DNA from: Sulfuricurvum sp.
Lineage (GTDB): Bacteria; Campylobacterota; Campylobacteria; Campylobacterales; Sulfurimonadaceae
Reading direction: 5' to 3'
Assembly: GCA_020721585.1 (NCBI GenBank)
Contig: DYMK01000001.1
Location: 310,001-374,000 of the forward strand
DNA: 64,000 nucleotides
Shown here in pieces: positions 1 through 64,000 of this stretch (position 1 is its first letter; each line of letters begins with the position of its first letter). The position numbers and the translations under genes are program-made. The notes beneath the pieces were generated by a model that saw only the letters and a list, made by a program, of their open reading frames with translations, had not been told where the DNA came from and did not search any database.

Positions 1-73
1 GGCGACGATTGTTATTGGGGCGACGCTCTTTATTATCGGTGGTGGGGTTGGGTTGGTTGGTTTCATCAGCCAT
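1..73 (-). CDS. rnj: RNase J, N-terminal start only (partial)
   Basis: Only the first 24 codons are inside the window; the gene runs off the left edge. The visible peptide starts MADETNQPNP and is strongly hydrophilic, rich in Asn, Pro and Arg. This fits the long disordered N-terminal extension that RNase J carries in Helicobacter and Campylobacter, where the gene lies directly downstream of ksgA as it does here. An AAGGA ribosome binding site lies seven bases before the ATG. No catalytic part is visible, so the call rests on context and composition only. Confidence 0.55.
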   Translation of the reverse strand, partial: MADETNQPNPTTDNKERRPNNNRR

Positions 74-157
74 GGAAATATCCTTCAATACAATGTGATA
101 AATTTTTAAATCGGTACAGTAAAAGTGCTTTTCGCAGTTTTGAGCGCTTAAGTAAGC

Positions 158-937
158 TTAAGATAAAAGGGCGTAAAGCCGGTGAAAGTCAGCGGTGCAG
201 AGTTGATGAGGTCGGATAGTGCGGAGTAATTCAAGGGTATCAAACGCTTGAACGACCAATTCGCTATCATAGCATGCCGTGAGATTTTTATGGAGGGTTT
301 TACGAGGTTGCGTAAAGGCAACGCGTAAAAAATTTTCAAACCCTTCATCATTTCGATTCGACCATTTTGAAATGAGCAGTACGGCCGAATCGACTTTGGG
401 AGCCGGCTCAAATGCGGTTGGCGGAACGTGCAAGATGATTTCAACATCCCCCACACTTTGCGCTATGACGCTAAGGGCTCCAAAAGCTTTCTCATTGGGT
501 GTGGCAGAAAATTTCTCCGCCACTTCACGCTGTATCATGACAAGCAGATTTTTACACGCCGGATCAGCGAGGGCTTTTAAGATGATGTTCGTCGCAATGT
601 AATAGGGCAAATTCGCTACTAAATCATACGGTTCATCCAAAAGCTGGCTCTTCCAATGCTCCAACACATCTCCACAACGGAGAGTCAAAGCTTCGGTAGC
701 GATAGCATCGGCAAAATGGTGTTCTAAATGCTTGCACAAGTCGGTATCAACCTCAAAAGCGGTAACACTTTTGACATTAACTAAATAGTTAGTTAAATCA
801 CCTAATCCAGGCCCGATCTCCGCGATACGATGAGGCGTATTGGGCATCGATTGGATGATTTGAGTTAAAACACTCTGATCCCGTAAAAAATTTTGACCAA
901 ACTTCTTTTTGGCGATAGTGGTACGATTTTTCTGCAT
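158..937 (-). CDS. rsmA: 16S rRNA (adenine1518/1519-N6)-dimethyltransferase RsmA/KsgA
   Basis: This 259-residue protein matches the KsgA/RsmA family, which dimethylates two adjacent adenines in the 3' hairpin of 16S rRNA during 30S maturation. The N-terminus has the family signature KKKFGQNFL, followed by the SAM-binding motif IGPGLGDLT (about residues 41-49) and the catalytic motif NLPYYIAT (about residues 109-116). Length is normal. It ends 84 bases before the RNase J start, the order known from Helicobacter and Campylobacter. No clear Shine-Dalgarno sequence precedes the ATG, but the N-terminal motif supports this start. Confidence 0.95.
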   Translation of the reverse strand: MQKNRTTIAKKKFGQNFLRDQSVLTQIIQSMPNTPHRIAEIGPGLGDLTNYLVNVKSVTAFEVDTDLCKHLEHHFADAIATEALTLRCGDVLEHWKSQLLDEPYDLVANLPYYIATNIILKALADPACKNLLVMIQREVAEKFSATPNEKAFGALSVIAQSVGDVEIILHVPPTAFEPAPKVDSAVLLISKWSNRNDEGFENFLRVAFTQPRKTLHKNLTACYDSELVVQAFDTLELLRTIRPHQLCTADFHRLYALLS

Positions 938-1018
938 TTGGAAGTGAGTATATCCAATTTCTTGTTAATTCATTGTTAAACGCTGCACTATCTTGAAGCC
1001 ACGTTGCTACCGTAATCA

Positions 1019-1060
1019 AGCTCGTCATACTGAACGTGATTCAGCATCTCTTTTTTTAGA
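1019..1060. repeat. REP-like hairpin (GTCATACTGAA type)
   Basis: The gap between eptA and ksgA (938-1087) contains no gene. It holds a hairpin with arms CTGAA (1030-1034) and TTCAG (1040-1044) and a five-base loop, preceded by GTCAT and followed on the plus strand by CATCTC and seven T. The layout (GTCA, inverted arms, short loop) resembles the hairpins at 35961-36011, 36371-36391 and 62770-62825, although the arm sequences differ. Such dispersed intergenic palindromes are common in proteobacterial genomes. A role as an attenuator between the two genes is possible but not shown. Confidence 0.45.
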
Positions 1061-1087
1061 CCCTTGAGGCGTTGCGGACATAAACAT

Positions 1088-2686
1088 TTACCGCCCCGCG
1101 TTTACCAAATCCAACCCCCTTTGATAGACCTGTGTTTGTACCCCATTCATCCCCAAAAGGGTGTGAAAAATCGTATCTTGGGATTGGGGTTGGGTGGCAC
1201 GTTCGTGGAGTGTGCGCGCATCAACGGTGAAGTTTTTCCCGAACCACATCACCGCAGGGACGTGTTTTTGGGCTTCGGGGGCGATAGCGTAGGGAAATCC
1301 GTGCAAATACAGCCCTTTTTCCCCCAACGACTCCCCATGGTCACTCACGTACATCATCGCTGTGGCGAAATGGTCATCATTTTCTTTGAGCAATGCGATC
1401 GTACGGTTCAAAAAGGCATCGGTATAGGTGATGGCATTGTCATACGCATTGATGATCGATTGTTGGGAACACTGCTCTAATTGATTGCTTTGACACACGG
1501 GTGTGAAGGTCTCATAGTTTTTGGGATACCGTTTAAAATAGGCAGGGCCGTGATTCCCCATTTGGTGCAAAACAATAAGGATATTCCCTTTGGGGTGGGT
1601 ATGAATATAGTCTTGCAACCCGACAAGCATCCCCTCATCACGGCACTCTTCATCGCAGACGCTGTTTTTGTCAGAGGTTTTATAATCCTCATAGGCTACG
1701 CGCAAAGCGACCCCTTTGGAATCGGAGTTATTATCCCGCCACAGTACATTGACCCCCGCACGTTGTAAGACATCCAAAACGTTTTGGGTGTGTTGGGCTT
1801 TTTCCCCATTGTAATTTTCCCGCCCGAAGGGAGAGAACATACACGGTACCGATACCGCGGTCTCGGTGCCGCACGAGGTGAATTGGGTAAAATTGATCAC
1901 CCCCGCTTGGGACAACAACGGCGTAGTGGGGCGTGCGTAACCATTGAGACCAAAATGATCCCACCGTACCGCTTCGCCTACGACCATAATGATGAGTTTA
2001 CGCGGTGCGCGTGAGGGGGGAATGTGCGCATCCGCACCAATCACCGCAATCCCCTCGTACGGATGAGAAAGAGCATGATAGGTATATTCGACACTGGAGT
2101 AGATAAATACCGCTGGATTTGCATAGAGTCGTAGGGTCGGATGCTCGCGAAAAAAGGAGGTGTAGTATTTGCTAAAGAGTCCAAACATCACCGCAATGAC
2201 TACGATTGCCCCCACGATCGTTTTGACCATCTGAATGAGGGTTGTTTTCAGTGACATCGCCCTAATAGGGGTACGATAGAGAATCCATGAGGGGAGAACG
2301 CCCAACACAAGGACATACCCAACCAATGTAGGGCTAAAGAGATCCAGCGATTCATGGATATTGGTCTCAAGGACGTTTTGGATCATATGGGCATCGATCA
2401 CCGCATTATAGGTATCCATAAAATACGCCACAAACGAACCGATCATAAAGACCACAATGGTGATGGGTTTGAAGCTCTCTTTAAACGACACCACCGCCAA
2501 AAGTACCACAAAAACACTCCCCAACATCACCCCCAATGAAAGAAGAAAAGGGAGATTTTCCCATGTTAGTGCATAGATTTCACCCACATGATGAAAAAAC
2601 GCGTAATTGGAAAAAAGAACCCAAAACATCGCCACCATTAGGGTGATAAAACGGTTACTTTGGGGGGTTTGGAACCATGAAGTCAT
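1088..2686 (-). CDS. eptA: phosphoethanolamine transferase (EptA/EptC family)
   Basis: This 532-residue protein has about five N-terminal membrane segments (to about residue 180) followed by a periplasmic sulfatase/alkaline-phosphatase-fold domain. The nucleophile motif GTETAVSVPC supplies the catalytic threonine, and VSDHGESLGE supplies metal-binding residues. The family moves phosphoethanolamine from phosphatidylethanolamine to lipid A; in Campylobacter jejuni the relative EptC also modifies the flagellar rod protein and N-glycans. The pgl N-glycan locus nearby makes a glycan substrate conceivable. The gene starts 31 bases after the helicase gene stops, so the two may be co-transcribed. Confidence 0.88.
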   Translation of the reverse strand: MTSWFQTPQSNRFITLMVAMFWVLFSNYAFFHHVGEIYALTWENLPFLLSLGVMLGSVFVVLLAVVSFKESFKPITIVVFMIGSFVAYFMDTYNAVIDAHMIQNVLETNIHESLDLFSPTLVGYVLVLGVLPSWILYRTPIRAMSLKTTLIQMVKTIVGAIVVIAVMFGLFSKYYTSFFREHPTLRLYANPAVFIYSSVEYTYHALSHPYEGIAVIGADAHIPPSRAPRKLIIMVVGEAVRWDHFGLNGYARPTTPLLSQAGVINFTQFTSCGTETAVSVPCMFSPFGRENYNGEKAQHTQNVLDVLQRAGVNVLWRDNNSDSKGVALRVAYEDYKTSDKNSVCDEECRDEGMLVGLQDYIHTHPKGNILIVLHQMGNHGPAYFKRYPKNYETFTPVCQSNQLEQCSQQSIINAYDNAITYTDAFLNRTIALLKENDDHFATAMMYVSDHGESLGEKGLYLHGFPYAIAPEAQKHVPAVMWFGKNFTVDARTLHERATQPQSQDTIFHTLLGMNGVQTQVYQRGLDLVNAGR

Positions 2687-2716
2687 CGTACAGCTACCTT
2701 TGTCGTAAAAACGGCA

Positions 2717-5700
2717 TTATACGCTAGGTTGAGATAATACCGTTTTAAGGGGGTCTTTGTCCATCCGTACCAAACACAGTACTTGGTCATACGTTTGATT
2801 TTTTTCTTTATCTTCCCATCGGACGACATATTCGATGGTAGCTTCAGGATAGAGGGTATACCCTTGTGTCTCTTTTTGGCAAATTTTGTCACTTAAGCGT
2901 GTTTGCCCCCCTTTGGGTGCGGAGAGAACGCCGATGGTTTTTCTCTCTTTGGTCAGTTTAAACCAAACCGTGCCATCTTTGTTTGTCTTTTTTTCGATCT
3001 GTACGGTCTCTCCTGCTTTGGGAGAGGTTGCGACTACCCCTTGTGCAGCGGCTTCACTTCCCAGTGATACGTCCTCCAATCTCATAGCAAAAAGGATCGT
3101 AGTGGGGGGTGTGTCCTTTTGGGTCACGCTAAGCACCGCATTGGCTAAGGGTTCCATGGAATCAAAACATCGATCTTGGGTATGGATAAAAAGATTCTCT
3201 TTGGCACGGGTCATAGCGACATAAAGCAATCGACGGTCATAGTCATTGCGTATAAAAGTATTTTCCACCATCATATAAACATGTTGAAACTCTTTTCCTT
3301 TGGCTTTGTGCATGGTGGAGATGGTCACTTTGGCTTTGGTGGTGGGAAATTCGTCAAATTCGATCTCTTGGAGAAATATTTCAAAGACATTTGCCCACTC
3401 ATTGCCCGTAGTCGAATCAAAAAATTCAATCATACTGCACGCAAGGGGATAGTGGGGAGAGATTTTATAGTTTTTTTCCAGCCATATTTTGGCTTCATCA
3501 AAAGACGACGCTTTCCACTGAGAGAGAAATTCTTGCAATTCGACCAGTTGCCCCAAGCCAAACCCCTCTTTTGAGGTAAGGTATTTGACATTAATCCCCG
3601 CTGCTTTGAGGAGAGAATAGAGGGTTAAGACCGCATCATTGGTTCTGCATAGGATGGCAATGTCTTCTGAAGGATCGTTTTCTATCGTAGTGACAAGATG
3701 AATCATCATGGAACTATCGCGAGGATAATGGTGTATTTCGATTCTTCCCTCCTTGCTATGGTGTGCGATTAAATCCTCTTGTTTGAGTCGGTTGGGGATT
3801 GTTTGGGCAAAGGTATTGGCAAACGTGACCAGATTATGGTTACTTCGATAATTGGTTAAGAGCCAATAGCAAGCAACGTTTCCTAAATGCTCTTCCTCCT
3901 CTGAATCATCAACACGATGACCAAAATCGGTTTCAAATTTAGACATAAATGCGACCTCAGCTTGATACTCTCCCCCGAAATTATTGATACATTGGTCATC
4001 ATCCCCTACGGCGATAATCCGTTTACCGGATTCCATGTGATTGAAAATAGCGGTGATAAATCGGTAAGTTTTTGCCCCCACATCTTGGTACTCATCCAAC
4101 ACCAACATGGTTTTAAACGGAAGTTCAATCATGCCTGATTCTAACCCCTTGGTCGCATGGTCAATCGCTTCATGGAGAGAAGTGGCTCCCGATCGTCCAA
4201 TTAATTGCAACGCATAGGCATGAAACGTCATAATCTCGACCTCGTAGGCCAAATTTCCAATGAGTTTTTCCAATCGTGTACGAAACTCATGCGCCGCTGC
4301 ACGTCCATGGGTAAGCATCAAAAAATGGTCAGGTTTTTGGTGTTCTAGGGTAATGAGGGAGGCGATTTTATGCACCAAAGTTTTGGTCTTACCACTGCCA
4401 GGCCCTGCAAGTACCATCACCGCAGGGTTGGTTTTATCCTCGAAAATTTTGGTTTGTTCGTCGTTGAGGTTACGGATAATTTCCTCATATCGTTCTTGAG
4501 TCATGGGACGTTTGATGGCCGTTTCACTAAACTGATACCGTTTTTTAAACGCCTTATACTCCATCGAAAAATAGTCACGGATAAAAGCGACACATTTGTC
4601 CCACCCCTCTTGGAGGAGTTTTTTGAAAAATTCCATCAAAATATGGATTGCTTCGGTTTTGCGTTCGTAATAGAGTGCCAAACTCTGATTGTAATCGCGT
4701 AGCTTTTGGTAGGGTTTTTTCTCTTGGATCCGCTCTTTTTTACGCAAGGATACCCCTTGATAGTAGATCAATCGCCCTTTGCGCAATTTGAATTCTTTAA
4801 GGGTATCGTGCATATAAACAAGGGTGTGATGAAACCCTTGAATGCTGAGTGTCTTGTGCATCTCATTGATGGTTTTTTTGAGTTGTGTGGAAGAAAATTC
4901 AACTTCATTGTGTGTCTCATCGTGTTTGTGCAACAAGGTAGTGATAATCCCCCGTGCGATTTTTTGACGACTTTTTACCACGGCTTCCATATCACTTTGG
5001 CTAAAATCATCTACGATATAACAATGATCTTTGTGAAATTTGAGGTTAAAATTTTTCTTTGCCAAGCGGGCTAAATGGGTAAAACTTTGAAGAATTTTTT
5101 TAGAAAGGGGAATATGATTGATGGTGGCACCCAAACTATCATTTAAATCGCGTAAATGAAACCCTTTTTGATAGGGGGGGAGTGACCCTAAAAAAGTTAA
5201 AATTTTAGTTTCCAATTCAAAATGTTTTTCCAACTCTTGGAGTACTTTTTTGGTCATATAGACACTTATATCGTTCTCCATCGCGATGAGTTCATACTGT
5301 GCCAATTCATAGAGGATTGTGTGAATCTCATTGCGTTGTATCCCCGTATAGTCGGAGAGGTCATCCACTTCGATGGGTTCAAGCTTACTTCGTCCTATGA
5401 GCGTTGCCATCACCCGTATCATCTCCTCATACAAGGCCCCCAAACGCTCTTTATGGGGATCAAGAACATCACGTACATACTCCATCCCTGAAGTATTTTC
5501 CCCTTTTTGGAGTGAAGTGGCGTAAATTTTGGTGGTATTACGCCCCCGCTCAAGGATCCCGACGTTTTCAAGTTCCAAGAGGGCGGTTTTAATCATCCCC
5601 TCATAGTCGTGTGCGCTATCTTCGGTATCAATGCCCGCTTTATGGGCGATTTGTTTGAGGGAGAGGATGGTGGGATTGCGTTTTTCGTTTTTAATCTCTC

Positions 5701-7627
5701 TGAGGATACGGGTAATTTCGGCATACTCAATTTTGCTCCGATTTTGCTGGATAAAGAGTTTATCAAAATCTTTGGGGGCATACAAAAGGATACACTCTGC
5801 ATCAATTGCCTCCGACCGCCCGCCACGACCCGATTCTTGGAGATACGACTCCAACGAATCTGAGGTCTCATAGTGGATTACCGCCTCAATATTGGGCTTA
5901 TCAATCCCCATCCCAAAGGCAGTGGTCGCAACCACAATATCAATTTTATCGGCAATAAAATCGTTAAGAATTTCCGATTTATTCCGTCCTTGCCGTTTTC
6001 CATTTTCTATTTCCGTGTCAATTTTGGCATAAAATGGTTCAATTTCCAACCCTATTGCACCCATGCGTGGATCATCTTTTAGCTTTTGGGAGAGTTCTTG
6101 ACAGCGACGTGCATTGTGGGGAATATAGATAATCATCGCCTTTTTCCCGATGCGTTGTATCTCTTTAATGAGCATTTCGTATTTTTCTTTTTCATCGGCA
6201 ACTTCAAGGGCTTTGTAATGCAAATTGTTACGTTGGGTTGAGGCGATATGATCCACCAAAGTGAGATTTAATTTATCCAAAAAATAATGCTTGATGTCCT
6301 CAATCACCTTTGGTTTTGCCGTGGCGGTTAAACACGATACGGGAATGGTTCCTTGAAAAGGGGATTGGGTTTGAAGATCACGAATAAATGTGGCAATGTA
6401 GTTATAATCATGGCGAAAATCATGCCCCCACGACGAAAAACAGTGGGCTTCATCAATGACAAACCGCGCAATAATACGCTTCTTAAACGCACTAAAAATG
6501 GAATTGGAACGGAGTGCTTCAGGGGCAATATAGACAATATCAATAATCCCATTTTCCACTTCGGCGATGGCATTGAGGCGTTCAATGGGGCTAAGGTATC
6601 CGCTAATAGCAGCGACTTTGAAATTGTGATTTTTTTCCCGAAAACTCTCGACATGATTTTTCATCAACGCTTGCAAGGGAGAAATAACCACCGTAAGAGC
6701 TTTGTACGCACGGGCGGTGATGAGCGCTGGCATTTGAAAGGTGAAGGTTTTTCCTCCCCCTGTTGGGAGAATCGCCAGTAAGGATTCCCCGTTTAAGGCA
6801 GATTCGATGATGATTTTTTGGGATATTTTAGGGAGTGCTTGACTAAAAAGATCATCCCCTTTGTCTCTGGCATCAAATTCTCGAAATCCTTTGAGGTTAA
6901 ATTCATCCTGTGCAAATTGGGACAAATTCAGTAAAGAGGGATCATACAACAAGGCTTTGAGTAGGGTCACTATTTTAGGAAAGGTTTGTAATACGGCATA
7001 CGATAACGACGTACGATCACGACCCATAAGATAGACCATGATAATCCCCATTTCGGTAGGGGATTGCGCTAAGAGGGTCTCAAATGTCTCGTGCGAACAA
7101 AGGACATGGGGTTTAAAAAAATCGTAGAGGGTTACCGTAGGGGGTTCTAAGCGAAGATAGGTAAAAAAAGCTTCGTAATAGGGATCTTTTTTTAGTAGTT
7201 CACTCAAAAGCGATTGCACAACAGGGTCAAGTGAACCAAATCGTTCCATCATCCGTTCCAAGAGTTCCCGCGTGGCAACACAATCCCCAAATGGGTCATT
7301 TTGGATATGCGCCTCGGTCTTGTAGGGTTTGGAGAGTTTATGGGTCAGTGTGTCGGGGTACAAAAGCATCGAGAGATAAAAGGTATCGATAATCTTCGCG
7401 GTTTGAAAAATAGGATTAAACGTGGTCTCTAAAAGAAATTTTTTATCATGATTGATGAAGTTATGCCCACAAATATAGGGAGGTTTATGGGCAAAATAGA
7501 GTTCTCGTATCTCACTGACACTGGTTCCATTGTAGTGAACATCATTCAACAATGCACCCACGCGATCAATCACATGAGTATGAATACGCACTTCTAAATC
7601 CATAAAAAAAATATCCGCTAAAGGCAT
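2717..7627 (-). CDS. Exonuclease-RecQ-UvrD fusion helicase
   Basis: This 1636-residue protein joins three nucleic-acid enzymes. Residues 1-130 look like a DEDD exonuclease: D10 and E12 in FMDLEV, H60-D61 in HNFINHD, and D115. A RecQ-type helicase follows, with Walker A PTGGGKT at 288, DEAH at 392, the aromatic-rich loop CFSSWGHDF and the arginine-finger motif ESGRGGR. The cysteine zinc ribbon of RecQ is not visible. A UvrD/Rep superfamily 1 helicase forms the C-terminal part: AGPGSGKT at 1074, DEYQD at 1178, GDDDQ, TNYRS and VAMTRAKE. All motor motifs look intact, so two active translocases in one chain are plausible. Ordinary RecQ and UvrD are about 600-730 residues each. A DNA repair or phage-defence role is inference. 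The ATG at 7627 keeps the exonuclease D10 and E12. Confidence 0.88.
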   Translation of the reverse strand: MPLADIFFMDLEVRIHTHVIDRVGALLNDVHYNGTSVSEIRELYFAHKPPYICGHNFINHDKKFLLETTFNPIFQTAKIIDTFYLSMLLYPDTLTHKLSKPYKTEAHIQNDPFGDCVATRELLERMMERFGSLDPVVQSLLSELLKKDPYYEAFFTYLRLEPPTVTLYDFFKPHVLCSHETFETLLAQSPTEMGIIMVYLMGRDRTSLSYAVLQTFPKIVTLLKALLYDPSLLNLSQFAQDEFNLKGFREFDARDKGDDLFSQALPKISQKIIIESALNGESLLAILPTGGGKTFTFQMPALITARAYKALTVVISPLQALMKNHVESFREKNHNFKVAAISGYLSPIERLNAIAEVENGIIDIVYIAPEALRSNSIFSAFKKRIIARFVIDEAHCFSSWGHDFRHDYNYIATFIRDLQTQSPFQGTIPVSCLTATAKPKVIEDIKHYFLDKLNLTLVDHIASTQRNNLHYKALEVADEKEKYEMLIKEIQRIGKKAMIIYIPHNARRCQELSQKLKDDPRMGAIGLEIEPFYAKIDTEIENGKRQGRNKSEILNDFIADKIDIVVATTAFGMGIDKPNIEAVIHYETSDSLESYLQESGRGGRSEAIDAECILLYAPKDFDKLFIQQNRSKIEYAEITRILREIKNEKRNPTILSLKQIAHKAGIDTEDSAHDYEGMIKTALLELENVGILERGRNTTKIYATSLQKGENTSGMEYVRDVLDPHKERLGALYEEMIRVMATLIGRSKLEPIEVDDLSDYTGIQRNEIHTILYELAQYELIAMENDISVYMTKKVLQELEKHFELETKILTFLGSLPPYQKGFHLRDLNDSLGATINHIPLSKKILQSFTHLARLAKKNFNLKFHKDHCYIVDDFSQSDMEAVVKSRQKIARGIITTLLHKHDETHNEVEFSSTQLKKTINEMHKTLSIQGFHHTLVYMHDTLKEFKLRKGRLIYYQGVSLRKKERIQEKKPYQKLRDYNQSLALYYERKTEAIHILMEFFKKLLQEGWDKCVAFIRDYFSMEYKAFKKRYQFSETAIKRPMTQERYEEIIRNLNDEQTKIFEDKTNPAVMVLAGPGSGKTKTLVHKIASLITLEHQKPDHFLMLTHGRAAAHEFRTRLEKLIGNLAYEVEIMTFHAYALQLIGRSGATSLHEAIDHATKGLESGMIELPFKTMLVLDEYQDVGAKTYRFITAIFNHMESGKRIIAVGDDDQCINNFGGEYQAEVAFMSKFETDFGHRVDDSEEEEHLGNVACYWLLTNYRSNHNLVTFANTFAQTIPNRLKQEDLIAHHSKEGRIEIHHYPRDSSMMIHLVTTIENDPSEDIAILCRTNDAVLTLYSLLKAAGINVKYLTSKEGFGLGQLVELQEFLSQWKASSFDEAKIWLEKNYKISPHYPLACSMIEFFDSTTGNEWANVFEIFLQEIEFDEFPTTKAKVTISTMHKAKGKEFQHVYMMVENTFIRNDYDRRLLYVAMTRAKENLFIHTQDRCFDSMEPLANAVLSVTQKDTPPTTILFAMRLEDVSLGSEAAAQGVVATSPKAGETVQIEKKTNKDGTVWFKLTKERKTIGVLSAPKGGQTRLSDKICQKETQGYTLYPEATIEYVVRWEDKEKNQTYDQVLCLVRMDKDPLKTVLSQPSV

Positions 7628-7677
7628 AAATCACCAAAAAATCAAAGTAGTCTTAATTGTATCCAATATCCTTATAA

Positions 7678-7694
7678 ATAGGTGTTGCATTTAT
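7678..7694 (+). promoter_or_regulatory. ATAGGTGTTGCA-TTAT motif copy
   Basis: The sequence ATAGGTGTTGCATTTAT lies just upstream of the promoter-like elements of the phosphatase-fold gene. Almost the same sequence occurs on the minus strand before the fatty acid desaturase gene (within 34820-34853), and a variant occurs at 32081-32114. Twelve bases (ATAG, G or C, TGTTGCA) are shared by all three. It may be a regulator binding site or part of a dispersed repeat; the sequence alone does not decide. Confidence 0.35.
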
Positions 7695-7697
7695 GCT

Positions 7698-7727
7698 TTG
7701 GGTTGGCGATAACAAATACGATATAAT
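7698..7727 (+). promoter_or_regulatory. sigma-70-type promoter candidate
   Basis: TTGGGT (7698-7703) and a perfect TATAAT (7722-7727) are separated by 18 bases. Transcription would begin near 7734 and read the short leader ORF at 7748 and the gene at 7804. The strong -10 box makes this one of the better promoter candidates in the window, although the -35 box is poor, as is usual in Campylobacterota. Confidence 0.55.
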
Positions 7728-7747
7728 TGGGCAAAAAAAGGGATAAT

Positions 7748-7807
7748 ATGTCAAAAATGGTTCAAATTACCCACTATTATCGTTCTTTCTTGAAAAATTC
7801 ACAGTGA
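7748..7807 (+). CDS. 19-residue leader ORF overlapping the next start codon
   Basis: An ATG preceded by AAAGGGA at a spacing of five bases opens a 19-codon ORF whose TGA overlaps the GTG start of the following gene (GTGA, 7804-7807). The peptide begins MSKMVQITHYY. The close -10 box at 7722, the ribosome binding site and the stop/start overlap suggest translational coupling: ribosomes finishing the leader could reinitiate on the GTG, which has no strong site of its own. No homology is recognised, so the peptide may matter only through being translated. Confidence 0.4.
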   Translation: MSKMVQITHYYRSFLKNSQ

Positions 7808-8724
7808 AATCCTACCTCCGCACATTCGCTTCCCTTGTCATTGTGCTTTTAAGCCTCATGGTCATAGGGGGATTTTTAGGGAAATTACACCCTTTTTTCG
7901 ATTCATTGAGCCATTTTAGACTCCATCTTTTGGGGATACTTTCACTCTGTCTTTCGGTGCTGTTTTTTTTCACCACCCCTAAAAAGCAATATCTGATTTT
8001 TACTTTGTTACTCTTCATCGCGGGATATGGGTATCTTTTTATGACCCCATTTTTAAGAACCACTACTTCACAGGGTCGTATGATTAAAACGATGCAGTTT
8101 AATTTACTGTGCATGAACCAAAAGATGAGTTTTGTGAGTAGCTATTTAATCTATCATCCGGTTGATGTCGTGACGTTTCAAGAAGTGACCTTCGCCCATA
8201 AACGCTTTATCGATGCCCTCAAGCCCTACTATCCGTATCAAGTTTTTTGTGACAACGGGGGGATTCATGGGGTTGGAGGGGAGATGATCATCTCGAAATT
8301 TCCCTTTACGGGGAGAGGGGAGTGTCTACAAGACCATGGGCTAGTATGGCGTGAAATTGCGGTGAAAGATCGTACTATTTCGGTGGTGTCGTTGCACCTT
8401 CATTGGCCCTATCCTTATCCCCAATATCAACACATATCGCTCTTGTCCCAAGAACTTAAAACCCTTCATGGTACGAAAATAGTGATGGGGGATTTTAATG
8501 CCGTTGGGTGGAGTCATGCGGTTCATCGCATTCAAGAGAGTTCCCATACCCACATCATCGATGGGGTACGCTGGAGCATTCGGGTCAACACCCCCTTTAT
8601 TCCGCTGTGGCTCCCGATCGATCACGTCTTGCTCTCCCCCGATATTGGTGTCCAAAGCATTCAGGTAGGAGAAGACTTGGGGAGTGACCATCGTCCTATT
8701 GTGACGACGCTTACGTTATCGTAA
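7804..8724 (+). CDS. endonuclease/exonuclease/phosphatase family membrane protein
   Basis: The first 90 residues of this 306-residue protein contain about three hydrophobic segments; the rest is an endonuclease/exonuclease/phosphatase fold domain. Visible active-site elements are FNLLCMN, the glutamate in TFQEV, the HLHW segment, MGDFNA with its catalytic Asp and Asn, and the closing GSDHRPI with the catalytic His. The domain probably faces the periplasm. Such proteins hydrolyse phosphodiesters or phosphomonoesters; the substrate cannot be read from sequence. The GTG start is chosen because it overlaps the leader ORF stop and gives an intact membrane anchor. The gene converges on pglF with only two bases between the stop codons. 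Confidence 0.85.
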   Translation: MKSYLRTFASLVIVLLSLMVIGGFLGKLHPFFDSLSHFRLHLLGILSLCLSVLFFFTTPKKQYLIFTLLLFIAGYGYLFMTPFLRTTTSQGRMIKTMQFNLLCMNQKMSFVSSYLIYHPVDVVTFQEVTFAHKRFIDALKPYYPYQVFCDNGGIHGVGGEMIISKFPFTGRGECLQDHGLVWREIAVKDRTISVVSLHLHWPYPYPQYQHISLLSQELKTLHGTKIVMGDFNAVGWSHAVHRIQESSHTHIIDGVRWSIRVNTPFIPLWLPIDHVLLSPDIGVQSIQVGEDLGSDHRPIVTTLTLS

Positions 8725-8726
8725 GT

Positions 8727-10499
8727 TCATCCCCCCATCGCTCTAAATTCCGGGACGATCTTTTGAAGCGCGGGGACTATCTCTGAAGTAGAAAGAAGGT
8801 GGTCAATATCGCGACGGAGTTGATCAATCGGGTAAGGGGTAGAGCGGGCGATAAGGATGGATTCAAACATCGTTTTGTGTTCACTCTCATCGATGAGTAA
8901 CTCTTCGTACAATTTTTCCCCCGCACGCAATCCGGTATAGACAATCTCAATGGGGGTGGTCGCATAAAGGCGTATCATGGTCTGTGCCAAAGTAGCAATT
9001 TTGACCGGTTCCCCCATATCAAGGATAAAAAGCTCCCCGCCACGGGCGATAGCGGCCGCTTGGAGGACGAGCTGACACGCTTCATCGATGAGCATAAAAT
9101 AGCGGGTAATCTCAGGATGGGTGAGGGTCACTGGCCCTCCCGCTTCGATTTGGGCTTTAAATTTGGGGATAACACTGCCACTGGAGCCTAACACATTCCC
9201 AAAGCGTACTGCCACAATCTCACTCTCGCAGGGATCGACATTATGGGCGTAGAGTTCCACGATCCGTTTGGTTGTCCCCATAATGTTGGTGGGGCGTACC
9301 GCTTTATCGGTGGAGATAATGACAATTTTGGGGATCTTAGCTGCGATAGCGCTGTCGATGAGGGTGATACTCCCGTGGATATTGTTCTCAATGGCGATGC
9401 GACCGTTGGCTTCGCACAAGGGGACGTGTTTGTAAGCTGCGGCATGAATGAGAATATCAGGATGGGTAGTGCGCCACAGGGTATTAAGCATCTGGGAATG
9501 GAGGATACTGCCCAACTGGAGCGTTGCGTGGGGGAGTTTTTCCCCGATTTGGTAGAGATTGTATTCGCTGTGATCGATGAGGATGAGATGTTTCGCCCCA
9601 AACTGATGACATTGAAGAGCAATTTCGCTTCCGATACTCCCCCCAGCACCCGTGATGGCAACCACTTTACCCCGAATAAAGTGTTCGATGGTGGTACGAT
9701 CGAGATCTTGGGGATGACGGGCTAAGAGATCTTCGATGCGCAGAGGCTCCACCCGACTGATGGTATCGTTGAGGATGGAGGCGCGTTGAATGTCCCGAAT
9801 TGAGGTCTCTTGAAGCGTGGCGTAGAGCGATTGGATGGTGCTTTGGGGGAGCGAACCATCGATAATGGCGGTGGTAAGGTTATGGGTCTGGATTAAGCTT
9901 AAGAGTTTAGTTGGGTCATAGACTTTGATATTACAGATGGTCGAACCGATCATGGAGAGGTTCTTTTCCCGTATAGCGATGAGTCCCAAGGGGTAATAGC
10001 CCGCTTTAATCAATCCATGGATCAGTAAATCGCTATGGGATGAGATACCGATAATCACGGTGGGTTTGAGGGTGTGAATATTCCCCAAGGAGTGAATTAC
10101 CAGCTGTTTGGCAAAACGTAATCCCCCCAACAGCGTAAAGGAGCAAAACGCATCAATAATGACCACACTGCGAGGAAACGGAGAAAAAAAGTGGGGAAAA
10201 ACCAAAAACGTAATCACAAAGAAAAGATAGGTCAAAAGATGGGCATACAAAAGTTTTTGGGCATCATTGAGGGCAAAAAATCGCCAGATAAACGAATACC
10301 CCCCCACCATCATAATCAAAAAAAGTTTAAGTCCCACGATGACCAATGCCACCCGTGGGAAAGGGGTGAGAAACATTTCCGGAATGGCAAAATTAAACCG
10401 TAATAAATAGGCTCCATAGAGGGTGATGAGCGAAAGGATCGCATCACTGAGGAGAAAAAAGAGGAGCCGTTTGGCACTGCTGGGGTGAAGCCATCGCAT
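8727..10499 (-). CDS. pglF: UDP-GlcNAc 4,6-dehydratase PglF
   Basis: This 590-residue protein, the same length as Campylobacter jejuni PglF, starts with about four membrane helices. A regulatory Rossmann-like region follows, then a cytoplasmic short-chain dehydrogenase domain with TGAGGSIGSE for NAD(P) binding and STDKAVRPTNIMG, the form of the catalytic segment that replaces the usual Tyr by Met in membrane dehydratases. PglF makes UDP-4-keto-6-deoxy-GlcNAc, the first step to UDP-diacetylbacillosamine. It is the last gene of the pgl operon, starting two bases after pglE stops. Confidence 0.93.
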   Translation of the reverse strand: MRWLHPSSAKRLLFFLLSDAILSLITLYGAYLLRFNFAIPEMFLTPFPRVALVIVGLKLFLIMMVGGYSFIWRFFALNDAQKLLYAHLLTYLFFVITFLVFPHFFSPFPRSVVIIDAFCSFTLLGGLRFAKQLVIHSLGNIHTLKPTVIIGISSHSDLLIHGLIKAGYYPLGLIAIREKNLSMIGSTICNIKVYDPTKLLSLIQTHNLTTAIIDGSLPQSTIQSLYATLQETSIRDIQRASILNDTISRVEPLRIEDLLARHPQDLDRTTIEHFIRGKVVAITGAGGSIGSEIALQCHQFGAKHLILIDHSEYNLYQIGEKLPHATLQLGSILHSQMLNTLWRTTHPDILIHAAAYKHVPLCEANGRIAIENNIHGSITLIDSAIAAKIPKIVIISTDKAVRPTNIMGTTKRIVELYAHNVDPCESEIVAVRFGNVLGSSGSVIPKFKAQIEAGGPVTLTHPEITRYFMLIDEACQLVLQAAAIARGGELFILDMGEPVKIATLAQTMIRLYATTPIEIVYTGLRAGEKLYEELLIDESEHKTMFESILIARSTPYPIDQLRRDIDHLLSTSEIVPALQKIVPEFRAMGG

Positions 10500-10501
10500 A
10501 C

Positions 10502-11608
10502 TTATAAGGCTTTATGAATCAAGTGCGCTATGCGTATGACCGTATCGTGATCCATTTGGGTACCACTGGGGAGACAAAGTCCTTTAGCAAAGAGGGTGTC
10601 CGAGACCCCATTTTGGAGGGAGAGGGCTTCTTTGAACAGCGGTTGCGCGTGCATCGGTTTCCACAACGGGCGACTCTCAATCCCCTCTTTTTCCAAGGCT
10701 AAACGGACACGGTTGGGATTTGTGTGTTCAAACGTGAGGGTCGTGAGCCAACGGTTCCCCACCGTATCGGGCAATTCTGGCATAAAGGTGATCTCCTCAA
10801 TCTCCCCTAATGCTTCCCGATACCACCCAAAAATTTTCCGACGTTGGGCGATACGTTCGTTAAGTACCTCCATTTGCGCTACCCCAATGGCGGCAAGTAC
10901 ATTGCTCATTCGATAGTTGTATCCGTACTCCAAATGTTCGTAATGGGGGACATTTTCCCGCGCTTGGGTGGCGTAAAATCGGGCTTTGTCGATAAGATGG
11001 GGATCCGAAGAGACCAACATTCCCCCCCCTGAGGTGCTGAGGATTTTGTTCCCATTAAAACTGTACACCCCCAAGGTTCCTAATGTCCCCGTTTGACCCC
11101 CACGATAGCGAGATCCCAAACTCTCCGCTGCATCTTCGATCAGGGAAATACCATACGCATCGCACACCGCAAGAATGGGATCAATAGCGGCACACTGACC
11201 GTACAAATGGGTGAGTATCAACGCTTTGGGCTTTTTTGGGGCGGTGAGGATGGCGTGTTCTAGCAAGGTAGGATCAAGATTCCAACTGGCGTAGTCACTG
11301 TCGATAAAAATCGGGGTGGCATTTTGGTAGAGGATGGGGGCGACCGAACCAATAAACGTAAAGGATGAGGTGAGGACATAATCTCCTACCCCAACCCCTA
11401 AAACCCGTAACGCCAAATGCAATGCTGCCGTAGCCGAAGCGAGGGCAAGGGCGTATGGCGTTTGGGTAAAACGTTGAATGCTGTGTTCAAAACGATCCAC
11501 CATAGGGCCAAGTGGAGCGATGTAGTTGCTCTCAAACACCTCAGCAAGGTACGCTTGCTCCCGACCGCTCATGTGGGGTGGGGAGAGAAAAATGGGGCGT
11601 GGTTTCAC
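10502..11608 (-). CDS. pglE: UDP-4-amino sugar aminotransferase PglE
   Basis: This 368-residue DegT/DnrJ/EryC1 family aminotransferase uses PLP and glutamate to convert the PglF product to the 4-amino sugar. The PLP-binding lysine is K188 in NGNKILSTSGGG, and HLYGQCAAID and EDAAES are typical of the family. It sits between pglB and pglF with two-base gaps on both sides, so it is clearly part of the operon. Sugar aminotransferases of other pathways look similar; the assignment to the bacillosamine pathway rests on the neighbours. Confidence 0.92.
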   Translation of the reverse strand: MKPRPIFLSPPHMSGREQAYLAEVFESNYIAPLGPMVDRFEHSIQRFTQTPYALALASATAALHLALRVLGVGVGDYVLTSSFTFIGSVAPILYQNATPIFIDSDYASWNLDPTLLEHAILTAPKKPKALILTHLYGQCAAIDPILAVCDAYGISLIEDAAESLGSRYRGGQTGTLGTLGVYSFNGNKILSTSGGGMLVSSDPHLIDKARFYATQARENVPHYEHLEYGYNYRMSNVLAAIGVAQMEVLNERIAQRRKIFGWYREALGEIEEITFMPELPDTVGNRWLTTLTFEHTNPNRVRLALEKEGIESRPLWKPMHAQPLFKEALSLQNGVSDTLFAKGLCLPSGTQMDHDTVIRIAHLIHKAL

Positions 11609-11610
11609 CG

Positions 11611-13722
11611 TTACACTTTCAGTTTATAAATTTTGGTGAGCGGGTCAAGGAAAACTGGCTCAAAAAGTTTAGGGTCATAATGTTCAAATACAAAAAGTTG
11701 GATGTAAGTCGAATGGAGGTAAAAATCGTCCAAAATCAAAAACTTCCCGTAGCTGGAGAGATAAATGACATTAACCCCTTCCGAGGCAAACTGTTGCTCT
11801 TGAATTTGCAATTTCATTGCATTGTCATACCCCACTTGATAAAACCCTTTGATAGGTACCTCTTGACCCCCAATTTTGAGCATATTTTGGGCTTTGATAA
11901 TCGAGACCACACCCCCATCCAATTCAAGGGTTTTGCCCGTATCCTCGACCCCTTGACTGGCATAAAAGAGGGGTTGTTGCGGTTGCGCTTGGGGATTTTG
12001 AAGATCCAATTGGCTAAATAATGCGACGGTAGGGAGAATCTCCATCATCCGTAAAGGGAGATACAAATAGACATTGCGCGTTGCTTTGGGTAAAGTTGTC
12101 GGATTAGCGTGCACGGTAGTGATCAAATCATCGGCACTGGTCACCTTGTAGTCTTTGAACATTTGGGCGATGATTTGGGTTTGGTTGGTTTTGAACCCTT
12201 TTTCGGTGTATTCGACACTCAGACGGGACATGAGTGCCGCATTGGTTTGGGGTTGGGTAAGGATATAGCTGGCAGGATAGTTGACATCACCGCTGTGTTT
12301 TCCCCCATCGACCAGCGTTTTGACATCACTGTAATAGCGAATAGGGTACCCATAATCCCACCAACTAATCATGTAGTCTTCACGTGAAGCACGCTTTCGT
12401 AACTGATCTAAGGCATGTACCTCTTTGGTTATAAGGACAGTGGGATTTTTATACTCTTGAATATGTTTATAATTGGGATACAGTGCAGCTCCTGTGAAAA
12501 CCACAACGGTGAGGAGCTGAAGCCATTTTTTTTCGATAAACTGGATAAGATAAAATAAGAGATACCCAAATCCCAGTGCCATAGGGGCAACGGCATAGAT
12601 GGTAAAACGCAACCCTGCTGACATCGCAATAAAACCCAATCCCACCAGTGGAAGGGTGAGAATTAGGGGACGATACGCCAAAAGGGCAAGAAGATACCCA
12701 ACACACGCCAACACAAATACCATCGTGCTACCACTGATCCGCTCCGCAAAGACGGTAAAGGGGATATGCCCCGCTTCGCGCACCGTTTGGGCGACGTTGT
12801 AAAAATGAAGCCCTGCTGTCTCAGAGACATTGTCCCGAAAGAGGTAACTTTTAAGCTCATTCCAGATGGGATCAACCCCACCCGTCGCAAAATAGAGGGC
12901 AAATCCTGCCCCAAAGACCATCCAAAACCATTTTTTATCCAACGTGGGTTGAAAATGAAAAAGGGTAAAAAGGGCTAAGGCAAGGGCAAGCTTAAGGACT
13001 AAAGGGAGCGATAACAGCCCCAAGAGGATAAACAAGACAATTTTATACAAATGGTGATTGTTGCGTTCAAATACCACTGTATACAACAACATTGTCACCA
13101 AAATAGCGGTATTGAGAGAATAACTTTGGGGATACCACCACCCATTGAGGGCGACCATCAGTGTGATGGGAAGTAAAAAGTGGTTGCGTTGATGGGTCAT
13201 TGCGAGCATCAAAAAATACAACGAAAACATCGGTAAGACAATGGTGAGCATATCGGTATCGTAATAGCCACTCATGGTACGGTTGTAATAACTGTTGGCA
13301 ATCCCAGCTAACAGGGCAGCAACAAATCCCATGGAGGTTTGATTAAAAAGTCGTCCCATTAATACAAGGGGGATAACAATCAGCGATCCAAAAACCGAGG
13401 GCATATACAGCAGTAAGGTTTCAAAACTCACAGGGAGAATTTTGGCTAACCACGCCGTTAACATTGCCAAAGGATCGGTGATGGGGGAGAGGTCATTGGG
13501 TTGATGACTCCCTGCTAAAAGGTCGCGCGCCCCTTCGGCAAAATAATACCCATCGTTGGTATTGATCATGAGGGCATTGTTCCAAAAGAAGGTGGAGACA
13601 TTTTGCGCCTCACCAATCCAAATCATCCGCATCCCCACCGAAAAGAGGTAGGCAATGAGAATAGAAAGAATGACCATTTTGGTGGTATTGAGTGAAACAC
13701 TCTGTGGAATTTGAAATTTCAT
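11611..13722 (-). CDS. pglB: bacterial oligosaccharyltransferase PglB
   Basis: This 703-residue STT3-family protein transfers a lipid-linked glycan to Asn in the bacterial sequon D/E-x-N-x-S/T on the periplasmic side of the inner membrane. About 12-13 membrane segments fill residues 15-430. The first external loop has the metal-site motif NTNDGYYFAEG, and DTDML gives the second acidic pair. The signature WWDYG is at residues 454-458, followed by PIRYYSDVKTLVDGGKHSG, very close to the Campylobacter jejuni sequence. All key catalytic elements are present, so the enzyme should be active. It is separated from pglD by an Rpn-type nuclease gene. Confidence 0.96.
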   Translation of the reverse strand: MKFQIPQSVSLNTTKMVILSILIAYLFSVGMRMIWIGEAQNVSTFFWNNALMINTNDGYYFAEGARDLLAGSHQPNDLSPITDPLAMLTAWLAKILPVSFETLLLYMPSVFGSLIVIPLVLMGRLFNQTSMGFVAALLAGIANSYYNRTMSGYYDTDMLTIVLPMFSLYFLMLAMTHQRNHFLLPITLMVALNGWWYPQSYSLNTAILVTMLLYTVVFERNNHHLYKIVLFILLGLLSLPLVLKLALALALFTLFHFQPTLDKKWFWMVFGAGFALYFATGGVDPIWNELKSYLFRDNVSETAGLHFYNVAQTVREAGHIPFTVFAERISGSTMVFVLACVGYLLALLAYRPLILTLPLVGLGFIAMSAGLRFTIYAVAPMALGFGYLLFYLIQFIEKKWLQLLTVVVFTGAALYPNYKHIQEYKNPTVLITKEVHALDQLRKRASREDYMISWWDYGYPIRYYSDVKTLVDGGKHSGDVNYPASYILTQPQTNAALMSRLSVEYTEKGFKTNQTQIIAQMFKDYKVTSADDLITTVHANPTTLPKATRNVYLYLPLRMMEILPTVALFSQLDLQNPQAQPQQPLFYASQGVEDTGKTLELDGGVVSIIKAQNMLKIGGQEVPIKGFYQVGYDNAMKLQIQEQQFASEGVNVIYLSSYGKFLILDDFYLHSTYIQLFVFEHYDPKLFEPVFLDPLTKIYKLKV

Positions 13723-13734
13723 AAAAATCGTTCC

Positions 13735-14733
13735 TTAGGTTCTAAGATGGTGTATGTCGATAGGGGATAACCCCGTTTTAAGGGCAATGGTCTCATCATC
13801 CAAAATATCCAAAAGGTTTTGGGCAATGGCAAGCTTAGCGTGCTTTTCCCCCTCACGTTTCCCTTTTTCAAGACCTTCAGCGAGTCCTTTTTCTAAACCT
13901 TTTTCAATCCCCTCAGCGAGTCCTTTTTCTAAACCTTTTTCAATCCCCTCAGCGAGTCCTTTTTCTAAACCTTTTTCAAGACCTTCTGCTAGACCTTCTG
14001 CTAGTCCTTTGGCAAGAGCCGTATCTTTGGCTTTGCGTAGGGCATTTTCTTCATCACGCTCTTTCATCGCGACCCAATCGTAGATACGCATATCTTCTTT
14101 ATTCCATTGGTAGCGTGTTGCGATTAAAAACGCTTCGGTGAATTCAGGTAGAGACTCATACTGGGATGGGATAAAATCCAAAGTGGTCGCATTTTTGAGA
14201 AAAAACATCCATTTATCTAAAATGGTGTTCAGTTCTTCTAAGCTTTTGGTAAATTTATTGAGTTCAATAAACGTAAACTCAAAATCCTTCAGATCGTGAG
14301 AGAGGGTATCTTTATTGAGAATAAGGTGTCGAGAGATGTAGTCGGTGTTGTCTAACATATTAAAATTCAATATCCCGATAAAATAGACTTTTTTCAATCG
14401 ATTGTAATCTTGACTTACATCCAATTGTTCCACATACGCTTTGGAGGTGTAATACAAACTTCGCTTGGTAAAGTCGTACAAATCTCTTTTTTGCATCTCA
14501 ATGATAAACTCTTCACCCGCCTCATTTTTGGCCTTAATGTCCAAGATGGTAAGTTTCATCTCCTCAATTTTAGGGACTTGGGTTGGGCTCACCAAATCAA
14601 CGTGGGCGATTTTTTTATCCCCCTTGAAATCCAAAATAGCATTTAAAAAAGAGATCAAAATCGCTTTATGTTGTTCATCACCAAAGATTTTTTTAAAAGC
14701 AACGTCGTTTCGGGGATCGGCAAATTGCATCAA
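13735..14733 (-). CDS. Rpn/PD-(D/E)XK nuclease family protein with tandem repeats
   Basis: This 332-residue protein starts with the family signature FADPRNDVAFKKIFG and contains LDIKAKNEAGEEFIIEMQ (about residues 64-81), whose Asp and E-x-Q are the nuclease residues. It belongs to the Rpn (recombination-promoting nuclease)/transposase-like PD-(D/E)XK group. The C-terminal part, residues 240-305, is a run of Gly-Leu-Ala-Glu-Gly and Glu-Lys-Gly units with a 12-residue period, probably helical. It lies between pglD and pglB, 8 and 12 bases from its neighbours, with no link to glycosylation known. Insertion into the operon is the simplest explanation. Confidence 0.85.
   Translation of the reverse strand: MMQFADPRNDVAFKKIFGDEQHKAILISFLNAILDFKGDKKIAHVDLVSPTQVPKIEEMKLTILDIKAKNEAGEEFIIEMQKRDLYDFTKRSLYYTSKAYVEQLDVSQDYNRLKKVYFIGILNFNMLDNTDYISRHLILNKDTLSHDLKDFEFTFIELNKFTKSLEELNTILDKWMFFLKNATTLDFIPSQYESLPEFTEAFLIATRYQWNKEDMRIYDWVAMKERDEENALRKAKDTALAKGLAEGLAEGLEKGLEKGLAEGIEKGLEKGLAEGIEKGLEKGLAEGLEKGKREGEKHAKLAIAQNLLDILDDETIALKTGLSPIDIHHLRT
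13869..13976. repeat. three 36-bp tandem repeats inside the Rpn gene
   Basis: Three adjacent copies of a 36-bp unit begin at 13869, 13905 and 13941. The second and third appear identical and the first differs in a few bases near its start. The unit codes for 12 residues of the Glu-Lys-Gly-Leu/Ala-Glu-Gly type, and shorter degenerate copies continue on both sides. As 36 is a multiple of three, gain or loss of copies changes protein length but keeps the frame. Confidence 0.9.
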
Positions 14734-14741
14734 AGGCTCCT

Positions 14742-15350
14742 TTAGGGTAAAGTTTTTTTAATGACGGCGGGGACACCTGCGACCATTACGTAGGAGGGAA
14801 TATCCGCAATGACCACACTCCCTGCGGCTACGATGGTGTGGTGACCAAGGGTGCGTTGTGGAATCACGCACGTTCCCATCCCCACAAAAGTGTAATCCCC
14901 CACACTCACTCCACCTGAAAGCGTCGCGTGAGGGGCGATATGGACAAAATCCCCTAAATGACTATCGTGTTCGACGATGGCACCACTGTTAATGATGCAG
15001 CCCATACCAATGGTGACATCGGCATTGATAAGGGCAAGGGGCATAATCACACTCCCCTCACACACGCTAACCGAGGGTGAAAGGATAGCACTGGGATGGA
15101 TAATGGTCGCAAGGGCATACCCTTTATCTACGATTTTTTGAGCAATTTTGGCACGGGTGCGATTCTCTCCAATCCCTAAAGCGATATGACCATGGGGATG
15201 AAGGGTACAAAACCGATCCCATGGCATCGCATCCGCCAAAGGGTTGTCATCAATCCATCCCGCAACGGTACTGCCACACGCACGGATACTATCGGCAATC
15301 ACCTTACCATGACCGCTGGCACCGTAGATAAAAATATCAGTTGGAACCAT
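14742..15350 (-). CDS. pglD: UDP-4-amino sugar N-acetyltransferase PglD
   Basis: This 202-residue protein has an N-terminal Rossmann-like UDP-sugar site ([14 protein letters not shown]) and a left-handed parallel beta-helix built from hexapeptide repeats, with the catalytic His region [18 protein letters not shown]. It uses acetyl-CoA to acetylate the 4-amino group, giving UDP-diacetylbacillosamine. Length and motifs fit Campylobacter PglD. Its start overlaps the end of pglC by 14 bases, the same order as in Campylobacter jejuni. Confidence 0.93.
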
Positions 15351-15942
15351 TGAACTTCTCCATCGTGACCCTGCCTTCTTGGGAAATTCCCTCTTTTTTA
15401 ACCACTTTAAAAATCGTTAAAAAAAGAATTTTTAAATCCAATAAAAATGATATAGTATTCACATATTCGACATCATATCGAAATTTCTCTTCCCAGCGAA
15501 TCGCATTGCGTCCATTCACCTGCGCCAACCCTGTGATACCGGGTTTGAGGGCGTGTCGACGTGCTTGGTCGGGAGAATATAAGGGGAGATACTCCACCAG
15601 CAACGGGCGGGGACCAATAAAGCTCATCTCCCCTTTGAGGACATTGAGAAGTTGCGGGAGTTCATCGAGGCTAAGCGCACGGATGGTTTTTCCCACCCCC
15701 TGCAACCGTTTTTCATCGGGGAGAAGATTGCCTTGAGGATCTTTGTCGTTGGTCATGGTCCGAAATTTATAGATCGTAAAAATTTTCCCTTTTAATCCAG
15801 GGCGTTGTTGGGAAAAAACGATCGGACGACCAATTTTCAGAGCAACCAGTACTGCGGTCACAAGGATCACGGGGGAGAATAAAACGATCAAAACGAATGC
15901 ACCCAAACGGTCGATGAGGGGTTTGATAATCTTAAGGTACAT
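15337..15942 (-). CDS. pglC: diacetylbacillosamine-1-phosphate transferase PglC
   Basis: This 201-residue monotopic phosphoglycosyl transferase moves diacetylbacillosamine-1-phosphate to undecaprenyl phosphate, the first membrane step of the pathway. An N-terminal re-entrant hydrophobic helix (about residues 12-32) is followed by KFRTM, the catalytic Asp-Glu dyad in [25 protein letters not shown] and [13 protein letters not shown]. Length equals that of Campylobacter PglC, the small form of the family. It starts four bases after the HepT gene stops and overlaps pglD. Confidence 0.94.
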
Positions 15943-15945
15943 TCG

Positions 15946-16389
15946 TTAGCGCACTTTCGTGTTATAGGTGACAATATTTTCTAAAATACGTTCGATGTCA
16001 TCAAATACCTGAATGGCTAATTGTATTCCCTCTAGGATGTCTTGTTCATTATTGGGATATTCATGGGTTAGTTTGTTGCGTAGTTTTCGATATTCCATCC
16101 ATTTTAGGGCATCCTCTATGATCTCAAATTTTTCCAATTTATCCAGTATATCGACCAAAGACATTGAGTCTTTATATTCGCCTATCTCATCCAAAAATAC
16201 TTTAAATAGTTTTTCACCCATCATATCTTGTAGCTTAATAAAGCGGTAAATAAACGTGTCAATGGTTTTGATTTTTTCAAAATCTTCAAAAACATCACAC
16301 CCTAAATAGGACCATGCGGTTATTTCGGTTAACGCGGATTTTGCCCTTTTGCGATGCAAATTTACTTTTTCTAGAATATCATTTATCAT
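15946..16389 (-). CDS. hepT: HepT-type toxin (HEPN ribonuclease)
   Basis: This 147-residue helical protein has the HEPN active-site motif RNKLTHEY near residue 108, which fits R-x4-H-x-Y. In studied MntA-HepT pairs the His and Arg form the ribonuclease centre and the Tyr is the residue that the antitoxin AMPylates. The start overlaps the end of the nucleotidyltransferase gene by four bases (ATGA). It lies between pglA and pglC, which are neighbours in Campylobacter jejuni, so the pair looks inserted into the operon. The region is visibly AT-rich. Toxicity is inferred from the family. Confidence 0.82.
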   Translation of the reverse strand: MINDILEKVNLHRKRAKSALTEITAWSYLGCDVFEDFEKIKTIDTFIYRFIKLQDMMGEKLFKVFLDEIGEYKDSMSLVDILDKLEKFEIIEDALKWMEYRKLRNKLTHEYPNNEQDILEGIQLAIQVFDDIERILENIVTYNTKVR

Positions 16390-16676
16390 AAAACAATCCC
16401 CTCTTTGAGTGCGGTTTTAACAATATTTTGCTCTTGCGTCAACGGAGTATGAAACAGTAAATCTACTTTTCGCTCGATCCCTTGTAACTCCATTTCAGCC
16501 AAAATTTTGATCTGTTGTTGCATGTCGACAGTATGATTGGTTTGAATGAGCAAATCTATATCTCCCCCTCTTTTATCATCGTAGAGACGACTTCCAAACA
16601 AGATGATGGTACTATCGGTCAAAACGTCTAAAATGGTCGACTTGATGATAGTTATCTCTTGTTGGGTGAGTCTCAT
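16386..16676 (-). CDS. mntA: MntA-type nucleotidyltransferase antitoxin
   Basis: This 96-residue minimal nucleotidyltransferase has the family motif as GSRLYDDKRGGDIDLL (G-S, nine residues, D-x-D), needed for nucleotide and metal binding. Members paired with HepT neutralise it by adding AMP to its conserved Tyr. It overlaps pglA upstream by four bases (ATGA, 16673-16676) and hepT downstream by four bases (16386-16389). The antitoxin is thus translated just before the toxin and directly after a glycosyltransferase. Confidence 0.85.
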   Translation of the reverse strand: MRLTQQEITIIKSTILDVLTDSTIILFGSRLYDDKRGGDIDLLIQTNHTVDMQQQIKILAEMELQGIERKVDLLFHTPLTQEQNIVKTALKEGIVL

Positions 16677-17776
16677 GATGGTATCCCATACACGTGAAGA
16701 TGGTGTTCCACAATCGTACCAATATCAAACTCTTTTATCGCTTTTTCCCGTCCCGCTTTCCCCATTTTTTCCCGCAAAGAGGAGTTCAGAAGGAGTTTTT
16801 CAATCGCTTGGGCTAAGGCAACCCCATCGTGGGAAGGGACGATAAACCCATTAACCCCCTCTTCGACCGTTTCACGACACCCCACCACATCAGTCGTGAC
16901 TACGGGCAATTCCATGCTCATCGCCTCTAACGTGGTACGGGGAAGCCCCTCACGGTAACTGGGGAGGACAAAAATCGTACTTTGGGAGAGGATATGGCGG
17001 ATGTTGTCTTGGTGTCCTAAATAATGGAGTGACCCTTGGTGAAGTAAAAAAGATTCGGTGACACTAAAACGGTTCCCCGCATCAGGAGATCCCACCAGTT
17101 GAAAGGAGACCTCGGGATAGGTTTTTGCTAAAAGCTGTGCCGCGTGAATAAACTCAAAAAGTCCCTTGTGCTTGAGGGCGCGGGCAATCATGGTCACCCG
17201 TATCCATTCATCGGTTTTGGGGAGGGGTTGCCATGCGTTGGTATCGATCCCTACGCCATTAATGATGACCACTTTGTGTGGGGGGACGATTTTTTTGCGT
17301 ATGAGATACGCTGGATCATCGTGATTGACAAACATCACCGTATTCGAGAGTCGAAATACTTGAGCATACAACGATTCGATAATCGTCCGTACAAGGCGAC
17401 TTTTGAGGTCGTTTTCGAGGTAAAAACTCCCCAATCCTTCGACAAGGTTGATAATTTTGGGGATTTTTGCCGCACGTCCTGCGATGGTACCATAAATATT
17501 GGGCTTGGCGGTAAACGTGTGGAGAATATCCAGTTTCAGGGGTTTGATAGCATGGTAGATGTGTTGGATAGCGCGCAATTCTTTGAGAGGGTTGAGACTG
17601 GAACGCTCAATGGAATAGGGAATATGAATCACCCCATGGGTAGCAAAATCGCTACTTTTATCTCCCTCTGGGCAAATCGCATAGACTCTATGCCCACGCG
17701 CGATGAGTGCTTGCATAATGGGCAAACGAAAAAGCCAAAGATTAAGATCAAGGTGGGAGAGGAAGCCAAAGGTCAT
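16673..17776 (-). CDS. pglA: GalNAc-type glycosyltransferase PglA
   Basis: This 367-residue GT-B (GT4) glycosyltransferase starts MTFGFLSHLDLNLW, close to the start of Campylobacter PglA, and has the late GT4 motif LPSYREGLPRTTLEAMSMELPVV shortened here to its key part, EGLPRTTLEAMS, with the donor-binding Glu residues. PglA adds the second sugar, GalNAc in C. jejuni, to undecaprenyl-diphospho-bacillosamine on the cytoplasmic side of the membrane. It overlaps the upstream glycosyltransferase and the downstream mntA by four bases each. Donor specificity cannot be read from the sequence. Confidence 0.85.
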   Translation of the reverse strand: MTFGFLSHLDLNLWLFRLPIMQALIARGHRVYAICPEGDKSSDFATHGVIHIPYSIERSSLNPLKELRAIQHIYHAIKPLKLDILHTFTAKPNIYGTIAGRAAKIPKIINLVEGLGSFYLENDLKSRLVRTIIESLYAQVFRLSNTVMFVNHDDPAYLIRKKIVPPHKVVIINGVGIDTNAWQPLPKTDEWIRVTMIARALKHKGLFEFIHAAQLLAKTYPEVSFQLVGSPDAGNRFSVTESFLLHQGSLHYLGHQDNIRHILSQSTIFVLPSYREGLPRTTLEAMSMELPVVTTDVVGCRETVEEGVNGFIVPSHDGVALAQAIEKLLLNSSLREKMGKAGREKAIKEFDIGTIVEHHLHVYGIPS

Positions 17777-18828
17777 AGAATACCCTCCGCAAATGTGGCA
17801 TCAATAAATTCTCGATAAATCGGAAAATATTTTTGTATCGAAAAATCAAACGCATTTTGCATGGCATTGTCACCCATTTGTCTATAAAGAGACGCATCGT
17901 TGTGAAGCTTTAGAATCGAGTCTATCCATTCATTGTGAGTTTTTGGTAAAAAGCCATTACATCCTTCTTGGACAATAGTGCAATTTTCCCCCACAGGAGA
18001 CGCGACCATGGGCAATCCTGAGGCTTGGTACTGGATGAGTTTAAATCCCGATTTTCCTTGACTAAAAAGGTCGTTGTCAAGCGGCATAATCCCCACATGA
18101 CACTGGCGTAAAAGGGTTACTTCCACTTCACCAGACCAATCATAAAACCGCATGGAAACCCCTTCAATCGCTTCACTTTGCAACGACTGTGAGGCAATAA
18201 TGACCAAATCAAAATCAATTTTTTGTGCCAAAGCTTGAAACATACGTGCAAAGCTTAGAATATACCCATAGGTGATACGGCTCCCGATCCAAACAAGAGA
18301 AAAACGGTCAAATTTTGGGAGGAGATCATGACCTTGATACGCGTCAAGATTAATCACGGTGGGGATTTTGATTACATTGGAATTTAATGTTTCGACCCTC
18401 GCTTTTAAAAAATCGTTTCCGACAATCACCCCAGCAGCATTTGTGACCAGATGGTCGTATTTCCCCTCCAATAGCCATTTTCCCCGATAATCTTCCCATA
18501 CATTGTCATCATAATCGAGAATATAGCGTTTTCCTCTCAGAAACCATTTTTCAAATCCATACGGGAGATAGGGAAAGAGTTCCCGCTCGATGATAATCGT
18601 CGAAGAAGCACGCATAACCGCAATAACCCGCTCACAATAGGAGAGAAAAATACCCATTTTATTTTTGGGTTTTTTGGCGAAGAGACGTTCAAGATACCTA
18701 CTATCCATAAACGATTGGATTTCAATGTTATAATCATACTGAGCTAATCGGCACGCAAAGGCAAAACTTCGGTACCGACTTGTCGCCCCTTGGGTGGGGT
18801 ATTTGGTAAAAAAGGAGAGATTAGTCAT
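17773..18828 (-). CDS. GT-B family glycosyltransferase
   Basis: This 351-residue protein has a GT-B fold layout: an N-terminal acceptor half with SRYRSFAFACR and ILDYDDNVWEDY, and a C-terminal donor half with FKLIQYQASGLPMVASPVGEN, the GT4-like segment for nucleotide-sugar binding. I start it at 18828 (MTNLSFFTKYP) because GGAAAG precedes that ATG and it overlaps the upstream stop by eight bases; a longer form from 18861 is possible. It is not PglH, PglI or PglJ by appearance. It probably extends the N-glycan after PglA, but the sugar is unknown. Confidence 0.8.
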   Translation of the reverse strand: MTNLSFFTKYPTQGATSRYRSFAFACRLAQYDYNIEIQSFMDSRYLERLFAKKPKNKMGIFLSYCERVIAVMRASSTIIIERELFPYLPYGFEKWFLRGKRYILDYDDNVWEDYRGKWLLEGKYDHLVTNAAGVIVGNDFLKARVETLNSNVIKIPTVINLDAYQGHDLLPKFDRFSLVWIGSRITYGYILSFARMFQALAQKIDFDLVIIASQSLQSEAIEGVSMRFYDWSGEVEVTLLRQCHVGIMPLDNDLFSQGKSGFKLIQYQASGLPMVASPVGENCTIVQEGCNGFLPKTHNEWIDSILKLHNDASLYRQMGDNAMQNAFDFSIQKYFPIYREFIDATFAEGIL

Positions 18829-19675
18829 GATACTTTCCAAAAATTCCCCGTTTGTAGTCACGAAACCCTCGGAACATCATCCTTAGTTTTGCACATTTTT
18901 CTCTTTCATATAATAAAATAATTATGATATCAACAATAAATCTTGTTTTTTCAAAACTACAATAATCCTGAAAATGTGTTTTATACATTTCTATAATTCT
19001 AAACCGATTTCTAAATGCATAATAACGCCGAAGCGGACCATGATTTGTACTAAAAAAACGTTTCCATAAGAATTGATGACGTCTTAAATCACCTAAATTA
19101 TGATTCAAAATTGCATGATTAATTTGAATAATTTTGAATCCTAAGAGATTACTGCGAAGACAATATTCATTATCTACATAATCAATAAATAAATCTTCAA
19201 TAAAACCACCAATTTTTGTATAAACTTCAAGATTAAGTAAATTTCCAGAAGTCATTGTTGTCAAAACGGGTGAATATAAATCATAAGAAGGGCTTACAAG
19301 ATGATACTTATTTGCGTGGAATGGTGCAATAATAGAAATGTTTGATGTTTCACGCATTTGGATATAATCTAACATTTTCGTAAGTATATTACTGGCAAAA
19401 TGACTGTCTTGATCCATGGTCAAAAGCCATTGATACCCCAATTCGATGGCTTGGTTCGCAGCAATATTGAGTGCATGAGCAATCCCTTGATTTCCGCAGT
19501 TATCAATATAGTGTATTTTAGAATTTTCTGTTAATTGTTGCGTTAAAGTATTGTTTTTTTGGTCTGAGTTATCAACGGCATAAAGAATATCAACATCATT
19601 AATATAAGAATGAATATTATCCAAAATGCTATCATCAGGGTTATACAAAACAACAACGCCCGCAATTTCCCTCAT
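18821..19675 (-). CDS. GT2 family glycosyltransferase, rhamnosyltransferase-like
   Basis: This 284-residue protein resembles GT2 rhamnosyltransferases of the RfbF type: it starts IAGVVVLYNPDD, has AVDNSDQ and GNQGIAHALN, the acidic motif MDQDSHF where the D-x-D binds metal and nucleotide, and DNEYCLR in the acceptor half. The coding sequence is clearly more AT-rich than pglA or pglB, which suggests transfer from another source. It overlaps the next gene by eight bases. A role as an added sugar of the Pgl glycan is inferred from position. Confidence 0.8.
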   Translation of the reverse strand: MREIAGVVVLYNPDDSILDNIHSYINDVDILYAVDNSDQKNNTLTQQLTENSKIHYIDNCGNQGIAHALNIAANQAIELGYQWLLTMDQDSHFASNILTKMLDYIQMRETSNISIIAPFHANKYHLVSPSYDLYSPVLTTMTSGNLLNLEVYTKIGGFIEDLFIDYVDNEYCLRSNLLGFKIIQINHAILNHNLGDLRRHQFLWKRFFSTNHGPLRRYYAFRNRFRIIEMYKTHFQDYCSFEKTRFIVDIIIILLYEREKCAKLRMMFRGFRDYKRGIFGKYHD

Positions 19676-20517
19676 TGGGCATCACCGGAAGATGTTTTTG
19701 GATTTTTTTGTGCAATGACTACGATATGGGTTAAATCAATAGTCGTAATTTTTACAACATTCATGTGCAGATAAACCATCAAATTACTAAGGGTAGTTTG
19801 ATTGAAAACATGATGATGAAGCGACCTATTATTAACATTATCAATTGCTCTGGATTTAAAATTCTCAAAAGAACCTGCCCATGAGTCACGCGATAAATCG
19901 TGTAGTCTGAGTATCTCTTCTAAGTGTGTCAAGTCATCTTCTTTCGTCCCTTTGAGAAAATCATCCATCAAATGTTCCAGTGTTGTATCAGACCTTTTGT
20001 GATCAAAATTTCCCTCTTTACATGGCAATATAAGAATTAAATAGCCCTTTGATGTGAGTATCCTTTTCCATTCTTCTAAAGCTTTTATGGGATTTGCTAT
20101 GTGTTCAAGAACATGAGATGAGAGTAAAAAATCGTATGAGTTGGATTTAATTAAGCTCAAGTCAACACTATCGTGTATAAATTGGTGTCCAGATTTTTGG
20201 GATGAATGGTAGTTAAAAAATTGTCCCTCTTGTAAGTCTGAGTTCCAAAGTGTATTGCTTTGAAAATTACAATTATCTAAAAACTCAGCGTGTGCATAAA
20301 TAGGAAAGATCCCCTCATTACTAAAAATTGAGCTAGGACCTCCTATTTCAATCCCTCTGCCTTTGGAAACTATTGTTAAAAGCAATGAAAGTGATCTTGG
20401 CTTGTAGTTAAACATACGTCGCACTAAAAAAAGCGAGAGGCTTTTTACCCCTTTTGCTTTATAGAGAGTGAGAAACTTTTGAAAAATAGTCACGATATTA
20501 ATCCTTTTTTGTGGCAA
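19672..20517 (-). CDS. class I SAM-dependent methyltransferase
   Basis: This 281-residue protein has the features of a type 11 methyltransferase: a SAM-binding motif RGIEIGGPSS (near residue 53), the acidic-loop region, and SYDFLLSSHVLEHIANP, the motif seen in many sugar and lipid methyltransferases. About 55 N-terminal residues precede the domain. It overlaps the downstream glycosyltransferase by four bases and the upstream methyltransferase by 20 bases. The acceptor is unknown; glycan O-methylation is an inference from its place in the pgl operon. The gene is AT-rich. Confidence 0.78.
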   Translation of the reverse strand: MPQKRINIVTIFQKFLTLYKAKGVKSLSLFLVRRMFNYKPRSLSLLLTIVSKGRGIEIGGPSSIFSNEGIFPIYAHAEFLDNCNFQSNTLWNSDLQEGQFFNYHSSQKSGHQFIHDSVDLSLIKSNSYDFLLSSHVLEHIANPIKALEEWKRILTSKGYLILILPCKEGNFDHKRSDTTLEHLMDDFLKGTKEDDLTHLEEILRLHDLSRDSWAGSFENFKSRAIDNVNNRSLHHHVFNQTTLSNLMVYLHMNVVKITTIDLTHIVVIAQKNPKTSSGDAQ

Positions 20518-21160
20518 TTATAAGATATTGAAAAACAAAAAAATCATGCAATAGCCCAAAAGTTACTTTATTTAACCAATATCGTTTACTCTTGATGGTC
20601 TCTTGATCAAATCCAGAGGTGAGTGTTTCAATGGTTAATCCGCTGTTTTCAAAAAGATCGATGACATTTTTTTTACAAAAAAATCGTAAATGGGTTTGAT
20701 CCAAAATTCCTGATTCTTCATAATGAAAATCCCCTTTGATCATGATAGAAGATAACGTTTGATAGTAACGAATGTTGGGAATACTGGCAATCAATCGCCC
20801 CTCTTTGGCAAGTAAAGGAGCTATTTTTGTTAAGGTACTCCATGGATCAATGAGGTGTTCTATAACATCCCCCAAAATAATAATATCAAAAGCATTTTTC
20901 ATAGAAGAAGGAAAAGTAAAATGCTCAATATTGTCACGGAAAAAATGGTCTATCTCAGAATAGTAATTCTCTTGTGAGGCAAAAAGTTCAACACCGGTTG
21001 TTATCTTGGCAATCCCTAATTGTTTAAGTTTGTTGAGTGTTGCCCCATTACCACAACCAATTTCCAATACATTGCACCCTTTAAAGGACGTTGGGATAAG
21101 GTTGATTAAATCGTCTCGAACACTTAAAAAATAGTAACTCTGATCTTTATTTTCATACAT
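20498..21160 (-). CDS. class I SAM-dependent methyltransferase
   Basis: This 220-residue protein has SAM motif I VLEIGCGNGATL (residues about 32-43), the second acidic position GVELF, FDIIILGDVIEHLIDP and the post-motif SIPNIRYYQ. These place it with methyltransferases of the UbiG/type 12 sort that are common in glycan clusters. The start at 21160 has AGAAGG eight bases upstream and overlaps the pglK stop by eight bases; a longer form from 21196 would lie fully within pglK. It probably methylates a sugar of the lipid-linked glycan, but the target is not visible. Confidence 0.8.
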   Translation of the reverse strand: MYENKDQSYYFLSVRDDLINLIPTSFKGCNVLEIGCGNGATLNKLKQLGIAKITTGVELFASQENYYSEIDHFFRDNIEHFTFPSSMKNAFDIIILGDVIEHLIDPWSTLTKIAPLLAKEGRLIASIPNIRYYQTLSSIMIKGDFHYEESGILDQTHLRFFCKKNVIDLFENSGLTIETLTSGFDQETIKSKRYWLNKVTFGLLHDFFVFQYLIIATKKD

Positions 21161-22853
21161 ATAATTTACCTTCTTGAAGCCTATACACTTTATCACACCC
21201 CTCTATTGTACTGAGGCGATGGGCAATGACAATCAACGTTTTATCCGCGCATAGTGTATAAATTTCTTCCATAATTTTAGCTTCGGTTTCACTGTCCAAA
21301 GCGCTGGTCGCTTCATCAAGGACTAAAATTTCAGGGTCACCATAGAGGGCGCGGGCAATGGCGATGCGTTGACGTTGACCACCGCTAAGCTTGATCCCCC
21401 CCTCCCCTACTTGGGTATAAATTCCCTCATGATGGGATTCTAAAAATGCTAAAATATTGGCTTGTCTGAGGACTTCTTTGAGCTGCTCTTCCTCAATGGC
21501 TTTACCAAAAGCGACATTTTGGGCAACACTCCCCTCGAAAAGATAGATACTTTGGGGAATGTAGCCAATTTTACTGCGCCACGCTTGGATATTGTTATCA
21601 TTTAAGGGGAGACCATCGATGCTAATTTTCCCTTTTTTAGGGCGATACAGACCGATAATAATATCAATGAGGGTCGATTTTCCGCTGCCACTCTCCCCGA
21701 TCAAAGCAACACGATCCCCTTTGAAAATCATCAAGCTAATGGTGTCTAAAATGGGTTTATTCTCATCATACTCAAAATAGACATGATCAAGGGTGATGGA
21801 GTGATTAAAAACAATAGGGGTATCGTGAAGATTTTCCACATCATACATCAAGTCATTATGGATAATGTCAAGTGAACTTTTATAAAAAAGAATGGTATTG
21901 TATCCATGCAAAATACGGTTTGCCGAGGGCATCAATCGGTACAATCCCAAAATAAAGACCGAAATCATCGGGAGAGTTTGGGAAATATCGGTTTGGTATT
22001 TATACACAATATAGATCACTATAAAAAGAACAATCCCAAATCCAAGTGCTTCTAAAAACAATCGAGGCAGATGGGCGAGGGTCTCATTACGAATATTGGC
22101 GTGGGCATAGCCCGAACTAGCATTGGCAAATTGATCCAAAATGGATTGGGTGTTGGAGCGCAGTTTCATCAGTTTGAAATTGCCCAAGGAACTTTGGATA
22201 ATCTCAAAAAACTTTTTTTGGTGTTCTTCGCGCGAAATTCCCGCTTTTTGGATTGCTTTGGAGACGGTCATCGTCAGTAGTATCGCATTGGTAATGAGGA
22301 TAATGCTCAATAACAGCGTGATTTTCCAATTGAGATAAATCATAATAGCGTAAATAAAGATCACCACAAAAATTTCACTAAAGGTGAGTAATAAACTCGA
22401 AAAAAGGGTAGTCATGTTTTGGGCTTCATTGATAATAGCTTTACTCAAATCGGCACTGTTTTTGTTCACAAAAGAGCGGTAATCCATCCCCAAATAGTTT
22501 TCAAAAAGGCGATACGCCAAAAGATGGTAACGCCCTTTGGAAAATTTTGCCAACAGATAAAAATACCCCAAATTTAACAACGCACGTACAAGGTAGAAGA
22601 GCAATAACACTACTCCTATGGCGACGACAAAGTGACTTTCATGGGTAAAATGGAAAAAACGGTACAAAAAATCAGTGTACGAAAGGGTGTGAATTTTAGA
22701 AAAATCACTCGCAAGGGTTAAAAAAGGGAGAATCGCTCCCACCCCCACCATTTCGATGAGGGAGATCACGACCGAAATGGCGACCAATAGGGCTAAAAAG
22801 CGTCGATCGTGGTGGGTTAAGATAGCAAAAAGTTTGGTCATAAAAAGGGTCAT
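21153..22853 (-). CDS. pglK: lipid-linked oligosaccharide flippase PglK
   Basis: This 566-residue ABC exporter half-transporter flips the undecaprenyl-diphosphate glycan to the periplasm using ATP. Six membrane helices occupy residues 15-310. The ATPase domain has Walker A GESGSGKSTL, signature LSGGQRQRIAIARAL, Walker B ILVLDEATSALD and the switch His in IAHRLST. Length matches Campylobacter PglK (564). It is the first gene of the pgl operon. The second Met at 22841 aligns better with the known N-terminus and may be the true start. Confidence 0.92.
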   Translation of the reverse strand: MTLFMTKLFAILTHHDRRFLALLVAISVVISLIEMVGVGAILPFLTLASDFSKIHTLSYTDFLYRFFHFTHESHFVVAIGVVLLLFYLVRALLNLGYFYLLAKFSKGRYHLLAYRLFENYLGMDYRSFVNKNSADLSKAIINEAQNMTTLFSSLLLTFSEIFVVIFIYAIMIYLNWKITLLLSIILITNAILLTMTVSKAIQKAGISREEHQKKFFEIIQSSLGNFKLMKLRSNTQSILDQFANASSGYAHANIRNETLAHLPRLFLEALGFGIVLFIVIYIVYKYQTDISQTLPMISVFILGLYRLMPSANRILHGYNTILFYKSSLDIIHNDLMYDVENLHDTPIVFNHSITLDHVYFEYDENKPILDTISLMIFKGDRVALIGESGSGKSTLIDIIIGLYRPKKGKISIDGLPLNDNNIQAWRSKIGYIPQSIYLFEGSVAQNVAFGKAIEEEQLKEVLRQANILAFLESHHEGIYTQVGEGGIKLSGGQRQRIAIARALYGDPEILVLDEATSALDSETEAKIMEEIYTLCADKTLIVIAHRLSTIEGCDKVYRLQEGKLYV

Positions 22854-22929
22854 ACAAATGCAATATCTTTCAGGTATTTAGGTAAAAGCATGTCATGATA
22901 ACGTAGTTACTCTAAAATCTGTTAATTTT

Positions 22930-22942
22930 TTTAAGATACAAT
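22930..22942 (+). promoter_or_regulatory. promoter candidate for the M23 peptidase-bactofilin pair
   Basis: A T-rich stretch followed by TACAAT (22937-22942) lies about 63 bases before the peptidase start. Campylobacterota promoters usually have an extended -10 box with T-rich DNA upstream and no clear -35 box, which fits. The 152-base gap between pglK and this gene must also hold the pgl promoter on the other strand, but I see no convincing box for it. Confidence 0.45.
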
Positions 22943-23005
22943 TTCCCTCATGAACACAATAGACAGGACATATTCCTATTTTTTCTTAACCATTAAGCGA
23001 TTCAG

Positions 23006-23881
23006 ATGAGTCAATTTTTTAAAAATAGGGTTATCATAACCATCTCAGATATTAAAGGGACAAAGTCGTATAGCTTGTCCAAGTTGGTCCGGAAATTCAT
23101 TTTTTGGATCGTTGTCTCCATCATCTCCATTGCTGTAGTCGGTGCCATTATCATCCCCGTCCTTACCCAAAAAATCATGAGCCTTGCCTCCCAAAATGAA
23201 GTTTATCAACGTGATTTGAACAGTAAAATCATGGCATACGATAGATTAGATGATAAGTTTGAGTTGCTTCAAGAGCGTATTATCGCCTACGAAGAGAGCA
23301 GCAATCTACCGGAACGGAAACCGGAAACGTGTAGCAAAGATGGTAAACCCTCTAAAGAAAAATCGGTGGATATGGGGACAGAAATCAAAAACTTTATCCT
23401 CAAACATATTCCTAATGGGTATCCCATACGGCATATCCAAATTTCATCGGGCTTTGGGTATCGGGTTCATCCGATTTTTAGAACGCGTATCTTGCACCGA
23501 GGGATTGATTTTAGAGCTCCCATTGGGACACCGGTGTATTCGGTTGCCGATGGAATTGTCACGCGGGTCGTTCGGGGCGATGATGGGGGATATGGAAAAA
23601 TTGTCGTTATTCGACATAAATATGGTTTTGAAACTGCTTTTGCCCATCTAAGTTCCCCTCGGGTTGAAGTAGGGGACATTGTCCGTAAAGGTCAATTGGT
23701 CGCACTTAGTGGGGCAAGTGGTCGAATAACAGGGTCACATCTCCATTTTGAGATACATTACCGAGGTGCTGCCATCAATCCTCAAGCGTTTCTTAGTTGG
23801 AATATGGCAACATACAACAAAATCTTTAAACAACAAAGGAATATACCATGGGATTCTTTGATAAAACAGCTACAAAGGTAA
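23006..23881 (+). CDS. M23 family peptidoglycan endopeptidase (Csd1/Csd2-like)
   Basis: This 291-residue protein has one N-terminal membrane helix (about residues 30-52), a short coiled segment, and a LytM/M23 domain from about residue 140. The zinc ligands are visible as HRGIDF (H-x3-D) and HLHFEIHY (H-x-H). It should cut peptide cross-links in the cell wall in the periplasm. It overlaps a bactofilin gene by 34 bases; in Helicobacter pylori the matching pair csd1-ccmA controls helical cell shape. The assignment to csd1 rather than csd2 rests on this adjacency. Confidence 0.9.
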   Translation: MSQFFKNRVIITISDIKGTKSYSLSKLVRKFIFWIVVSIISIAVVGAIIIPVLTQKIMSLASQNEVYQRDLNSKIMAYDRLDDKFELLQERIIAYEESSNLPERKPETCSKDGKPSKEKSVDMGTEIKNFILKHIPNGYPIRHIQISSGFGYRVHPIFRTRILHRGIDFRAPIGTPVYSVADGIVTRVVRGDDGGYGKIVVIRHKYGFETAFAHLSSPRVEVGDIVRKGQLVALSGASGRITGSHLHFEIHYRGAAINPQAFLSWNMATYNKIFKQQRNIPWDSLIKQLQR

Positions 23882-24300
23882 GCAGTGGAGGCGGGAGTAG
23901 TCGCGCCTACAATGCAACGATTATCGCCGATGATTGTGTTATCGTTGGGGGTATTACCGCTCAAAGCGACGTGGTGATTAACGGAAATTTTGAAGGTGCT
24001 GTCTCTTCTAACCAAACGGTAACCGTGGGTGAAAAAGGGGAGTTCTATGGTGAAGTCAAAGCTCAAACCATCGTAATTGGTGGATTGGTCGATGGTGTTG
24101 CAGATGCCGAAATGATCCATATTCTTTCCACTGGTCGCGTTATTGGTCAAATTATCTACTCTAAAATTACGATTGAAGAGAATGGATTTTTTGATGGTAA
24201 AACGATTGTTAAAGGCAGTTCACTTCAAAGCCGTTATTCTGAAGTGGAAAACAAATACCACAATGTTATTGATACCAAGGTTGTTGCCAAAGAAGCGTAA
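23848..24300 (+). CDS. ccmA: bactofilin CcmA
   Basis: This 150-residue bactofilin forms cytoskeletal filaments from a right-handed beta-helix core (about residues 20-125) made of repeated short strands such as VINGNFEGAV, FYGEVKAQTIV and GGLVDGVAD. The start MGFFDKTA is preceded by AAAGGA at a good distance and overlaps the peptidase gene by 34 bases. In Helicobacter the partner CcmA links cytoskeleton and wall-cutting enzymes to give curved or helical cells, so a shape role is likely. Confidence 0.92.
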   Translation: MGFFDKTATKVSSGGGSSRAYNATIIADDCVIVGGITAQSDVVINGNFEGAVSSNQTVTVGEKGEFYGEVKAQTIVIGGLVDGVADAEMIHILSTGRVIGQIIYSKITIEENGFFDGKTIVKGSSLQSRYSEVENKYHNVIDTKVVAKEA

Positions 24301-24350
24301 TGCAGTTATCTCCTACTTCATTCCCCTTCGTTTAGTCAAAAGGGGTTTGA

Positions 24351-26138
24351 ATGTGTGGAGTCTTTGGTATTGTGGGGGACTATTCTCCCTCTTTAGCACG
24401 CAGTGCTTTAATGACATTACGCCATCGTGGCAAAGACCATTGTGGTATTGTCGAAGAAAAAAATCTTTTTTTAGCCCATCATCGTCTTTCCATCACCGAT
24501 CACCACCACCGTTCCCATCAACCCCTTGCCCATCAGCGTCTTTTACTTAGTTTTAATGGGGAAATTTACAATCATAAAGCCTTACGTAACACATTAAGCC
24601 ACTTTCCGTGGAAAACCTCCAGTGATGCGGAGGTGATTTTAGCCGCGTATCAACGGTGGGGGATTGGGTGTTTAGACCATTTGGAGGGGATGTTTGCTTT
24701 TGCGTTACTCGATGGTCACAAGCTTTATTTGGTGCGCGATCGGTTTGGAAAAAAACCGATGTTTTATTACGCTTCACCCAAGCGTTTTGTTTTTGCTTCT
24801 GAGATTAAAGCCCTAAAACCTTTTTTACCCTCAGTGACCATGAACGATAATGCGTTACGGTCGTATTTGAGTTTTTTAGCCCCTACTCCCCCTCATACCT
24901 TTTATGAAGGGATCGAAAAGCTCGAATCGGGTGAATACCTGTGTTGGGAAGAGGGGCATTTTACCAAGCATAGCTATTACAGTATTGCCAATGCACCGCG
25001 TAAGGTCTCTACGGCCTCCCTTGAAACGTTATTGCACGAAAGTATTGCCAAACGACTCGATACCCATGTCCCTACGGCTGCTTTATTGTCAGGGGGGATT
25101 GATAGCGCGATGATCTGTGCCATTGCCAAAGCACAAGGGAACCATTTACCGACGTTTACACTGGGATATGAGGGGTTTAAAGGGTACGATGAGCGTCCCA
25201 ATGCCAAAGCAACCGCCGATTATCTGGGATTGCATAACACCCAAGTGATCCTCTCGCAGGATGATTTTGAAGCGCATTTGGATACGGTCTTAACCCAAAT
25301 GGACGAACCCCTCAATGATCCTGCGGCGTTGCCTCTCTATCTTTTGATGGAGCGTATTGCCCATGAGGGGTATAAAGTGGTATTAAGCGGAGAGGGATCG
25401 GATGAACTGTTTTTGGGATACCGTCAATATTTTGAGTATTTGGATATTGAGCAAGCTTCTACGTTAGGACACAAAAACTGGCTCAAACGCTATTTTCACC
25501 AAAACTTTTCGATGAATCGGGAGTGGGAGTGGTATAAGCGGATATTTGAAGAGAGTCTCTTGTTTCGGACATCAGGGGAAAAATTTACCGATACACAGCA
25601 AAATCTGCTCTTTCGCCGCACGATACGAGACAATGAATCATTGGGGTTTTTACACCCGTATCGACACCACTTTGATCACAGTATCTACACACACCCCTCC
25701 CATTGGTACAGCATGATTGATCTTAAACTCTTTGTAGCGGAACATTTTTTGACCAAATTGGATCGGATGTCGATGGCGCATACCCTTGAAGCGCGCGCCC
25801 CTTTTTTGGATCATCGCTTTGCTGAAGCGGTTTTTGGATTGCCTCACGAAACTCGATTGGGCAGTGGGGGAACCAAGTTTTTGCTCAAAGAAATAGGACA
25901 AAACTATTTATCGCCTGAAATTTTAGGGAGAAAGAAAAAAGGGTTTGCCAATCCTTATATGGAATGGCTCATTGCTTCGGATCGTCTTAAACTGATTCAA
26001 GAGGTGAACAATACCACAGGTCTTTTTCATCCCAAAGAGCTTCAAAATTATCTCAATATGGGTCGTCAAGGGAAGTTTAAACAACACGTTTGGGGATTGT
26101 ATGTACTGAGTCATTGGATAAAGAGGGAACTATTGTAG
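24351..26138 (+). CDS. asnB: asparagine synthase (glutamine-hydrolysing)
   Basis: This 595-residue protein has the N-terminal glutamine amidotransferase domain starting MCGVFGIVGD, where Cys2 is the nucleophile after Met removal, with RHRGKDHCG and HHRLSITD, and a C-terminal synthetase domain with the ATP pyrophosphatase P-loop LSGGIDSAM and the motif LSGEGSDELFLGY. It makes Asn from Asp and Gln. The class also includes enzymes that amidate sugars in surface-glycan clusters, and the pgl operon is close, but house-keeping asparagine synthesis is the simpler reading. AGGGG precedes the ATG. Confidence 0.92.
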   Translation: MCGVFGIVGDYSPSLARSALMTLRHRGKDHCGIVEEKNLFLAHHRLSITDHHHRSHQPLAHQRLLLSFNGEIYNHKALRNTLSHFPWKTSSDAEVILAAYQRWGIGCLDHLEGMFAFALLDGHKLYLVRDRFGKKPMFYYASPKRFVFASEIKALKPFLPSVTMNDNALRSYLSFLAPTPPHTFYEGIEKLESGEYLCWEEGHFTKHSYYSIANAPRKVSTASLETLLHESIAKRLDTHVPTAALLSGGIDSAMICAIAKAQGNHLPTFTLGYEGFKGYDERPNAKATADYLGLHNTQVILSQDDFEAHLDTVLTQMDEPLNDPAALPLYLLMERIAHEGYKVVLSGEGSDELFLGYRQYFEYLDIEQASTLGHKNWLKRYFHQNFSMNREWEWYKRIFEESLLFRTSGEKFTDTQQNLLFRRTIRDNESLGFLHPYRHHFDHSIYTHPSHWYSMIDLKLFVAEHFLTKLDRMSMAHTLEARAPFLDHRFAEAVFGLPHETRLGSGGTKFLLKEIGQNYLSPEILGRKKKGFANPYMEWLIASDRLKLIQEVNNTTGLFHPKELQNYLNMGRQGKFKQHVWGLYVLSHWIKRELL

Positions 26139-26155
26139 TAGCCCCAAAAGGGCTA
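26139..26155. terminator. hairpin between convergent asnB and ydcH-like genes
   Basis: TAGCCC (26139-26144) and GGGCTA (26150-26155) form a six-base stem with a five-base loop directly after the asnB stop codon. There is no T-run on either strand, so it is a weak terminator candidate for two genes that meet here. Confidence 0.4.
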
Positions 26156-26162
26156 AAGGGGA

Positions 26163-26399
26163 TTAGAGACTATGCTCTTTTTTGTATTTGATAATGAGGG
26201 CATACGCTTCATCTTTAAGATGCAATTTCTCTTTTTTAAGGGTCTCCAATTCCAAATCGGTCATAGGGATAGACCCTTTTTCTACTTCGCCAATTTTGGT
26301 ATCCAATTCATTATGACGATCAAAAACTTTTAAGAAATGGGCATTTGCCGCATTGTTCTCTTTCATATGGGTAATAACATCACGGTATTCGTGTAGCAT
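26163..26399 (-). CDS. YdcH/DUF465 family small protein
   Basis: This 78-residue, highly charged and fully helical protein fits the YdcH (DUF465) family: it starts MLHEYRDVITHMK, has the segment NAHFLKVFDRHNELD and ends with LKKEKLHLKDEAYALI. The family forms small coiled-coil proteins of unknown function that are very common in Campylobacterota. It has its own upstream gap of about 42 bases before dcd, so it may be transcribed with dcd. No function can be assigned. Confidence 0.82.
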   Translation of the reverse strand: MLHEYRDVITHMKENNAANAHFLKVFDRHNELDTKIGEVEKGSIPMTDLELETLKKEKLHLKDEAYALIIKYKKEHSL

Positions 26400-26441
26400 A
26401 GTGACTCCTTTGGGATTTTAGTGGGGGAATTCTACCCATTT

Positions 26442-27002
26442 TTATTTTAAAATTCGTGGAAGTGTGATCCCCTCTTGCCCTTGATATTTCCCACTTTTGT
26501 CTTTATAGGAGGTTTCACACATCTCATCCCCTTGTAAAAAGAGTACCTGCGCAATCCCTTCATTGGCGTAAATTTTCGCCGGAAGGGGGGTGGTATTGGA
26601 AATTTCAATGGTAATATGCCCCTCAAATTCGGGTTCAAAAGGGGTCACATTGACGATAATACCGCATCGGGCGTAGGTCGATTTCCCCAAACAAATTGCC
26701 AAAACATCGCGGGGAATTTTAAAATACTCTACCGTTCGTGCCAAGGCAAACGAGTTGGGGGGTACGATGCACACCTCCCCTTTAAAATCGACCACATTCA
26801 TATCATCAAAATGTTTGGGATCGACAACGGTGGAATTAAGATTGGTAAAAATTTTGAATTCATCGGTGACGCGAATATCATATCCATACGAGCTAAGACC
26901 ATAACTGACCACTCCAACACCCACTTGATCTTCACAAAAAGGGGCAATCATCCCCTCTTGAAGTGCCTTTTGTCGAATCCATCCATCACTTTTAAGCCCC
27001 AT
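26442..27002 (-). CDS. dcd: dCTP deaminase
   Basis: This 186-residue enzyme deaminates dCTP to dUTP for thymidylate synthesis. The trimeric fold signatures are present: [13 protein letters not shown], the catalytic region with [17 protein letters not shown] and [16 protein letters not shown] choose the start MGLKSDGWI at 27002, which matches the usual family start and length; the ATG four codons upstream (27014) has no ribosome binding site. It is divergent from accB-accC, the same neighbourhood as dcd-accB-accC in Helicobacter. Confidence 0.93.
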
Positions 27003-27029
27003 AGTGTTATCCATTGTTAATTTTATTTG

Positions 27030-27041
27030 TGGTAGTATAAC
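27030..27041 (+). promoter_or_regulatory. promoter candidate for accB-accC
   Basis: TATAAC (27036-27041) with a T-rich upstream region lies about 36 bases before the accB start codon, which has AGGAG at 27062-27066. Position and sequence suit a -10 box for the accBC operon. No good -35 box is visible. Confidence 0.4.
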
Positions 27042-27076
27042 ACATCTATTACCCTACTTTCAGGAGCGATTCATCC

Positions 27077-27529
27077 ATGGATATGAAACAAATTAAAACG
27101 CTTATGCAAGAGTTTGACGCAAGTACGCTCTCAAAAATGAAAATTGTTCAAGATGGCTTTTCACTTGAATTGGAAAAAAGTCTTGGTACGGTCGCTGCCC
27201 CCGTTATGATGGCCGCTCCTGTAGCCGTGGCAACTGCTCCTGCTTCTATGGTAGCTTCCACGACCCAAGAAGCTCCTGTAGTAGCGAGTGGAGATGCAAT
27301 TTTATCCCCTATGGTTGGGACATTTTATTCTGCTCCATCACCCGATTCAGCCCCCTTTGTTAAAGTAGGTGATCGCGTCAAAAAAGGTCAGGTCGTGGCA
27401 ATTTTAGAAGCGATGAAAATTATGAATGAGTTGGAAGCTGAATTTGATTGTGAAATTCTTGAGGTATTGAAGTCCGATGGTCAAGCGGTTGAGTACGATA
27501 TGCCCCTATACCTCGTTAAGAAGCTTTAA
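27077..27529 (+). CDS. accB: acetyl-CoA carboxylase biotin carboxyl carrier protein
   Basis: This 150-residue protein carries the biotin of acetyl-CoA carboxylase, the first step of fatty acid synthesis. A short N-terminal helical part is followed by an Ala/Val/Pro-rich linker (about residues 40-72) and the biotinyl domain with EAMKIMNE, whose Lys is biotinylated by BirA. The motif SPMVGTFYSAPSPD starts the domain. accC follows after two bases, so both are one operon. Confidence 0.96.
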   Translation: MDMKQIKTLMQEFDASTLSKMKIVQDGFSLELEKSLGTVAAPVMMAAPVAVATAPASMVASTTQEAPVVASGDAILSPMVGTFYSAPSPDSAPFVKVGDRVKKGQVVAILEAMKIMNELEAEFDCEILEVLKSDGQAVEYDMPLYLVKKL

Positions 27530-27531
27530 TC

Positions 27532-28872
27532 ATGGCAGAACTTAAACGTATTTTGGTTGCCAATCGGGGTGAGATTGCTCTTCGTGCCATTCGTACGATT
27601 AAAGAGATGGGTAAAGAAGCCGTTGCCGTTTACTCTACCGCGGATAAAGATGCTTCGTATCTGAAACTCGCTGATGCTGCCATTTGTATTGGTGCAGCAC
27701 CCAGTTCTCAAAGTTATCTCAATATCCCCTCCATCATTGCCGCAGCGGAAATTAGCAATTGTGATGCGATTTTTCCGGGGTATGGTTTTTTATCCGAAAA
27801 TCAAAACTTTGTCGAAATTTGTACCCATCACGGAATCAAATTTATTGGACCTACTCCTGAAGTGATGGTGATGATGTCGGATAAATCCAAAGCCAAAGAT
27901 GTCATGATCGCCGCAGGGGTTCCGGTTGTCCCCGGATCCGATGGTGCTATCAAAGACATTGCCCAAGCGCGCGTTCGTGCCAAAGAGGTCGGATACCCCA
28001 TTATCCTCAAAGCTGCTGCGGGTGGTGGCGGACGCGGTATGCGGGTCGTTGAAGAAGAGGGGGGGATTGAAAATGCGTTTTTGGCTGCTGAAGCTGAAGC
28101 GATTACCTCGTTTGGTGATGGAACCATTTACATGGAAAAATTCATCAAAAATCCTCGCCATATCGAAGTGCAAGTGATCGCCGATGCCCATGGAAATGTT
28201 TTGCACATTGGTGAGCGGGATTGTTCGATGCAACGTCGGCACCAAAAACTCATCGAAGAGTCTCCGGCGGTTGCCTTGACCCCTGAAATTCGTGCTGATC
28301 TTCACGCCTCTGCGGTGCGTGCGACCAAATACATCAAATACGAAGGGGCAGGAACTTTCGAGTATCTTTTGGATGCGGATAAGAATTTCTATTTTATGGA
28401 GATGAATACCCGTCTTCAAGTAGAACACTGTGTCTCAGAGATGGTGAGTGGTCTGGATCTTATCGAGATGATGATTCGTGTGGCAGAAGGGGAAGTTCTT
28501 CCTCCCCAAGAGAGCGTTGTTCTTTCGGGTCACTCCATTGAATGCCGTATCACCGCAGAAGACCCCATTAAATTTTTACCGTGTCCGGGAAAAATCACCC
28601 AATGGATTGTCCCTGGTGGACGAGATGTTCGTATCGATAGCCATGCGTATACCGGTTATGTTGTCCCCCCAACGTACGATTCTATGATCGGAAAACTGAT
28701 TGTGCATGGTAAAGACCGTAACGATGCAATTGCCCGAATGCACCGTGCATTGAGTGAATTTACCGTAGAAGGGATCAAAACAACGATCCCTTTTCACCAA
28801 AAAATGATGAGAAATCCTGATTTTATTAACAACAACTTCGATACCAAATACCTCGAAAAATATCAAGGGTAA
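27532..28872 (+). CDS. accC: acetyl-CoA carboxylase biotin carboxylase
   Basis: This 446-residue enzyme carboxylates biotin on AccB using ATP and bicarbonate. Visible motifs are the N-terminal RILVANRGEIALRAIR, the glycine-rich ATP loop AAAGGGGRGMR, the catalytic region HIEVQVIAD and the MNTRLQVEHCVSE segment. Length is standard. It follows accB with two bases between stop and start, and the pair is a compact operon. Confidence 0.97.
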   Translation: MAELKRILVANRGEIALRAIRTIKEMGKEAVAVYSTADKDASYLKLADAAICIGAAPSSQSYLNIPSIIAAAEISNCDAIFPGYGFLSENQNFVEICTHHGIKFIGPTPEVMVMMSDKSKAKDVMIAAGVPVVPGSDGAIKDIAQARVRAKEVGYPIILKAAAGGGGRGMRVVEEEGGIENAFLAAEAEAITSFGDGTIYMEKFIKNPRHIEVQVIADAHGNVLHIGERDCSMQRRHQKLIEESPAVALTPEIRADLHASAVRATKYIKYEGAGTFEYLLDADKNFYFMEMNTRLQVEHCVSEMVSGLDLIEMMIRVAEGEVLPPQESVVLSGHSIECRITAEDPIKFLPCPGKITQWIVPGGRDVRIDSHAYTGYVVPPTYDSMIGKLIVHGKDRNDAIARMHRALSEFTVEGIKTTIPFHQKMMRNPDFINNNFDTKYLEKYQG

Positions 28873-28913
28873 CCTCCTTGATATGTGTCAATCAAAAAAC
28901 TCCCCAATAACCC

Positions 28914-28935
28914 TATAATCTCTTTTTTTTAGGAG
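28914..28935 (+). promoter_or_regulatory. -10 box and ribosome binding site before the cytochrome gene
   Basis: A perfect TATAAT (28914-28919) is followed by a T-run and AGGAG (28931-28935), seven bases before the ATG at 28943. The untranslated leader would be only about 17 bases. This also explains why I start the gene at 28943 and not at the GTG one codon before. Confidence 0.5.
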
Positions 28936-28942
28936 TGTCGTG

Positions 28943-29353
28943 ATGAATAAAACCGTATTACTTTTGGGGATACTTTCGTATTCCCTATGGGCTTTGGATG
29001 GCTATGGTGTCTACCAAAAAAAATGCATGCAGTGTCATGTCGAGATGATGGACAAGCAAACCGTCCTCAAACAGATTAAAACCCTCAAAGCACCCCCTAT
29101 GGTCGAAGTTTCCAATCGACTCAAAGAGAATATTGTTCTCAAAGAGGAGGATGCTGCGGTCAAACGGCGGGTGGTCATTGCATTTATTAAAGAGTACATT
29201 GAAAACCCCAATATCGATTACAGTATGTGCCATTTAGGGGCATTGGATCGATTTGGGGTGATGCCATCACTCAAAGGGCAATTAAGCGAGGATGAACGCG
29301 AAGCAGTTGCCCAATGGGTTTATGATCGCTATGAGGGGAAAACATTTAAGTAA
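28943..29353 (+). CDS. periplasmic monohaem cytochrome c-like protein
   Basis: This 136-residue protein has an N-terminal signal peptide (MNKTVLLLGILSYSLWA) and one haem-binding motif C-M-Q-C-H at about residues 31-35, then a conserved-looking C-terminal helix with DEREAVAQWVYDRYEG typical of class I cytochromes c. It should act in periplasmic electron transfer. A second pair of Cys is not seen except one in YSMCHLGA. The partner enzymes cannot be told from the neighbours. Confidence 0.8.
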   Translation: MNKTVLLLGILSYSLWALDGYGVYQKKCMQCHVEMMDKQTVLKQIKTLKAPPMVEVSNRLKENIVLKEEDAAVKRRVVIAFIKEYIENPNIDYSMCHLGALDRFGVMPSLKGQLSEDEREAVAQWVYDRYEGKTFK

Positions 29354-29453
29354 GAGACATTATTGCAAAGGATTTTTTATAATAATCATAATTTTGACAG
29401 ATAATTAAACATCCCTTCGCTACAATCTCAAAAATTCTTTTGAGGACAATGGT

Positions 29454-29810
29454 ATGCTCTTTTATGTGGCTCTTTTTTTGGCATTTTTGTATTTTAAAAT
29501 CGCCCGTGTTCACCGCAAAGAGGAGAAATCCTCTCGCCCTATCATGGTGCAACATCTCTTCGTAGGTTTAGCGATTGTCGCGATTTTACGCTATGGATCT
29601 CTGTATGTTTCAGGATATATGTTTGTCCCGTTGATTTTTGTGTTTGCGACCATCGCATCCTTAATGGTCACCAGCATTCAATTAGGGATTTTTGTCGATG
29701 GAAAACCTCTTTTTGGGTTACGACAAGCGTACCGGTATGTCCCTTTTTTGGGATTGAGTGTGATGATCCTCTCTGCACTTTTATGGGGAATACGCTTGGG
29801 GGTTATGTAG
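29454..29810 (+). CDS. small membrane protein of unknown function
   Basis: This 118-residue protein has four predicted membrane segments (about residues 2-16, 35-52, 55-75 and 98-116) joined by short basic loops. TGAGGAC precedes the ATG, and TACAAT at 29421-29426 may be its -10 box. I recognise no family. Its last eight bases overlap the end of the convergent metallo-beta-lactamase fold gene. Confidence 0.65.
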   Translation: MLFYVALFLAFLYFKIARVHRKEEKSSRPIMVQHLFVGLAIVAILRYGSLYVSGYMFVPLIFVFATIASLMVTSIQLGIFVDGKPLFGLRQAYRYVPFLGLSVMILSALLWGIRLGVM

Positions 29811-30720
29811 CGGGATTACTCCACACATACACTTCACCCAGCCCAAGCATCGTCGTCTCAAAAGGGTATTGATCCGCGTGAAAAGCGGTTTTGAGCCATT
29901 CCAAGGGTTCATCTAAGGATTCATCGGAGAGGCGAAAGGTTCCATAATGGATGGGAATAAGGGTTTTTGCTCTAAGCATCGTACACGCTTCTAAGGCTTC
30001 GAGGGGATTAATATGGTTGCTTTTCATAATCGCTTCAGGTTGATAAGCTCCGATGGGTAAAAACGCCTCATCGATACGAAACTTCTCCCCAATCTCCCCA
30101 AAATGGTCTCCCATCGCGCTATCACCACTGTGATAAAGGGTATGGTGGGCGTGTTGCAGAACATAGCCACCCCAAAGGGCTTGGTTCTTATCCCATGGGG
30201 TACGTCGACTCCAATGAAACGCAGGAACCAAGGTTACGACCACCTCACCCAAACGCACCTCTTCCCACCAGTGCAATTCATGATACTGATGTTTGGGGAC
30301 AAACGTTTTAAGATACCGCCAAAATCCCCATGGTGCGACAATATGGGTATGAGGATTGGTGGCAAGTAACGTTTGGATCGAGGGTATATCACAATGGTCA
30401 TAATGGGCATGGGTGATGAGAATCACATCGCTACGGAGGGTCGTGTGGGCTATGGGTAAGGGGGTGTGACGTGGATAAAAAGGGATATTCCCCAACACCG
30501 GATCAATCGCAAAGGTCATCTTCCCAAGGTGCATCCACACGGTCGCATGCCCTAACCATAACGCATACTCCCCATGGGGTAATCTCTTGTGATAGCGGAC
30601 AAACAAGGAACAGTTGGCTTTGACCTTGGGGGCAAAATACTTCCCCATTTGCCATTTGAGGATCGTGAAAGGGGAGATGGGGGGAGAGGTATAACGTCGT
30701 ATATAGGAGGGGGTGACCAT
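29803..30720 (-). CDS. MBL-fold metallohydrolase (NAPE-PLD/RomA-like)
   Basis: This 305-residue protein has the metallo-beta-lactamase fold. THAHYDHCDIPS gives the H-x-H-x-D-H zinc site, YHSGDSAMGDHF the bridging Asp region, and PIHYGTF the last His. The N-terminal PPISPFTILKW and layout resemble the N-acyl-phosphatidylethanolamine phospholipase D-like (RomA/OMP) group. The reaction is unknown; a lipid phosphodiester is possible. The start at 30720 is chosen because AAGGAGG lies upstream; an ATG at 30768 lacks such a site. Confidence 0.85.
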   Translation of the reverse strand: MVTPSYIRRYTSPPISPFTILKWQMGKYFAPKVKANCSLFVRYHKRLPHGEYALWLGHATVWMHLGKMTFAIDPVLGNIPFYPRHTPLPIAHTTLRSDVILITHAHYDHCDIPSIQTLLATNPHTHIVAPWGFWRYLKTFVPKHQYHELHWWEEVRLGEVVVTLVPAFHWSRRTPWDKNQALWGGYVLQHAHHTLYHSGDSAMGDHFGEIGEKFRIDEAFLPIGAYQPEAIMKSNHINPLEALEACTMLRAKTLIPIHYGTFRLSDESLDEPLEWLKTAFHADQYPFETTMLGLGEVYVWSNPAT

Positions 30721-30848
30721 AAGGCTATTTGCCTCCTTTAAAGGGGTTATGTGAGGAGATAGTACCATCTCTTGGGTAAAAAAGACCCGTATTGACCCCT
30801 TTTTAGGTACAATCAGTGAAATAACATTTCACCCCAAGAAGAGAGCCT

Positions 30849-32075
30849 ATGACCTCCAAAAAAAGCATCATCGCCGCAGGAATTATTGGCAATGTGATTG
30901 AATACTACGACTTTGCCCTCATTGGCTTTTTGGCGGTGATGATGGGAAAACTCTTTTTCCCCTCTGAAGATCCTTTTTTATCGTTGCTGGGATCGTTTGG
31001 GGCGTTTGCCGCTGGGATGATTATGCGCCCTTTAGGGGCATTGGTCTTTGGGCATATTGGGGATCGTGTCGGTCGGCGATTTGCTTTGATTACCTCATTG
31101 GTCATGATGGCATTACCCACCTTTTTGATCGGATTTCTCCCCACCTATGCCCACGTTGGAATTATCGCCCCCATCCTTTTGGTACTGTTACGGATGATAC
31201 AAGGGTTATCGGTGGGGGGAGAATATGCCAGTTCCATCGTCTATCTCGTGGAGCAATCCACCCCCCAACACCGCAATCTTTATGGCTCTTTTGTCTCAGT
31301 GGGGGCAAAAATCGGAATGGCATTGGGATCAGGATTGTGCGGTGCGCTGTTGTGGTATTTGGGTGCGGATGCGATGGGGGAGTGGGGATGGCGGATACCA
31401 TTTTGGGTAAGTATCGTGATTGCCCTTTTGGGGCTGTATTTGCGCCGTAATCTCACCGAAAACTACACCATTCCTCATGACACACAGGTTCCCATTGTCC
31501 AGATCATCACCCATCACCGTCGTGAAGTGGGGCAATTTTTTGGGATTGCTGCACCGATTTGGGTCTTTTATTACACAATATTTGTGTATCTTCCTATTTG
31601 GTTGGAAAAATACGCCCACCTCAGCAAAGGGGAGGCGGGGCAGATCAATACCCTCTCTATCCTCATAGGGGTCGTTTTTATCCCCCTTATGGCGATGGTC
31701 GCTGACAAAATAGGCTCCGTACGGGTGATGAAATACGCCGCTTTTGCTCTCATTTTTACCGCTTATCCCCTCTTTTATGAGATGAGTGTTGGGGGGTATT
31801 GGGGTGCGCTTTGGGGGGCGATAGGATTGGTTGTCCTCTTAAGTGCGTTTCAATCCCCTATTTTTGCGATGACGGTGATGGCACTGCCGCATCATGGGGT
31901 TCGTGCCTCGTTTACGGCACTTATTTTAGGCACCGCATCGGGGATTGTTGGGGGGCTGACCCCCTCGATACTCACCACCATCGATCACTACAGCGGTGAC
32001 CCTCTAGCCCCCGCCTATCTCATCATCCTTGGTGCAGTTGGAGGGTGGGCTATCCTTAGAAAGATCAGGTTATAA
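30849..32075 (+). CDS. MFS transporter, metabolite:H+ symporter (ProP-like) family
   Basis: This 408-residue protein has about 12 membrane helices and the MHS-family motifs: NVIEYYDFAL in helix 1, RPLGALVFGHIGDRVGRR between helices 2 and 3, and QGLSVGGEYASSIVYL in helix 5. Relatives import proline/betaine, citrate, ketoglutarate or similar compounds with protons. The substrate cannot be named. AGAG precedes the ATG, and TACAAT near 30808 may be the -10 box. Confidence 0.88.
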   Translation: MTSKKSIIAAGIIGNVIEYYDFALIGFLAVMMGKLFFPSEDPFLSLLGSFGAFAAGMIMRPLGALVFGHIGDRVGRRFALITSLVMMALPTFLIGFLPTYAHVGIIAPILLVLLRMIQGLSVGGEYASSIVYLVEQSTPQHRNLYGSFVSVGAKIGMALGSGLCGALLWYLGADAMGEWGWRIPFWVSIVIALLGLYLRRNLTENYTIPHDTQVPIVQIITHHRREVGQFFGIAAPIWVFYYTIFVYLPIWLEKYAHLSKGEAGQINTLSILIGVVFIPLMAMVADKIGSVRVMKYAAFALIFTAYPLFYEMSVGGYWGALWGAIGLVVLLSAFQSPIFAMTVMALPHHGVRASFTALILGTASGIVGGLTPSILTTIDHYSGDPLAPAYLIILGAVGGWAILRKIRL

Positions 32076-32080
32076 TTTTC

Positions 32081-32114
32081 GTGCAACAGCTATATTTTTT
32101 AGCTTGCTTCAAAA
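32081..32114. repeat. intergenic repeat, copy A
   Basis: This 34-base stretch starts GTGCAACAGCTATA and continues TTTTTTAGCTTGCTTC; it matches a stretch at 34820-34853 with only a few differences. Both copies lie outside genes, both on the plus strand with the same polarity, and both follow a TTATAA. A nine-base direct repeat ACAGCTATA occurs at 32086 and 32114, the second leading into TATAAT at 32119-32124, a likely -10 box for the mnmD gene. Confidence 0.6.
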
Positions 32115-32118
32115 CAGC

Positions 32119-32124
32119 TATAAT
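32119..32124 (+). promoter_or_regulatory. -10 box before mnmD
   Basis: A perfect TATAAT in the context GCTATAATACC lies 31 bases before the mnmD start codon and directly after the repeated intergenic element. No clear -35 box is seen at the proper distance. It should drive mnmD and the overlapping Sel1-repeat gene. Confidence 0.5.
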
Positions 32125-32154
32125 ACCCCCTTTAAACGCTAGGAAAATGCCCTT

Positions 32155-32898
32155 ATGACCCACTGGATCCAAAGCGACGACGGAAGCTACACCGCCTACA
32201 GCCCTGAATATAACGAACATTATCACTCAACCAAAGACGGTGCGCTCAATGAGTCGCTCAAAAAACACATAGAACCTGCTTTTGCCCTCCATGGTGACAA
32301 AAATCATCTCCGTATTATTGATATTTGTTTTGGATTGGGCTTTAATACGTTACTGAGTTTGTATTATCGGGATACCTATTTTCCGGAGACGACATTGGAA
32401 ATTTTCTCCCCCGAACTTGATGGTGCGTTGGTGGCATCATTGGTCACGTTTCCGTATCCGACACTGTTTGACCCCTACAAAAGCGTGATCACGGACATTG
32501 CAACAAAAGGGAACTATCACGATGAACGTACCACGATAACGGTTCAGATTACCGATGCTCGCGTGGCGATGCGTGCGTTGGAGGGGGAATGGGATGTGTG
32601 TTATCACGATGCGTTTAGCCCTGTACACAATCCCACCTTATGGACACACGAGTATTTTCACGATGTGGCACGATTGATGGGTAAAATGGGGGTGGTGACC
32701 ACCTATTCCACCGCATTGGCAACCCGTTTGGCACTCCATGAAAATGGGTTTGGGATCTATCTCAACACAGGTGAGGGGTATCGTAATGCGACCATCGCCT
32801 CACGACAAACACTCACACGGTATGAAAAGGTTAATATGGAACACAAAATGAAGTGCAATCCTCAGGGACGATCGTTGCGCGATGGGATTGACGTATGA
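32155..32898 (+). CDS. mnmD: tRNA 5-(aminomethyl)-2-thiouridine methyltransferase (MnmC methyltransferase domain)
   Basis: This 247-residue protein corresponds to the stand-alone methyltransferase half of MnmC, which completes mnm5s2U at the wobble position of certain tRNAs. The N-terminal SYTAYSPEYNEHYHS and KDGALNESLKKHI are typical, followed by the SAM site IIDICFGLGFNTLL and YHDAFSPVHNPTLWT with the catalytic Asp region. The oxidoreductase half of E. coli MnmC is absent, as is usual in this phylum. It overlaps the next gene by four bases. Confidence 0.88.
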   Translation: MTHWIQSDDGSYTAYSPEYNEHYHSTKDGALNESLKKHIEPAFALHGDKNHLRIIDICFGLGFNTLLSLYYRDTYFPETTLEIFSPELDGALVASLVTFPYPTLFDPYKSVITDIATKGNYHDERTTITVQITDARVAMRALEGEWDVCYHDAFSPVHNPTLWTHEYFHDVARLMGKMGVVTTYSTALATRLALHENGFGIYLNTGEGYRNATIASRQTLTRYEKVNMEHKMKCNPQGRSLRDGIDV

Positions 32899-33533
32899 AA
32901 AGAGGGCTATTTTTGGGACTTTTTTGGGGAATAAGTGTGATTGCTTCCCCTACCCCTGCCTTGACCAAAATGAGCCAATCCTCGGAGTATTCTCCCGAAT
33001 TTCGGCAACAACTCACTGCGTGCAATCACGGAAATACCAAGGCGTGCAGCGATGCGTCGTTTACCCTCTACAATTTTGGGGATATGCCCAAAGTGATCGT
33101 CATTGCCCAAAAAATGTGTTTGGAGAAAGCGTATGCGGAGTGTACGTTTTTGGGGGATATGTACACCAATGGGTACAAAGGAGTCCTCTACAATCCCCAA
33201 AAAGGGTTTTACTGGTACACCAAAGCGTGTAAAGGGGGTGACCAACAAGGGTGCCGCACGCTCAAAGATTTCTCTCTCCAAGGGGGCAAGGTCATTCATA
33301 ACACGCTACCCAAGATCAAAAAGCTAACCCAAGCGTGCGATACAGGGGATAAAGAAGCGTGTATTGATCTTGCCGTACGGTATAAGGGGGGGATCGGGGT
33401 GAAAAAAAACTATAAAATGGCGTTAAAACGCTTTGACCAAGGGTGCAAGGGAAATCGTGACCTTAGAGATCGACGATGTGAGGGGAAAATGGACATTTTA
33501 GAAGAACTCAAAATTGGGGATTTTGCGGACTAA
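32895..33533 (+). CDS. secreted Sel1-repeat (Hcp-like) protein
   Basis: This 212-residue protein starts with a signal peptide (MKRGLFLGLFWGISVIA) and contains cysteine-rich Sel1-like repeats, for example ACNHGNTKACSDASF, CLEKAYAECTFLGDMY and ACKGGDQQGCRTL, where the paired Cys are spaced as in Helicobacter cysteine-rich proteins. Such repeats form helical solenoids for protein-protein contacts in the periplasm. The start overlaps the mnmD stop (ATGA). No specific function can be given. Confidence 0.82.
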   Translation: MKRGLFLGLFWGISVIASPTPALTKMSQSSEYSPEFRQQLTACNHGNTKACSDASFTLYNFGDMPKVIVIAQKMCLEKAYAECTFLGDMYTNGYKGVLYNPQKGFYWYTKACKGGDQQGCRTLKDFSLQGGKVIHNTLPKIKKLTQACDTGDKEACIDLAVRYKGGIGVKKNYKMALKRFDQGCKGNRDLRDRRCEGKMDILEELKIGDFAD

Positions 33534-33545
33534 CACCAGTATCTC

Positions 33546-33589
33546 TGAAAAAATGTTTTTTCACCCTTTACTGTTTCCCCTAAAGGGGA
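33546..33589. terminator. convergent hairpins between Sel1-repeat and desaturase genes
   Basis: Two inverted repeats lie in the gap of two convergent genes: TGAAAAAA/TTTTTTCA (33546-33563) and TCCCCT/AGGGGA (33576-33589). The first has A- and T-runs on both sides and could end transcription in either direction; the second is a compact GC stem. The loops are only two bases, so the first and last base pairs would open in practice. Confidence 0.45.
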
Positions 33590-33610
33590 TCAAAAATGGG
33601 AAAAAGCTCC

Positions 33611-34774
33611 TTAAATACCCTCTATTCGTAGCAACTTCGTTTTACCCACCATCAAATCAATCGACATACGGATTCTTTTAAAGACCGAATCTTGTCGATA
33701 TTCTAAGTTGTGTTTTTTGCATATCTCTTTGACGATTGGTTGCATTTTTTGGTAAAAACTGTGTGGCATATCGGGAAAAAGGTGATGCTCTATTTGATAG
33801 TTCAAAAAGCCATGCGCAAAATCGATAAGATCGCTTCCCGTGTTATAATTAACACTTCCCATAATCTGGCGCAAATAATATTCTCCCTGATTCTTATGCG
33901 GTGTTGAGAATTGGTAAATATCCTCAGCAGAGTGATTGGGGACAATGACCAAAAAGGAGTGCAGATTTGCAAAAAGTTCCCCTAGCAGTAGAATAATAAG
34001 GACATTTACGACCGCTTCCATCCCCAATGGGAAAAAGAGCATCGGAAGAAAAACAAATTGAAAAAGACCATACGGAAGATAATAGTGCATCCAAAGCTCA
34101 CGTCCATTTTTCGTAAAAATGCTCAATTCATAGTCTAATATTACGGGTTCTTTTTTACGCAATCGCTCTTTATTTTCTAAAATCCTGAGTGTGTTGGGTG
34201 CATAATAGGCTATTTTCCAAATTGCAGCAAAAGCGTATACAAAAGCATACTTAAAAAACATGGGCATTTTCATATCATGAAGCCACGTTAGATTTCGCTC
34301 AACGTTATCCGGATCATCCACTTCACCCAAATGGTAATGGTGCATAATATTATGTTCGTAAATCCACGCATCGGGTTTGATCCAATCCAACCAATCTACC
34401 CATCGTCTGCTTCCACTGGCATACCCTTTTTTGGTATACCGATAGGGAATATTGGGGACTTTGTCATACGCACCGTGTAAGATGGGGTGAGTGACATTCG
34501 CCCATCTCCCCACATTTCCAACCCCAATGAAGAAAGCAGCAATTATTCCCAAAAACCAAAAGAGTAACGGATGGATAGGGCTGAGACCATAATCCACCGC
34601 AACAATGGTCACAATGATGGCAAAACCACCGATAGTCGATCCTCTTCCCCACGCTTCTAATTTTAACAAATGTTGAAAATCTTCTTGGGTTCGTGATCCA
34701 ATCGTTACTTTAATTGCATCAATATCCCGTTCAAGTTGTGCTTGATCTACCTCTTTATACTCTGCATACGCCAT
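33611..34774 (-). CDS. membrane fatty acid desaturase
   Basis: This 387-residue integral membrane di-iron enzyme has the histidine boxes of the family: the first is probably HPILHG, the second is HNIMHHYH, and the third is QIEHHLFPDMPH. About four to six hydrophobic helices are present, with LSPIHPLLFWFLGIIAAFFI as one pair. It introduces a double bond in acyl chains of membrane lipids; the position cannot be told. The start at 34774 is preferred because AAAGG precedes it; 34804 lacks a site. Confidence 0.85.
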   Translation of the reverse strand: MAYAEYKEVDQAQLERDIDAIKVTIGSRTQEDFQHLLKLEAWGRGSTIGGFAIIVTIVAVDYGLSPIHPLLFWFLGIIAAFFIGVGNVGRWANVTHPILHGAYDKVPNIPYRYTKKGYASGSRRWVDWLDWIKPDAWIYEHNIMHHYHLGEVDDPDNVERNLTWLHDMKMPMFFKYAFVYAFAAIWKIAYYAPNTLRILENKERLRKKEPVILDYELSIFTKNGRELWMHYYLPYGLFQFVFLPMLFFPLGMEAVVNVLIILLLGELFANLHSFLVIVPNHSAEDIYQFSTPHKNQGEYYLRQIMGSVNYNTGSDLIDFAHGFLNYQIEHHLFPDMPHSFYQKMQPIVKEICKKHNLEYRQDSVFKRIRMSIDLMVGKTKLLRIEGI

Positions 34775-34819
34775 ACTTAACGAACCTTTAATGATAAATT
34801 GCACCTATTAAAGTTATAA

Positions 34820-34853
34820 GTGCAACACCTATACTTTTTAGCTTGCTTCTAAA
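34820..34853. repeat. intergenic repeat, copy B, over the desaturase promoter region
   Basis: This copy matches 32081-32114 almost base for base (GTGCAACACCTATA, TTTTTAGCTTGCTTC). Read on the minus strand it places ATAGGTGTTGCAC next to TTATAAC, a possible -10 box about 30-40 bases before the desaturase start. The rest of the 34805-34979 gap is AT-rich and holds no gene. Confidence 0.6.
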
Positions 34854-34979
34854 AGCTTACCACAGAAAACGTCATAACCTCTTTTAAATCAAAGGGATAA
34901 AAAAAAAAGAACAGAGGTCACTTTTTTATACGCCAGATTTCCCCTCTACGTTTGATGTTTTAATCGAACGATAGACGAC

Positions 34980-35291
34980 TCACCGACGAAAAAAGGGTTC
35001 TTTAAATCGGTAATGATCGATAAGATGATAGAGCCGATTTTCATTAAACCGCCAAAAGTGTTGGGGATCAAATTCACGGTGCTGTCGCATCTGCGCATAG
35101 AGTGCTTCATGGGTTAAGTGTGGATACTTATTATCCGTTTCGACCAATATTTTTTCGAGTAATGCCACCGATTCAGGGGTGGTATCATCATCTTTGAGGC
35201 GTGTTTTGGGGAAAAAGAGGTAGAGTTTGTAGACCGCAAGCCCCAACCCTACGATAAATGCCCCCATCATGAGCCATTGAATTTTTTCCAT
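34980..35291 (-). CDS. membrane-anchored protein of unknown function
   Basis: This 103-residue protein has one N-terminal membrane helix (residues 8-27) and a polar, His- and Tyr-rich tail. The tail contains YPHLTHEALYAQMRQHREFDP. The repeated aromatic and His residues are not a motif I know. It starts two bases after the end of ribE and is likely co-transcribed with it. Function is unknown. Confidence 0.6.
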   Translation of the reverse strand: MEKIQWLMMGAFIVGLGLAVYKLYLFFPKTRLKDDDTTPESVALLEKILVETDNKYPHLTHEALYAQMRQHREFDPQHFWRFNENRLYHLIDHYRFKEPFFRR

Positions 35292-35293
35292 GC

Positions 35294-35908
35294 TTAATAC
35301 AACGCACTGATGCGATCGACATCATCCCAACTCATGGTTTTGGCCGTTGAGGTGGTGAGGATATGACGCATATAACGAGCGAATACATCGGTTTCGATAT
35401 TGACCCGTGTCCCTTTTTGGTACGTCCCAAAGAGGGTTTCGCGCATGGTAATGGGGATAATCGTCAGACGAAACGCATCGCGCATCACTTCATTGACCGT
35501 GAGGCTAATCCCATCGATGGTGATGGAACCTTTGGGGGGGATGAGGGGGATAAACGCCGCATCCACGGCAATGACCACCTCATAACTGTTCCCATGGTCA
35601 TGTATCGAGGTAATCGTACCGATGGTATCGATATGCCCTTGGACGATATGCCCCTCAAACCGATCCCCCATCATCATGGCAGGTTCGATGTGAACACGAT
35701 CTTTTAACTTTTCGGTGGCGATATGGTCTAGCGTTTCGGGGGAAAGTTCCACACTAAAGCCATCATGCTCGATGCTCACGACCGAAAGACAGGTGCCATT
35801 AATCGCAATCGAATCACCCAGTTTGGGTTTATGGGTCGCTTTAAGCGATAGACGATTGGTTCCAAAACTTTTGACCATCGCCATCTCACGGATTAGTCCT
35901 GTAAACAT
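35294..35908 (-). CDS. ribE: riboflavin synthase, alpha subunit
   Basis: This 204-residue enzyme joins two lumazine molecules to riboflavin. It has the two repeated beta-barrel lumazine-binding halves: the first starts MFTGLIREM and has GDSIAINGTCLSV, the second starts GHIVQGHIDTIG and has GSITIDGISLTVNEV. Length is normal. The symbol may be ribC or ribE depending on the naming scheme used. Confidence 0.93.
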   Translation of the reverse strand: MFTGLIREMAMVKSFGTNRLSLKATHKPKLGDSIAINGTCLSVVSIEHDGFSVELSPETLDHIATEKLKDRVHIEPAMMMGDRFEGHIVQGHIDTIGTITSIHDHGNSYEVVIAVDAAFIPLIPPKGSITIDGISLTVNEVMRDAFRLTIIPITMRETLFGTYQKGTRVNIETDVFARYMRHILTTSTAKTMSWDDVDRISALY

Positions 35909-35960
35909 CGTACCTCTTTTTTTGCTAATTTTTTACGTATGTGTCATACTGAATATTCTC

Positions 35961-36011
35961 CGTCATTGCGGACTCGATCCGCAATCTAAGACCCCGAATC
36001 ACGTTCGGGGT
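35961..36011. repeat. REP-like double hairpin
   Basis: Two stems follow each other: ATTGCGGA/TCCGCAAT (35965-35985, loop five) and ACCCCGAA/TTCGGGGT (35991-36011, loop five), flanked by GTCA on the left and TGAC on the right. The outer GTCA/TGAC pair and two stems with short loops match the arrangement at 62770-62825. It lies between ribE and a truncated BrnT gene. Confidence 0.7.
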
Positions 36012-36039
36012 GACAGGTCTTGGTGGTCAGGGTGACGCG

Positions 36040-36258
36040 TTAGCTTCCCTTATGTACCACTTGCTCTAACTTTAACCGTTCTGCAATCCATAGTTTGTCA
36101 TCAATTCTAGCAATAAGGGCAAAACGGTTTTCGGTATCACTTTTTGCCCTTATCTCTAACGCATTGGCATCTTGCCACACCAATTGAGCTTCATCAAAAT
36201 TAATACCATGTTTGACCAAATTGGAAGCACTTTTATCAGGATCGTATTCAAATCTCAT
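36040..36258 (-). pseudogene. truncated BrnT-type toxin gene
   Basis: The first 55 residues look like a BrnT ribonuclease toxin: MRFEYDPDKSASNLVKHGINFDEAQLVW followed by a segment around NRFALIARIDDKLWIA. After LWIA the usual strand with the Arg-rich end (IRIISARRA type) is missing and is replaced by unrelated residues ERLKLEQVV before a stop at 72 codons, where normal BrnT has about 90. No BrnA antitoxin gene follows; a REP-like element begins 10 bases later. It is probably an inactive remnant. Confidence 0.6.
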
Positions 36259-36370
36259 TACAGCACTTTACTTTTATTTAGTAAAAACAATATCTTTTTT
36301 ATACTTTTGTATCAATAAAGTGGATATCCCAGCTGTATTACGGCTAAATTATGGACGTGAGAGAAATTGA

Positions 36371-36391
36371 ATTCCCGATCAAGTCGGGAAT
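36371..36391. repeat. REP-like single hairpin after nuoN
   Basis: ATTCCCGA (36371-36378) and TCGGGAAT (36384-36391) form a perfect eight-base stem with loop TCAAG. It lies 28 bases beyond the nuoN stop in the direction of transcription. No T-run follows, so termination would have to be factor-dependent. The arm begins ATTCCCG like the first arm at 62774. The remainder of 36259-36418 shows nothing else. Confidence 0.6.
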
Positions 36392-36418
36392 GAATTAGAG
36401 GATAGGGATAAAAAGAGT

Positions 36419-37924
36419 TTAATAACCGCTGTTATAGACAAACAACGTAATGATGTTAAGAAGAGGATTGATTGCAACCACTGCAAAAATCGTTCCCACC
36501 GCGGCAATACCAATAATGGTTTTAAGCGAAAGTGAGGCATTGAGTAAAATCTCTTGACCATACCCTTTGACCGGATCTTTCATAAACATAAAGACAATAA
36601 GTTTCAAATAATAGTAGGCGGAGATAGCGGAGTTTAACGCCATAATCAACGCCAATCCCAAATAATGGGCGCTCACCGCCGAACCAATGATGTACAATTT
36701 ACCCCAAAAGAGGGCGAAAGGGGGAATTCCTGTCAAAGAGAGCATAAACAATCCCATTACTACCGCTGCCATAGGCATAGTACGAATCATACCCGAAAAT
36801 TTTTCATACGGATGATCGGTATTTTGCCCTGGGAGAAGATTTTTTTGGCGATTCACCCACAACATGGAAAACGCTCCCAAGTTGGTAAAGCTAAACAATG
36901 CCCAGTAAAGGAACAACGCGCTATTGGATTGGGTCGTTCCAATCAAAATAGCTGCCATGACAAATCCCGCATGGGAAATGGAGCTGTACGCCAACATTCG
37001 CTTCACATCGGTTTGTACCAATGCCCAAATATTAGCAGCAGTCATGGTCACGACCACGATAACATACAAGACTACTTGAAGCCAAACGACACCCGTATGT
37101 ACCAAAAATTCAAACAGACGCATCGCCACAATAAAGCCGGCGATTTTAGGGACGATGGACATATATCCCGCCAACGCAGCGGATGATCCTTCGTACACAT
37201 CCGGTGTCCACGTATGGAAGGGAACCATAGAGATTTTAAATCCAATCGCCGCCAATAAGAAAAGAACCGCAAGGAGGACAAATCCAATATTGGCATAGCC
37301 ACTGCCTACCAAATGCATCGCAATTTCATGAATCTCTACCGATCCCGTAAGGGCATAAAAAATCATCGAACCAAAAGCAAAAAAGCCCGCGGCTAATGCA
37401 CCCATGGTAAAATATTTGATCGCTGCTTCAAACGATTTAGAACGATTATGCAAAGCAATCAAGGTGTACAGTGCCAAGGATGCTGTCTCCAAACCAACGA
37501 AGATCAGGATCAAATTGTCCGTAGCAACCATAAATTGGAACCCTGCGATCATAAACAAGAAAAGGGCAAAATACTCAGGGTAATCGTATTCATGGAACCG
37601 TTTAGAGGTCAATGCCAAAGGGATAAAGAGCATAGAGACCGCAACAATGATAATTTGAGAGAGGATCGAAAGACCATCCATCAACATCATATTAAACATC
37701 CCAACAACTGTGCCACTGTGGAGAAAAATATTCCCAAAATCAATCAACGCACCCAAATCAAGCAACAAAAAGAGCAAGCTGATCATGACGTACAATGACT
37801 TATGAAGCCCCTCTTTAAAGAGATCAATGGATAAGATAGCCAATGCCCCCACAACTGCGATAAGCATGGGTGCCATGGTCGTTACATTTAAAGACGCTAA
37901 CGAAATAGAAAGTTGCCCTAACAT
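36419..37924 (-). CDS. nuoN: NADH-quinone oxidoreductase subunit N
   Basis: This 501-residue membrane protein is one of three antiporter-like proton-pumping subunits of complex I. It has about 14 helices, the Mrp-type motif [21 protein letters not shown] and [17 protein letters not shown], which contains the conserved Lys/His/Pro part. It is the last gene of the nuo operon, starting at the last base of the nuoM gene. Confidence 0.93.
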
Positions 37925-39453
37925 TAGTGTGCCTCCTGCGTTGAATGGGTAAGATCAGGAATACGTTCTTTGGCTTCCACGGTTTGCGCTTTATCGTGCA
38001 TCAATTGAACCACCGCTTTGACACTGTTATTAATCGGTTCCAAAACAGGTTTGGGATAGACACCCAACCAAATAGCGACAATGACCAAGGGGACAAGCCC
38101 TAGCAATTCAGTCCCATTTACATCTTTTAGGGTACGGTTTTCCTCTTTGGTCACATTACCAAAAAATGCTTTTTTATACGCACTAAGCATATAAATCGCC
38201 CCAACGATAATCGCCGTTCCTGCGACCAAGGTATACGCGTGTGATTGTTTGTAAAACCCTAATAAGCTTAAAAATTCACCCACAAAATTGATGGTCAATG
38301 GCAATCCTACTGATGCCATCATCATAATTCCAAAAATGGTTGCATAACGGGGCATAACCGACGCAAGTCCCCCAAATTCAGACATCATTTTGGTATGGCG
38401 ACGATCATAAATAACCCCCACCAACAAGAACAGCGCACCTGAAACAACCCCATGGGCAATCATCAAAAAAACTGAACCTGAAATTCCCTCAACATTTAAC
38501 GAAAAGGTTCCCAAGACGATAACCCCCATATGAGAGACCGAACTGTACGCGACCACTTGTTTAATATCCTCTTGCGCATACGCAACCATTGCCGTATATA
38601 CGATCATAATAATCGCCAAAATAGCGATGGGGAACATAAAGGCGACGGACGCATCGGGGAACAACGGTAAAGAGAAACGGACAAAAGCGTACGTCCCCAT
38701 TTTGAGTAATACCGCTGCCAAGATCACCGAACCGATGGTAGGTGCTTGACCGTGCGCGTACGGAAGCCATGTGTGGAAAGGGAACATTGGTACTTTGATC
38801 GCAAAGCCCAAGAAAAAGGCGGCGAATAGCCACAGTTGATATTCCAATGGTAATTGTAAACGGTACCACTCCAGTAATGAGAAACTCCATGAACCTGTTG
38901 CCATATGGTACAAATAAGCCATATACAACATCCCCACCAACATCACTAATGAACCTGTAAAGGTATAGAGGAAGAATTTAATGGAGGCATAAATACGAAG
39001 CGGTCCGCCCCACGCGCCGATGATATACAACATAGGCACCAAGGACAATTCCCAAAAGACATAGAAAAGGATCGCATCAAGAGAGGCAAAAACCCCTACC
39101 ATGGTCATCTCTAAGAAAAGCAACGTAATGATCAAATCTTTGATACGGCGTTTTTCGGTCAAAGAGGCAATCCCAATAAGGGTAAAAAAGGTCGATAGGA
39201 TGATGATAAACAATGAAATACCATCAACCCCAACCAAATAACTAATCCCAAATGCCGAAATAAGCGGTGCCATCTCCATAAATTGCATCCCCCCAAGAGG
39301 GTTATACCACTGCCACAATACCAAAGAGAGGACAAATTCAATCGCCGCAACAGTAATCCCATAAGCGCGTGCACTGTCCTTATGAATCACAAACCCAAGC
39401 ATTGCTGCCAATGCTGGGAAGAAAATTAAAATTGATAAAATATGTTCTTGCAT
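37924..39453 (-). CDS. nuoM: NADH-quinone oxidoreductase subunit M
   Basis: This 509-residue antiporter-like subunit has about 14 helices, the conserved Glu in [18 protein letters not shown], and [20 protein letters not shown] with the key Lys. I use the ATG at 39453 (MQEHILSIL), which has AAGGAG before it; the longer frame from 39519 would run into nuoL. Translated just before nuoN. Confidence 0.93.
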
Positions 39454-39463
39454 CAAAGTCTCC

Positions 39464-41356
39464 TTACATTGCGTGCAGGTTAACTGCATTATTATAAGCC
39501 ACAGTAAACGCCACAGCAAGGACCAATAAAACCACTACACCAACGACCATCCAACGAAGCATGCTAGAGAGATTCCCATTTTGCATGGTGTGTGTGCTTT
39601 CACCTGTTTGATAGATAAGATTCGCAATCCCATCAACCATTGCATCCACAATTTTAAGATCAATTTGCTTCCATGCAATTTTAGAAAGTTGCAAGTAGGG
39701 TTTTGAAAAAATTTCATCATAAATTTTTGGGATGTAATATTGGTTAAACAACAGTTGATAGAAGAATCCTGATTCCACTTTGAGATCAACTTTTACCGCT
39801 TTAGCGTATTTTTTGTACGCATACGCAATGGCAGCAATAACCAATGCTTGCGTACCAATAATCATAATCCACAAGGTCATATGATTATGGATATGGTACT
39901 GCGCGGCTGGCAAGAGTTCACTCACCATAAGATAATACGGTGTTTTAAACATCATACCCGCAACCACCGCAAGAATAGCCAAAGGTGCCATAGCGTACAA
40001 CATAAAAGTATACGCTTCGTGTGGATGAATTCCATGCTCTAAATGTCGCTCATCTCCGTGGAAAATCAACGCAACCAAACGGAACGAATAAAATGCGGTC
40101 ATCCCTGCTGTGGCTAACAATACCCCATAGAGAACGTAGTGTTGTTCAACAAACGCCACTTCCAAAATCAAATCTTTGGAGAAAAATCCAGCCAGTGGAT
40201 AGATACCTGCCAAAGCAACCGAAGCCAACGTCATAAAAATCCATGTTACTTTCATCGATTTTTTCAAGCCACCCATTTTAAACGGATCAAGTTCATCGTG
40301 CATCGCGTGCATAACGTTACCTGCACCCAAGAAGAGCAACGCTTTGAAAAAGGCGTGTGCCATAAGGTGGAAAAGGGCTACCCAATACGCGCCCAAACCA
40401 GCTGCGACAAACATATAGCCCAATTGGGAAAGGGTCGAATACGCAATAATCCGTTTCATATCACGATTGACCAATGCCATGGTGGCAGCAAACATCGCCA
40501 CAAATGCCCCAAGGGTCGCAATCGCCGTCCCCACTTCGGGAATCAATGTGTAAATCGGGTTAGAGCGTACCACAAGGTAAACCCCAGCGGTAACCATCGT
40601 TGCTGCGTGAATCAACGCGGATACGGGAGTTGGTCCTTCCATCGCATCGGCAAGCCATGTGTGTAAAGGAAATTGCGCTGATTTACCCATCGCCCCAATA
40701 AAGAGGAAAATACCAATACCGGTCGTCACCGCCAAAGGAAGGGTTCCAATATGGGCAAATACCACATCGTATTGAAGCGAACCAAGATTCCAATAGATCA
40801 TAAAGATACCAATGAGCATTGCCAAGTCGGCAATACGGTTCATAATAAAGGCTTCATTGGCTGCCCATGTAGCAGATTCCTTATGGTACCAAAAACCAAT
40901 AAGGAGCCATGAACAAAGACCTACCCCTTCCCATCCGATAAACAGACCCAAGAAATTATCACTCATAACCAGAACCATCATCGAAAACACGAAGGCAGAA
41001 AGATAGGAGAAAAAGCGGTTAAACCCTTTGTCGTGACTCATGTACCCAATGGAATAGACATGAACCACCGTAGAAACAACGCTCACGACCATCATCATCG
41101 TGACACTCACTTGATCGACCACAAAACCAAAAGGGATATAAAGATCACCCGTTGCAATCCATGTCATCATCTCAACATGAACGATGTGACCGTTCATGAC
41201 GTGACCAAGGAGCAATGCACTACTGACAAACGAGGCAAACAACAATCCTGAAGCAACAAGACCCGTGATGAGGGTCTTAGGGCTTGCTCCAAACAGCGCT
41301 GCAAACAGTGAACCCACTAGGGGAGCAAACAATGCAATGTATAAATAAATTTCCAT
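39464..41356 (-). CDS. nuoL: NADH-quinone oxidoreductase subunit L
   Basis: This 630-residue antiporter-like subunit carries the distal proton channel and the long lateral helix at its C-terminus. Motifs include FIGWEGVGLCSWLLIGFWY with the conserved Glu, AQFPLHTWLADAMEGPTPVSA, and YAIAPEA-like loops. The length is slightly greater than usual because of the C-terminal part. nuoK ends six bases before its start. Confidence 0.94.
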   Translation of the reverse strand: MEIYLYIALFAPLVGSLFAALFGASPKTLITGLVASGLLFASFVSSALLLGHVMNGHIVHVEMMTWIATGDLYIPFGFVVDQVSVTMMMVVSVVSTVVHVYSIGYMSHDKGFNRFFSYLSAFVFSMMVLVMSDNFLGLFIGWEGVGLCSWLLIGFWYHKESATWAANEAFIMNRIADLAMLIGIFMIYWNLGSLQYDVVFAHIGTLPLAVTTGIGIFLFIGAMGKSAQFPLHTWLADAMEGPTPVSALIHAATMVTAGVYLVVRSNPIYTLIPEVGTAIATLGAFVAMFAATMALVNRDMKRIIAYSTLSQLGYMFVAAGLGAYWVALFHLMAHAFFKALLFLGAGNVMHAMHDELDPFKMGGLKKSMKVTWIFMTLASVALAGIYPLAGFFSKDLILEVAFVEQHYVLYGVLLATAGMTAFYSFRLVALIFHGDERHLEHGIHPHEAYTFMLYAMAPLAILAVVAGMMFKTPYYLMVSELLPAAQYHIHNHMTLWIMIIGTQALVIAAIAYAYKKYAKAVKVDLKVESGFFYQLLFNQYYIPKIYDEIFSKPYLQLSKIAWKQIDLKIVDAMVDGIANLIYQTGESTHTMQNGNLSSMLRWMVVGVVVLLVLAVAFTVAYNNAVNLHAM

Positions 41357-41362
41357 TCTGTC

Positions 41363-41668
41363 CTATCCTCTCATCGATGTCATCTGATCAAGATCAATGT
41401 TACCTGTACGTTTGTACCAAATAACCAAAAGACCCAATCCTACCGCAACTTCAGATGCTGCAATTGCAATAATAAAGAACGCAAACATTTGCCCCGTATA
41501 ATCGCCCCGATAATGGGAAATTGCTGCCATACCGATATTAACAGAATTCAATAAAATTTCCGTAGCAAAAAACAGCATCAGCATATTTTTACGACGCATT
41601 ACCCCAACCAAGCCGATCGAAAATAAGATGGTCGAAAGAACCAAATAGTGTGTGAGTGTAATTTCCAT
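41363..41668 (-). CDS. nuoK: NADH-quinone oxidoreductase subunit K
   Basis: This 101-residue subunit has three membrane helices with the two conserved buried Glu residues, in FFATEILLNSVNI and AIAASEVAVGLGL. They lie on the proton path of complex I. Length is exact for the family. The start overlaps the stop of nuoJ by one base. Confidence 0.95.
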   Translation of the reverse strand: MEITLTHYLVLSTILFSIGLVGVMRRKNMLMLFFATEILLNSVNIGMAAISHYRGDYTGQMFAFFIIAIAASEVAVGLGLLVIWYKRTGNIDLDQMTSMRG

Positions 41669-42255
41669 CAGTGTCCCTCCTCTTGCGTTTCATACTCAGA
41701 TGATAGATCCATTAAGGCAATCTCATCTTCATCCATAAGGGTTAATGAGGTATCCATTTTTTTCCCTGCCAATACGATTCCCGCGACCATAGCGACCAAC
41801 AACATCACCGCTGCAAGTTCAAAAGGGACCAAATATTTGGTAAACAACACCATTCCGATGGCTTGCGTATTTCCGACACTGGTATCAATGGGATACGCAC
41901 CCTCTGTTGCAGTCATTCCAACAATAGGGGCTACGACAATAGCCAAAACCAAAACCGCTGCTATCCCCCCTAAAACCACCACTAATGCAGGGTTGGCACG
42001 TTTTTCAACAATGGTACGCGTACTGTCAAAAAACATCATCCCAAAGGCATACAGCGCCATTACTGCACCGGTGTAGACGATAATTTGGATAGCTCCCAAA
42101 AAGTCGGCTCCCAAAATAAAGAAAAAAGCCGAAATAAAAATCATCCCTGCCGCCATTGAGGTGAGGGCGTACAATGCTTGAGAGGACATCACCGTAATTG
42201 TAAACATAACGATGGTGAGTATCGCAAACAAATAAAAAGCAATTGCTTCAAACAT
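41668..42255 (-). CDS. nuoJ: NADH-quinone oxidoreductase subunit J
   Basis: This 195-residue subunit has five membrane helices; the third shows the conserved GAVMALYAFGMMF region near the interface that couples quinone reduction to pumping. The acidic, His-containing C-terminal tail (SSEYETQEEGH) is typical of this phylum. It overlaps nuoK by one base. Confidence 0.93.
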   Translation of the reverse strand: MFEAIAFYLFAILTIVMFTITVMSSQALYALTSMAAGMIFISAFFFILGADFLGAIQIIVYTGAVMALYAFGMMFFDSTRTIVEKRANPALVVVLGGIAAVLVLAIVVAPIVGMTATEGAYPIDTSVGNTQAIGMVLFTKYLVPFELAAVMLLVAMVAGIVLAGKKMDTSLTLMDEDEIALMDLSSEYETQEEGH

Positions 42256-42264
42256 ACAGTCTCC

Positions 42265-42879
42265 TTAATACGCTAGAGGCGTTTTTTTAACGCTCTCATT
42301 AGGGGTAATTGAACCAAAGCCCGGATATTCGGCTTGCTGACCTGAAGTTAAAAGATCCAGTGGTGTTAGCATATCGTCTTTGATCACGAAATGGGCGCGT
42401 TGCTCTGAACCATTTTCGTACCGTTGACCATGAACAATTGCCAATTCCGGACACACTTCAGCGCAATAGCCACAGAAGATACAACGACCAAGGTTGATAC
42501 TGTATTCAGTGACCTCTTTACGGCTATTTTCATCAATTTTGGTATCCATACGGATACAATCAGAGATACAAATTTTTTCGCACAATCCACATCCGATACA
42601 CCGCTCATACCCTGATTCCCACAAACGCAAAAGTTTGTGAACCGCACGGTAGCGTGGGCCGATGGGAAGTTTCTCTTTGGGGTATTGAACCGTATGAATA
42701 TCAAATTTAATCATCTCCCGTAATACAACCCATAAACCAACAAACAACTCACCCTTAAAGGTGCGTTTGATCACCCGTTTAAACTTATCCCACCCTTGAG
42801 TCGGATACTCTTCAATATCGACATAATAGTACGTGCTGTTGCTACTTACGTTACGATCATTTAATGGCTCACTATGCAT
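42265..42879 (-). CDS. nuoI: NADH-quinone oxidoreductase subunit I
   Basis: This 204-residue subunit carries clusters N6a and N6b: CIGCGLCEKICISDCI and CIFCGYCAEVCPE. It passes electrons from NuoG to NuoB. I start at 42879 (MHSEPLND), with AAAGGGGGG upstream and a position just after the nuoH stop; the longer open frame from 42966 overlaps nuoH and is unlikely to be used. Confidence 0.94.
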   Translation of the reverse strand: MHSEPLNDRNVSSNSTYYYVDIEEYPTQGWDKFKRVIKRTFKGELFVGLWVVLREMIKFDIHTVQYPKEKLPIGPRYRAVHKLLRLWESGYERCIGCGLCEKICISDCIRMDTKIDENSRKEVTEYSINLGRCIFCGYCAEVCPELAIVHGQRYENGSEQRAHFVIKDDMLTPLDLLTSGQQAEYPGFGSITPNESVKKTPLAY

Positions 42880-42890
42880 CCATCCCCCCT

Positions 42891-43880
42891 TTAAAACATC
42901 ATTACAAAACCGGTGATCACAACATTGATCACGGCCAGTGGCATTAACACTTTCCAGCACAACCACATCAATTGGTCAGGTCGTACATCCGGCCAAGCAG
43001 CGCGAGTCCAGAGAAAAAAGAAAAAGAAAAATGCTACTTTGAGAAGTAATCCCAACACCCCTAAGCCAGTTCCATCACCATAACCACCCAAGAAAATGAT
43101 GGCGATAACAAACGAAATAAAGAACATATTGGCATACTCACCGATGAAGAACAATCCCCATCGCATTCCCGAATACTCCGTTCCAAAACCATCAATAATC
43201 TCATGGTCATTGGCAATCAAGTGAAAAGGGGTACGACCTGTCTCTGCAAACGCGGCAATCCAAAACAACACAAACGCAACCGGTTGTGACCAAACGATCC
43301 AACTACCGATTCCCCCTGCTTGATAATTATTAATATCAATAAGGGACAACGATCCCACCATCATCAAGGGTGCCAACAACGACAATCCACTCACGACTTC
43401 GTAGGAGATAAAGACCGCTGCGCTTCGTGCTGCTGAGATCAATGAGAATTTATTTGCCGATGCCATACCGCCCAAAAGAGGACCATACAATCCAATCGCC
43501 ATTACCCCAAGGATATAAAGAATTCCAATATTAATATCAGCAACAATAGGATGGACGGTATACCCAAAGACGGTAAATTCAGGCCAAAAAGGGATGGCAG
43601 CGGCTGCCATAAACGCAGTAGCTGCGGTAATCACCGGTGCAATTTTAAAAATCGGTTTTACAACATTTTGGGGGATAATATCTTCCTTAGTAAAAAGTTT
43701 AATCCCATCTGCGGCTACTTGAAGCAACCCAAAAGGGCCTACGTGCATAGGTCCCAAACGGCGTTGCATAAACGCCAATACTTTTCGCTCAAGATACGTA
43801 CCAAACCCAGCAAGTGCTGAGAACACCAACAAGATGACCACAATTTTAACAATTGTCTCAACAATAAATGCGATATCCAT
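42891..43880 (-). CDS. nuoH: NADH-quinone oxidoreductase subunit H
   Basis: This 329-residue subunit has eight membrane helices and forms part of the quinone chamber. Conserved segments are LERKVLAFMQRRLGPMHVGPFGLLQ, given here by its core RRLGPMHVGPFGLLQ, and AETGRTPFHL and TRAAWPDVRPDQLM. The spacing to nuoG is three bases. Confidence 0.95.
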   Translation of the reverse strand: MDIAFIVETIVKIVVILLVFSALAGFGTYLERKVLAFMQRRLGPMHVGPFGLLQVAADGIKLFTKEDIIPQNVVKPIFKIAPVITAATAFMAAAAIPFWPEFTVFGYTVHPIVADINIGILYILGVMAIGLYGPLLGGMASANKFSLISAARSAAVFISYEVVSGLSLLAPLMMVGSLSLIDINNYQAGGIGSWIVWSQPVAFVLFWIAAFAETGRTPFHLIANDHEIIDGFGTEYSGMRWGLFFIGEYANMFFISFVIAIIFLGGYGDGTGLGVLGLLLKVAFFFFFFLWTRAAWPDVRPDQLMWLCWKVLMPLAVINVVITGFVMMF

Positions 43881-43883
43881 GTT

Positions 43884-46370
43884 CTACACCTTTTCAATGG
43901 TTACATTGCTAAAGCGGTAGTCGCCCAACACTGCACCGGAGTTAATTTTCAGATCAAACGTAGGGAGATACCCTATCTCTCCCTTAATTTTTGAATCATT
44001 AATAACGGGAACAACCACCTCACCTTTGGTAGTAGTAACACGTACGGTATCTTCACCACTAAGACCATACGCACTCATCATTTCCAATGAAACGTACAAT
44101 CCCCCCGATTCGCGCAATTGATGGGCGCGTGCGGTGAAAGGGCTAAACTGCATTACAGGGTTTGCACGGTAAATCATTGTTCCACTCATAGCACCTTTGG
44201 TATCAAAAGGTTGCACGCTTTGATCTTCACTCATCTCGATGGTGTGAGAGTCGAGAAGATACCCCCGAATCTCTTCCCCAGCATTGGTATAATAATTGGG
44301 CAAAGCATCAAATTCTAACCCTTTAAAGCCCGCATCAACGGGAAGTTGTGCCGTATACTCAATGGTCAAAGAGGCTTTTAACCCCAAAGCAGAGGCAACA
44401 TCATTGAGGGTATATCCTCCAAATGGTACGGCTGCATTGGTAGGATTTACCCGTTTATTGATACTGGTTAACGTCCCCTCTTGCTGATTGAGGGATGGCA
44501 TATCCAAATCCCCATCTCCCAATGCACTTAACGTGAAGTCACCTGAAGTATTATAACCAATCGTACGTGTCCCAACACCGCTATCTAGGTCACAAAGGAG
44601 GGCAACCCCCAAAGTATTGGCAAGGTTGGGAATCATGGTAACGCTAAACTTCGTATACTTCTCAATCAATGCTACTAAACGGGCACAATTGGCAGCATTA
44701 GGATGGGTGTACAAATCAGCACCCACCATCAAAGCGAAATTCTCTTTTTTTGCCAAATATTTGGTCAAGGTATCACTAAAGCCAGTGGGAGCATTGAGAT
44801 AGTCCAACAAACCGTTGGTGTCAACTTCTACTTCTTTGCTCACTTTTTTCTTAACGGTTTTGGTTACCGTCTCAGAAACCTCTTCTTCAAGACCCGTCTG
44901 CGCATTGACCACTTTTTTGGTCACGGTTTCAGTCACTTTTTCATCAACGGTCTCTTGAATGGTCACCGTTTTCATCGAATGGAACGTAGAGAGATAATCA
45001 CTTAGCTCTGAGGGCATCGCACTTTTATCCCCAAAAAGATCCAACACCCAATACAATGCTGCCTCTTCCATTAGTGGTGCATGGTTCACTTGCGTTACGT
45101 TTTTGGACATATCGGTGATCACCGGATCATTGATCGGATGAAAATACAATCCTGCCCCTTTGTTCATCGACAACGCATTGTTCATCGCATAACGGGCATT
45201 GGGATTATCGGTTTTTAACGCACTCCCAATAGAGACCACAAAATCAGCATTATGCACTTTTTTAAGGTCTCCCCCATACAAAGATTGCCCACTAATCGCA
45301 CCGTAATGTTTCAAAAAGTTTTTCAAGGCCAACGCTTCGTTATTCACCAAACGGTACCCAAATTTCTCTTTGAGTTTTTGAAGAATCAATGCCTCTTCAT
45401 TGGTAATGGTCGAGGTAAAGGAGATGGTATCAGCATTTTTGAATGCTTCAATCGCCGCATTAAACGCGTTTGCGTCTTTGGTCACCGAGCGATTTTCAAA
45501 ATCGTATCCATACCGTCCTGCACCGCACAATGAGACATAGTTCCATTCATTTTTTACCCGATAGATTTTGGCTTCTGGATTTTCGATCGAGGTGTGTTTA
45601 ATGTCATAACTGATCTGACACCCTGCCGAACAATGGGCGCATGTGGCGGGAATTTGCGTGTGTTCCCATGCATTGGAGGTGTATTGATAATCGCTGCTGA
45701 CCAAGGCACCCACCGGACACACTGACGTACATTCACCACAATTAGTACAATCAAGGGTATCTCCCCCATTGGGGGCAATCAGCGATTTATTGAGCTTGTT
45801 CCACATGGCATACGCATCTTTGGGCATCGACGCTTTGAACGCCGCATCCAGAGGATCACCTCCCCGTGCAACGGTAGAAAGCGCACTGTCCCCAATCATA
45901 TCTTTGCACACCGTAATACAACGCTCACACATGATACACAAGGCAGGGTCATAATGGATTAATCCCCAATTTTGGGCAGGTTTATGGGTATCTTTGATCG
46001 AGTAACTTTGCGAATCAACCCCGATTTCAAGGGTATAGTTTTGCAATTCACACTCACCCGATTGATCACATACTCCACACTCTAGGGGATGGTTCACATC
46101 ATACACTTCCATAATCGCCCGTTTTTCCGCCTCAATGGTGGGGGTGGTCGTGGAAATATTCATACCATTTTTGGCTTTTGCATTACACGCATAAACCTGT
46201 TTTCCATCTGCTTCTACCAAACAAATACGACACGCCAACGTTGGTGAACAGCGCGTTAAATAACAAATGGCAGGGATAAAAATCCCATTGGCACGAGCGG
46301 CGTTAAGGATATACTCACCTTCTTGCGTCCGTACCTCTTTACCATCTATGGTTATCGTTATTTCATTCAT
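43884..46370 (-). CDS. nuoG: NuoG-like subunit, second copy
   Basis: This 828-residue iron-sulfur subunit has an N-terminal 2Fe-2S domain (CSPTLACRICLVEADG, YACNAKAK), a His-ligated 4Fe-4S site (HPLECGVCDQSGECELQ), a two-cluster ferredoxin domain (CIMCERCITVC, CTNCGECTSVCPVGA) and a molybdopterin-like fold with the extra CAHCSAGCQ site. Residues 460-515 are a charged insertion rich in Val, Thr, Lys and Glu (ETVTKKVV, ETVTKTVKKKV) that the first copy lacks. Two nuoG genes side by side are known in some sulfur-oxidising Campylobacterota. Confidence 0.9.
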   Translation of the reverse strand: MNEITITIDGKEVRTQEGEYILNAARANGIFIPAICYLTRCSPTLACRICLVEADGKQVYACNAKAKNGMNISTTTPTIEAEKRAIMEVYDVNHPLECGVCDQSGECELQNYTLEIGVDSQSYSIKDTHKPAQNWGLIHYDPALCIMCERCITVCKDMIGDSALSTVARGGDPLDAAFKASMPKDAYAMWNKLNKSLIAPNGGDTLDCTNCGECTSVCPVGALVSSDYQYTSNAWEHTQIPATCAHCSAGCQISYDIKHTSIENPEAKIYRVKNEWNYVSLCGAGRYGYDFENRSVTKDANAFNAAIEAFKNADTISFTSTITNEEALILQKLKEKFGYRLVNNEALALKNFLKHYGAISGQSLYGGDLKKVHNADFVVSIGSALKTDNPNARYAMNNALSMNKGAGLYFHPINDPVITDMSKNVTQVNHAPLMEEAALYWVLDLFGDKSAMPSELSDYLSTFHSMKTVTIQETVDEKVTETVTKKVVNAQTGLEEEVSETVTKTVKKKVSKEVEVDTNGLLDYLNAPTGFSDTLTKYLAKKENFALMVGADLYTHPNAANCARLVALIEKYTKFSVTMIPNLANTLGVALLCDLDSGVGTRTIGYNTSGDFTLSALGDGDLDMPSLNQQEGTLTSINKRVNPTNAAVPFGGYTLNDVASALGLKASLTIEYTAQLPVDAGFKGLEFDALPNYYTNAGEEIRGYLLDSHTIEMSEDQSVQPFDTKGAMSGTMIYRANPVMQFSPFTARAHQLRESGGLYVSLEMMSAYGLSGEDTVRVTTTKGEVVVPVINDSKIKGEIGYLPTFDLKINSGAVLGDYRFSNVTIEKV

Positions 46371-46373
46371 GAG

Positions 46374-48617
46374 TTAACTTCCCACCTTTTTAAGTTGAAT
46401 TTTCTCAAATCGATACCCTGCTCCCATATCACCAAAGGGGCTGTCATAACGTGGTAACAAAGCAATTGTCCCTTTGAGGGTCTCATCCAAAACAAACACT
46501 TTTGCTTCATCATACCCATCAATCATCACACGCTCCCCATGACCAATACGGGCAGCCATAGCAAATTGCATCGATCCACGTAACGCATCATCCTTTTCTA
46601 CACCGGAACTGACTGCGGTATACCCATTGAACTGATTGATCGGATTGCAACGGTAGACAACCGTCCCATTAAATTCGGGTAAATCCGCAATCGCTTCAAA
46701 CGAAATGGCAACCTCACACATCATCACATCCAAAATATATCCACGATTATCTTCACCCAACGCGCCGTAAAAATTGTCCAGCGCATCAAATTCAATCCCC
46801 TTAAACCCTTTTTCCTGAGGAAGTTGTACGGTGTAATCAATCGTATTACGCGCCGTTACCCCAAGTGCCAAAGCGATGTCATTGAGACAGTATCCCTCAA
46901 ACGCGACTGCCACATTGGTAGGAAGGAGGTGATAATTCAATGAAACAAACGTCCCCTCTTGCGCATTGAGTGCAGGCAATGCCATGTCACACTTGCCCAC
47001 AGATCCGACCACAAAATCACCTTTGGCGTTATACCCAACCACATGATCACTTTGGGTATCTTCATCCAAATCACACACCAAAGCAACCCCAACGGTATTG
47101 ACCATTTGAGGGACAATTACCAATGAAAAATCGGTCATAGATTCCATTAACGCACACAATCGAGCAATATGAGCCGCTCTTGAATGCCCTAAGACATCCG
47201 AACCAATAACAAGGGTTTTGCGCTTAGCACGGCGTACCATTTTCCCCATACGGGCAAACTCTTCATCCCCAATATTGGATTCCGCGCACAAATACCCCTC
47301 ATCCAAATTCTCTAAAAAGTTTTTGGTCACGTCATCTACGTCCACGTTCTCTAAAAGGGTTTTCGCCAACATTGCCACGACACCCTCTTCTGAACCCGCT
47401 TCATAGCGGACATTTTGGGTCACCACATTTTGGAGCAGTGCATCCTCAAGGGGGTGCATATAGACAATTTTTGCCCCATTATGACGCGCAGCGGTGGTCA
47501 TGGCATACCGAATAGCGGGATTGTCACTGCTCACACGTCCCCCTAAAACAATAATGGCATCACTTTGGGCAATGGCTTCTACCGTTCCGCTGGGAGAACT
47601 TTTACCACTAACCTCCGTATAGGCTGCCATAAACGATTGATACGCACGCGCTTCTTCGTTGAAGAGTTTAATCCCCAACTTTTCTTTAAGACGTTGCAAG
47701 ATTAACGCCTCTTCAGTGGTAATCAATGAGCTAAAACGGATCGCTGATGCGGTTTCAAACGCACCTACCGCTTTGGCAAAAAGAGTCTCATCTTTGGAAG
47801 CTTGCACCCCAAAATCAAATCCAAACCGTCCTGCTCCGCATAAGGTCGAAAACTCAAAATTATTGGTCACCCGATAAATTTTTTGACTCTCTCCTTGGGC
47901 GATGGAGGCGTGTTTGACCTCATACATCAATGAGCATCCTGCAGAACAATGGGCGCACGTGGCAGGAATTTGGGTCAATTCCCACGCATTGGCACGGTAT
48001 TGAAACTCCGAACTCACCAATGCACCCACCGGACATACTGCAATACACTCTCCACAGAAAGTACAATCCAAGGTATCGCTGTTTTTAGGGACAACTGAGG
48101 ATTTGTATCCCCCAAATTGCAAGGTAATGGCATCATCACCGATCACTTCATTGCACACATGGACACATTTCTCACACAAAATACACAATGAAGGATCATA
48201 ATTAATCGCCCCCCAATGCTGAATCGCTCGAGGTTGTTCTTTGGCACTAAAGTGTTGATGCGAAACCCCAAACTCAAGGGTTTTGTTTTGCAAATCACAC
48301 GCACCCGATTTATCACATACCCCACACTCAAGGGGGTGATTCACATCGTACATTCGCATGATGTTGGTACGTTCTTGTTGTAAACGCTCCGAATCGATCG
48401 TAACGTTTAATCCCTCTGTGGGAGGCGTTTGACAACTTAAAATCAACCCTTCAGTCTTATCGGTCTCCACCACACACAAACGGCATGAAGCACACGGCGT
48501 GGTCTTTTCGATATAGCACATGGTCGGGATATAAAAGCCCGCTTTTCGTGCTGCTTGGAGGATAGTCTCCCCCTTTTGTGCCGTTACGGGTTGGTTATTT
48601 ATCGTAAAATTAATCAT
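46374..48617 (-). CDS. nuoG: NuoG-like subunit, first copy
   Basis: This 747-residue protein has the same layout as the next gene: 2Fe-2S ligands in CASCRLCVVE, the His-ligated site HPLECGVCDKSGACDLQ, ferredoxin sites CILCEKCVHVC and CTFCGECIAVCPVGA, and CAHCSAGCSL. The two proteins are clearly paralogues with different C-terminal parts. All ligands for NuoG clusters look intact. It starts 10 bases after the fusion oxidoreductase gene ends. Confidence 0.9.
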   Translation of the reverse strand: MINFTINNQPVTAQKGETILQAARKAGFYIPTMCYIEKTTPCASCRLCVVETDKTEGLILSCQTPPTEGLNVTIDSERLQQERTNIMRMYDVNHPLECGVCDKSGACDLQNKTLEFGVSHQHFSAKEQPRAIQHWGAINYDPSLCILCEKCVHVCNEVIGDDAITLQFGGYKSSVVPKNSDTLDCTFCGECIAVCPVGALVSSEFQYRANAWELTQIPATCAHCSAGCSLMYEVKHASIAQGESQKIYRVTNNFEFSTLCGAGRFGFDFGVQASKDETLFAKAVGAFETASAIRFSSLITTEEALILQRLKEKLGIKLFNEEARAYQSFMAAYTEVSGKSSPSGTVEAIAQSDAIIVLGGRVSSDNPAIRYAMTTAARHNGAKIVYMHPLEDALLQNVVTQNVRYEAGSEEGVVAMLAKTLLENVDVDDVTKNFLENLDEGYLCAESNIGDEEFARMGKMVRRAKRKTLVIGSDVLGHSRAAHIARLCALMESMTDFSLVIVPQMVNTVGVALVCDLDEDTQSDHVVGYNAKGDFVVGSVGKCDMALPALNAQEGTFVSLNYHLLPTNVAVAFEGYCLNDIALALGVTARNTIDYTVQLPQEKGFKGIEFDALDNFYGALGEDNRGYILDVMMCEVAISFEAIADLPEFNGTVVYRCNPINQFNGYTAVSSGVEKDDALRGSMQFAMAARIGHGERVMIDGYDEAKVFVLDETLKGTIALLPRYDSPFGDMGAGYRFEKIQLKKVGS

Positions 48618-48627
48618 TCCATCCCCC

Positions 48628-50664
48628 TTAGTGTGCTACCATCGCGATGTAATAACACCGCATACAACGATCCGCTTCGGAAAGTGCCTCTTCTTGCGTA
48701 AACCCATACTTCACTTCGCGATTATTATTCCAACGCTCTTCTACGGTAAGAACTTCGCTGTGTTGACGGGGCAATCCGGGAAGCCACCCTTGGATTTTCT
48801 CTTTTTTGTCATACACCTTGAGACGACGAAGATGATCTTCCATAATCTCATTGTCATTGAGGGTAATCTCTCCACTGACCACATAGCGTGCCATAACCGA
48901 TGCGGCGCGTTTGGCTTGACCAACGGCATTAACGATGGTCATAGGACCGTATTCACAGTCACCCGCGGCAAAGATCCCTTTACGAGAGGTCATGTAATCT
49001 TTCCCGTTGGTTTTGATCGTTGCCCATGAGGTGCGTTCAATCTCCCACTCACTAGGGAGCAATTTTAAATCGGCACTTTGCGAAACGGCAGGGATGAGAT
49101 AATCACACTCCATCTCAAAACTTGCCCCTTCGATTTTTTCCAACGTAGGACGACCCCCATTGGGATTGGGAACCAACTCGAAACGGTCAATCAGCAACGA
49201 TTTAAGGACATTGTTTTCATCCCGCATCTCCGCAACCGCAGAGTGAAAAATAAATTCAACCCCCTCTTCGACCGCTTCGTGATACTCTTCGTAGGTCGTG
49301 TTATTGATAATCGTTTTTTCATCACGACGATAGATCATCACCACTTTTTTGGCATTGGCACGAATGGAACAGCGCACCACGTCCATCGAGGTAAATCCAC
49401 CCCCAACGCACACTACAGTTTTACCCGTTAAATCGACATAGTCTTTGTCCAACATATTTTTGTCTTGATCCTCTTGGGGAACCATAATGCCGTATTTCAC
49501 TTCGAGGTTGACTTTATCGAGAAAATCAATCGCCCCCCAATACCCTTGAATCTCAGGACGTTCGTTGTCACAATAGACTTTTTTCGAGATACGGGTACCC
49601 GTGGCGACCAAGACTGCATCATAATCTTGCTCAAACTGACGCATCATATCGGCGGTCACTTTGGTATTAGGGATAAAATTGACCCCCAAATCACGTACCG
49701 CTTCGATGTCTTGGTTGTATTTATCAATAGGCATACGGTATTCAGGAACTCCAACCGCAACCTCACCGCCAAGAACCGGAAGTTCTTCGTACACATCCAC
49801 ATCAATACCATCGAGTGCGAGATAATACGCTCCCGTTAATCCCGCAGGGCCTGCACCGATAATGGCTACTTTTTTACCAATAGAAGCTTTTTTTTCACTG
49901 GGGTGAAAAAATCCAAATCCATGATCGGTCTCATAATCAGCACCCAAACGTTTGAGTTCCATAATTGAGATTGGTTCATCGAGATTAGTACGTCGGCATT
50001 CCGTTTCACACGGATGGGGACAGACCCGTCCACAGGTGTGTGCCAACGGCATCGTTTGACGGGTTGCCATCAACGAATCATCGAAACGTAAATCACGAAC
50101 CCCCTCAATGTACGCGGGAATATCCACGTGTGCCGGACACGCATCCATACACGGTGCGGTAATTTTGGCAATATAGTTGGTATCTTCCAAATGGTAATGT
50201 TTGGAGGGTTTTTGGTTCTCAATACACGCCATAAATTCCGACTCAAAATGGGTCATTAAATCTAAAAGTGGATTAGGGACGGTTTTACCAATCTCACATT
50301 TCGAGGTTTCTTGCATCGTTTTGGAGACCTCTTTGAGGTGATCCATATCGGCAATGCTCCCCTCGCCACGGGCAATTTTGTCGAGTAAATCGTACAAAAT
50401 ACGTCCACCCCATCGCCCTGGCGCACAGCGTCCGCACGCTTCAGAATAAACTTGATACTGCGCGGCATATTCGGTTGCCAGACGAACCACGTCCACATCA
50501 GGGTTGAAAAGAGCTACGCCATCCCAACCGATAAACGCTTTGGAAGAGGCGTGCTCGTTGTATTCCAAGGGGAGATTATAGGCAGATTTTTCCCACGCTT
50601 CATCGGCTTTACCGATGTTATTGATCTGCTCACCTCTCCATGTGGAGAAATAGACTTTGCTCAC
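48628..50664 (-). CDS. NuoF-fragment fused to GltD-type FAD oxidoreductase (complex I input subunit)
   Basis: This 678-residue protein sits where nuoF normally lies. Residues 1-150 resemble the C-terminal cluster domain of NuoF (SEACGRCAPG and KCEIGKT) but the third Cys of the usual CxxCxxC is Gly. The FMN and NADH domains of NuoF are missing. The rest is like the glutamate synthase small subunit: Cys-rich HTCGRVCPHPCETECRR, FAD site VAIIGAGPAGLTGAYYLAL, nucleotide site VVCVGGGFTSMDVV with YRRDE, which favours NADPH, and a C-terminal CMRCYY. It probably feeds electrons from NAD(P)H or a ferredoxin/flavodoxin into NuoG; which is inference. Confidence 0.85.
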   Translation of the reverse strand: MSKVYFSTWRGEQINNIGKADEAWEKSAYNLPLEYNEHASSKAFIGWDGVALFNPDVDVVRLATEYAAQYQVYSEACGRCAPGRWGGRILYDLLDKIARGEGSIADMDHLKEVSKTMQETSKCEIGKTVPNPLLDLMTHFESEFMACIENQKPSKHYHLEDTNYIAKITAPCMDACPAHVDIPAYIEGVRDLRFDDSLMATRQTMPLAHTCGRVCPHPCETECRRTNLDEPISIMELKRLGADYETDHGFGFFHPSEKKASIGKKVAIIGAGPAGLTGAYYLALDGIDVDVYEELPVLGGEVAVGVPEYRMPIDKYNQDIEAVRDLGVNFIPNTKVTADMMRQFEQDYDAVLVATGTRISKKVYCDNERPEIQGYWGAIDFLDKVNLEVKYGIMVPQEDQDKNMLDKDYVDLTGKTVVCVGGGFTSMDVVRCSIRANAKKVVMIYRRDEKTIINNTTYEEYHEAVEEGVEFIFHSAVAEMRDENNVLKSLLIDRFELVPNPNGGRPTLEKIEGASFEMECDYLIPAVSQSADLKLLPSEWEIERTSWATIKTNGKDYMTSRKGIFAAGDCEYGPMTIVNAVGQAKRAASVMARYVVSGEITLNDNEIMEDHLRRLKVYDKKEKIQGWLPGLPRQHSEVLTVEERWNNNREVKYGFTQEEALSEADRCMRCYYIAMVAH

Positions 50665-50666
50665 GG

Positions 50667-50897
50667 CTATTCCTTATGTTTGACCACGATGGTCCAATCA
50701 ACTTCATTAAACTTCAATGAATTTACCAGCTCAAATCCGTTGGCTTTCACCAGATCAGCGGATCGCTGAATGGGAGAAAAATCACCGATTTCAAATAAAA
50801 AGATCAACACCTCATTGGGGTCTTTCTCTTGGTTTAACAGTTCAACCATACGGTTATCAAAAGCACCTTTGAGGTGACGGAGGTCATAACGTTTCAT
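50667..50897 (-). CDS. short NuoE-position protein
   Basis: This 76-residue protein lies between nuoD and the NuoF-like fusion, where nuoE is normally found. It has none of the four Cys of the NuoE 2Fe-2S cluster. It matches in size and place the small protein that replaces NuoE in Campylobacter and Helicobacter, and has a mixed alpha/beta pattern (VLIFLFEIGDF, EVDWTIVVKH). It is two bases from the next gene. Its task is probably structural, at the input arm. Confidence 0.75.
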   Translation of the reverse strand: MKRYDLRHLKGAFDNRMVELLNQEKDPNEVLIFLFEIGDFSPIQRSADLVKANGFELVNSLKFNEVDWTIVVKHKE

Positions 50898-50908
50898 AAA
50901 GGTCCTTT

Positions 50909-52135
50909 TTAACGGTCTACTTCACCGAAGACGATGTTGGTCGTCCCGATGATGGATACTACGTCGGGAATATAGTGTCCCGGAAGCAAGTCGGTCAAAA
51001 TTCCCGTATGCCAAAACGACGGCGCGCGCAATTTAAGACGGTACGGATACGCATCCCCTTGAGAGTTGATGTAATACCCCAACTCCCCTTTAGGTGATTC
51101 GGTCGGGATATAGACCTCTCCCACAGGCGGACGCATCCCCTGTGTCACAAGGACAAAGTGCTGCATCAACGAGTAATTTTGGGTCATAATGTCCAATTTC
51201 GGAGCAGAGATGTATTGGGGGGCGTGTGCCATCAAAGCAGGCTGGGTCCCCTCATACATATCCAAAACTTGGTACAAGATCTTAGACGACTCACGCATCT
51301 CTGCCATGTACAATTTATAACGGGCGTAGTTGTCCCCTTTATCCGAAACGGGAACGCTAAACTCGACTTCATCGTAGAGTTCATACGGCTCTTCTTTACG
51401 AATATCCCACTCAACGCCCGATGCACGGAGCATTACCCCTGAACATCCCCAGCTTAGTGCCATCTCGGTTGAGATAACGCCTACGTTTTCCATACGCATT
51501 AACCAAATACGGTTGGAATCCAAAAGATCTTCGTAGTCTTTGATGTTTTCAGGCAATTTATCCAAAAATTTACGCAAATCGGGGATAAAATTATCGGGCA
51601 AATCCAAAGGAACCCCCCCAATACGAACCGCCGAATGGGTCAAACGGGCACCACAGTAATCTTCGATCAAATCCATCAAATATTCACGTTCACGGAAAGC
51701 AAATAAGAAAACGGTCATCGCCCCAATATCAAGCGCGGTCGTTGCCAACCAAAAGAGGTGAGACATAAGACGATTGGTCTCAAGAAGCATCATCCGGATC
51801 ACTTTGGCACGACGTGGTACGTCAAGACCGATAAGCTTTTCTACCGCTAAGGCAAATCCATAGTTATTGGAACTGGAGGCAATATAGTCCATACGGTCGG
51901 TTGTTGGCATAAATTCATTGTAAATCATGTTTTCTGCCATCTTCTCCATACCACGGTGAAGATACCCGATATCGGGATGGGCTTTGGTGATTTGTTCTTG
52001 CTGCATGTGCAACATAAGGCGTAATTGTCCATGTGCGGAGGGGTGTTGAGGCCCAAAGTTAAGGATCATCTCATTATCAGCACGATCAAACGTGATGTTT
52101 TCAAAAAAGGGTCTAAGACGATTGGATTGTTGCAT
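50909..52135 (-). CDS. nuoD: NADH-quinone oxidoreductase subunit D
   Basis: This 408-residue subunit, related to the hydrogenase large subunit, lines the quinone site. [15 protein letters not shown] holds the conserved His region, [14 protein letters not shown] follows, and the C-terminal [15 protein letters not shown] has the normal family end. Length is normal. The nuoC stop lies ten bases upstream. Confidence 0.96.
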
Positions 52136-52145
52136 TCATAGCTCC

Positions 52146-52952
52146 TTAACGGTCACGATCAGAGATCACAACCGATTTCTCTGCATCAAATTTTTCGATC
52201 AAGAAAACACCTTCGCTCTCTTGATAAACAAGGGGTGTATCAGGCTCACCTTGACTAATGTCAGCTCCGCGAGGCACTTCATGACCTAAGCGGGCAAAAC
52301 GCTCCGTGTCGTAACGATCCACACGCGCAGGATCACGGTTTTCAGGGCCAATAATCTCACGTGCTTCTTTCCCAAAGATTTTGTCCACTTCGTACCACGA
52401 AGCAAACTCATCCCCTTGAAGCGGATAGGTTTTACGTAAAGGGAACCCTTCCCAATCATCGGGCATCAAGATACGCTTCATAAACGGGTGATTATTGATG
52501 ACGATACCAAACATATCGTACATTTCACGCTCTGACCAATCGGCAGATCGGAACAGTTTTTCGACACTTTGAATCGACTCTTTTTCATCAATTTTACATT
52601 TAATGCGGACACGTTTACGTTTGGACATACTCAACATTTGGTAAAAAATCTCAAATTTACCTTCCGCTGCCAACCAATCAATCGCACTCAATTCAGAGAG
52701 TTGATTGTATTCAAGGGAATTTTTCATCAGCTCGATGACCCCAAAATTATCTTCAGCGTTAATAATGACCACCATTTGATCGACTTGGATGTACGCCTCT
52801 AAAACGGTGAATTTCGCGCTAATGGCTTCAAGATCGCGGGCAAACACAGCATCACTGCTCACCTCATGCTTGGCTACTTGGGGGGCAACCCAATAACGAT
52901 CGGTGTAATAGGGTTTTTTTTGTACGTTATCTTTGGGAGTATAGGCTCTCAT
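52146..52952 (-). CDS. nuoC: NADH-quinone oxidoreductase subunit C
   Basis: This 268-residue subunit of the hydrophilic arm has the core motif ERELYDMFGI in the form [17 protein letters not shown], with LRKTYPLQG following. An N-terminal region of about 60 residues and an acidic C-terminal tail make it longer than the E. coli domain. Its start overlaps the nuoB stop by one base. Confidence 0.94.
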
Positions 52953-53461
52953 TACATTAACCTTTTTGGTTTTTGTGCGCGAGAGGCACTCTCACGACGA
53001 ATTTTTTGTTGCAATAACATCACCCCATATTGCAAAGTTTCAGGGCGAGGTGCACATCCGGGGAGATACAAATCAACGGGGATAACACGGTCAACCCCTT
53101 GAACCGTAGCGTAGGTATTAAACATACCCCCCGTATTGGCACACGACCCCATCGAAATAACCCATTTAGGCTCCGTCATTTGATCGTACAAACGGCGGAT
53201 AAACTCCGCGTGTTTTTTGGTCAATGTCCCTGCAACGACCATGAGTTCTGCTTGCCGCGGAGAGGCACGGAAAATCGTCCCAAAACGGTCAAAGTCATAC
53301 CGTGATGCACCCGATGCCATCATCTCAATACCGCAACACGCCAAACCATACGTCAATGCCCAAAGGGAGTTGGATCGACCCCAGTTGACCACTTTATCAA
53401 TGGTCGTTAATGCAACAGGGAGTCCCCCGTCTTTGAGATAATTTACTTGATGTTGTGCCAT
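52952..53461 (-). CDS. nuoB: NADH-quinone oxidoreductase subunit B
   Basis: This 169-residue subunit holds cluster N2, the last iron-sulfur cluster before quinone. The ligands are visible as [18 protein letters not shown] and [10 protein letters not shown] start at 53461 (MAQHQVNY), where AAAGGAG precedes the ATG; this overlaps nuoA by 19 bases. A longer form from 53482 is less likely. Confidence 0.95.
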
Positions 53462-53832
53462 TCTAAGGCTCCTTTCTTCCACGCATAAACAAATCCAATT
53501 GTCAAGAGGACAATGAACATGATCATCTCTGCAAATCCAAACCAGCCCAACAATTTAAAATCAACTGCCCATGGAAACATAAAGACAATCTCCACATCAA
53601 ACAACAAAAACAGCAACGCAAAGAGGTAAAACTGCGTCGAAATGCGGTTGGGTTGCTTGTTGACCTCAGGTCCGCACTCATACGGAGAGAGTTTAATCTT
53701 TTCCGTATCTTTAGCCGCTAACGCCCGACTTGCCAAGCGTGCAATAACCGTTGTGGCATAAAATGCCCCAAACGTGAGAACAAAGAGTATAAATACCCCA
53801 AAGTAAGGATTTGCTACGGTGTAGTGCCCCAT
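53443..53832 (-). CDS. nuoA: NADH-quinone oxidoreductase subunit A
   Basis: This 129-residue subunit has three membrane helices and the conserved loop [10 protein letters not shown] with the Cys near the quinone site, and [15 protein letters not shown]. It is the first gene of the nuo operon. AAGG lies before the ATG. Upstream on the minus strand TATAGT at about 53897-53902 is a weak -10 candidate. Confidence 0.95.
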
Positions 53833-54233
53833 GAGTCCGACCTTTTTGAAGATTAATATTTTTGCATTCTAAAAATGCCGAAAATTAAATAATTATTGCA
53901 CTATAACCAAAGTTAAATTAAACAAACCCTTAGAGAAAAAAACTTATTTTTTTGCTGTTACCTTTGTCTACATCTCACCACAAAAATACCCTATACAAGG
54001 GAAAGAAAGGGGGGGGAAAGGATATTTTTAGTTACAAAATGTAACATTATTTTTTTACGTTCTTTTGTCTTCGTTTGATCACTTTTCACATACAAAAAAA
54101 TTATACACTAGCGCATCCCAAAAAGGGTCTTCCCCTGTTATGGATAATGGAAAATACCAAAGTACACGGTTTTAAGCTCCAATAGACTTGAATCATATTA
54201 GAATGTAATCTTGTTGTCTCCTTAAACCAAAAA
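53833..54233. other. 401-base intergenic region between divergent nuo operon and signalling gene
   Basis: No gene is seen here. The region is AT-rich and must hold both divergent promoters. Near nuoA, the minus strand reads GGTTATAGT, a possible -10 box. A run of eight G (54009-54016) stands out in this AT-rich part; mononucleotide G/C runs are phase-variation sites in some Campylobacterota, but at eight bases this one is only borderline. No tRNA-like or small-RNA-like fold is evident by eye. Confidence 0.6.
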
Positions 54234-54252
54234 ATGCAGAAAGGATGTTTGT

Positions 54253-54318
54253 ATGATGGGCATCACCTCGTCCCTTTTAAAGATATACTGCCACCTATTG
54301 AGAGAGTCCTTTACATGA
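54253..54318 (+). CDS. 21-residue leader ORF overlapping the next start codon
   Basis: AAGGA at a spacing of seven bases precedes an ATG that opens a 21-codon ORF (MMGITSSLLK at the start) ending in TGA at 54316-54318. This stop overlaps the ATG at 54315, giving ATGA, and that ATG is the likely start of the CBS-GGDEF-EAL gene. The leader has a better ribosome binding site than the gene it precedes, which suggests translational coupling. No function of the peptide itself is proposed. Confidence 0.4.
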   Translation: MMGITSSLLKIYCHLLRESFT

Positions 54319-57300
54319 AAGCTACCCTTTTATCCCACATTTTGACCACCCATGTCACCACCTTTTCACCCGAATATCCCGTAGGGGATGCACTGGAAAG
54401 TATGACTGCCCATCATATTAGCTCGTTAATTGTGGTCGATACGCATCATCGTCCCATAGGGATTTTTACCGAGCGCGACAGCCTCAAAATTGTTTCGGGT
54501 GAAATCAGCACGACTACACCCTTGGGTAGCGTCATGAGTACGGATCTTCTCCTTGGAGCGGTACACGATGAGATCCATGATGCCTATCGGAAAATGGCCA
54601 ATAAAGGGTATCGTCACCTCATTGTGATAGATGAAGAGGAGAAGCTTGCAGGGATTGTATCCCAAGGGGATTTTCTTCGCCATATCGGATTTGATACCCT
54701 CAAAAAAGTGAAAATAGTCTCCGATATTATGACCAAAGCCATTTTACGGTTAGAAAAAAACGATACCCTTACGTTTGCAGCAACCCAAATGGCGCAATCC
54801 CATAGTGACTATGCCATTATCGTCGACAATATGTCCCCCATTGGACTCATTACCGAACGGGATATTCTCCGCTACGCCTCCTCCGAATCCCTACTACCCA
54901 GTGATCCTATTTGGCGTGCCTATCACACCGAATTTCCCATTATTCACGAAAACACCTCCCTCTCTGAAGCGACCCTTATCATGGAACAACATGATGTTCA
55001 TCAATTGATTATTGTGGATGAAGTGGGCAATCTTACGGGAATTTTGAGTCGTTATGACCTTTTAGAAGCGATTCATGGGAGTTATTTTGAATTTTTACTC
55101 AACCAAGTGGAGAGCAAAAGCAACGCACTCTCCCAGTTAAGCGATGCCTATGAGCAAATCAGTCAAGACAAAGAGGCGTTACTGCGCAGTGAAGAGAAAT
55201 TTCGTATCCTCTTTGATATGGTTCCCGATGGGATTGTCCTTATTGATCCCGCTACCCATCAAAGCGTTGATTGCAATTTGAATGCTGCCAAACAGTTAGG
55301 CTATACCATTGAAGAGTTTCATAACCTCACCATCAATGATTATAACGCCCTCGAAACGCACGAAGAGACCCAAGAGCGTATCCATACGATTCTGCACCAA
55401 AAACGGTATGAGTTTGATACGCTCCATCGCCATAAAAATGGTTCCTTGCTGGACATTCATGTGACCGTTTCCCCCGTTTTTTTATGGGGAAACACCTATT
55501 TAATGAGCTATTATCATGACATTACCGAGCGAAGAAAGCGAGAGCATCGTCTTAATGCCCAGCTTTCCCTCCTTGAGACACTTGCGACCAATCACTCCAT
55601 GGAGACGTTACTGGATGCTATTTCCTTATTTGTCGAGGGGCAATGTCAGGGGATTAAATGTTCTCTTTTACTGGTAGATGAAGCAACCCAAACCCTCTAT
55701 ACCGCCTCTGCCCCCTCTCTCCCCTCTGCCTACGTAGAAACGGTTAATGGACTGCCCATTGCGTATGGAAATGGTTCGTGCGGTACAGCGTGCGCCTTAC
55801 GTATTCCGGTTATCGTGACGGATGTCATGAGTGATCCCTTTTGGGAATCGTTACGTGAAGCCATCACCCCTTTTAACTGGTTGCAAGGGTGTTGGTCAAC
55901 CCCCTTTTTCGATACCCACAAACAATTACTAGGGGCTTTTGCCCTCTACAGCGATCAAATCCATCGCTATCCCACCGCTGAGGAGCAAGAACTCATGACC
56001 TATTCTGCTTCCCTTGCGGGGATGGTCATTGGACGCTTTACCCAACAAAAGGCGCTTGAATATTTGGCGAACTACGACCCTTTAACGGGATTAGCAAACC
56101 GATTTTTGTTGCAATCTCATCTAAAAAAAACCATTGAGACTGCCCAAAACAAGAATCTCTCTTTCGCCTTGCTGTTGTTTGACTTGGATCGTTTTAAAGA
56201 CATCAATGACAGTTTTGGTCACACAACTGGCGATGAGTTACTCACCCTTGTTGCCAAGCGTTTTGCCCATCAGTTGGGGGAGAATGACACCATTAGCCGC
56301 TTGGGAGGGGATGAGTTTGCCATTCTCCTCTCACCCCTTTCCCATCGTGAAGATGCCAGTAACATCGCACGTATCCTTATTGAAACCCTCCAATCCCCGT
56401 TTTCCCTCTCCAATGGAGTGCAACTGCATATCAGTGCCAGCGGAGGGATTGCCCTCTTTCCTGCCCATGGAAATAGTGCAGAAGAGCTGATTCAACACGC
56501 CGATGCGGCATTGTATCGCGCCAAAAGTGAGGGGCGAAATACCTACTGTTATTACACCAACGAACTCACCCAAATTTCCCGTGATCGGCTCCTATTGGAA
56601 GCCAAACTGCGCTTTGGGATTGACAACAATGAATTACGCGTTTTTTACCAACCCCAAGTGGATCTCTCTAGCGGCAAGATTATAGGGGCAGAAGCATTGG
56701 TGCGATGGCATCACCCAACGGAAGGGATTATCCCCCCCTTGGATTTCATCCCCCTTGCTGAAGAGACGGGATTGATCAATAAAATTGGGGCATGGGTATT
56801 GGAAGAGACCTGCCATCAGGGAAAAATATGGTTTGATCAGGGGTATCGACTCACCTTAGCGGTCAATCTTTCGGTGCATCAAATGCGCTATCAGAATATT
56901 CCCGCTTTGGTCTCGACGATCTTGGAAAAAACCCACTATCCCGCTCATTATTTGGAATTGGAGATTACCGAAAGTGCGCTCATGCAACGCGAAGAGGAAT
57001 CGGTCGCGATTTTACACACGTTGCGTGCTATGGGGGTTCGCTTGGCGATTGATGATTTTGGGACGGGCTATTCGTCTTTATCGTATCTCAAACGGTTTCC
57101 CATTGATGTACTCAAAATTGATAAAAGTTTTATCGATAATACCCCCTTGGATAGTGACAATGTCGCCATTACCATTGCCATCATCGCCATGGCAAAAGCC
57201 CTTAATTTCACGGTCTTGGCCGAGGGGGTAGAGAAACAAGAACAGCTTGATTTTTTACACCAAAACGGATGCGATTTGTATCAAGGGTACTACAAAAGTC

Positions 57301-57341
57301 GTCCTCTCCCCGCAACGGAATTTGAAAAGCTTTTGAGGTAA
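54315..57341 (+). CDS. CBS-PAS-GAF-GGDEF-EAL cyclic-di-GMP signalling protein
   Basis: This 1008-residue cytoplasmic protein has four CBS repeats (about residues 1-260; for example LIVVDTHHRPIGIFTERD), a PAS domain (about 300-410), a GAF domain (about 420-565), a GGDEF domain with an intact RLGGDEF active site, and an EAL domain with GAEALVRW, EITES, IDDFGTGYSSLSYL, KIDKSFI and AEGVE. Both catalytic halves look functional, so it may switch between synthesis and breakdown of c-di-GMP, with CBS sensing adenine nucleotides. The start at 54315 is chosen because an ATG at 54234 has no ribosome binding site and the leader stop overlaps here. Confidence 0.88.
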   Translation: MKATLLSHILTTHVTTFSPEYPVGDALESMTAHHISSLIVVDTHHRPIGIFTERDSLKIVSGEISTTTPLGSVMSTDLLLGAVHDEIHDAYRKMANKGYRHLIVIDEEEKLAGIVSQGDFLRHIGFDTLKKVKIVSDIMTKAILRLEKNDTLTFAATQMAQSHSDYAIIVDNMSPIGLITERDILRYASSESLLPSDPIWRAYHTEFPIIHENTSLSEATLIMEQHDVHQLIIVDEVGNLTGILSRYDLLEAIHGSYFEFLLNQVESKSNALSQLSDAYEQISQDKEALLRSEEKFRILFDMVPDGIVLIDPATHQSVDCNLNAAKQLGYTIEEFHNLTINDYNALETHEETQERIHTILHQKRYEFDTLHRHKNGSLLDIHVTVSPVFLWGNTYLMSYYHDITERRKREHRLNAQLSLLETLATNHSMETLLDAISLFVEGQCQGIKCSLLLVDEATQTLYTASAPSLPSAYVETVNGLPIAYGNGSCGTACALRIPVIVTDVMSDPFWESLREAITPFNWLQGCWSTPFFDTHKQLLGAFALYSDQIHRYPTAEEQELMTYSASLAGMVIGRFTQQKALEYLANYDPLTGLANRFLLQSHLKKTIETAQNKNLSFALLLFDLDRFKDINDSFGHTTGDELLTLVAKRFAHQLGENDTISRLGGDEFAILLSPLSHREDASNIARILIETLQSPFSLSNGVQLHISASGGIALFPAHGNSAEELIQHADAALYRAKSEGRNTYCYYTNELTQISRDRLLLEAKLRFGIDNNELRVFYQPQVDLSSGKIIGAEALVRWHHPTEGIIPPLDFIPLAEETGLINKIGAWVLEETCHQGKIWFDQGYRLTLAVNLSVHQMRYQNIPALVSTILEKTHYPAHYLELEITESALMQREEESVAILHTLRAMGVRLAIDDFGTGYSSLSYLKRFPIDVLKIDKSFIDNTPLDSDNVAITIAIIAMAKALNFTVLAEGVEKQEQLDFLHQNGCDLYQGYYKSRPLPATEFEKLLR

Positions 57342-57346
57342 TTCAC

Positions 57347-58245
57347 GTGTCTAATCTCTTGTCCTTTTTTGTGATGCTGCTTGCCCTCCTCTTGCAAGGA
57401 TGCAACGAAACAAATACCGAATCCTTGTATCACCCCAGCGTTTTACCGCTGCACGAACAAGAACTCATCGTGGGGGTTCACCCCTATCTCAACACCCAAA
57501 AAACGTTTAATGCCTACGAACCTTTATTACGTTACATGGAAACGCAACTCCCCAAGGTCCATTTTCGGATGGAGACCTCACTCAATTATCCCGACTATGA
57601 GCGAAAACTCTATGCGGGACATTTTGATCTGGCAATTCCCAATCCCTACCAAACCCTTAAATCAATCAACCACGGCTACCGTATCATCGCCAAAGTCAAA
57701 CCTGACAGTCAATTTCGCGGGATTATTGTCGCCCGAAAAGATCGTCATATTCGATTTGTCGAACAATTGCGGGGACAATCCATCAGCTTCCCTGCCCCCA
57801 CAGCACTTGCAGCGACCTTAATGCCCAAACTCTTTTTATTTGAGCGGGGACTTAATGTCGATACGCAAGCCCATCCTCACTATGTGGGTTCCCAATACTC
57901 CTCGATTATGAATGCGTATCGGGGCGACACCGTTGCCGCTGCCACATGGCCAAGTCCATGGAAAACATGGCGGGCTGAAAATCCCCAAAAAGCACAAGAG
58001 ATGGAGTTATTATGGCAAACACTCCCCCTTATTAATAATGGGGTGGTAGTTCGTTGTGATTTTAATCCCCCCCCCTTGCAGCCAAAATAGCAACGCTTTT
58101 AACCCAATTGGATCAAACACCCTAAGGAAGACACCTCCTTGTTGCTACGGGATTTGAAGGTTTTGAACCCGCTTCAGTCCAAACCTATCAACCCGTACAA
58201 AATTTCCTTGACCAGTACGATCACACCTTAGGATTACCCCGATGA
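57347..58245 (+). pseudogene. PhnD-like periplasmic binding lipoprotein, frameshifted and with a stop
   Basis: The open part (247 codons from GTG 57347) is a PhnD-type phosphonate/phosphite-binding protein with a lipoprotein signal (LLLQGC) and VGVHPYLNTQKTFNAYEPLLRYM. Its frame ends at 58090 just after a run of nine C (58067-58075). Another frame continues the family's C-terminal helix (LAAKIATLLTQLDQTP), meets a TAA where Glu is expected, goes on as GRHLLVATGFEGF, and ends in a TGA overlapping the ATG of the next gene (ATGA). The ancestral gene thus ended at 58245, and two lesions separate it from a full-length product. It would have been the sensor partner of the next gene. Confidence 0.8.
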
Positions 58246-59534
58246 AATCCATTCACTTTTTTTTCTTTTCCCTCAAAGGGCAACTCATACTGGGGGTCAT
58301 CCTCCTTCATGCGATGTTAATGAGCCTTTTTGTGGTCGATTTTATCAATCAAGAGCGTCATTTTTTGCATGAACAATTAAGCGCACAGGAAAAAGGGCTG
58401 GGAGCATTGGTCGCGTCCAATGCCGCATTACCGTTAATGAATAATGATTTGGTCGCATTAAGCGAACTGGTCACTCAAGTAGAAGAGCTTCCCGATGTCC
58501 AAATGATCTTCATTGTCGATAACCACTCTCGTATCCGTGCATCCAATCAAGAGATTCGTAACAACCAAAAATTTTCCGATCCCAAAAGCTTAACCCTCAT
58601 CAATCCCCTTATCCACGGGAAAATGTCCATTAATCAACGGTTTCATGACCACCTTTTTGATACAGCCCATACGATTTATTTGGGGGGTAAACCCATTGGG
58701 TATGTACGGATTATTAGCTCGACCCAAAGGGTAACCCAGCAGATGGAGAGCCTCACCTATCATGGTGTTTTTTATATTGTGATCGCTATTGTTTTGGGTG
58801 GAATCATTGCGTGGTTGATTGTCCGCAAATTTACCGCCCGCATTACCCTCCTTTCCGAAGCAGCCGAACAAATTACCCACCAAAATTACAACATCAACCT
58901 CCCCTCATTTAGGGGAAAAGATGAACTCTCCCAAATGGGGCGTGCCTTTGGTCTCATGATTGATTCGATTCATCAACAAATGGAGAGCCTCTCCTACGAA
59001 ATTCTCCAACGAAAAAACGCCGAATCGCGCTTATTTCATAAAGCTCATCACGATGAACTCACCCAATTGGCTAATCGTGCCTTATTTATGGATCGATTGG
59101 AACACGCGCTTCACCATGCCAAACGAAACCAGACCCAACTGGCAGTGTTGTTTATCGATTTGGATCGGTTCAAAGAGATTAATAATACCTTTGGTCATGA
59201 GATGGGGGATTGTATCCTCATCGCCATTGCCCACCGTCTGCAAGAAAATGTACGCCAAGAAGACACCATCACCCGATTGGGAGGGGATGAATTTACCATC
59301 ATTATCGAAGATATTGAAACCATTTCACACGTAAGTGCTGTTGCCGAAAAACTCGTAAACGCTTTACAAGCCCCTATTGTCACCTCAGCCCAAGAATTTT
59401 TTGTCACGTGCAGTATCGGAATTAGCCTCTATCCCAACGATGGAGAGGAGATCCAAAGCCTCCTACACCGTGCTGATTGTGCGATGTACCAAGCCAAAGA
59501 AGAGGGTCGAAACGGCTATCACTATTGCACCTAA
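58242..59534 (+). CDS. membrane diguanylate cyclase with HAMP domain
   Basis: This 430-residue protein has an N-terminal membrane helix (about 10-32), a periplasmic sensor part (to about 165, CHASE8-like by its layout), a second helix (about 170-192), a HAMP linker and a GGDEF domain with TRLGGDEFTIII. The A-site is intact, so it should make c-di-GMP. It follows a PhnD-like lipoprotein with an overlapping start. Such pairs are known as periplasmic-binding-protein-coupled sensors, where the lipoprotein tells the cyclase about a ligand. Confidence 0.88.
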   Translation: MKSIHFFFFSLKGQLILGVILLHAMLMSLFVVDFINQERHFLHEQLSAQEKGLGALVASNAALPLMNNDLVALSELVTQVEELPDVQMIFIVDNHSRIRASNQEIRNNQKFSDPKSLTLINPLIHGKMSINQRFHDHLFDTAHTIYLGGKPIGYVRIISSTQRVTQQMESLTYHGVFYIVIAIVLGGIIAWLIVRKFTARITLLSEAAEQITHQNYNINLPSFRGKDELSQMGRAFGLMIDSIHQQMESLSYEILQRKNAESRLFHKAHHDELTQLANRALFMDRLEHALHHAKRNQTQLAVLFIDLDRFKEINNTFGHEMGDCILIAIAHRLQENVRQEDTITRLGGDEFTIIIEDIETISHVSAVAEKLVNALQAPIVTSAQEFFVTCSIGISLYPNDGEEIQSLLHRADCAMYQAKEEGRNGYHYCT

Positions 59535-59572
59535 ATGATATAGTCACTCCATTTTTTATCACCCAAAATGCG

Positions 59573-61336
59573 TTACGCAAGAAAATAGACTCGATTGCGC
59601 CCTTGCTCTTTTGCCATATACATGGCATTATCCGCTTGATTGAGAATTTCATCTTGGGTATTGGCGTGATCAAAAAAGAGGGAAAACCCAATACTAGCAC
59701 TGCAATGATGTTCCACTTTTTTCTTCTCTTGATCTTTGGTCATAATGGTCAAAAAATAGGGCATAGAGAGGGTGTGACGAATTTTTTCCGCAATCATCGT
59801 CGCTTGTAAAATGGACGCTTCGTGTGCGGTACTTAATTCGCTTAACAACACAATAAACTCATCCCCCCCAAAACGGGCGACCGTATCGCTCTCCCGAATG
59901 GCGTGCTGGATCCGTTGTGCCACTTGAATCAATAACACATCTCCCGTACTGTGCCCATAGGTGTCATTCAGGGGCTTGAAATTATCCAAATCCAAAAACA
60001 ACACCGCCCCATACCGCCCCGTTCGCTTACTGGTGCGCTGCGCTTGAAGGAGACGGTCATTGAGTAACCGACGGTTGGGAAGATTGGTCAAGGTATCATA
60101 AAAGGCTAAGGATTGTAATTTAACTTTGGACACCATGAGTTCATTGGTGCGTTCCCGTATTTTTTCCTCCAACGTAGCGTGATGCTCTTGAATTTCATGA
60201 ATAAGGTCATTAAACCGTTGGGAGAGTTCTGCGATTTCCCCTGTCCCAATGAGTCGATCATCCTCTTCATACATAGCCTGCGTCTCAGCCCATGCCATCC
60301 GTTTTTTTAACCGATAAATCGGTTCCAAAATCAGGCGATTGACCGTATACCCAACAACGCCCAACGTCAATAAAAACAAGAGGGTAAAAGTGGCAAAAAT
60401 ATGATTGTCATTGACCAAAATAAGTTCTTTCGCATCAAAAAGGGTCATACTAAACCACCCAATCTCCCGCTGATACGCAATCCCCAATAACTTTTTGTTC
60501 TTTCCCTCATTGACCCATAACGTCTCTACGGCATTGGGGTTATGACCCCGTTGTAGTCGCCCCATCGCACGATGAATCGCTTCAATATCGGTGGGGTGCG
60601 TAAAAATCAGCTCAATGGTTTTATGCGTACCGTCTTTTTTGGTGATGCTGGCATAGTCGATCATTTGGGTATCTTTGATCAGCTGAATAGAGCCTTGTTG
60701 ATCGACAAAAAAGTTACTTACCCCCTCTTGCTTCACTCCGACGGATTGTTTTAAAAACGTCCCGATGTCAAATCCCGTCCCGATAATCCCGATCGCTTTT
60801 CCTTGCGCATTGTGCAATACGTAGTTAATCCACACTTTATCGACGTGAAGCACCACATCACGATTTACATTGATTTGATACGGTTCATTTTTGACAATGG
60901 TCTCATAAAACCAACGATCTTGTGCCAAAACAGGCGAAAGGGTATAGCGGATTTACCGCCCCATAAACTGATTGTTGCGGTCATTAAAATAATAGTGTCC
61001 CGAAGGGGAAAAGGCGGCAAAATAGCTGTGATCTTGAAAAAGGGGGCGATAGTGTTCCAAGGTACGAAGCCCTTTTTCCCGCACAACGGCACTTTTTTCG
61101 TCCTCTGCCATAGCAAGAACCGCCGGTTCATGTGCCAGTTTTTGAACCAGTGCAACCTCTTGCATGATGGGAAAAAGGGTACGGTATTTATCAAAAACAA
61201 TTTGCTTTTGGATATACCGATTGCCCCACTGCTCATTCATCGCTTCGCTCAACGCATGGGCATAAAACCACACAAATGCGATAAAGACGAGGAAAACGGC
61301 ACTCATCACAAGAAAAATTTTGGTTTTGAGCTTCAT
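59573..61336 (-). pseudogene. membrane sensor diguanylate cyclase interrupted by an in-frame stop
   Basis: Two open frames in the same reading frame, 60953-61336 and 59573-60952, together form one Cache-type sensor cyclase: an N-terminal membrane helix (MKLKTKIFLVMSAVFLVFI), a periplasmic ligand-binding domain that spans the break (FNDRNNQFMGR, stop, IRYTLSPVLAQDRW), a second helix (FATFTLLFLLTLGVVGY), a HAMP-like linker and GGDEF with ARFGGDEFIVLL. A single TAA at 60953-60955 divides them, 130 codons in. The rest is open, which suggests a recent nonsense change, a sequencing error or readthrough. The start at 61336 has AGGAG close before it. Confidence 0.8.
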
Positions 61337-61375
61337 ATTCTCCTCTTGATTTTCATACACCATCCTCAAAAATGC

Positions 61376-62674
61376 TTACAAACACCCTTTAGAGAAACTT
61401 TTGGTTTGCGTATCTTTCATCATTTTGCGTTGTTCTGACCATTTGGGGGTATCCAAATTTTTTAAATCGGCTTTGTTGCTCTCCACCATTTTTTGCAATA
61501 CTGGCGATTGCAACGTAGCACTTTGCTGCTCTAAGCGATCAATATTTTTTTGCAACACTTTTTTCGCTTCAACAATTCGGTTGGTATCGCGCAATTTCAC
61601 AACCTCCACACTCGTGATGGTCGCTTCTTGTTCGGCAACGGAGATTTCAACCTCCCGATTATGACTCTTTTCGACCACAGTGTTATCCGCACTTACGGCT
61701 AAAGTGACTCTTTGGTGCAGTGTTTTTGGTTCTTTGGTGCGGGCATCCACATACGCTATCGTGACCGTCGCGACACTCCCTTTATCACCCATTTTTTTGG
61801 GATCAACCTCCAGTGCTAAGAGCATATAGCGGGAGTGATCCCCATAAATTTGATTAAACCCTGCTTTGACCGTTTGCCCTTTGATCGTCGCATCCACATC
61901 CACCATTTTGATCGGAGTAACCCCGTAATCACACCCTATGGTCACCTCAACGTGTTGGGCAGCAACGGAGGCGATAAACCCTAACTCTTTGTTAAAAAAA
62001 TACTCAATATCCTCATTATTTTTCAAAAATTTATGGTTACCATCACTCATGTAGGCAAGCTTGGTCATCAAATCTTCGTTATACCCCATCCCCAATCCAA
62101 GGGTCGTCACCGAAATACCCTCTTGCACCAAGCTTTTACCCAATTCCCCCAACGCTTCAGGAGAGCTAAGCCCCACATTGGCTTGTCCATCGGAGAGCAA
62201 AATAATCCGATTAACCCTATCCCCGCTGATAAATTTTCGGATCTCTTGTGCCCCTTTTTGGACACCGCCGTACAACGCGGTACTGCCTCGCGCGTTGATG
62301 GAGTCAATTTTATCCTTGATTTTTTGGCGATCGGTGAGCTTACTGGCGGGATATAACACCTCAAGTTTATCATCGTAGGTCACAATGGAGACAATATCAT
62401 TGGAGTCCAAACGATCCACAAACGCTTTGGCGGCGACTTTGGTCTGTTCCATCTTTTCCCCCATCATGGAGCCGGAACGATCCAAAACCAACGCGACATT
62501 TAAGGGGGTGCGTTGCGATTGGGAGGCTAATTTTTCCCCATGAAGATTCACTTTGAGGTACACCGTGCTTTTTTGCCCGCTGTTTATCACCGACTGAGAG
62601 GGGGAGACCTCCACGGTCACACTGTGCGCGTAGATCCACAGTGGCATCAAAAGTGCCATCCAAAAGCGATTCAT
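61376..62674 (-). CDS. secreted von Willebrand factor A domain protein
   Basis: This 432-residue protein has a signal peptide (residues 1-16, ending IYAHS) and a VWA domain (about residues 55-235) with an intact metal-dependent adhesion site: D-R-S-G-S-M near 67, and ILLSDGQANVG for the distal Asp. A beta-rich domain and a C-terminal helical tail with many Lys follow. It should act in the periplasm or at the surface and bind proteins via a divalent metal. The start of the interrupted cyclase lies 40 bases downstream. Function unknown. Confidence 0.82.
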   Translation of the reverse strand: MNRFWMALLMPLWIYAHSVTVEVSPSQSVINSGQKSTVYLKVNLHGEKLASQSQRTPLNVALVLDRSGSMMGEKMEQTKVAAKAFVDRLDSNDIVSIVTYDDKLEVLYPASKLTDRQKIKDKIDSINARGSTALYGGVQKGAQEIRKFISGDRVNRIILLSDGQANVGLSSPEALGELGKSLVQEGISVTTLGLGMGYNEDLMTKLAYMSDGNHKFLKNNEDIEYFFNKELGFIASVAAQHVEVTIGCDYGVTPIKMVDVDATIKGQTVKAGFNQIYGDHSRYMLLALEVDPKKMGDKGSVATVTIAYVDARTKEPKTLHQRVTLAVSADNTVVEKSHNREVEISVAEQEATITSVEVVKLRDTNRIVEAKKVLQKNIDRLEQQSATLQSPVLQKMVESNKADLKNLDTPKWSEQRKMMKDTQTKSFSKGCL

Positions 62675-62769
62675 CTTCTACTCCTTGTTAACGACTAATG
62701 TTACACAGTCTATTTTTTTGGTTTGAATTGCATGAAAATCTTAAAATTACAGTCAAACTCACAAATGTC

Positions 62770-62825
62770 CGTCATTCCCGCGAAGGCGGGAATCCAGCTA
62801 GACTCCCGCCTTCGCGGGAGTGACG
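62770..62825. repeat. REP-like double hairpin with near-perfect outer inverted repeat
   Basis: Two stems follow each other: ATTCCCGC/GCGGGAAT (62774-62793, loop GAAG) and ACTCCCGC/GCGGGAGT (62802-62821, loop CTTC). The whole unit is also one 22-base inverted repeat with a single mismatch, beginning CGTCA and ending TGACG. It lies in the 62675-62848 gap, which otherwise shows no gene. The same layout appears at 35961-36011. Confidence 0.75.
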
Positions 62826-62848
62826 AAACACACATACGACCTAAGCAT

Positions 62849-64000
62849 TTAACGATTTAAAAATCCAACCGATTTTTCGGTATCAAAACTTCCTTGTTTC
62901 TCTTTACGAATCTCGGATTCAAAATCCGCCAACGTAAACACCGCCTCTGAGCGTGCTGCCACATTATACGCCGTATTTTTGATAATCAGGTTGATTTGCC
63001 CCCCCGTTAGCGGATGATGCGCCAACGATGTTACCTCAAATCCCGCTTCAAAAGGGGCATTTTTGGGTAACATCCGTTTCCATAACTCTAAGCGTTGTTT
63101 TTGGTCGGGTTTTTTGAACTCAATTTTGTAGTTAAACCGACGGGAAAAGGCAGGATCAATGTTTTCAAGTAAATTGGTCGTTGCAATCAAAATCCCTTGG
63201 AATTTTTCGATCTGTTCCAAGAAGATATTTTGCATCTGATTGTGCATTTGATCCGCCGATGACCCAATCCCTGCGGAACGGGAGGAGAGGAATTGATCCG
63301 CTTCGTTGAGCAATAAAATGGGTTCGGTTTTGGTCTGATGGGTCAAATCGGTGTAGGTATCAAAGATTTTGCGGACATTTTTTTCCGATTCTCCCACGTA
63401 CATCGACAAAATTTTAGAACAATCAAAACTCAAAACCTGCCGTTTGAGAGAGCGGGATAATGAGTGAGCGGTGAGGGTTTTCCCCGTCCCCGGAGGGCCA
63501 TAAAAGATAATGCGTGCATCGATTCCCGCTTTTTTGTCTTTGACCCCCCATTGGTGCAATCGGGCAATCACCTCCCGATCCAACTGACGCATCAAATTTT
63601 GCAACGTCGTTTCGGTCGAATGGTTTAACACCACATTTTCCAACGTGGTCAGCGGTTCGACCAGCTCAAAAATCTCTTGCTCTTTGATGAGCATATCGAG
63701 TTTGAGTTTGCTTGCTTTTTTCTTCTTTTGGGGGTGCATGATGCTTTGTAGCACCTCATCGACGATGTAAAACGCACGGCTAATCCCCCCAAACGGGTTA
63801 AGCATCTCTTCATAGTCAATCACATCATCGTTGATAAGTCGCGCCCCATCTTCGAGCAACGCACGATTTTTGATCCGCTCATAATCATCAAAACTGATCA
63901 AATCGATGAGGGTATTCATCTCCCGTAAATTCCCCTCGGTGGCAGAGTATTCCTCTTTGAGCAACGCCAAAAAAATCACTTGCTCTTTGAGTTCGAGCTT
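62849..64000 (-). CDS. AAA+ ATPase, C-terminal part (partial)
   Basis: The reading frame continues past the right edge of the window, as the codons before 63979 are open and no start is needed there. The visible 384 residues end in an AAA+ module: Walker A GPPGTGKT, Walker B region ILLLNEADQFLSSRS, where the usual Asp is Asn, sensor 1 IATTNLLEN, and arginine finger DPAFSRRFN. The N-terminal visible part is helical and unassigned. The protein is probably a remodelling ATPase; a link to the nearby VWA gene is not shown. Confidence 0.8.
   Translation of the reverse strand, partial: KLELKEQVIFLALLKEEYSATEGNLREMNTLIDLISFDDYERIKNRALLEDGARLINDDVIDYEEMLNPFGGISRAFYIVDEVLQSIMHPQKKKKASKLKLDMLIKEQEIFELVEPLTTLENVVLNHSTETTLQNLMRQLDREVIARLHQWGVKDKKAGIDARIIFYGPPGTGKTLTAHSLSRSLKRQVLSFDCSKILSMYVGESEKNVRKIFDTYTDLTHQTKTEPILLLNEADQFLSSRSAGIGSSADQMHNQMQNIFLEQIEKFQGILIATTNLLENIDPAFSRRFNYKIEFKKPDQKQRLELWKRMLPKNAPFEAGFEVTSLAHHPLTGGQINLIIKNTAYNVAARSEAVFTLADFESEIRKEKQGSFDTEKSVGFLNR

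Follow-up and report, generated by a model that had tools for sequence, protein, structure and literature searches.

The question raised by this locus is what kind of enzyme one Sulfuricurvum sp. gene encodes when an exonuclease and two helicase motors are read from a single chain, and what use it would be to its carriers. The gene lies in the window, the 64,000 bp stretch of DNA that was analysed. It is one ORF of 1636 codons on the minus strand (7627..2717) with an ATG start. A sequence-only reading of the window had described a triple fusion of exonuclease, RecQ-type and UvrD-type helicase of 1636 residues, and this was confirmed by the ORF, by Pfam and TIGR00614 and by full-length homologues. 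The Pfam matches, all above cut-off, were DEAD (residues 270-444), Helicase_C (482-605), UvrD-helicase (from 1054) and UvrD_C (to 1483). The same domain order was found in full-length homologues across many phyla, which rules out an assembly artefact as the source of the fusion. NCBI labels these homologues 'RecQ family ATP-dependent DNA helicase'. They form a real enzyme family that is apparently undescribed. The individual modules are all known; no description of the triple fusion, with a RecQ SF2 motor, a UvrD SF1A motor and a nuclease in one chain, was found in the literature searched, subscription journals being outside that search.

Table 1. Features of the fusion gene, with positions in the window
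Feature	Position	Strand	Evidence
Whole gene: exonuclease, RecQ motor, winged helices, UvrD motor, C-terminal domain	2717..7627	-	ORF, profile domains, full-length homologues
Predicted DnaQ-like DEDD exonuclease and helical extension, residues 1-262	6842..7627	-	AF2 model, structural neighbors, conservation
RecQ-type SF2 motor, residues ~266-640, motifs intact	5708..6832	-	TIGR00614, Pfam, PDB sequence matches
Inter-motor array of about four predicted winged-helix domains, residues ~635-963	4739..5725	-	AF2 model, PDB structure matches
Helical linker, residues ~975-1050, with conserved H995, D1018, Y1019, F1020 and F1027	4478..4705	-	AF2 secondary structure, conservation
Compact UvrD/PcrA-type SF1A motor, residues 1051-1490	3158..4477	-	Pfam/TIGR profiles, conservation, motif spacing
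Conserved C-terminal domain, residues 1491-1636	2720..3157	-	Aligned in 31 homologues

The N-terminus alone had no Pfam match of its own. In 60 homologues the weak Pfam matches were mostly to the DNA polymerase B exonuclease, which was hit in 11 of them (best 5e-4). An AF2 model of residues 1-262, built with 60 homologues as input, had a pLDDT of 91.3 and a pTM of 0.84, and the predicted fold is DnaQ-like. The top structural neighbor was the exonuclease region of Staphylococcus aureus DinG (Z 13.9 and 13.0). Oligoribonuclease (Orn), E. coli Exo I and the exonuclease domains of Pol II and other polymerases followed at Z 11-12. DnaQ epsilon was also among the neighbors, which spanned Z 10-14 and place the domain in the DnaQ group of RNase H-like folds. 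The sequence-only reading had asked whether the first 130 or so residues are an exonuclease at all; they fold as one in the model and in the structural comparison.

The four acidic metal ligands of a DEDD site, proposed earlier from the sequence of the window, are D10, E12, D61 and D115. Among about 98 homologues D10, E12 and D61 were invariant (95/95 readable) and D115 was kept in 95 of 96. Residue 110, five before D115, was Asn in 91 of 96 homologues, Ser in four and Lys in one. Asn at the usual position of the catalytic His is a family trait and makes the exonuclease atypical, as had been proposed. DEDDh enzymes carry His five before the last Asp and DEDDy enzymes carry Tyr four before it. 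The fusion has N110 and, at position 111, Asp or Asn, so that it is neither DEDDh nor DEDDy. H55, D81, H96 and K100 were almost invariant among homologues, and the signature D-E-H-D-D-H-K-N-D was kept in 55 of the 57 sequences of the tree alignment. H96 and K100 sit in a conserved loop that was modeled with lower confidence. Either another residue would supply the base or the exonuclease site would be weak. Genome G288 carries a variant of 2039 residues (L179, 4898-11017), in which the alignment places larger insertions within the exonuclease domain, together with a second copy of the fusion (L178).

The RecQ part scored 236.6 bits against the RecQ subfamily model TIGR00614 (cut-off 219.8), which marks it as a RecQ-type SF2 motor and is the feature that it shares with canonical RecQ. 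It differs from canonical RecQ in falling far below the equivalog cut-off (TIGR01389, 250 vs 640.2 bits). In the PDB sequence search residues 267-622 matched E. coli RecQ (E 4.5e-44), and RecQ and BLM matches to this part ranged from E 1e-44 to 1e-40. Zinc-binding, RQC and HRDC domains had no Pfam match in the fusion. No CxxC was present at residues 605-760 in 57 aligned homologues, in agreement with the earlier observation that the cysteine zinc ribbon of RecQ is missing. A C-x2-4-C-x2-C zinc-knuckle-like motif lies directly before the RecQ motor in nearly all non-Campylobacterota lineages. It is absent from the window's Campylobacterota-gamma clade and from the cyanobacterial lineage.

Between the motors, the AF2 model of residues 618-1050 (pLDDT 90.5, pTM 0.64) contained roughly four units, each a helix-turn-helix with a wing, together with a linker of helices. 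Structure matches of this model were mostly winged-helix regulators, the best at Z 9.2 over 74 residues. The second motor matched PF00580 (93.7 bits) and PF13361 (72.3 bits), and residues 1048-1145 matched PcrA in the PDB sequence search. Motifs I-VI were present in order with invariant catalytic residues, as in SF1A helicases. The score was below the cut-off of the PcrA equivalog (125.4 vs 911.2 bits) and also below that of the UvrD equivalog. Motifs I and II are 104 aa apart vs 186 in one UvrD of the same genome, and motifs IV and VI are 210 aa apart vs 310 in that UvrD; the fusion thus has reduced 1B and 2B inserts. The C-terminal stretch of about 146 residues was conserved in 31 homologues yet had no consistent Pfam or PDB-sequence match. 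A HIRAN-like C-terminus was also considered; a profile search of the 31 members gave no HIRAN match at E<=10. The sequence-only reading had given the two motors different polarity. Translocation is 3'->5' on the bound strand in the RecQ as well as in the UvrD family, and by family the motors are expected to run the same way.

The fusion was compared to known systems. In WRN, too, a single chain begins with a DEDD exonuclease and continues with a RecQ motor. The WRN exonuclease is DEDDy and WRN is without a UvrD motor, whereas the fusion has Asn for Tyr or His and no RQC or HRDC match. S. aureus DinG, the closest solved fold, joins an exonuclease to an SF2 helicase but has a DEDDh site and a single XPD-like 5'->3' motor (PMC12345164), in contrast to the N110 site and the RecQ and UvrD motors of the fusion. 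AdnAB, AddAB and RecBCD likewise combine two motor or motor-like modules with a nuclease that acts on DNA ends. They are heteromers with RecB-type PD-(D/E)XK nucleases and SF1 motors, whereas the fusion is one chain with a DnaQ-type nuclease and SF2 and SF1A motors, and no PD-(D/E)XK nuclease was matched in it by Pfam. PADLOC models matched single motors only (DpdF of Dpd with 244 bits to the RecQ part, GajB of Gabija with 137 bits to the UvrD part) and no PADLOC model spanned the whole fusion. Unlike Gabija and Dpd, the fusion is not accompanied by a conserved operon of GajA-like or Dpd partners.

The fusion was found in 13 of 298 Campylobacterota genomes from 10 genera (about 4%), in 3 of 37 genomes of the genus, in 21 of 101 genomes of one Bacteroidales family and in 3 of 100 genomes of one Flavobacteriia family (Bacteroidota), each count including the query's own genome. 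The sequence-only reading had named a universal housekeeping gene in the phylum as a case that would speak against it, and this patchy occurrence rules out a housekeeping gene. Plasmids with full-length copies came from Aliarcobacter, Bacteroides, Nostoc, Allochromatium, Thiothrix and Sulfitobacter, the copy of Allochromatium vinosum being ALVIN_RS15835. Among the matches listed, copies on chromosomes or MAG contigs came from Bacteroidota, Firmicutes, Gammaproteobacteria, Spirochaetes, Lentisphaerae, Aminicenantes and Campylobacterota. The same architecture also occurs in Alphaproteobacteria and Cyanobacteria. In the tree a gammaproteobacterial copy (MAG, 335-kb contig) was nested among Campylobacterota, and the copies of the window and of G015, which belong to the same genus, fell into different subclades. 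Degraded copies were seen in G041, with an internal stop, and in G055, where a remnant of about 200 aa is left. The distribution is one of horizontal gain and loss. A phage gene was considered and rejected, as no full-length match was found among 50,697 phage records. Full-length copies were also carried by IMG/VR contigs, which are putative viral contigs.

In the window the fusion is flanked by eptA on one side and by a divergent Exo_endo_phos gene on the other. The eptA gene (1088-2686, minus strand) encodes a phosphoethanolamine transferase and has moved; here it is beside ksgA and in genus relatives it is beside addA-rplM-rpsI. In relatives ksgA adjoins hisF and a large conserved gene, taken from its sequence to be RNase J. 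As eptA and ksgA have other neighbors in the relatives, the whole segment is rearranged in the window genome, and this rearrangement leaves no clean empty-site comparison with the genus relatives. The Exo_endo_phos protein (7804-8724, plus strand) adjoins the fusion and has an apparently membrane-anchored N-terminus. A search of 41 genomes of the genus at E<=1e-20 found its gene in no other genome, so that the fusion has a further accessory gene as its neighbor. Beyond it, a PglF-like dehydratase, a DegT-type aminotransferase and an STT3-type oligosaccharyltransferase were read in a row from the genes at 8727-13722 (minus strand), probably a protein glycosylation cluster. A PD-(D/E)XK family transposase (PF12784) follows at 13735-14733 (minus strand) and ends in tandem GLAEG(L/I)EKG-like repeats.

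The surroundings of the homologues were varied. The stretch of about 18 kb that holds the closest relative (G023, 73%) also carries an HNH nuclease, an AbiEi-like regulator, a SoFic-like Fic protein and, at a tRNA-Leu, a tyrosine integrase. The G015 copy adjoins DUF2779 and dGTPase genes, and the G283 copy adjoins DUF2779, WYL, RhuM-like and LeoA/LeoBC-like genes. AbiE was among the defence-type neighbors of other homologues. About half of the Campylobacterota copies are surrounded by housekeeping genes. No partner gene family recurred over about 98 loci, and a conserved operon was rejected. The only exceptions were a DUF2779 gene upstream in two Campylobacterota, which overlaps the 5' end of the fusion (L043, 12589-13248; L170, 11983-13473), and a co-oriented canonical recQ 6-7 bp upstream in two Bacteroidales (L080, 9258-11306; L091, 9020-11062), likely placing two RecQ motors in one operon. 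In L043 a dGTPase-like gene also overlaps the 3' end of the fusion. For the best 25 families of PADLOC matches, the nearest genes showed no clear surplus over genes of the same loci at distances above 6.5 kb. Compared to random regions of the same genomes, Campylobacterota neighbors were somewhat richer (LeoA, dGTPase, SoFic and PDC candidates), with matches that come from about four loci.

The reading that accounts best for these observations, to which we give somewhat less than even confidence, is a standalone, horizontally exchanged, single-chain helicase-nuclease directed at 3' ends, which would act in the manner of WRN or DinG and whose main benefit would most likely be against incoming phage or plasmid DNA. 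The proposal draws nuclease and motor activity, polarity, coupling and target from family knowledge and anatomy. The winged-helix array would load the protein on a DNA end, a nick, or a branch or fork. The two 3'->5' motors would then draw in and unwind the duplex; they could follow each other along a single strand or each take one of the two strands of a fork. DnaQ-type nucleases degrade 3'->5', and the DnaQ-like domain would remove the exposed 3' strand. For the carrier, incoming phage or plasmid DNA and replication intermediates would be degraded or blocked, with conditional repair of host DNA as a close alternative. The earlier suggestion of a self-contained DNA-end processor fits this anatomy. 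A more specific form, a single-gene defence enzyme widespread across phyla that would destroy or block foreign DNA from 3' ends through a DEDD site with Asn, is put forward only tentatively. A defence role had been proposed before; the patchy spread on plasmids and islands and the several loci with defence-type genes speak for it, but there is neither a recurrent defence partner nor a clear enrichment. A foreign-DNA target is slightly favored over host repair because the spread is mobile and sporadic. Against the preferred reading stand the lack of a conserved neighbor, the Campylobacterota copies among housekeeping genes, the similar defence-type content of near and distant genes, the replaced catalytic His with its possible loss of nuclease activity, and the phage records with no full-length copy.

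Among the alternatives, an accessory repair enzyme survives best and is a serious possibility, though short of probable. The fusion would be a bacterial analogue of WRN or of exonuclease-DinG, would act on stalled forks, crosslinks or 3' flaps, and would be kept or lost strain by strain. The order of exonuclease and RecQ motor is that of WRN, and the nearest exonuclease structure is that of S. aureus DinG, whose crosslink repair requires both its nuclease and its helicase (PMC12345164). In the genome of the window the fusion is the sole RecQ-like match, and no HRDC domain was found. Many copies are among chromosomal housekeeping genes, and in the two Bacteroidales loci a canonical recQ is directly upstream. 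However, a repair enzyme would not usually be limited to 4% of a phylum, ride on plasmids and islands or leave remnants, and several genomes carry a canonical RecQ in addition to the fusion.

A dead exonuclease, which is compatible with the other readings, is unlikely. The domain would only hold the 3' end of DNA and the protein would be a pure translocase, for example one that strips proteins. N110 occupies the place that corresponds to H149 of S. aureus DinG, which is catalytic and whose Ala mutant is nearly inactive (PMC12345164), and Asn is the residue there in nearly all homologues. Judged by the sequence, this substitution could leave nuclease activity weak or nil. But across several phyla hardly any homologue has lost one of the four acidic ligands, and H55, H96 and K100 are almost invariant, which is more conservation than a dead site predicts. 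Less probable again is a maintenance factor of plasmids or integrative elements that would serve replication, recombination or the conversion of single- to double-stranded DNA after transfer. The pACIB copy is beside parA/parB and near replication genes, and copies are on large plasmids of several phyla, but most loci have no linked replication or transfer genes and many copies lie on chromosomes where no such element was seen nearby. A substitute for RecBCD/AddAB in the Sulfuricurvum sp. genome, as the sequence-only reading had suggested from one enzyme with a nuclease and two motors, is very improbable and was set aside, since adjacent AddB (778 aa) and AddA (901 aa), both matching PF12705, are encoded on another contig (L203), the nuclease type and motor set differ, and most relatives are without the gene.

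The helicase-nuclease reading remains preferred. The fusion offers a single-polypeptide model for the coupling of two motors of the same expected polarity with an exonuclease. It is also a candidate standalone defence or end-processing enzyme in gut Bacteroidota and in many environmental bacteria.
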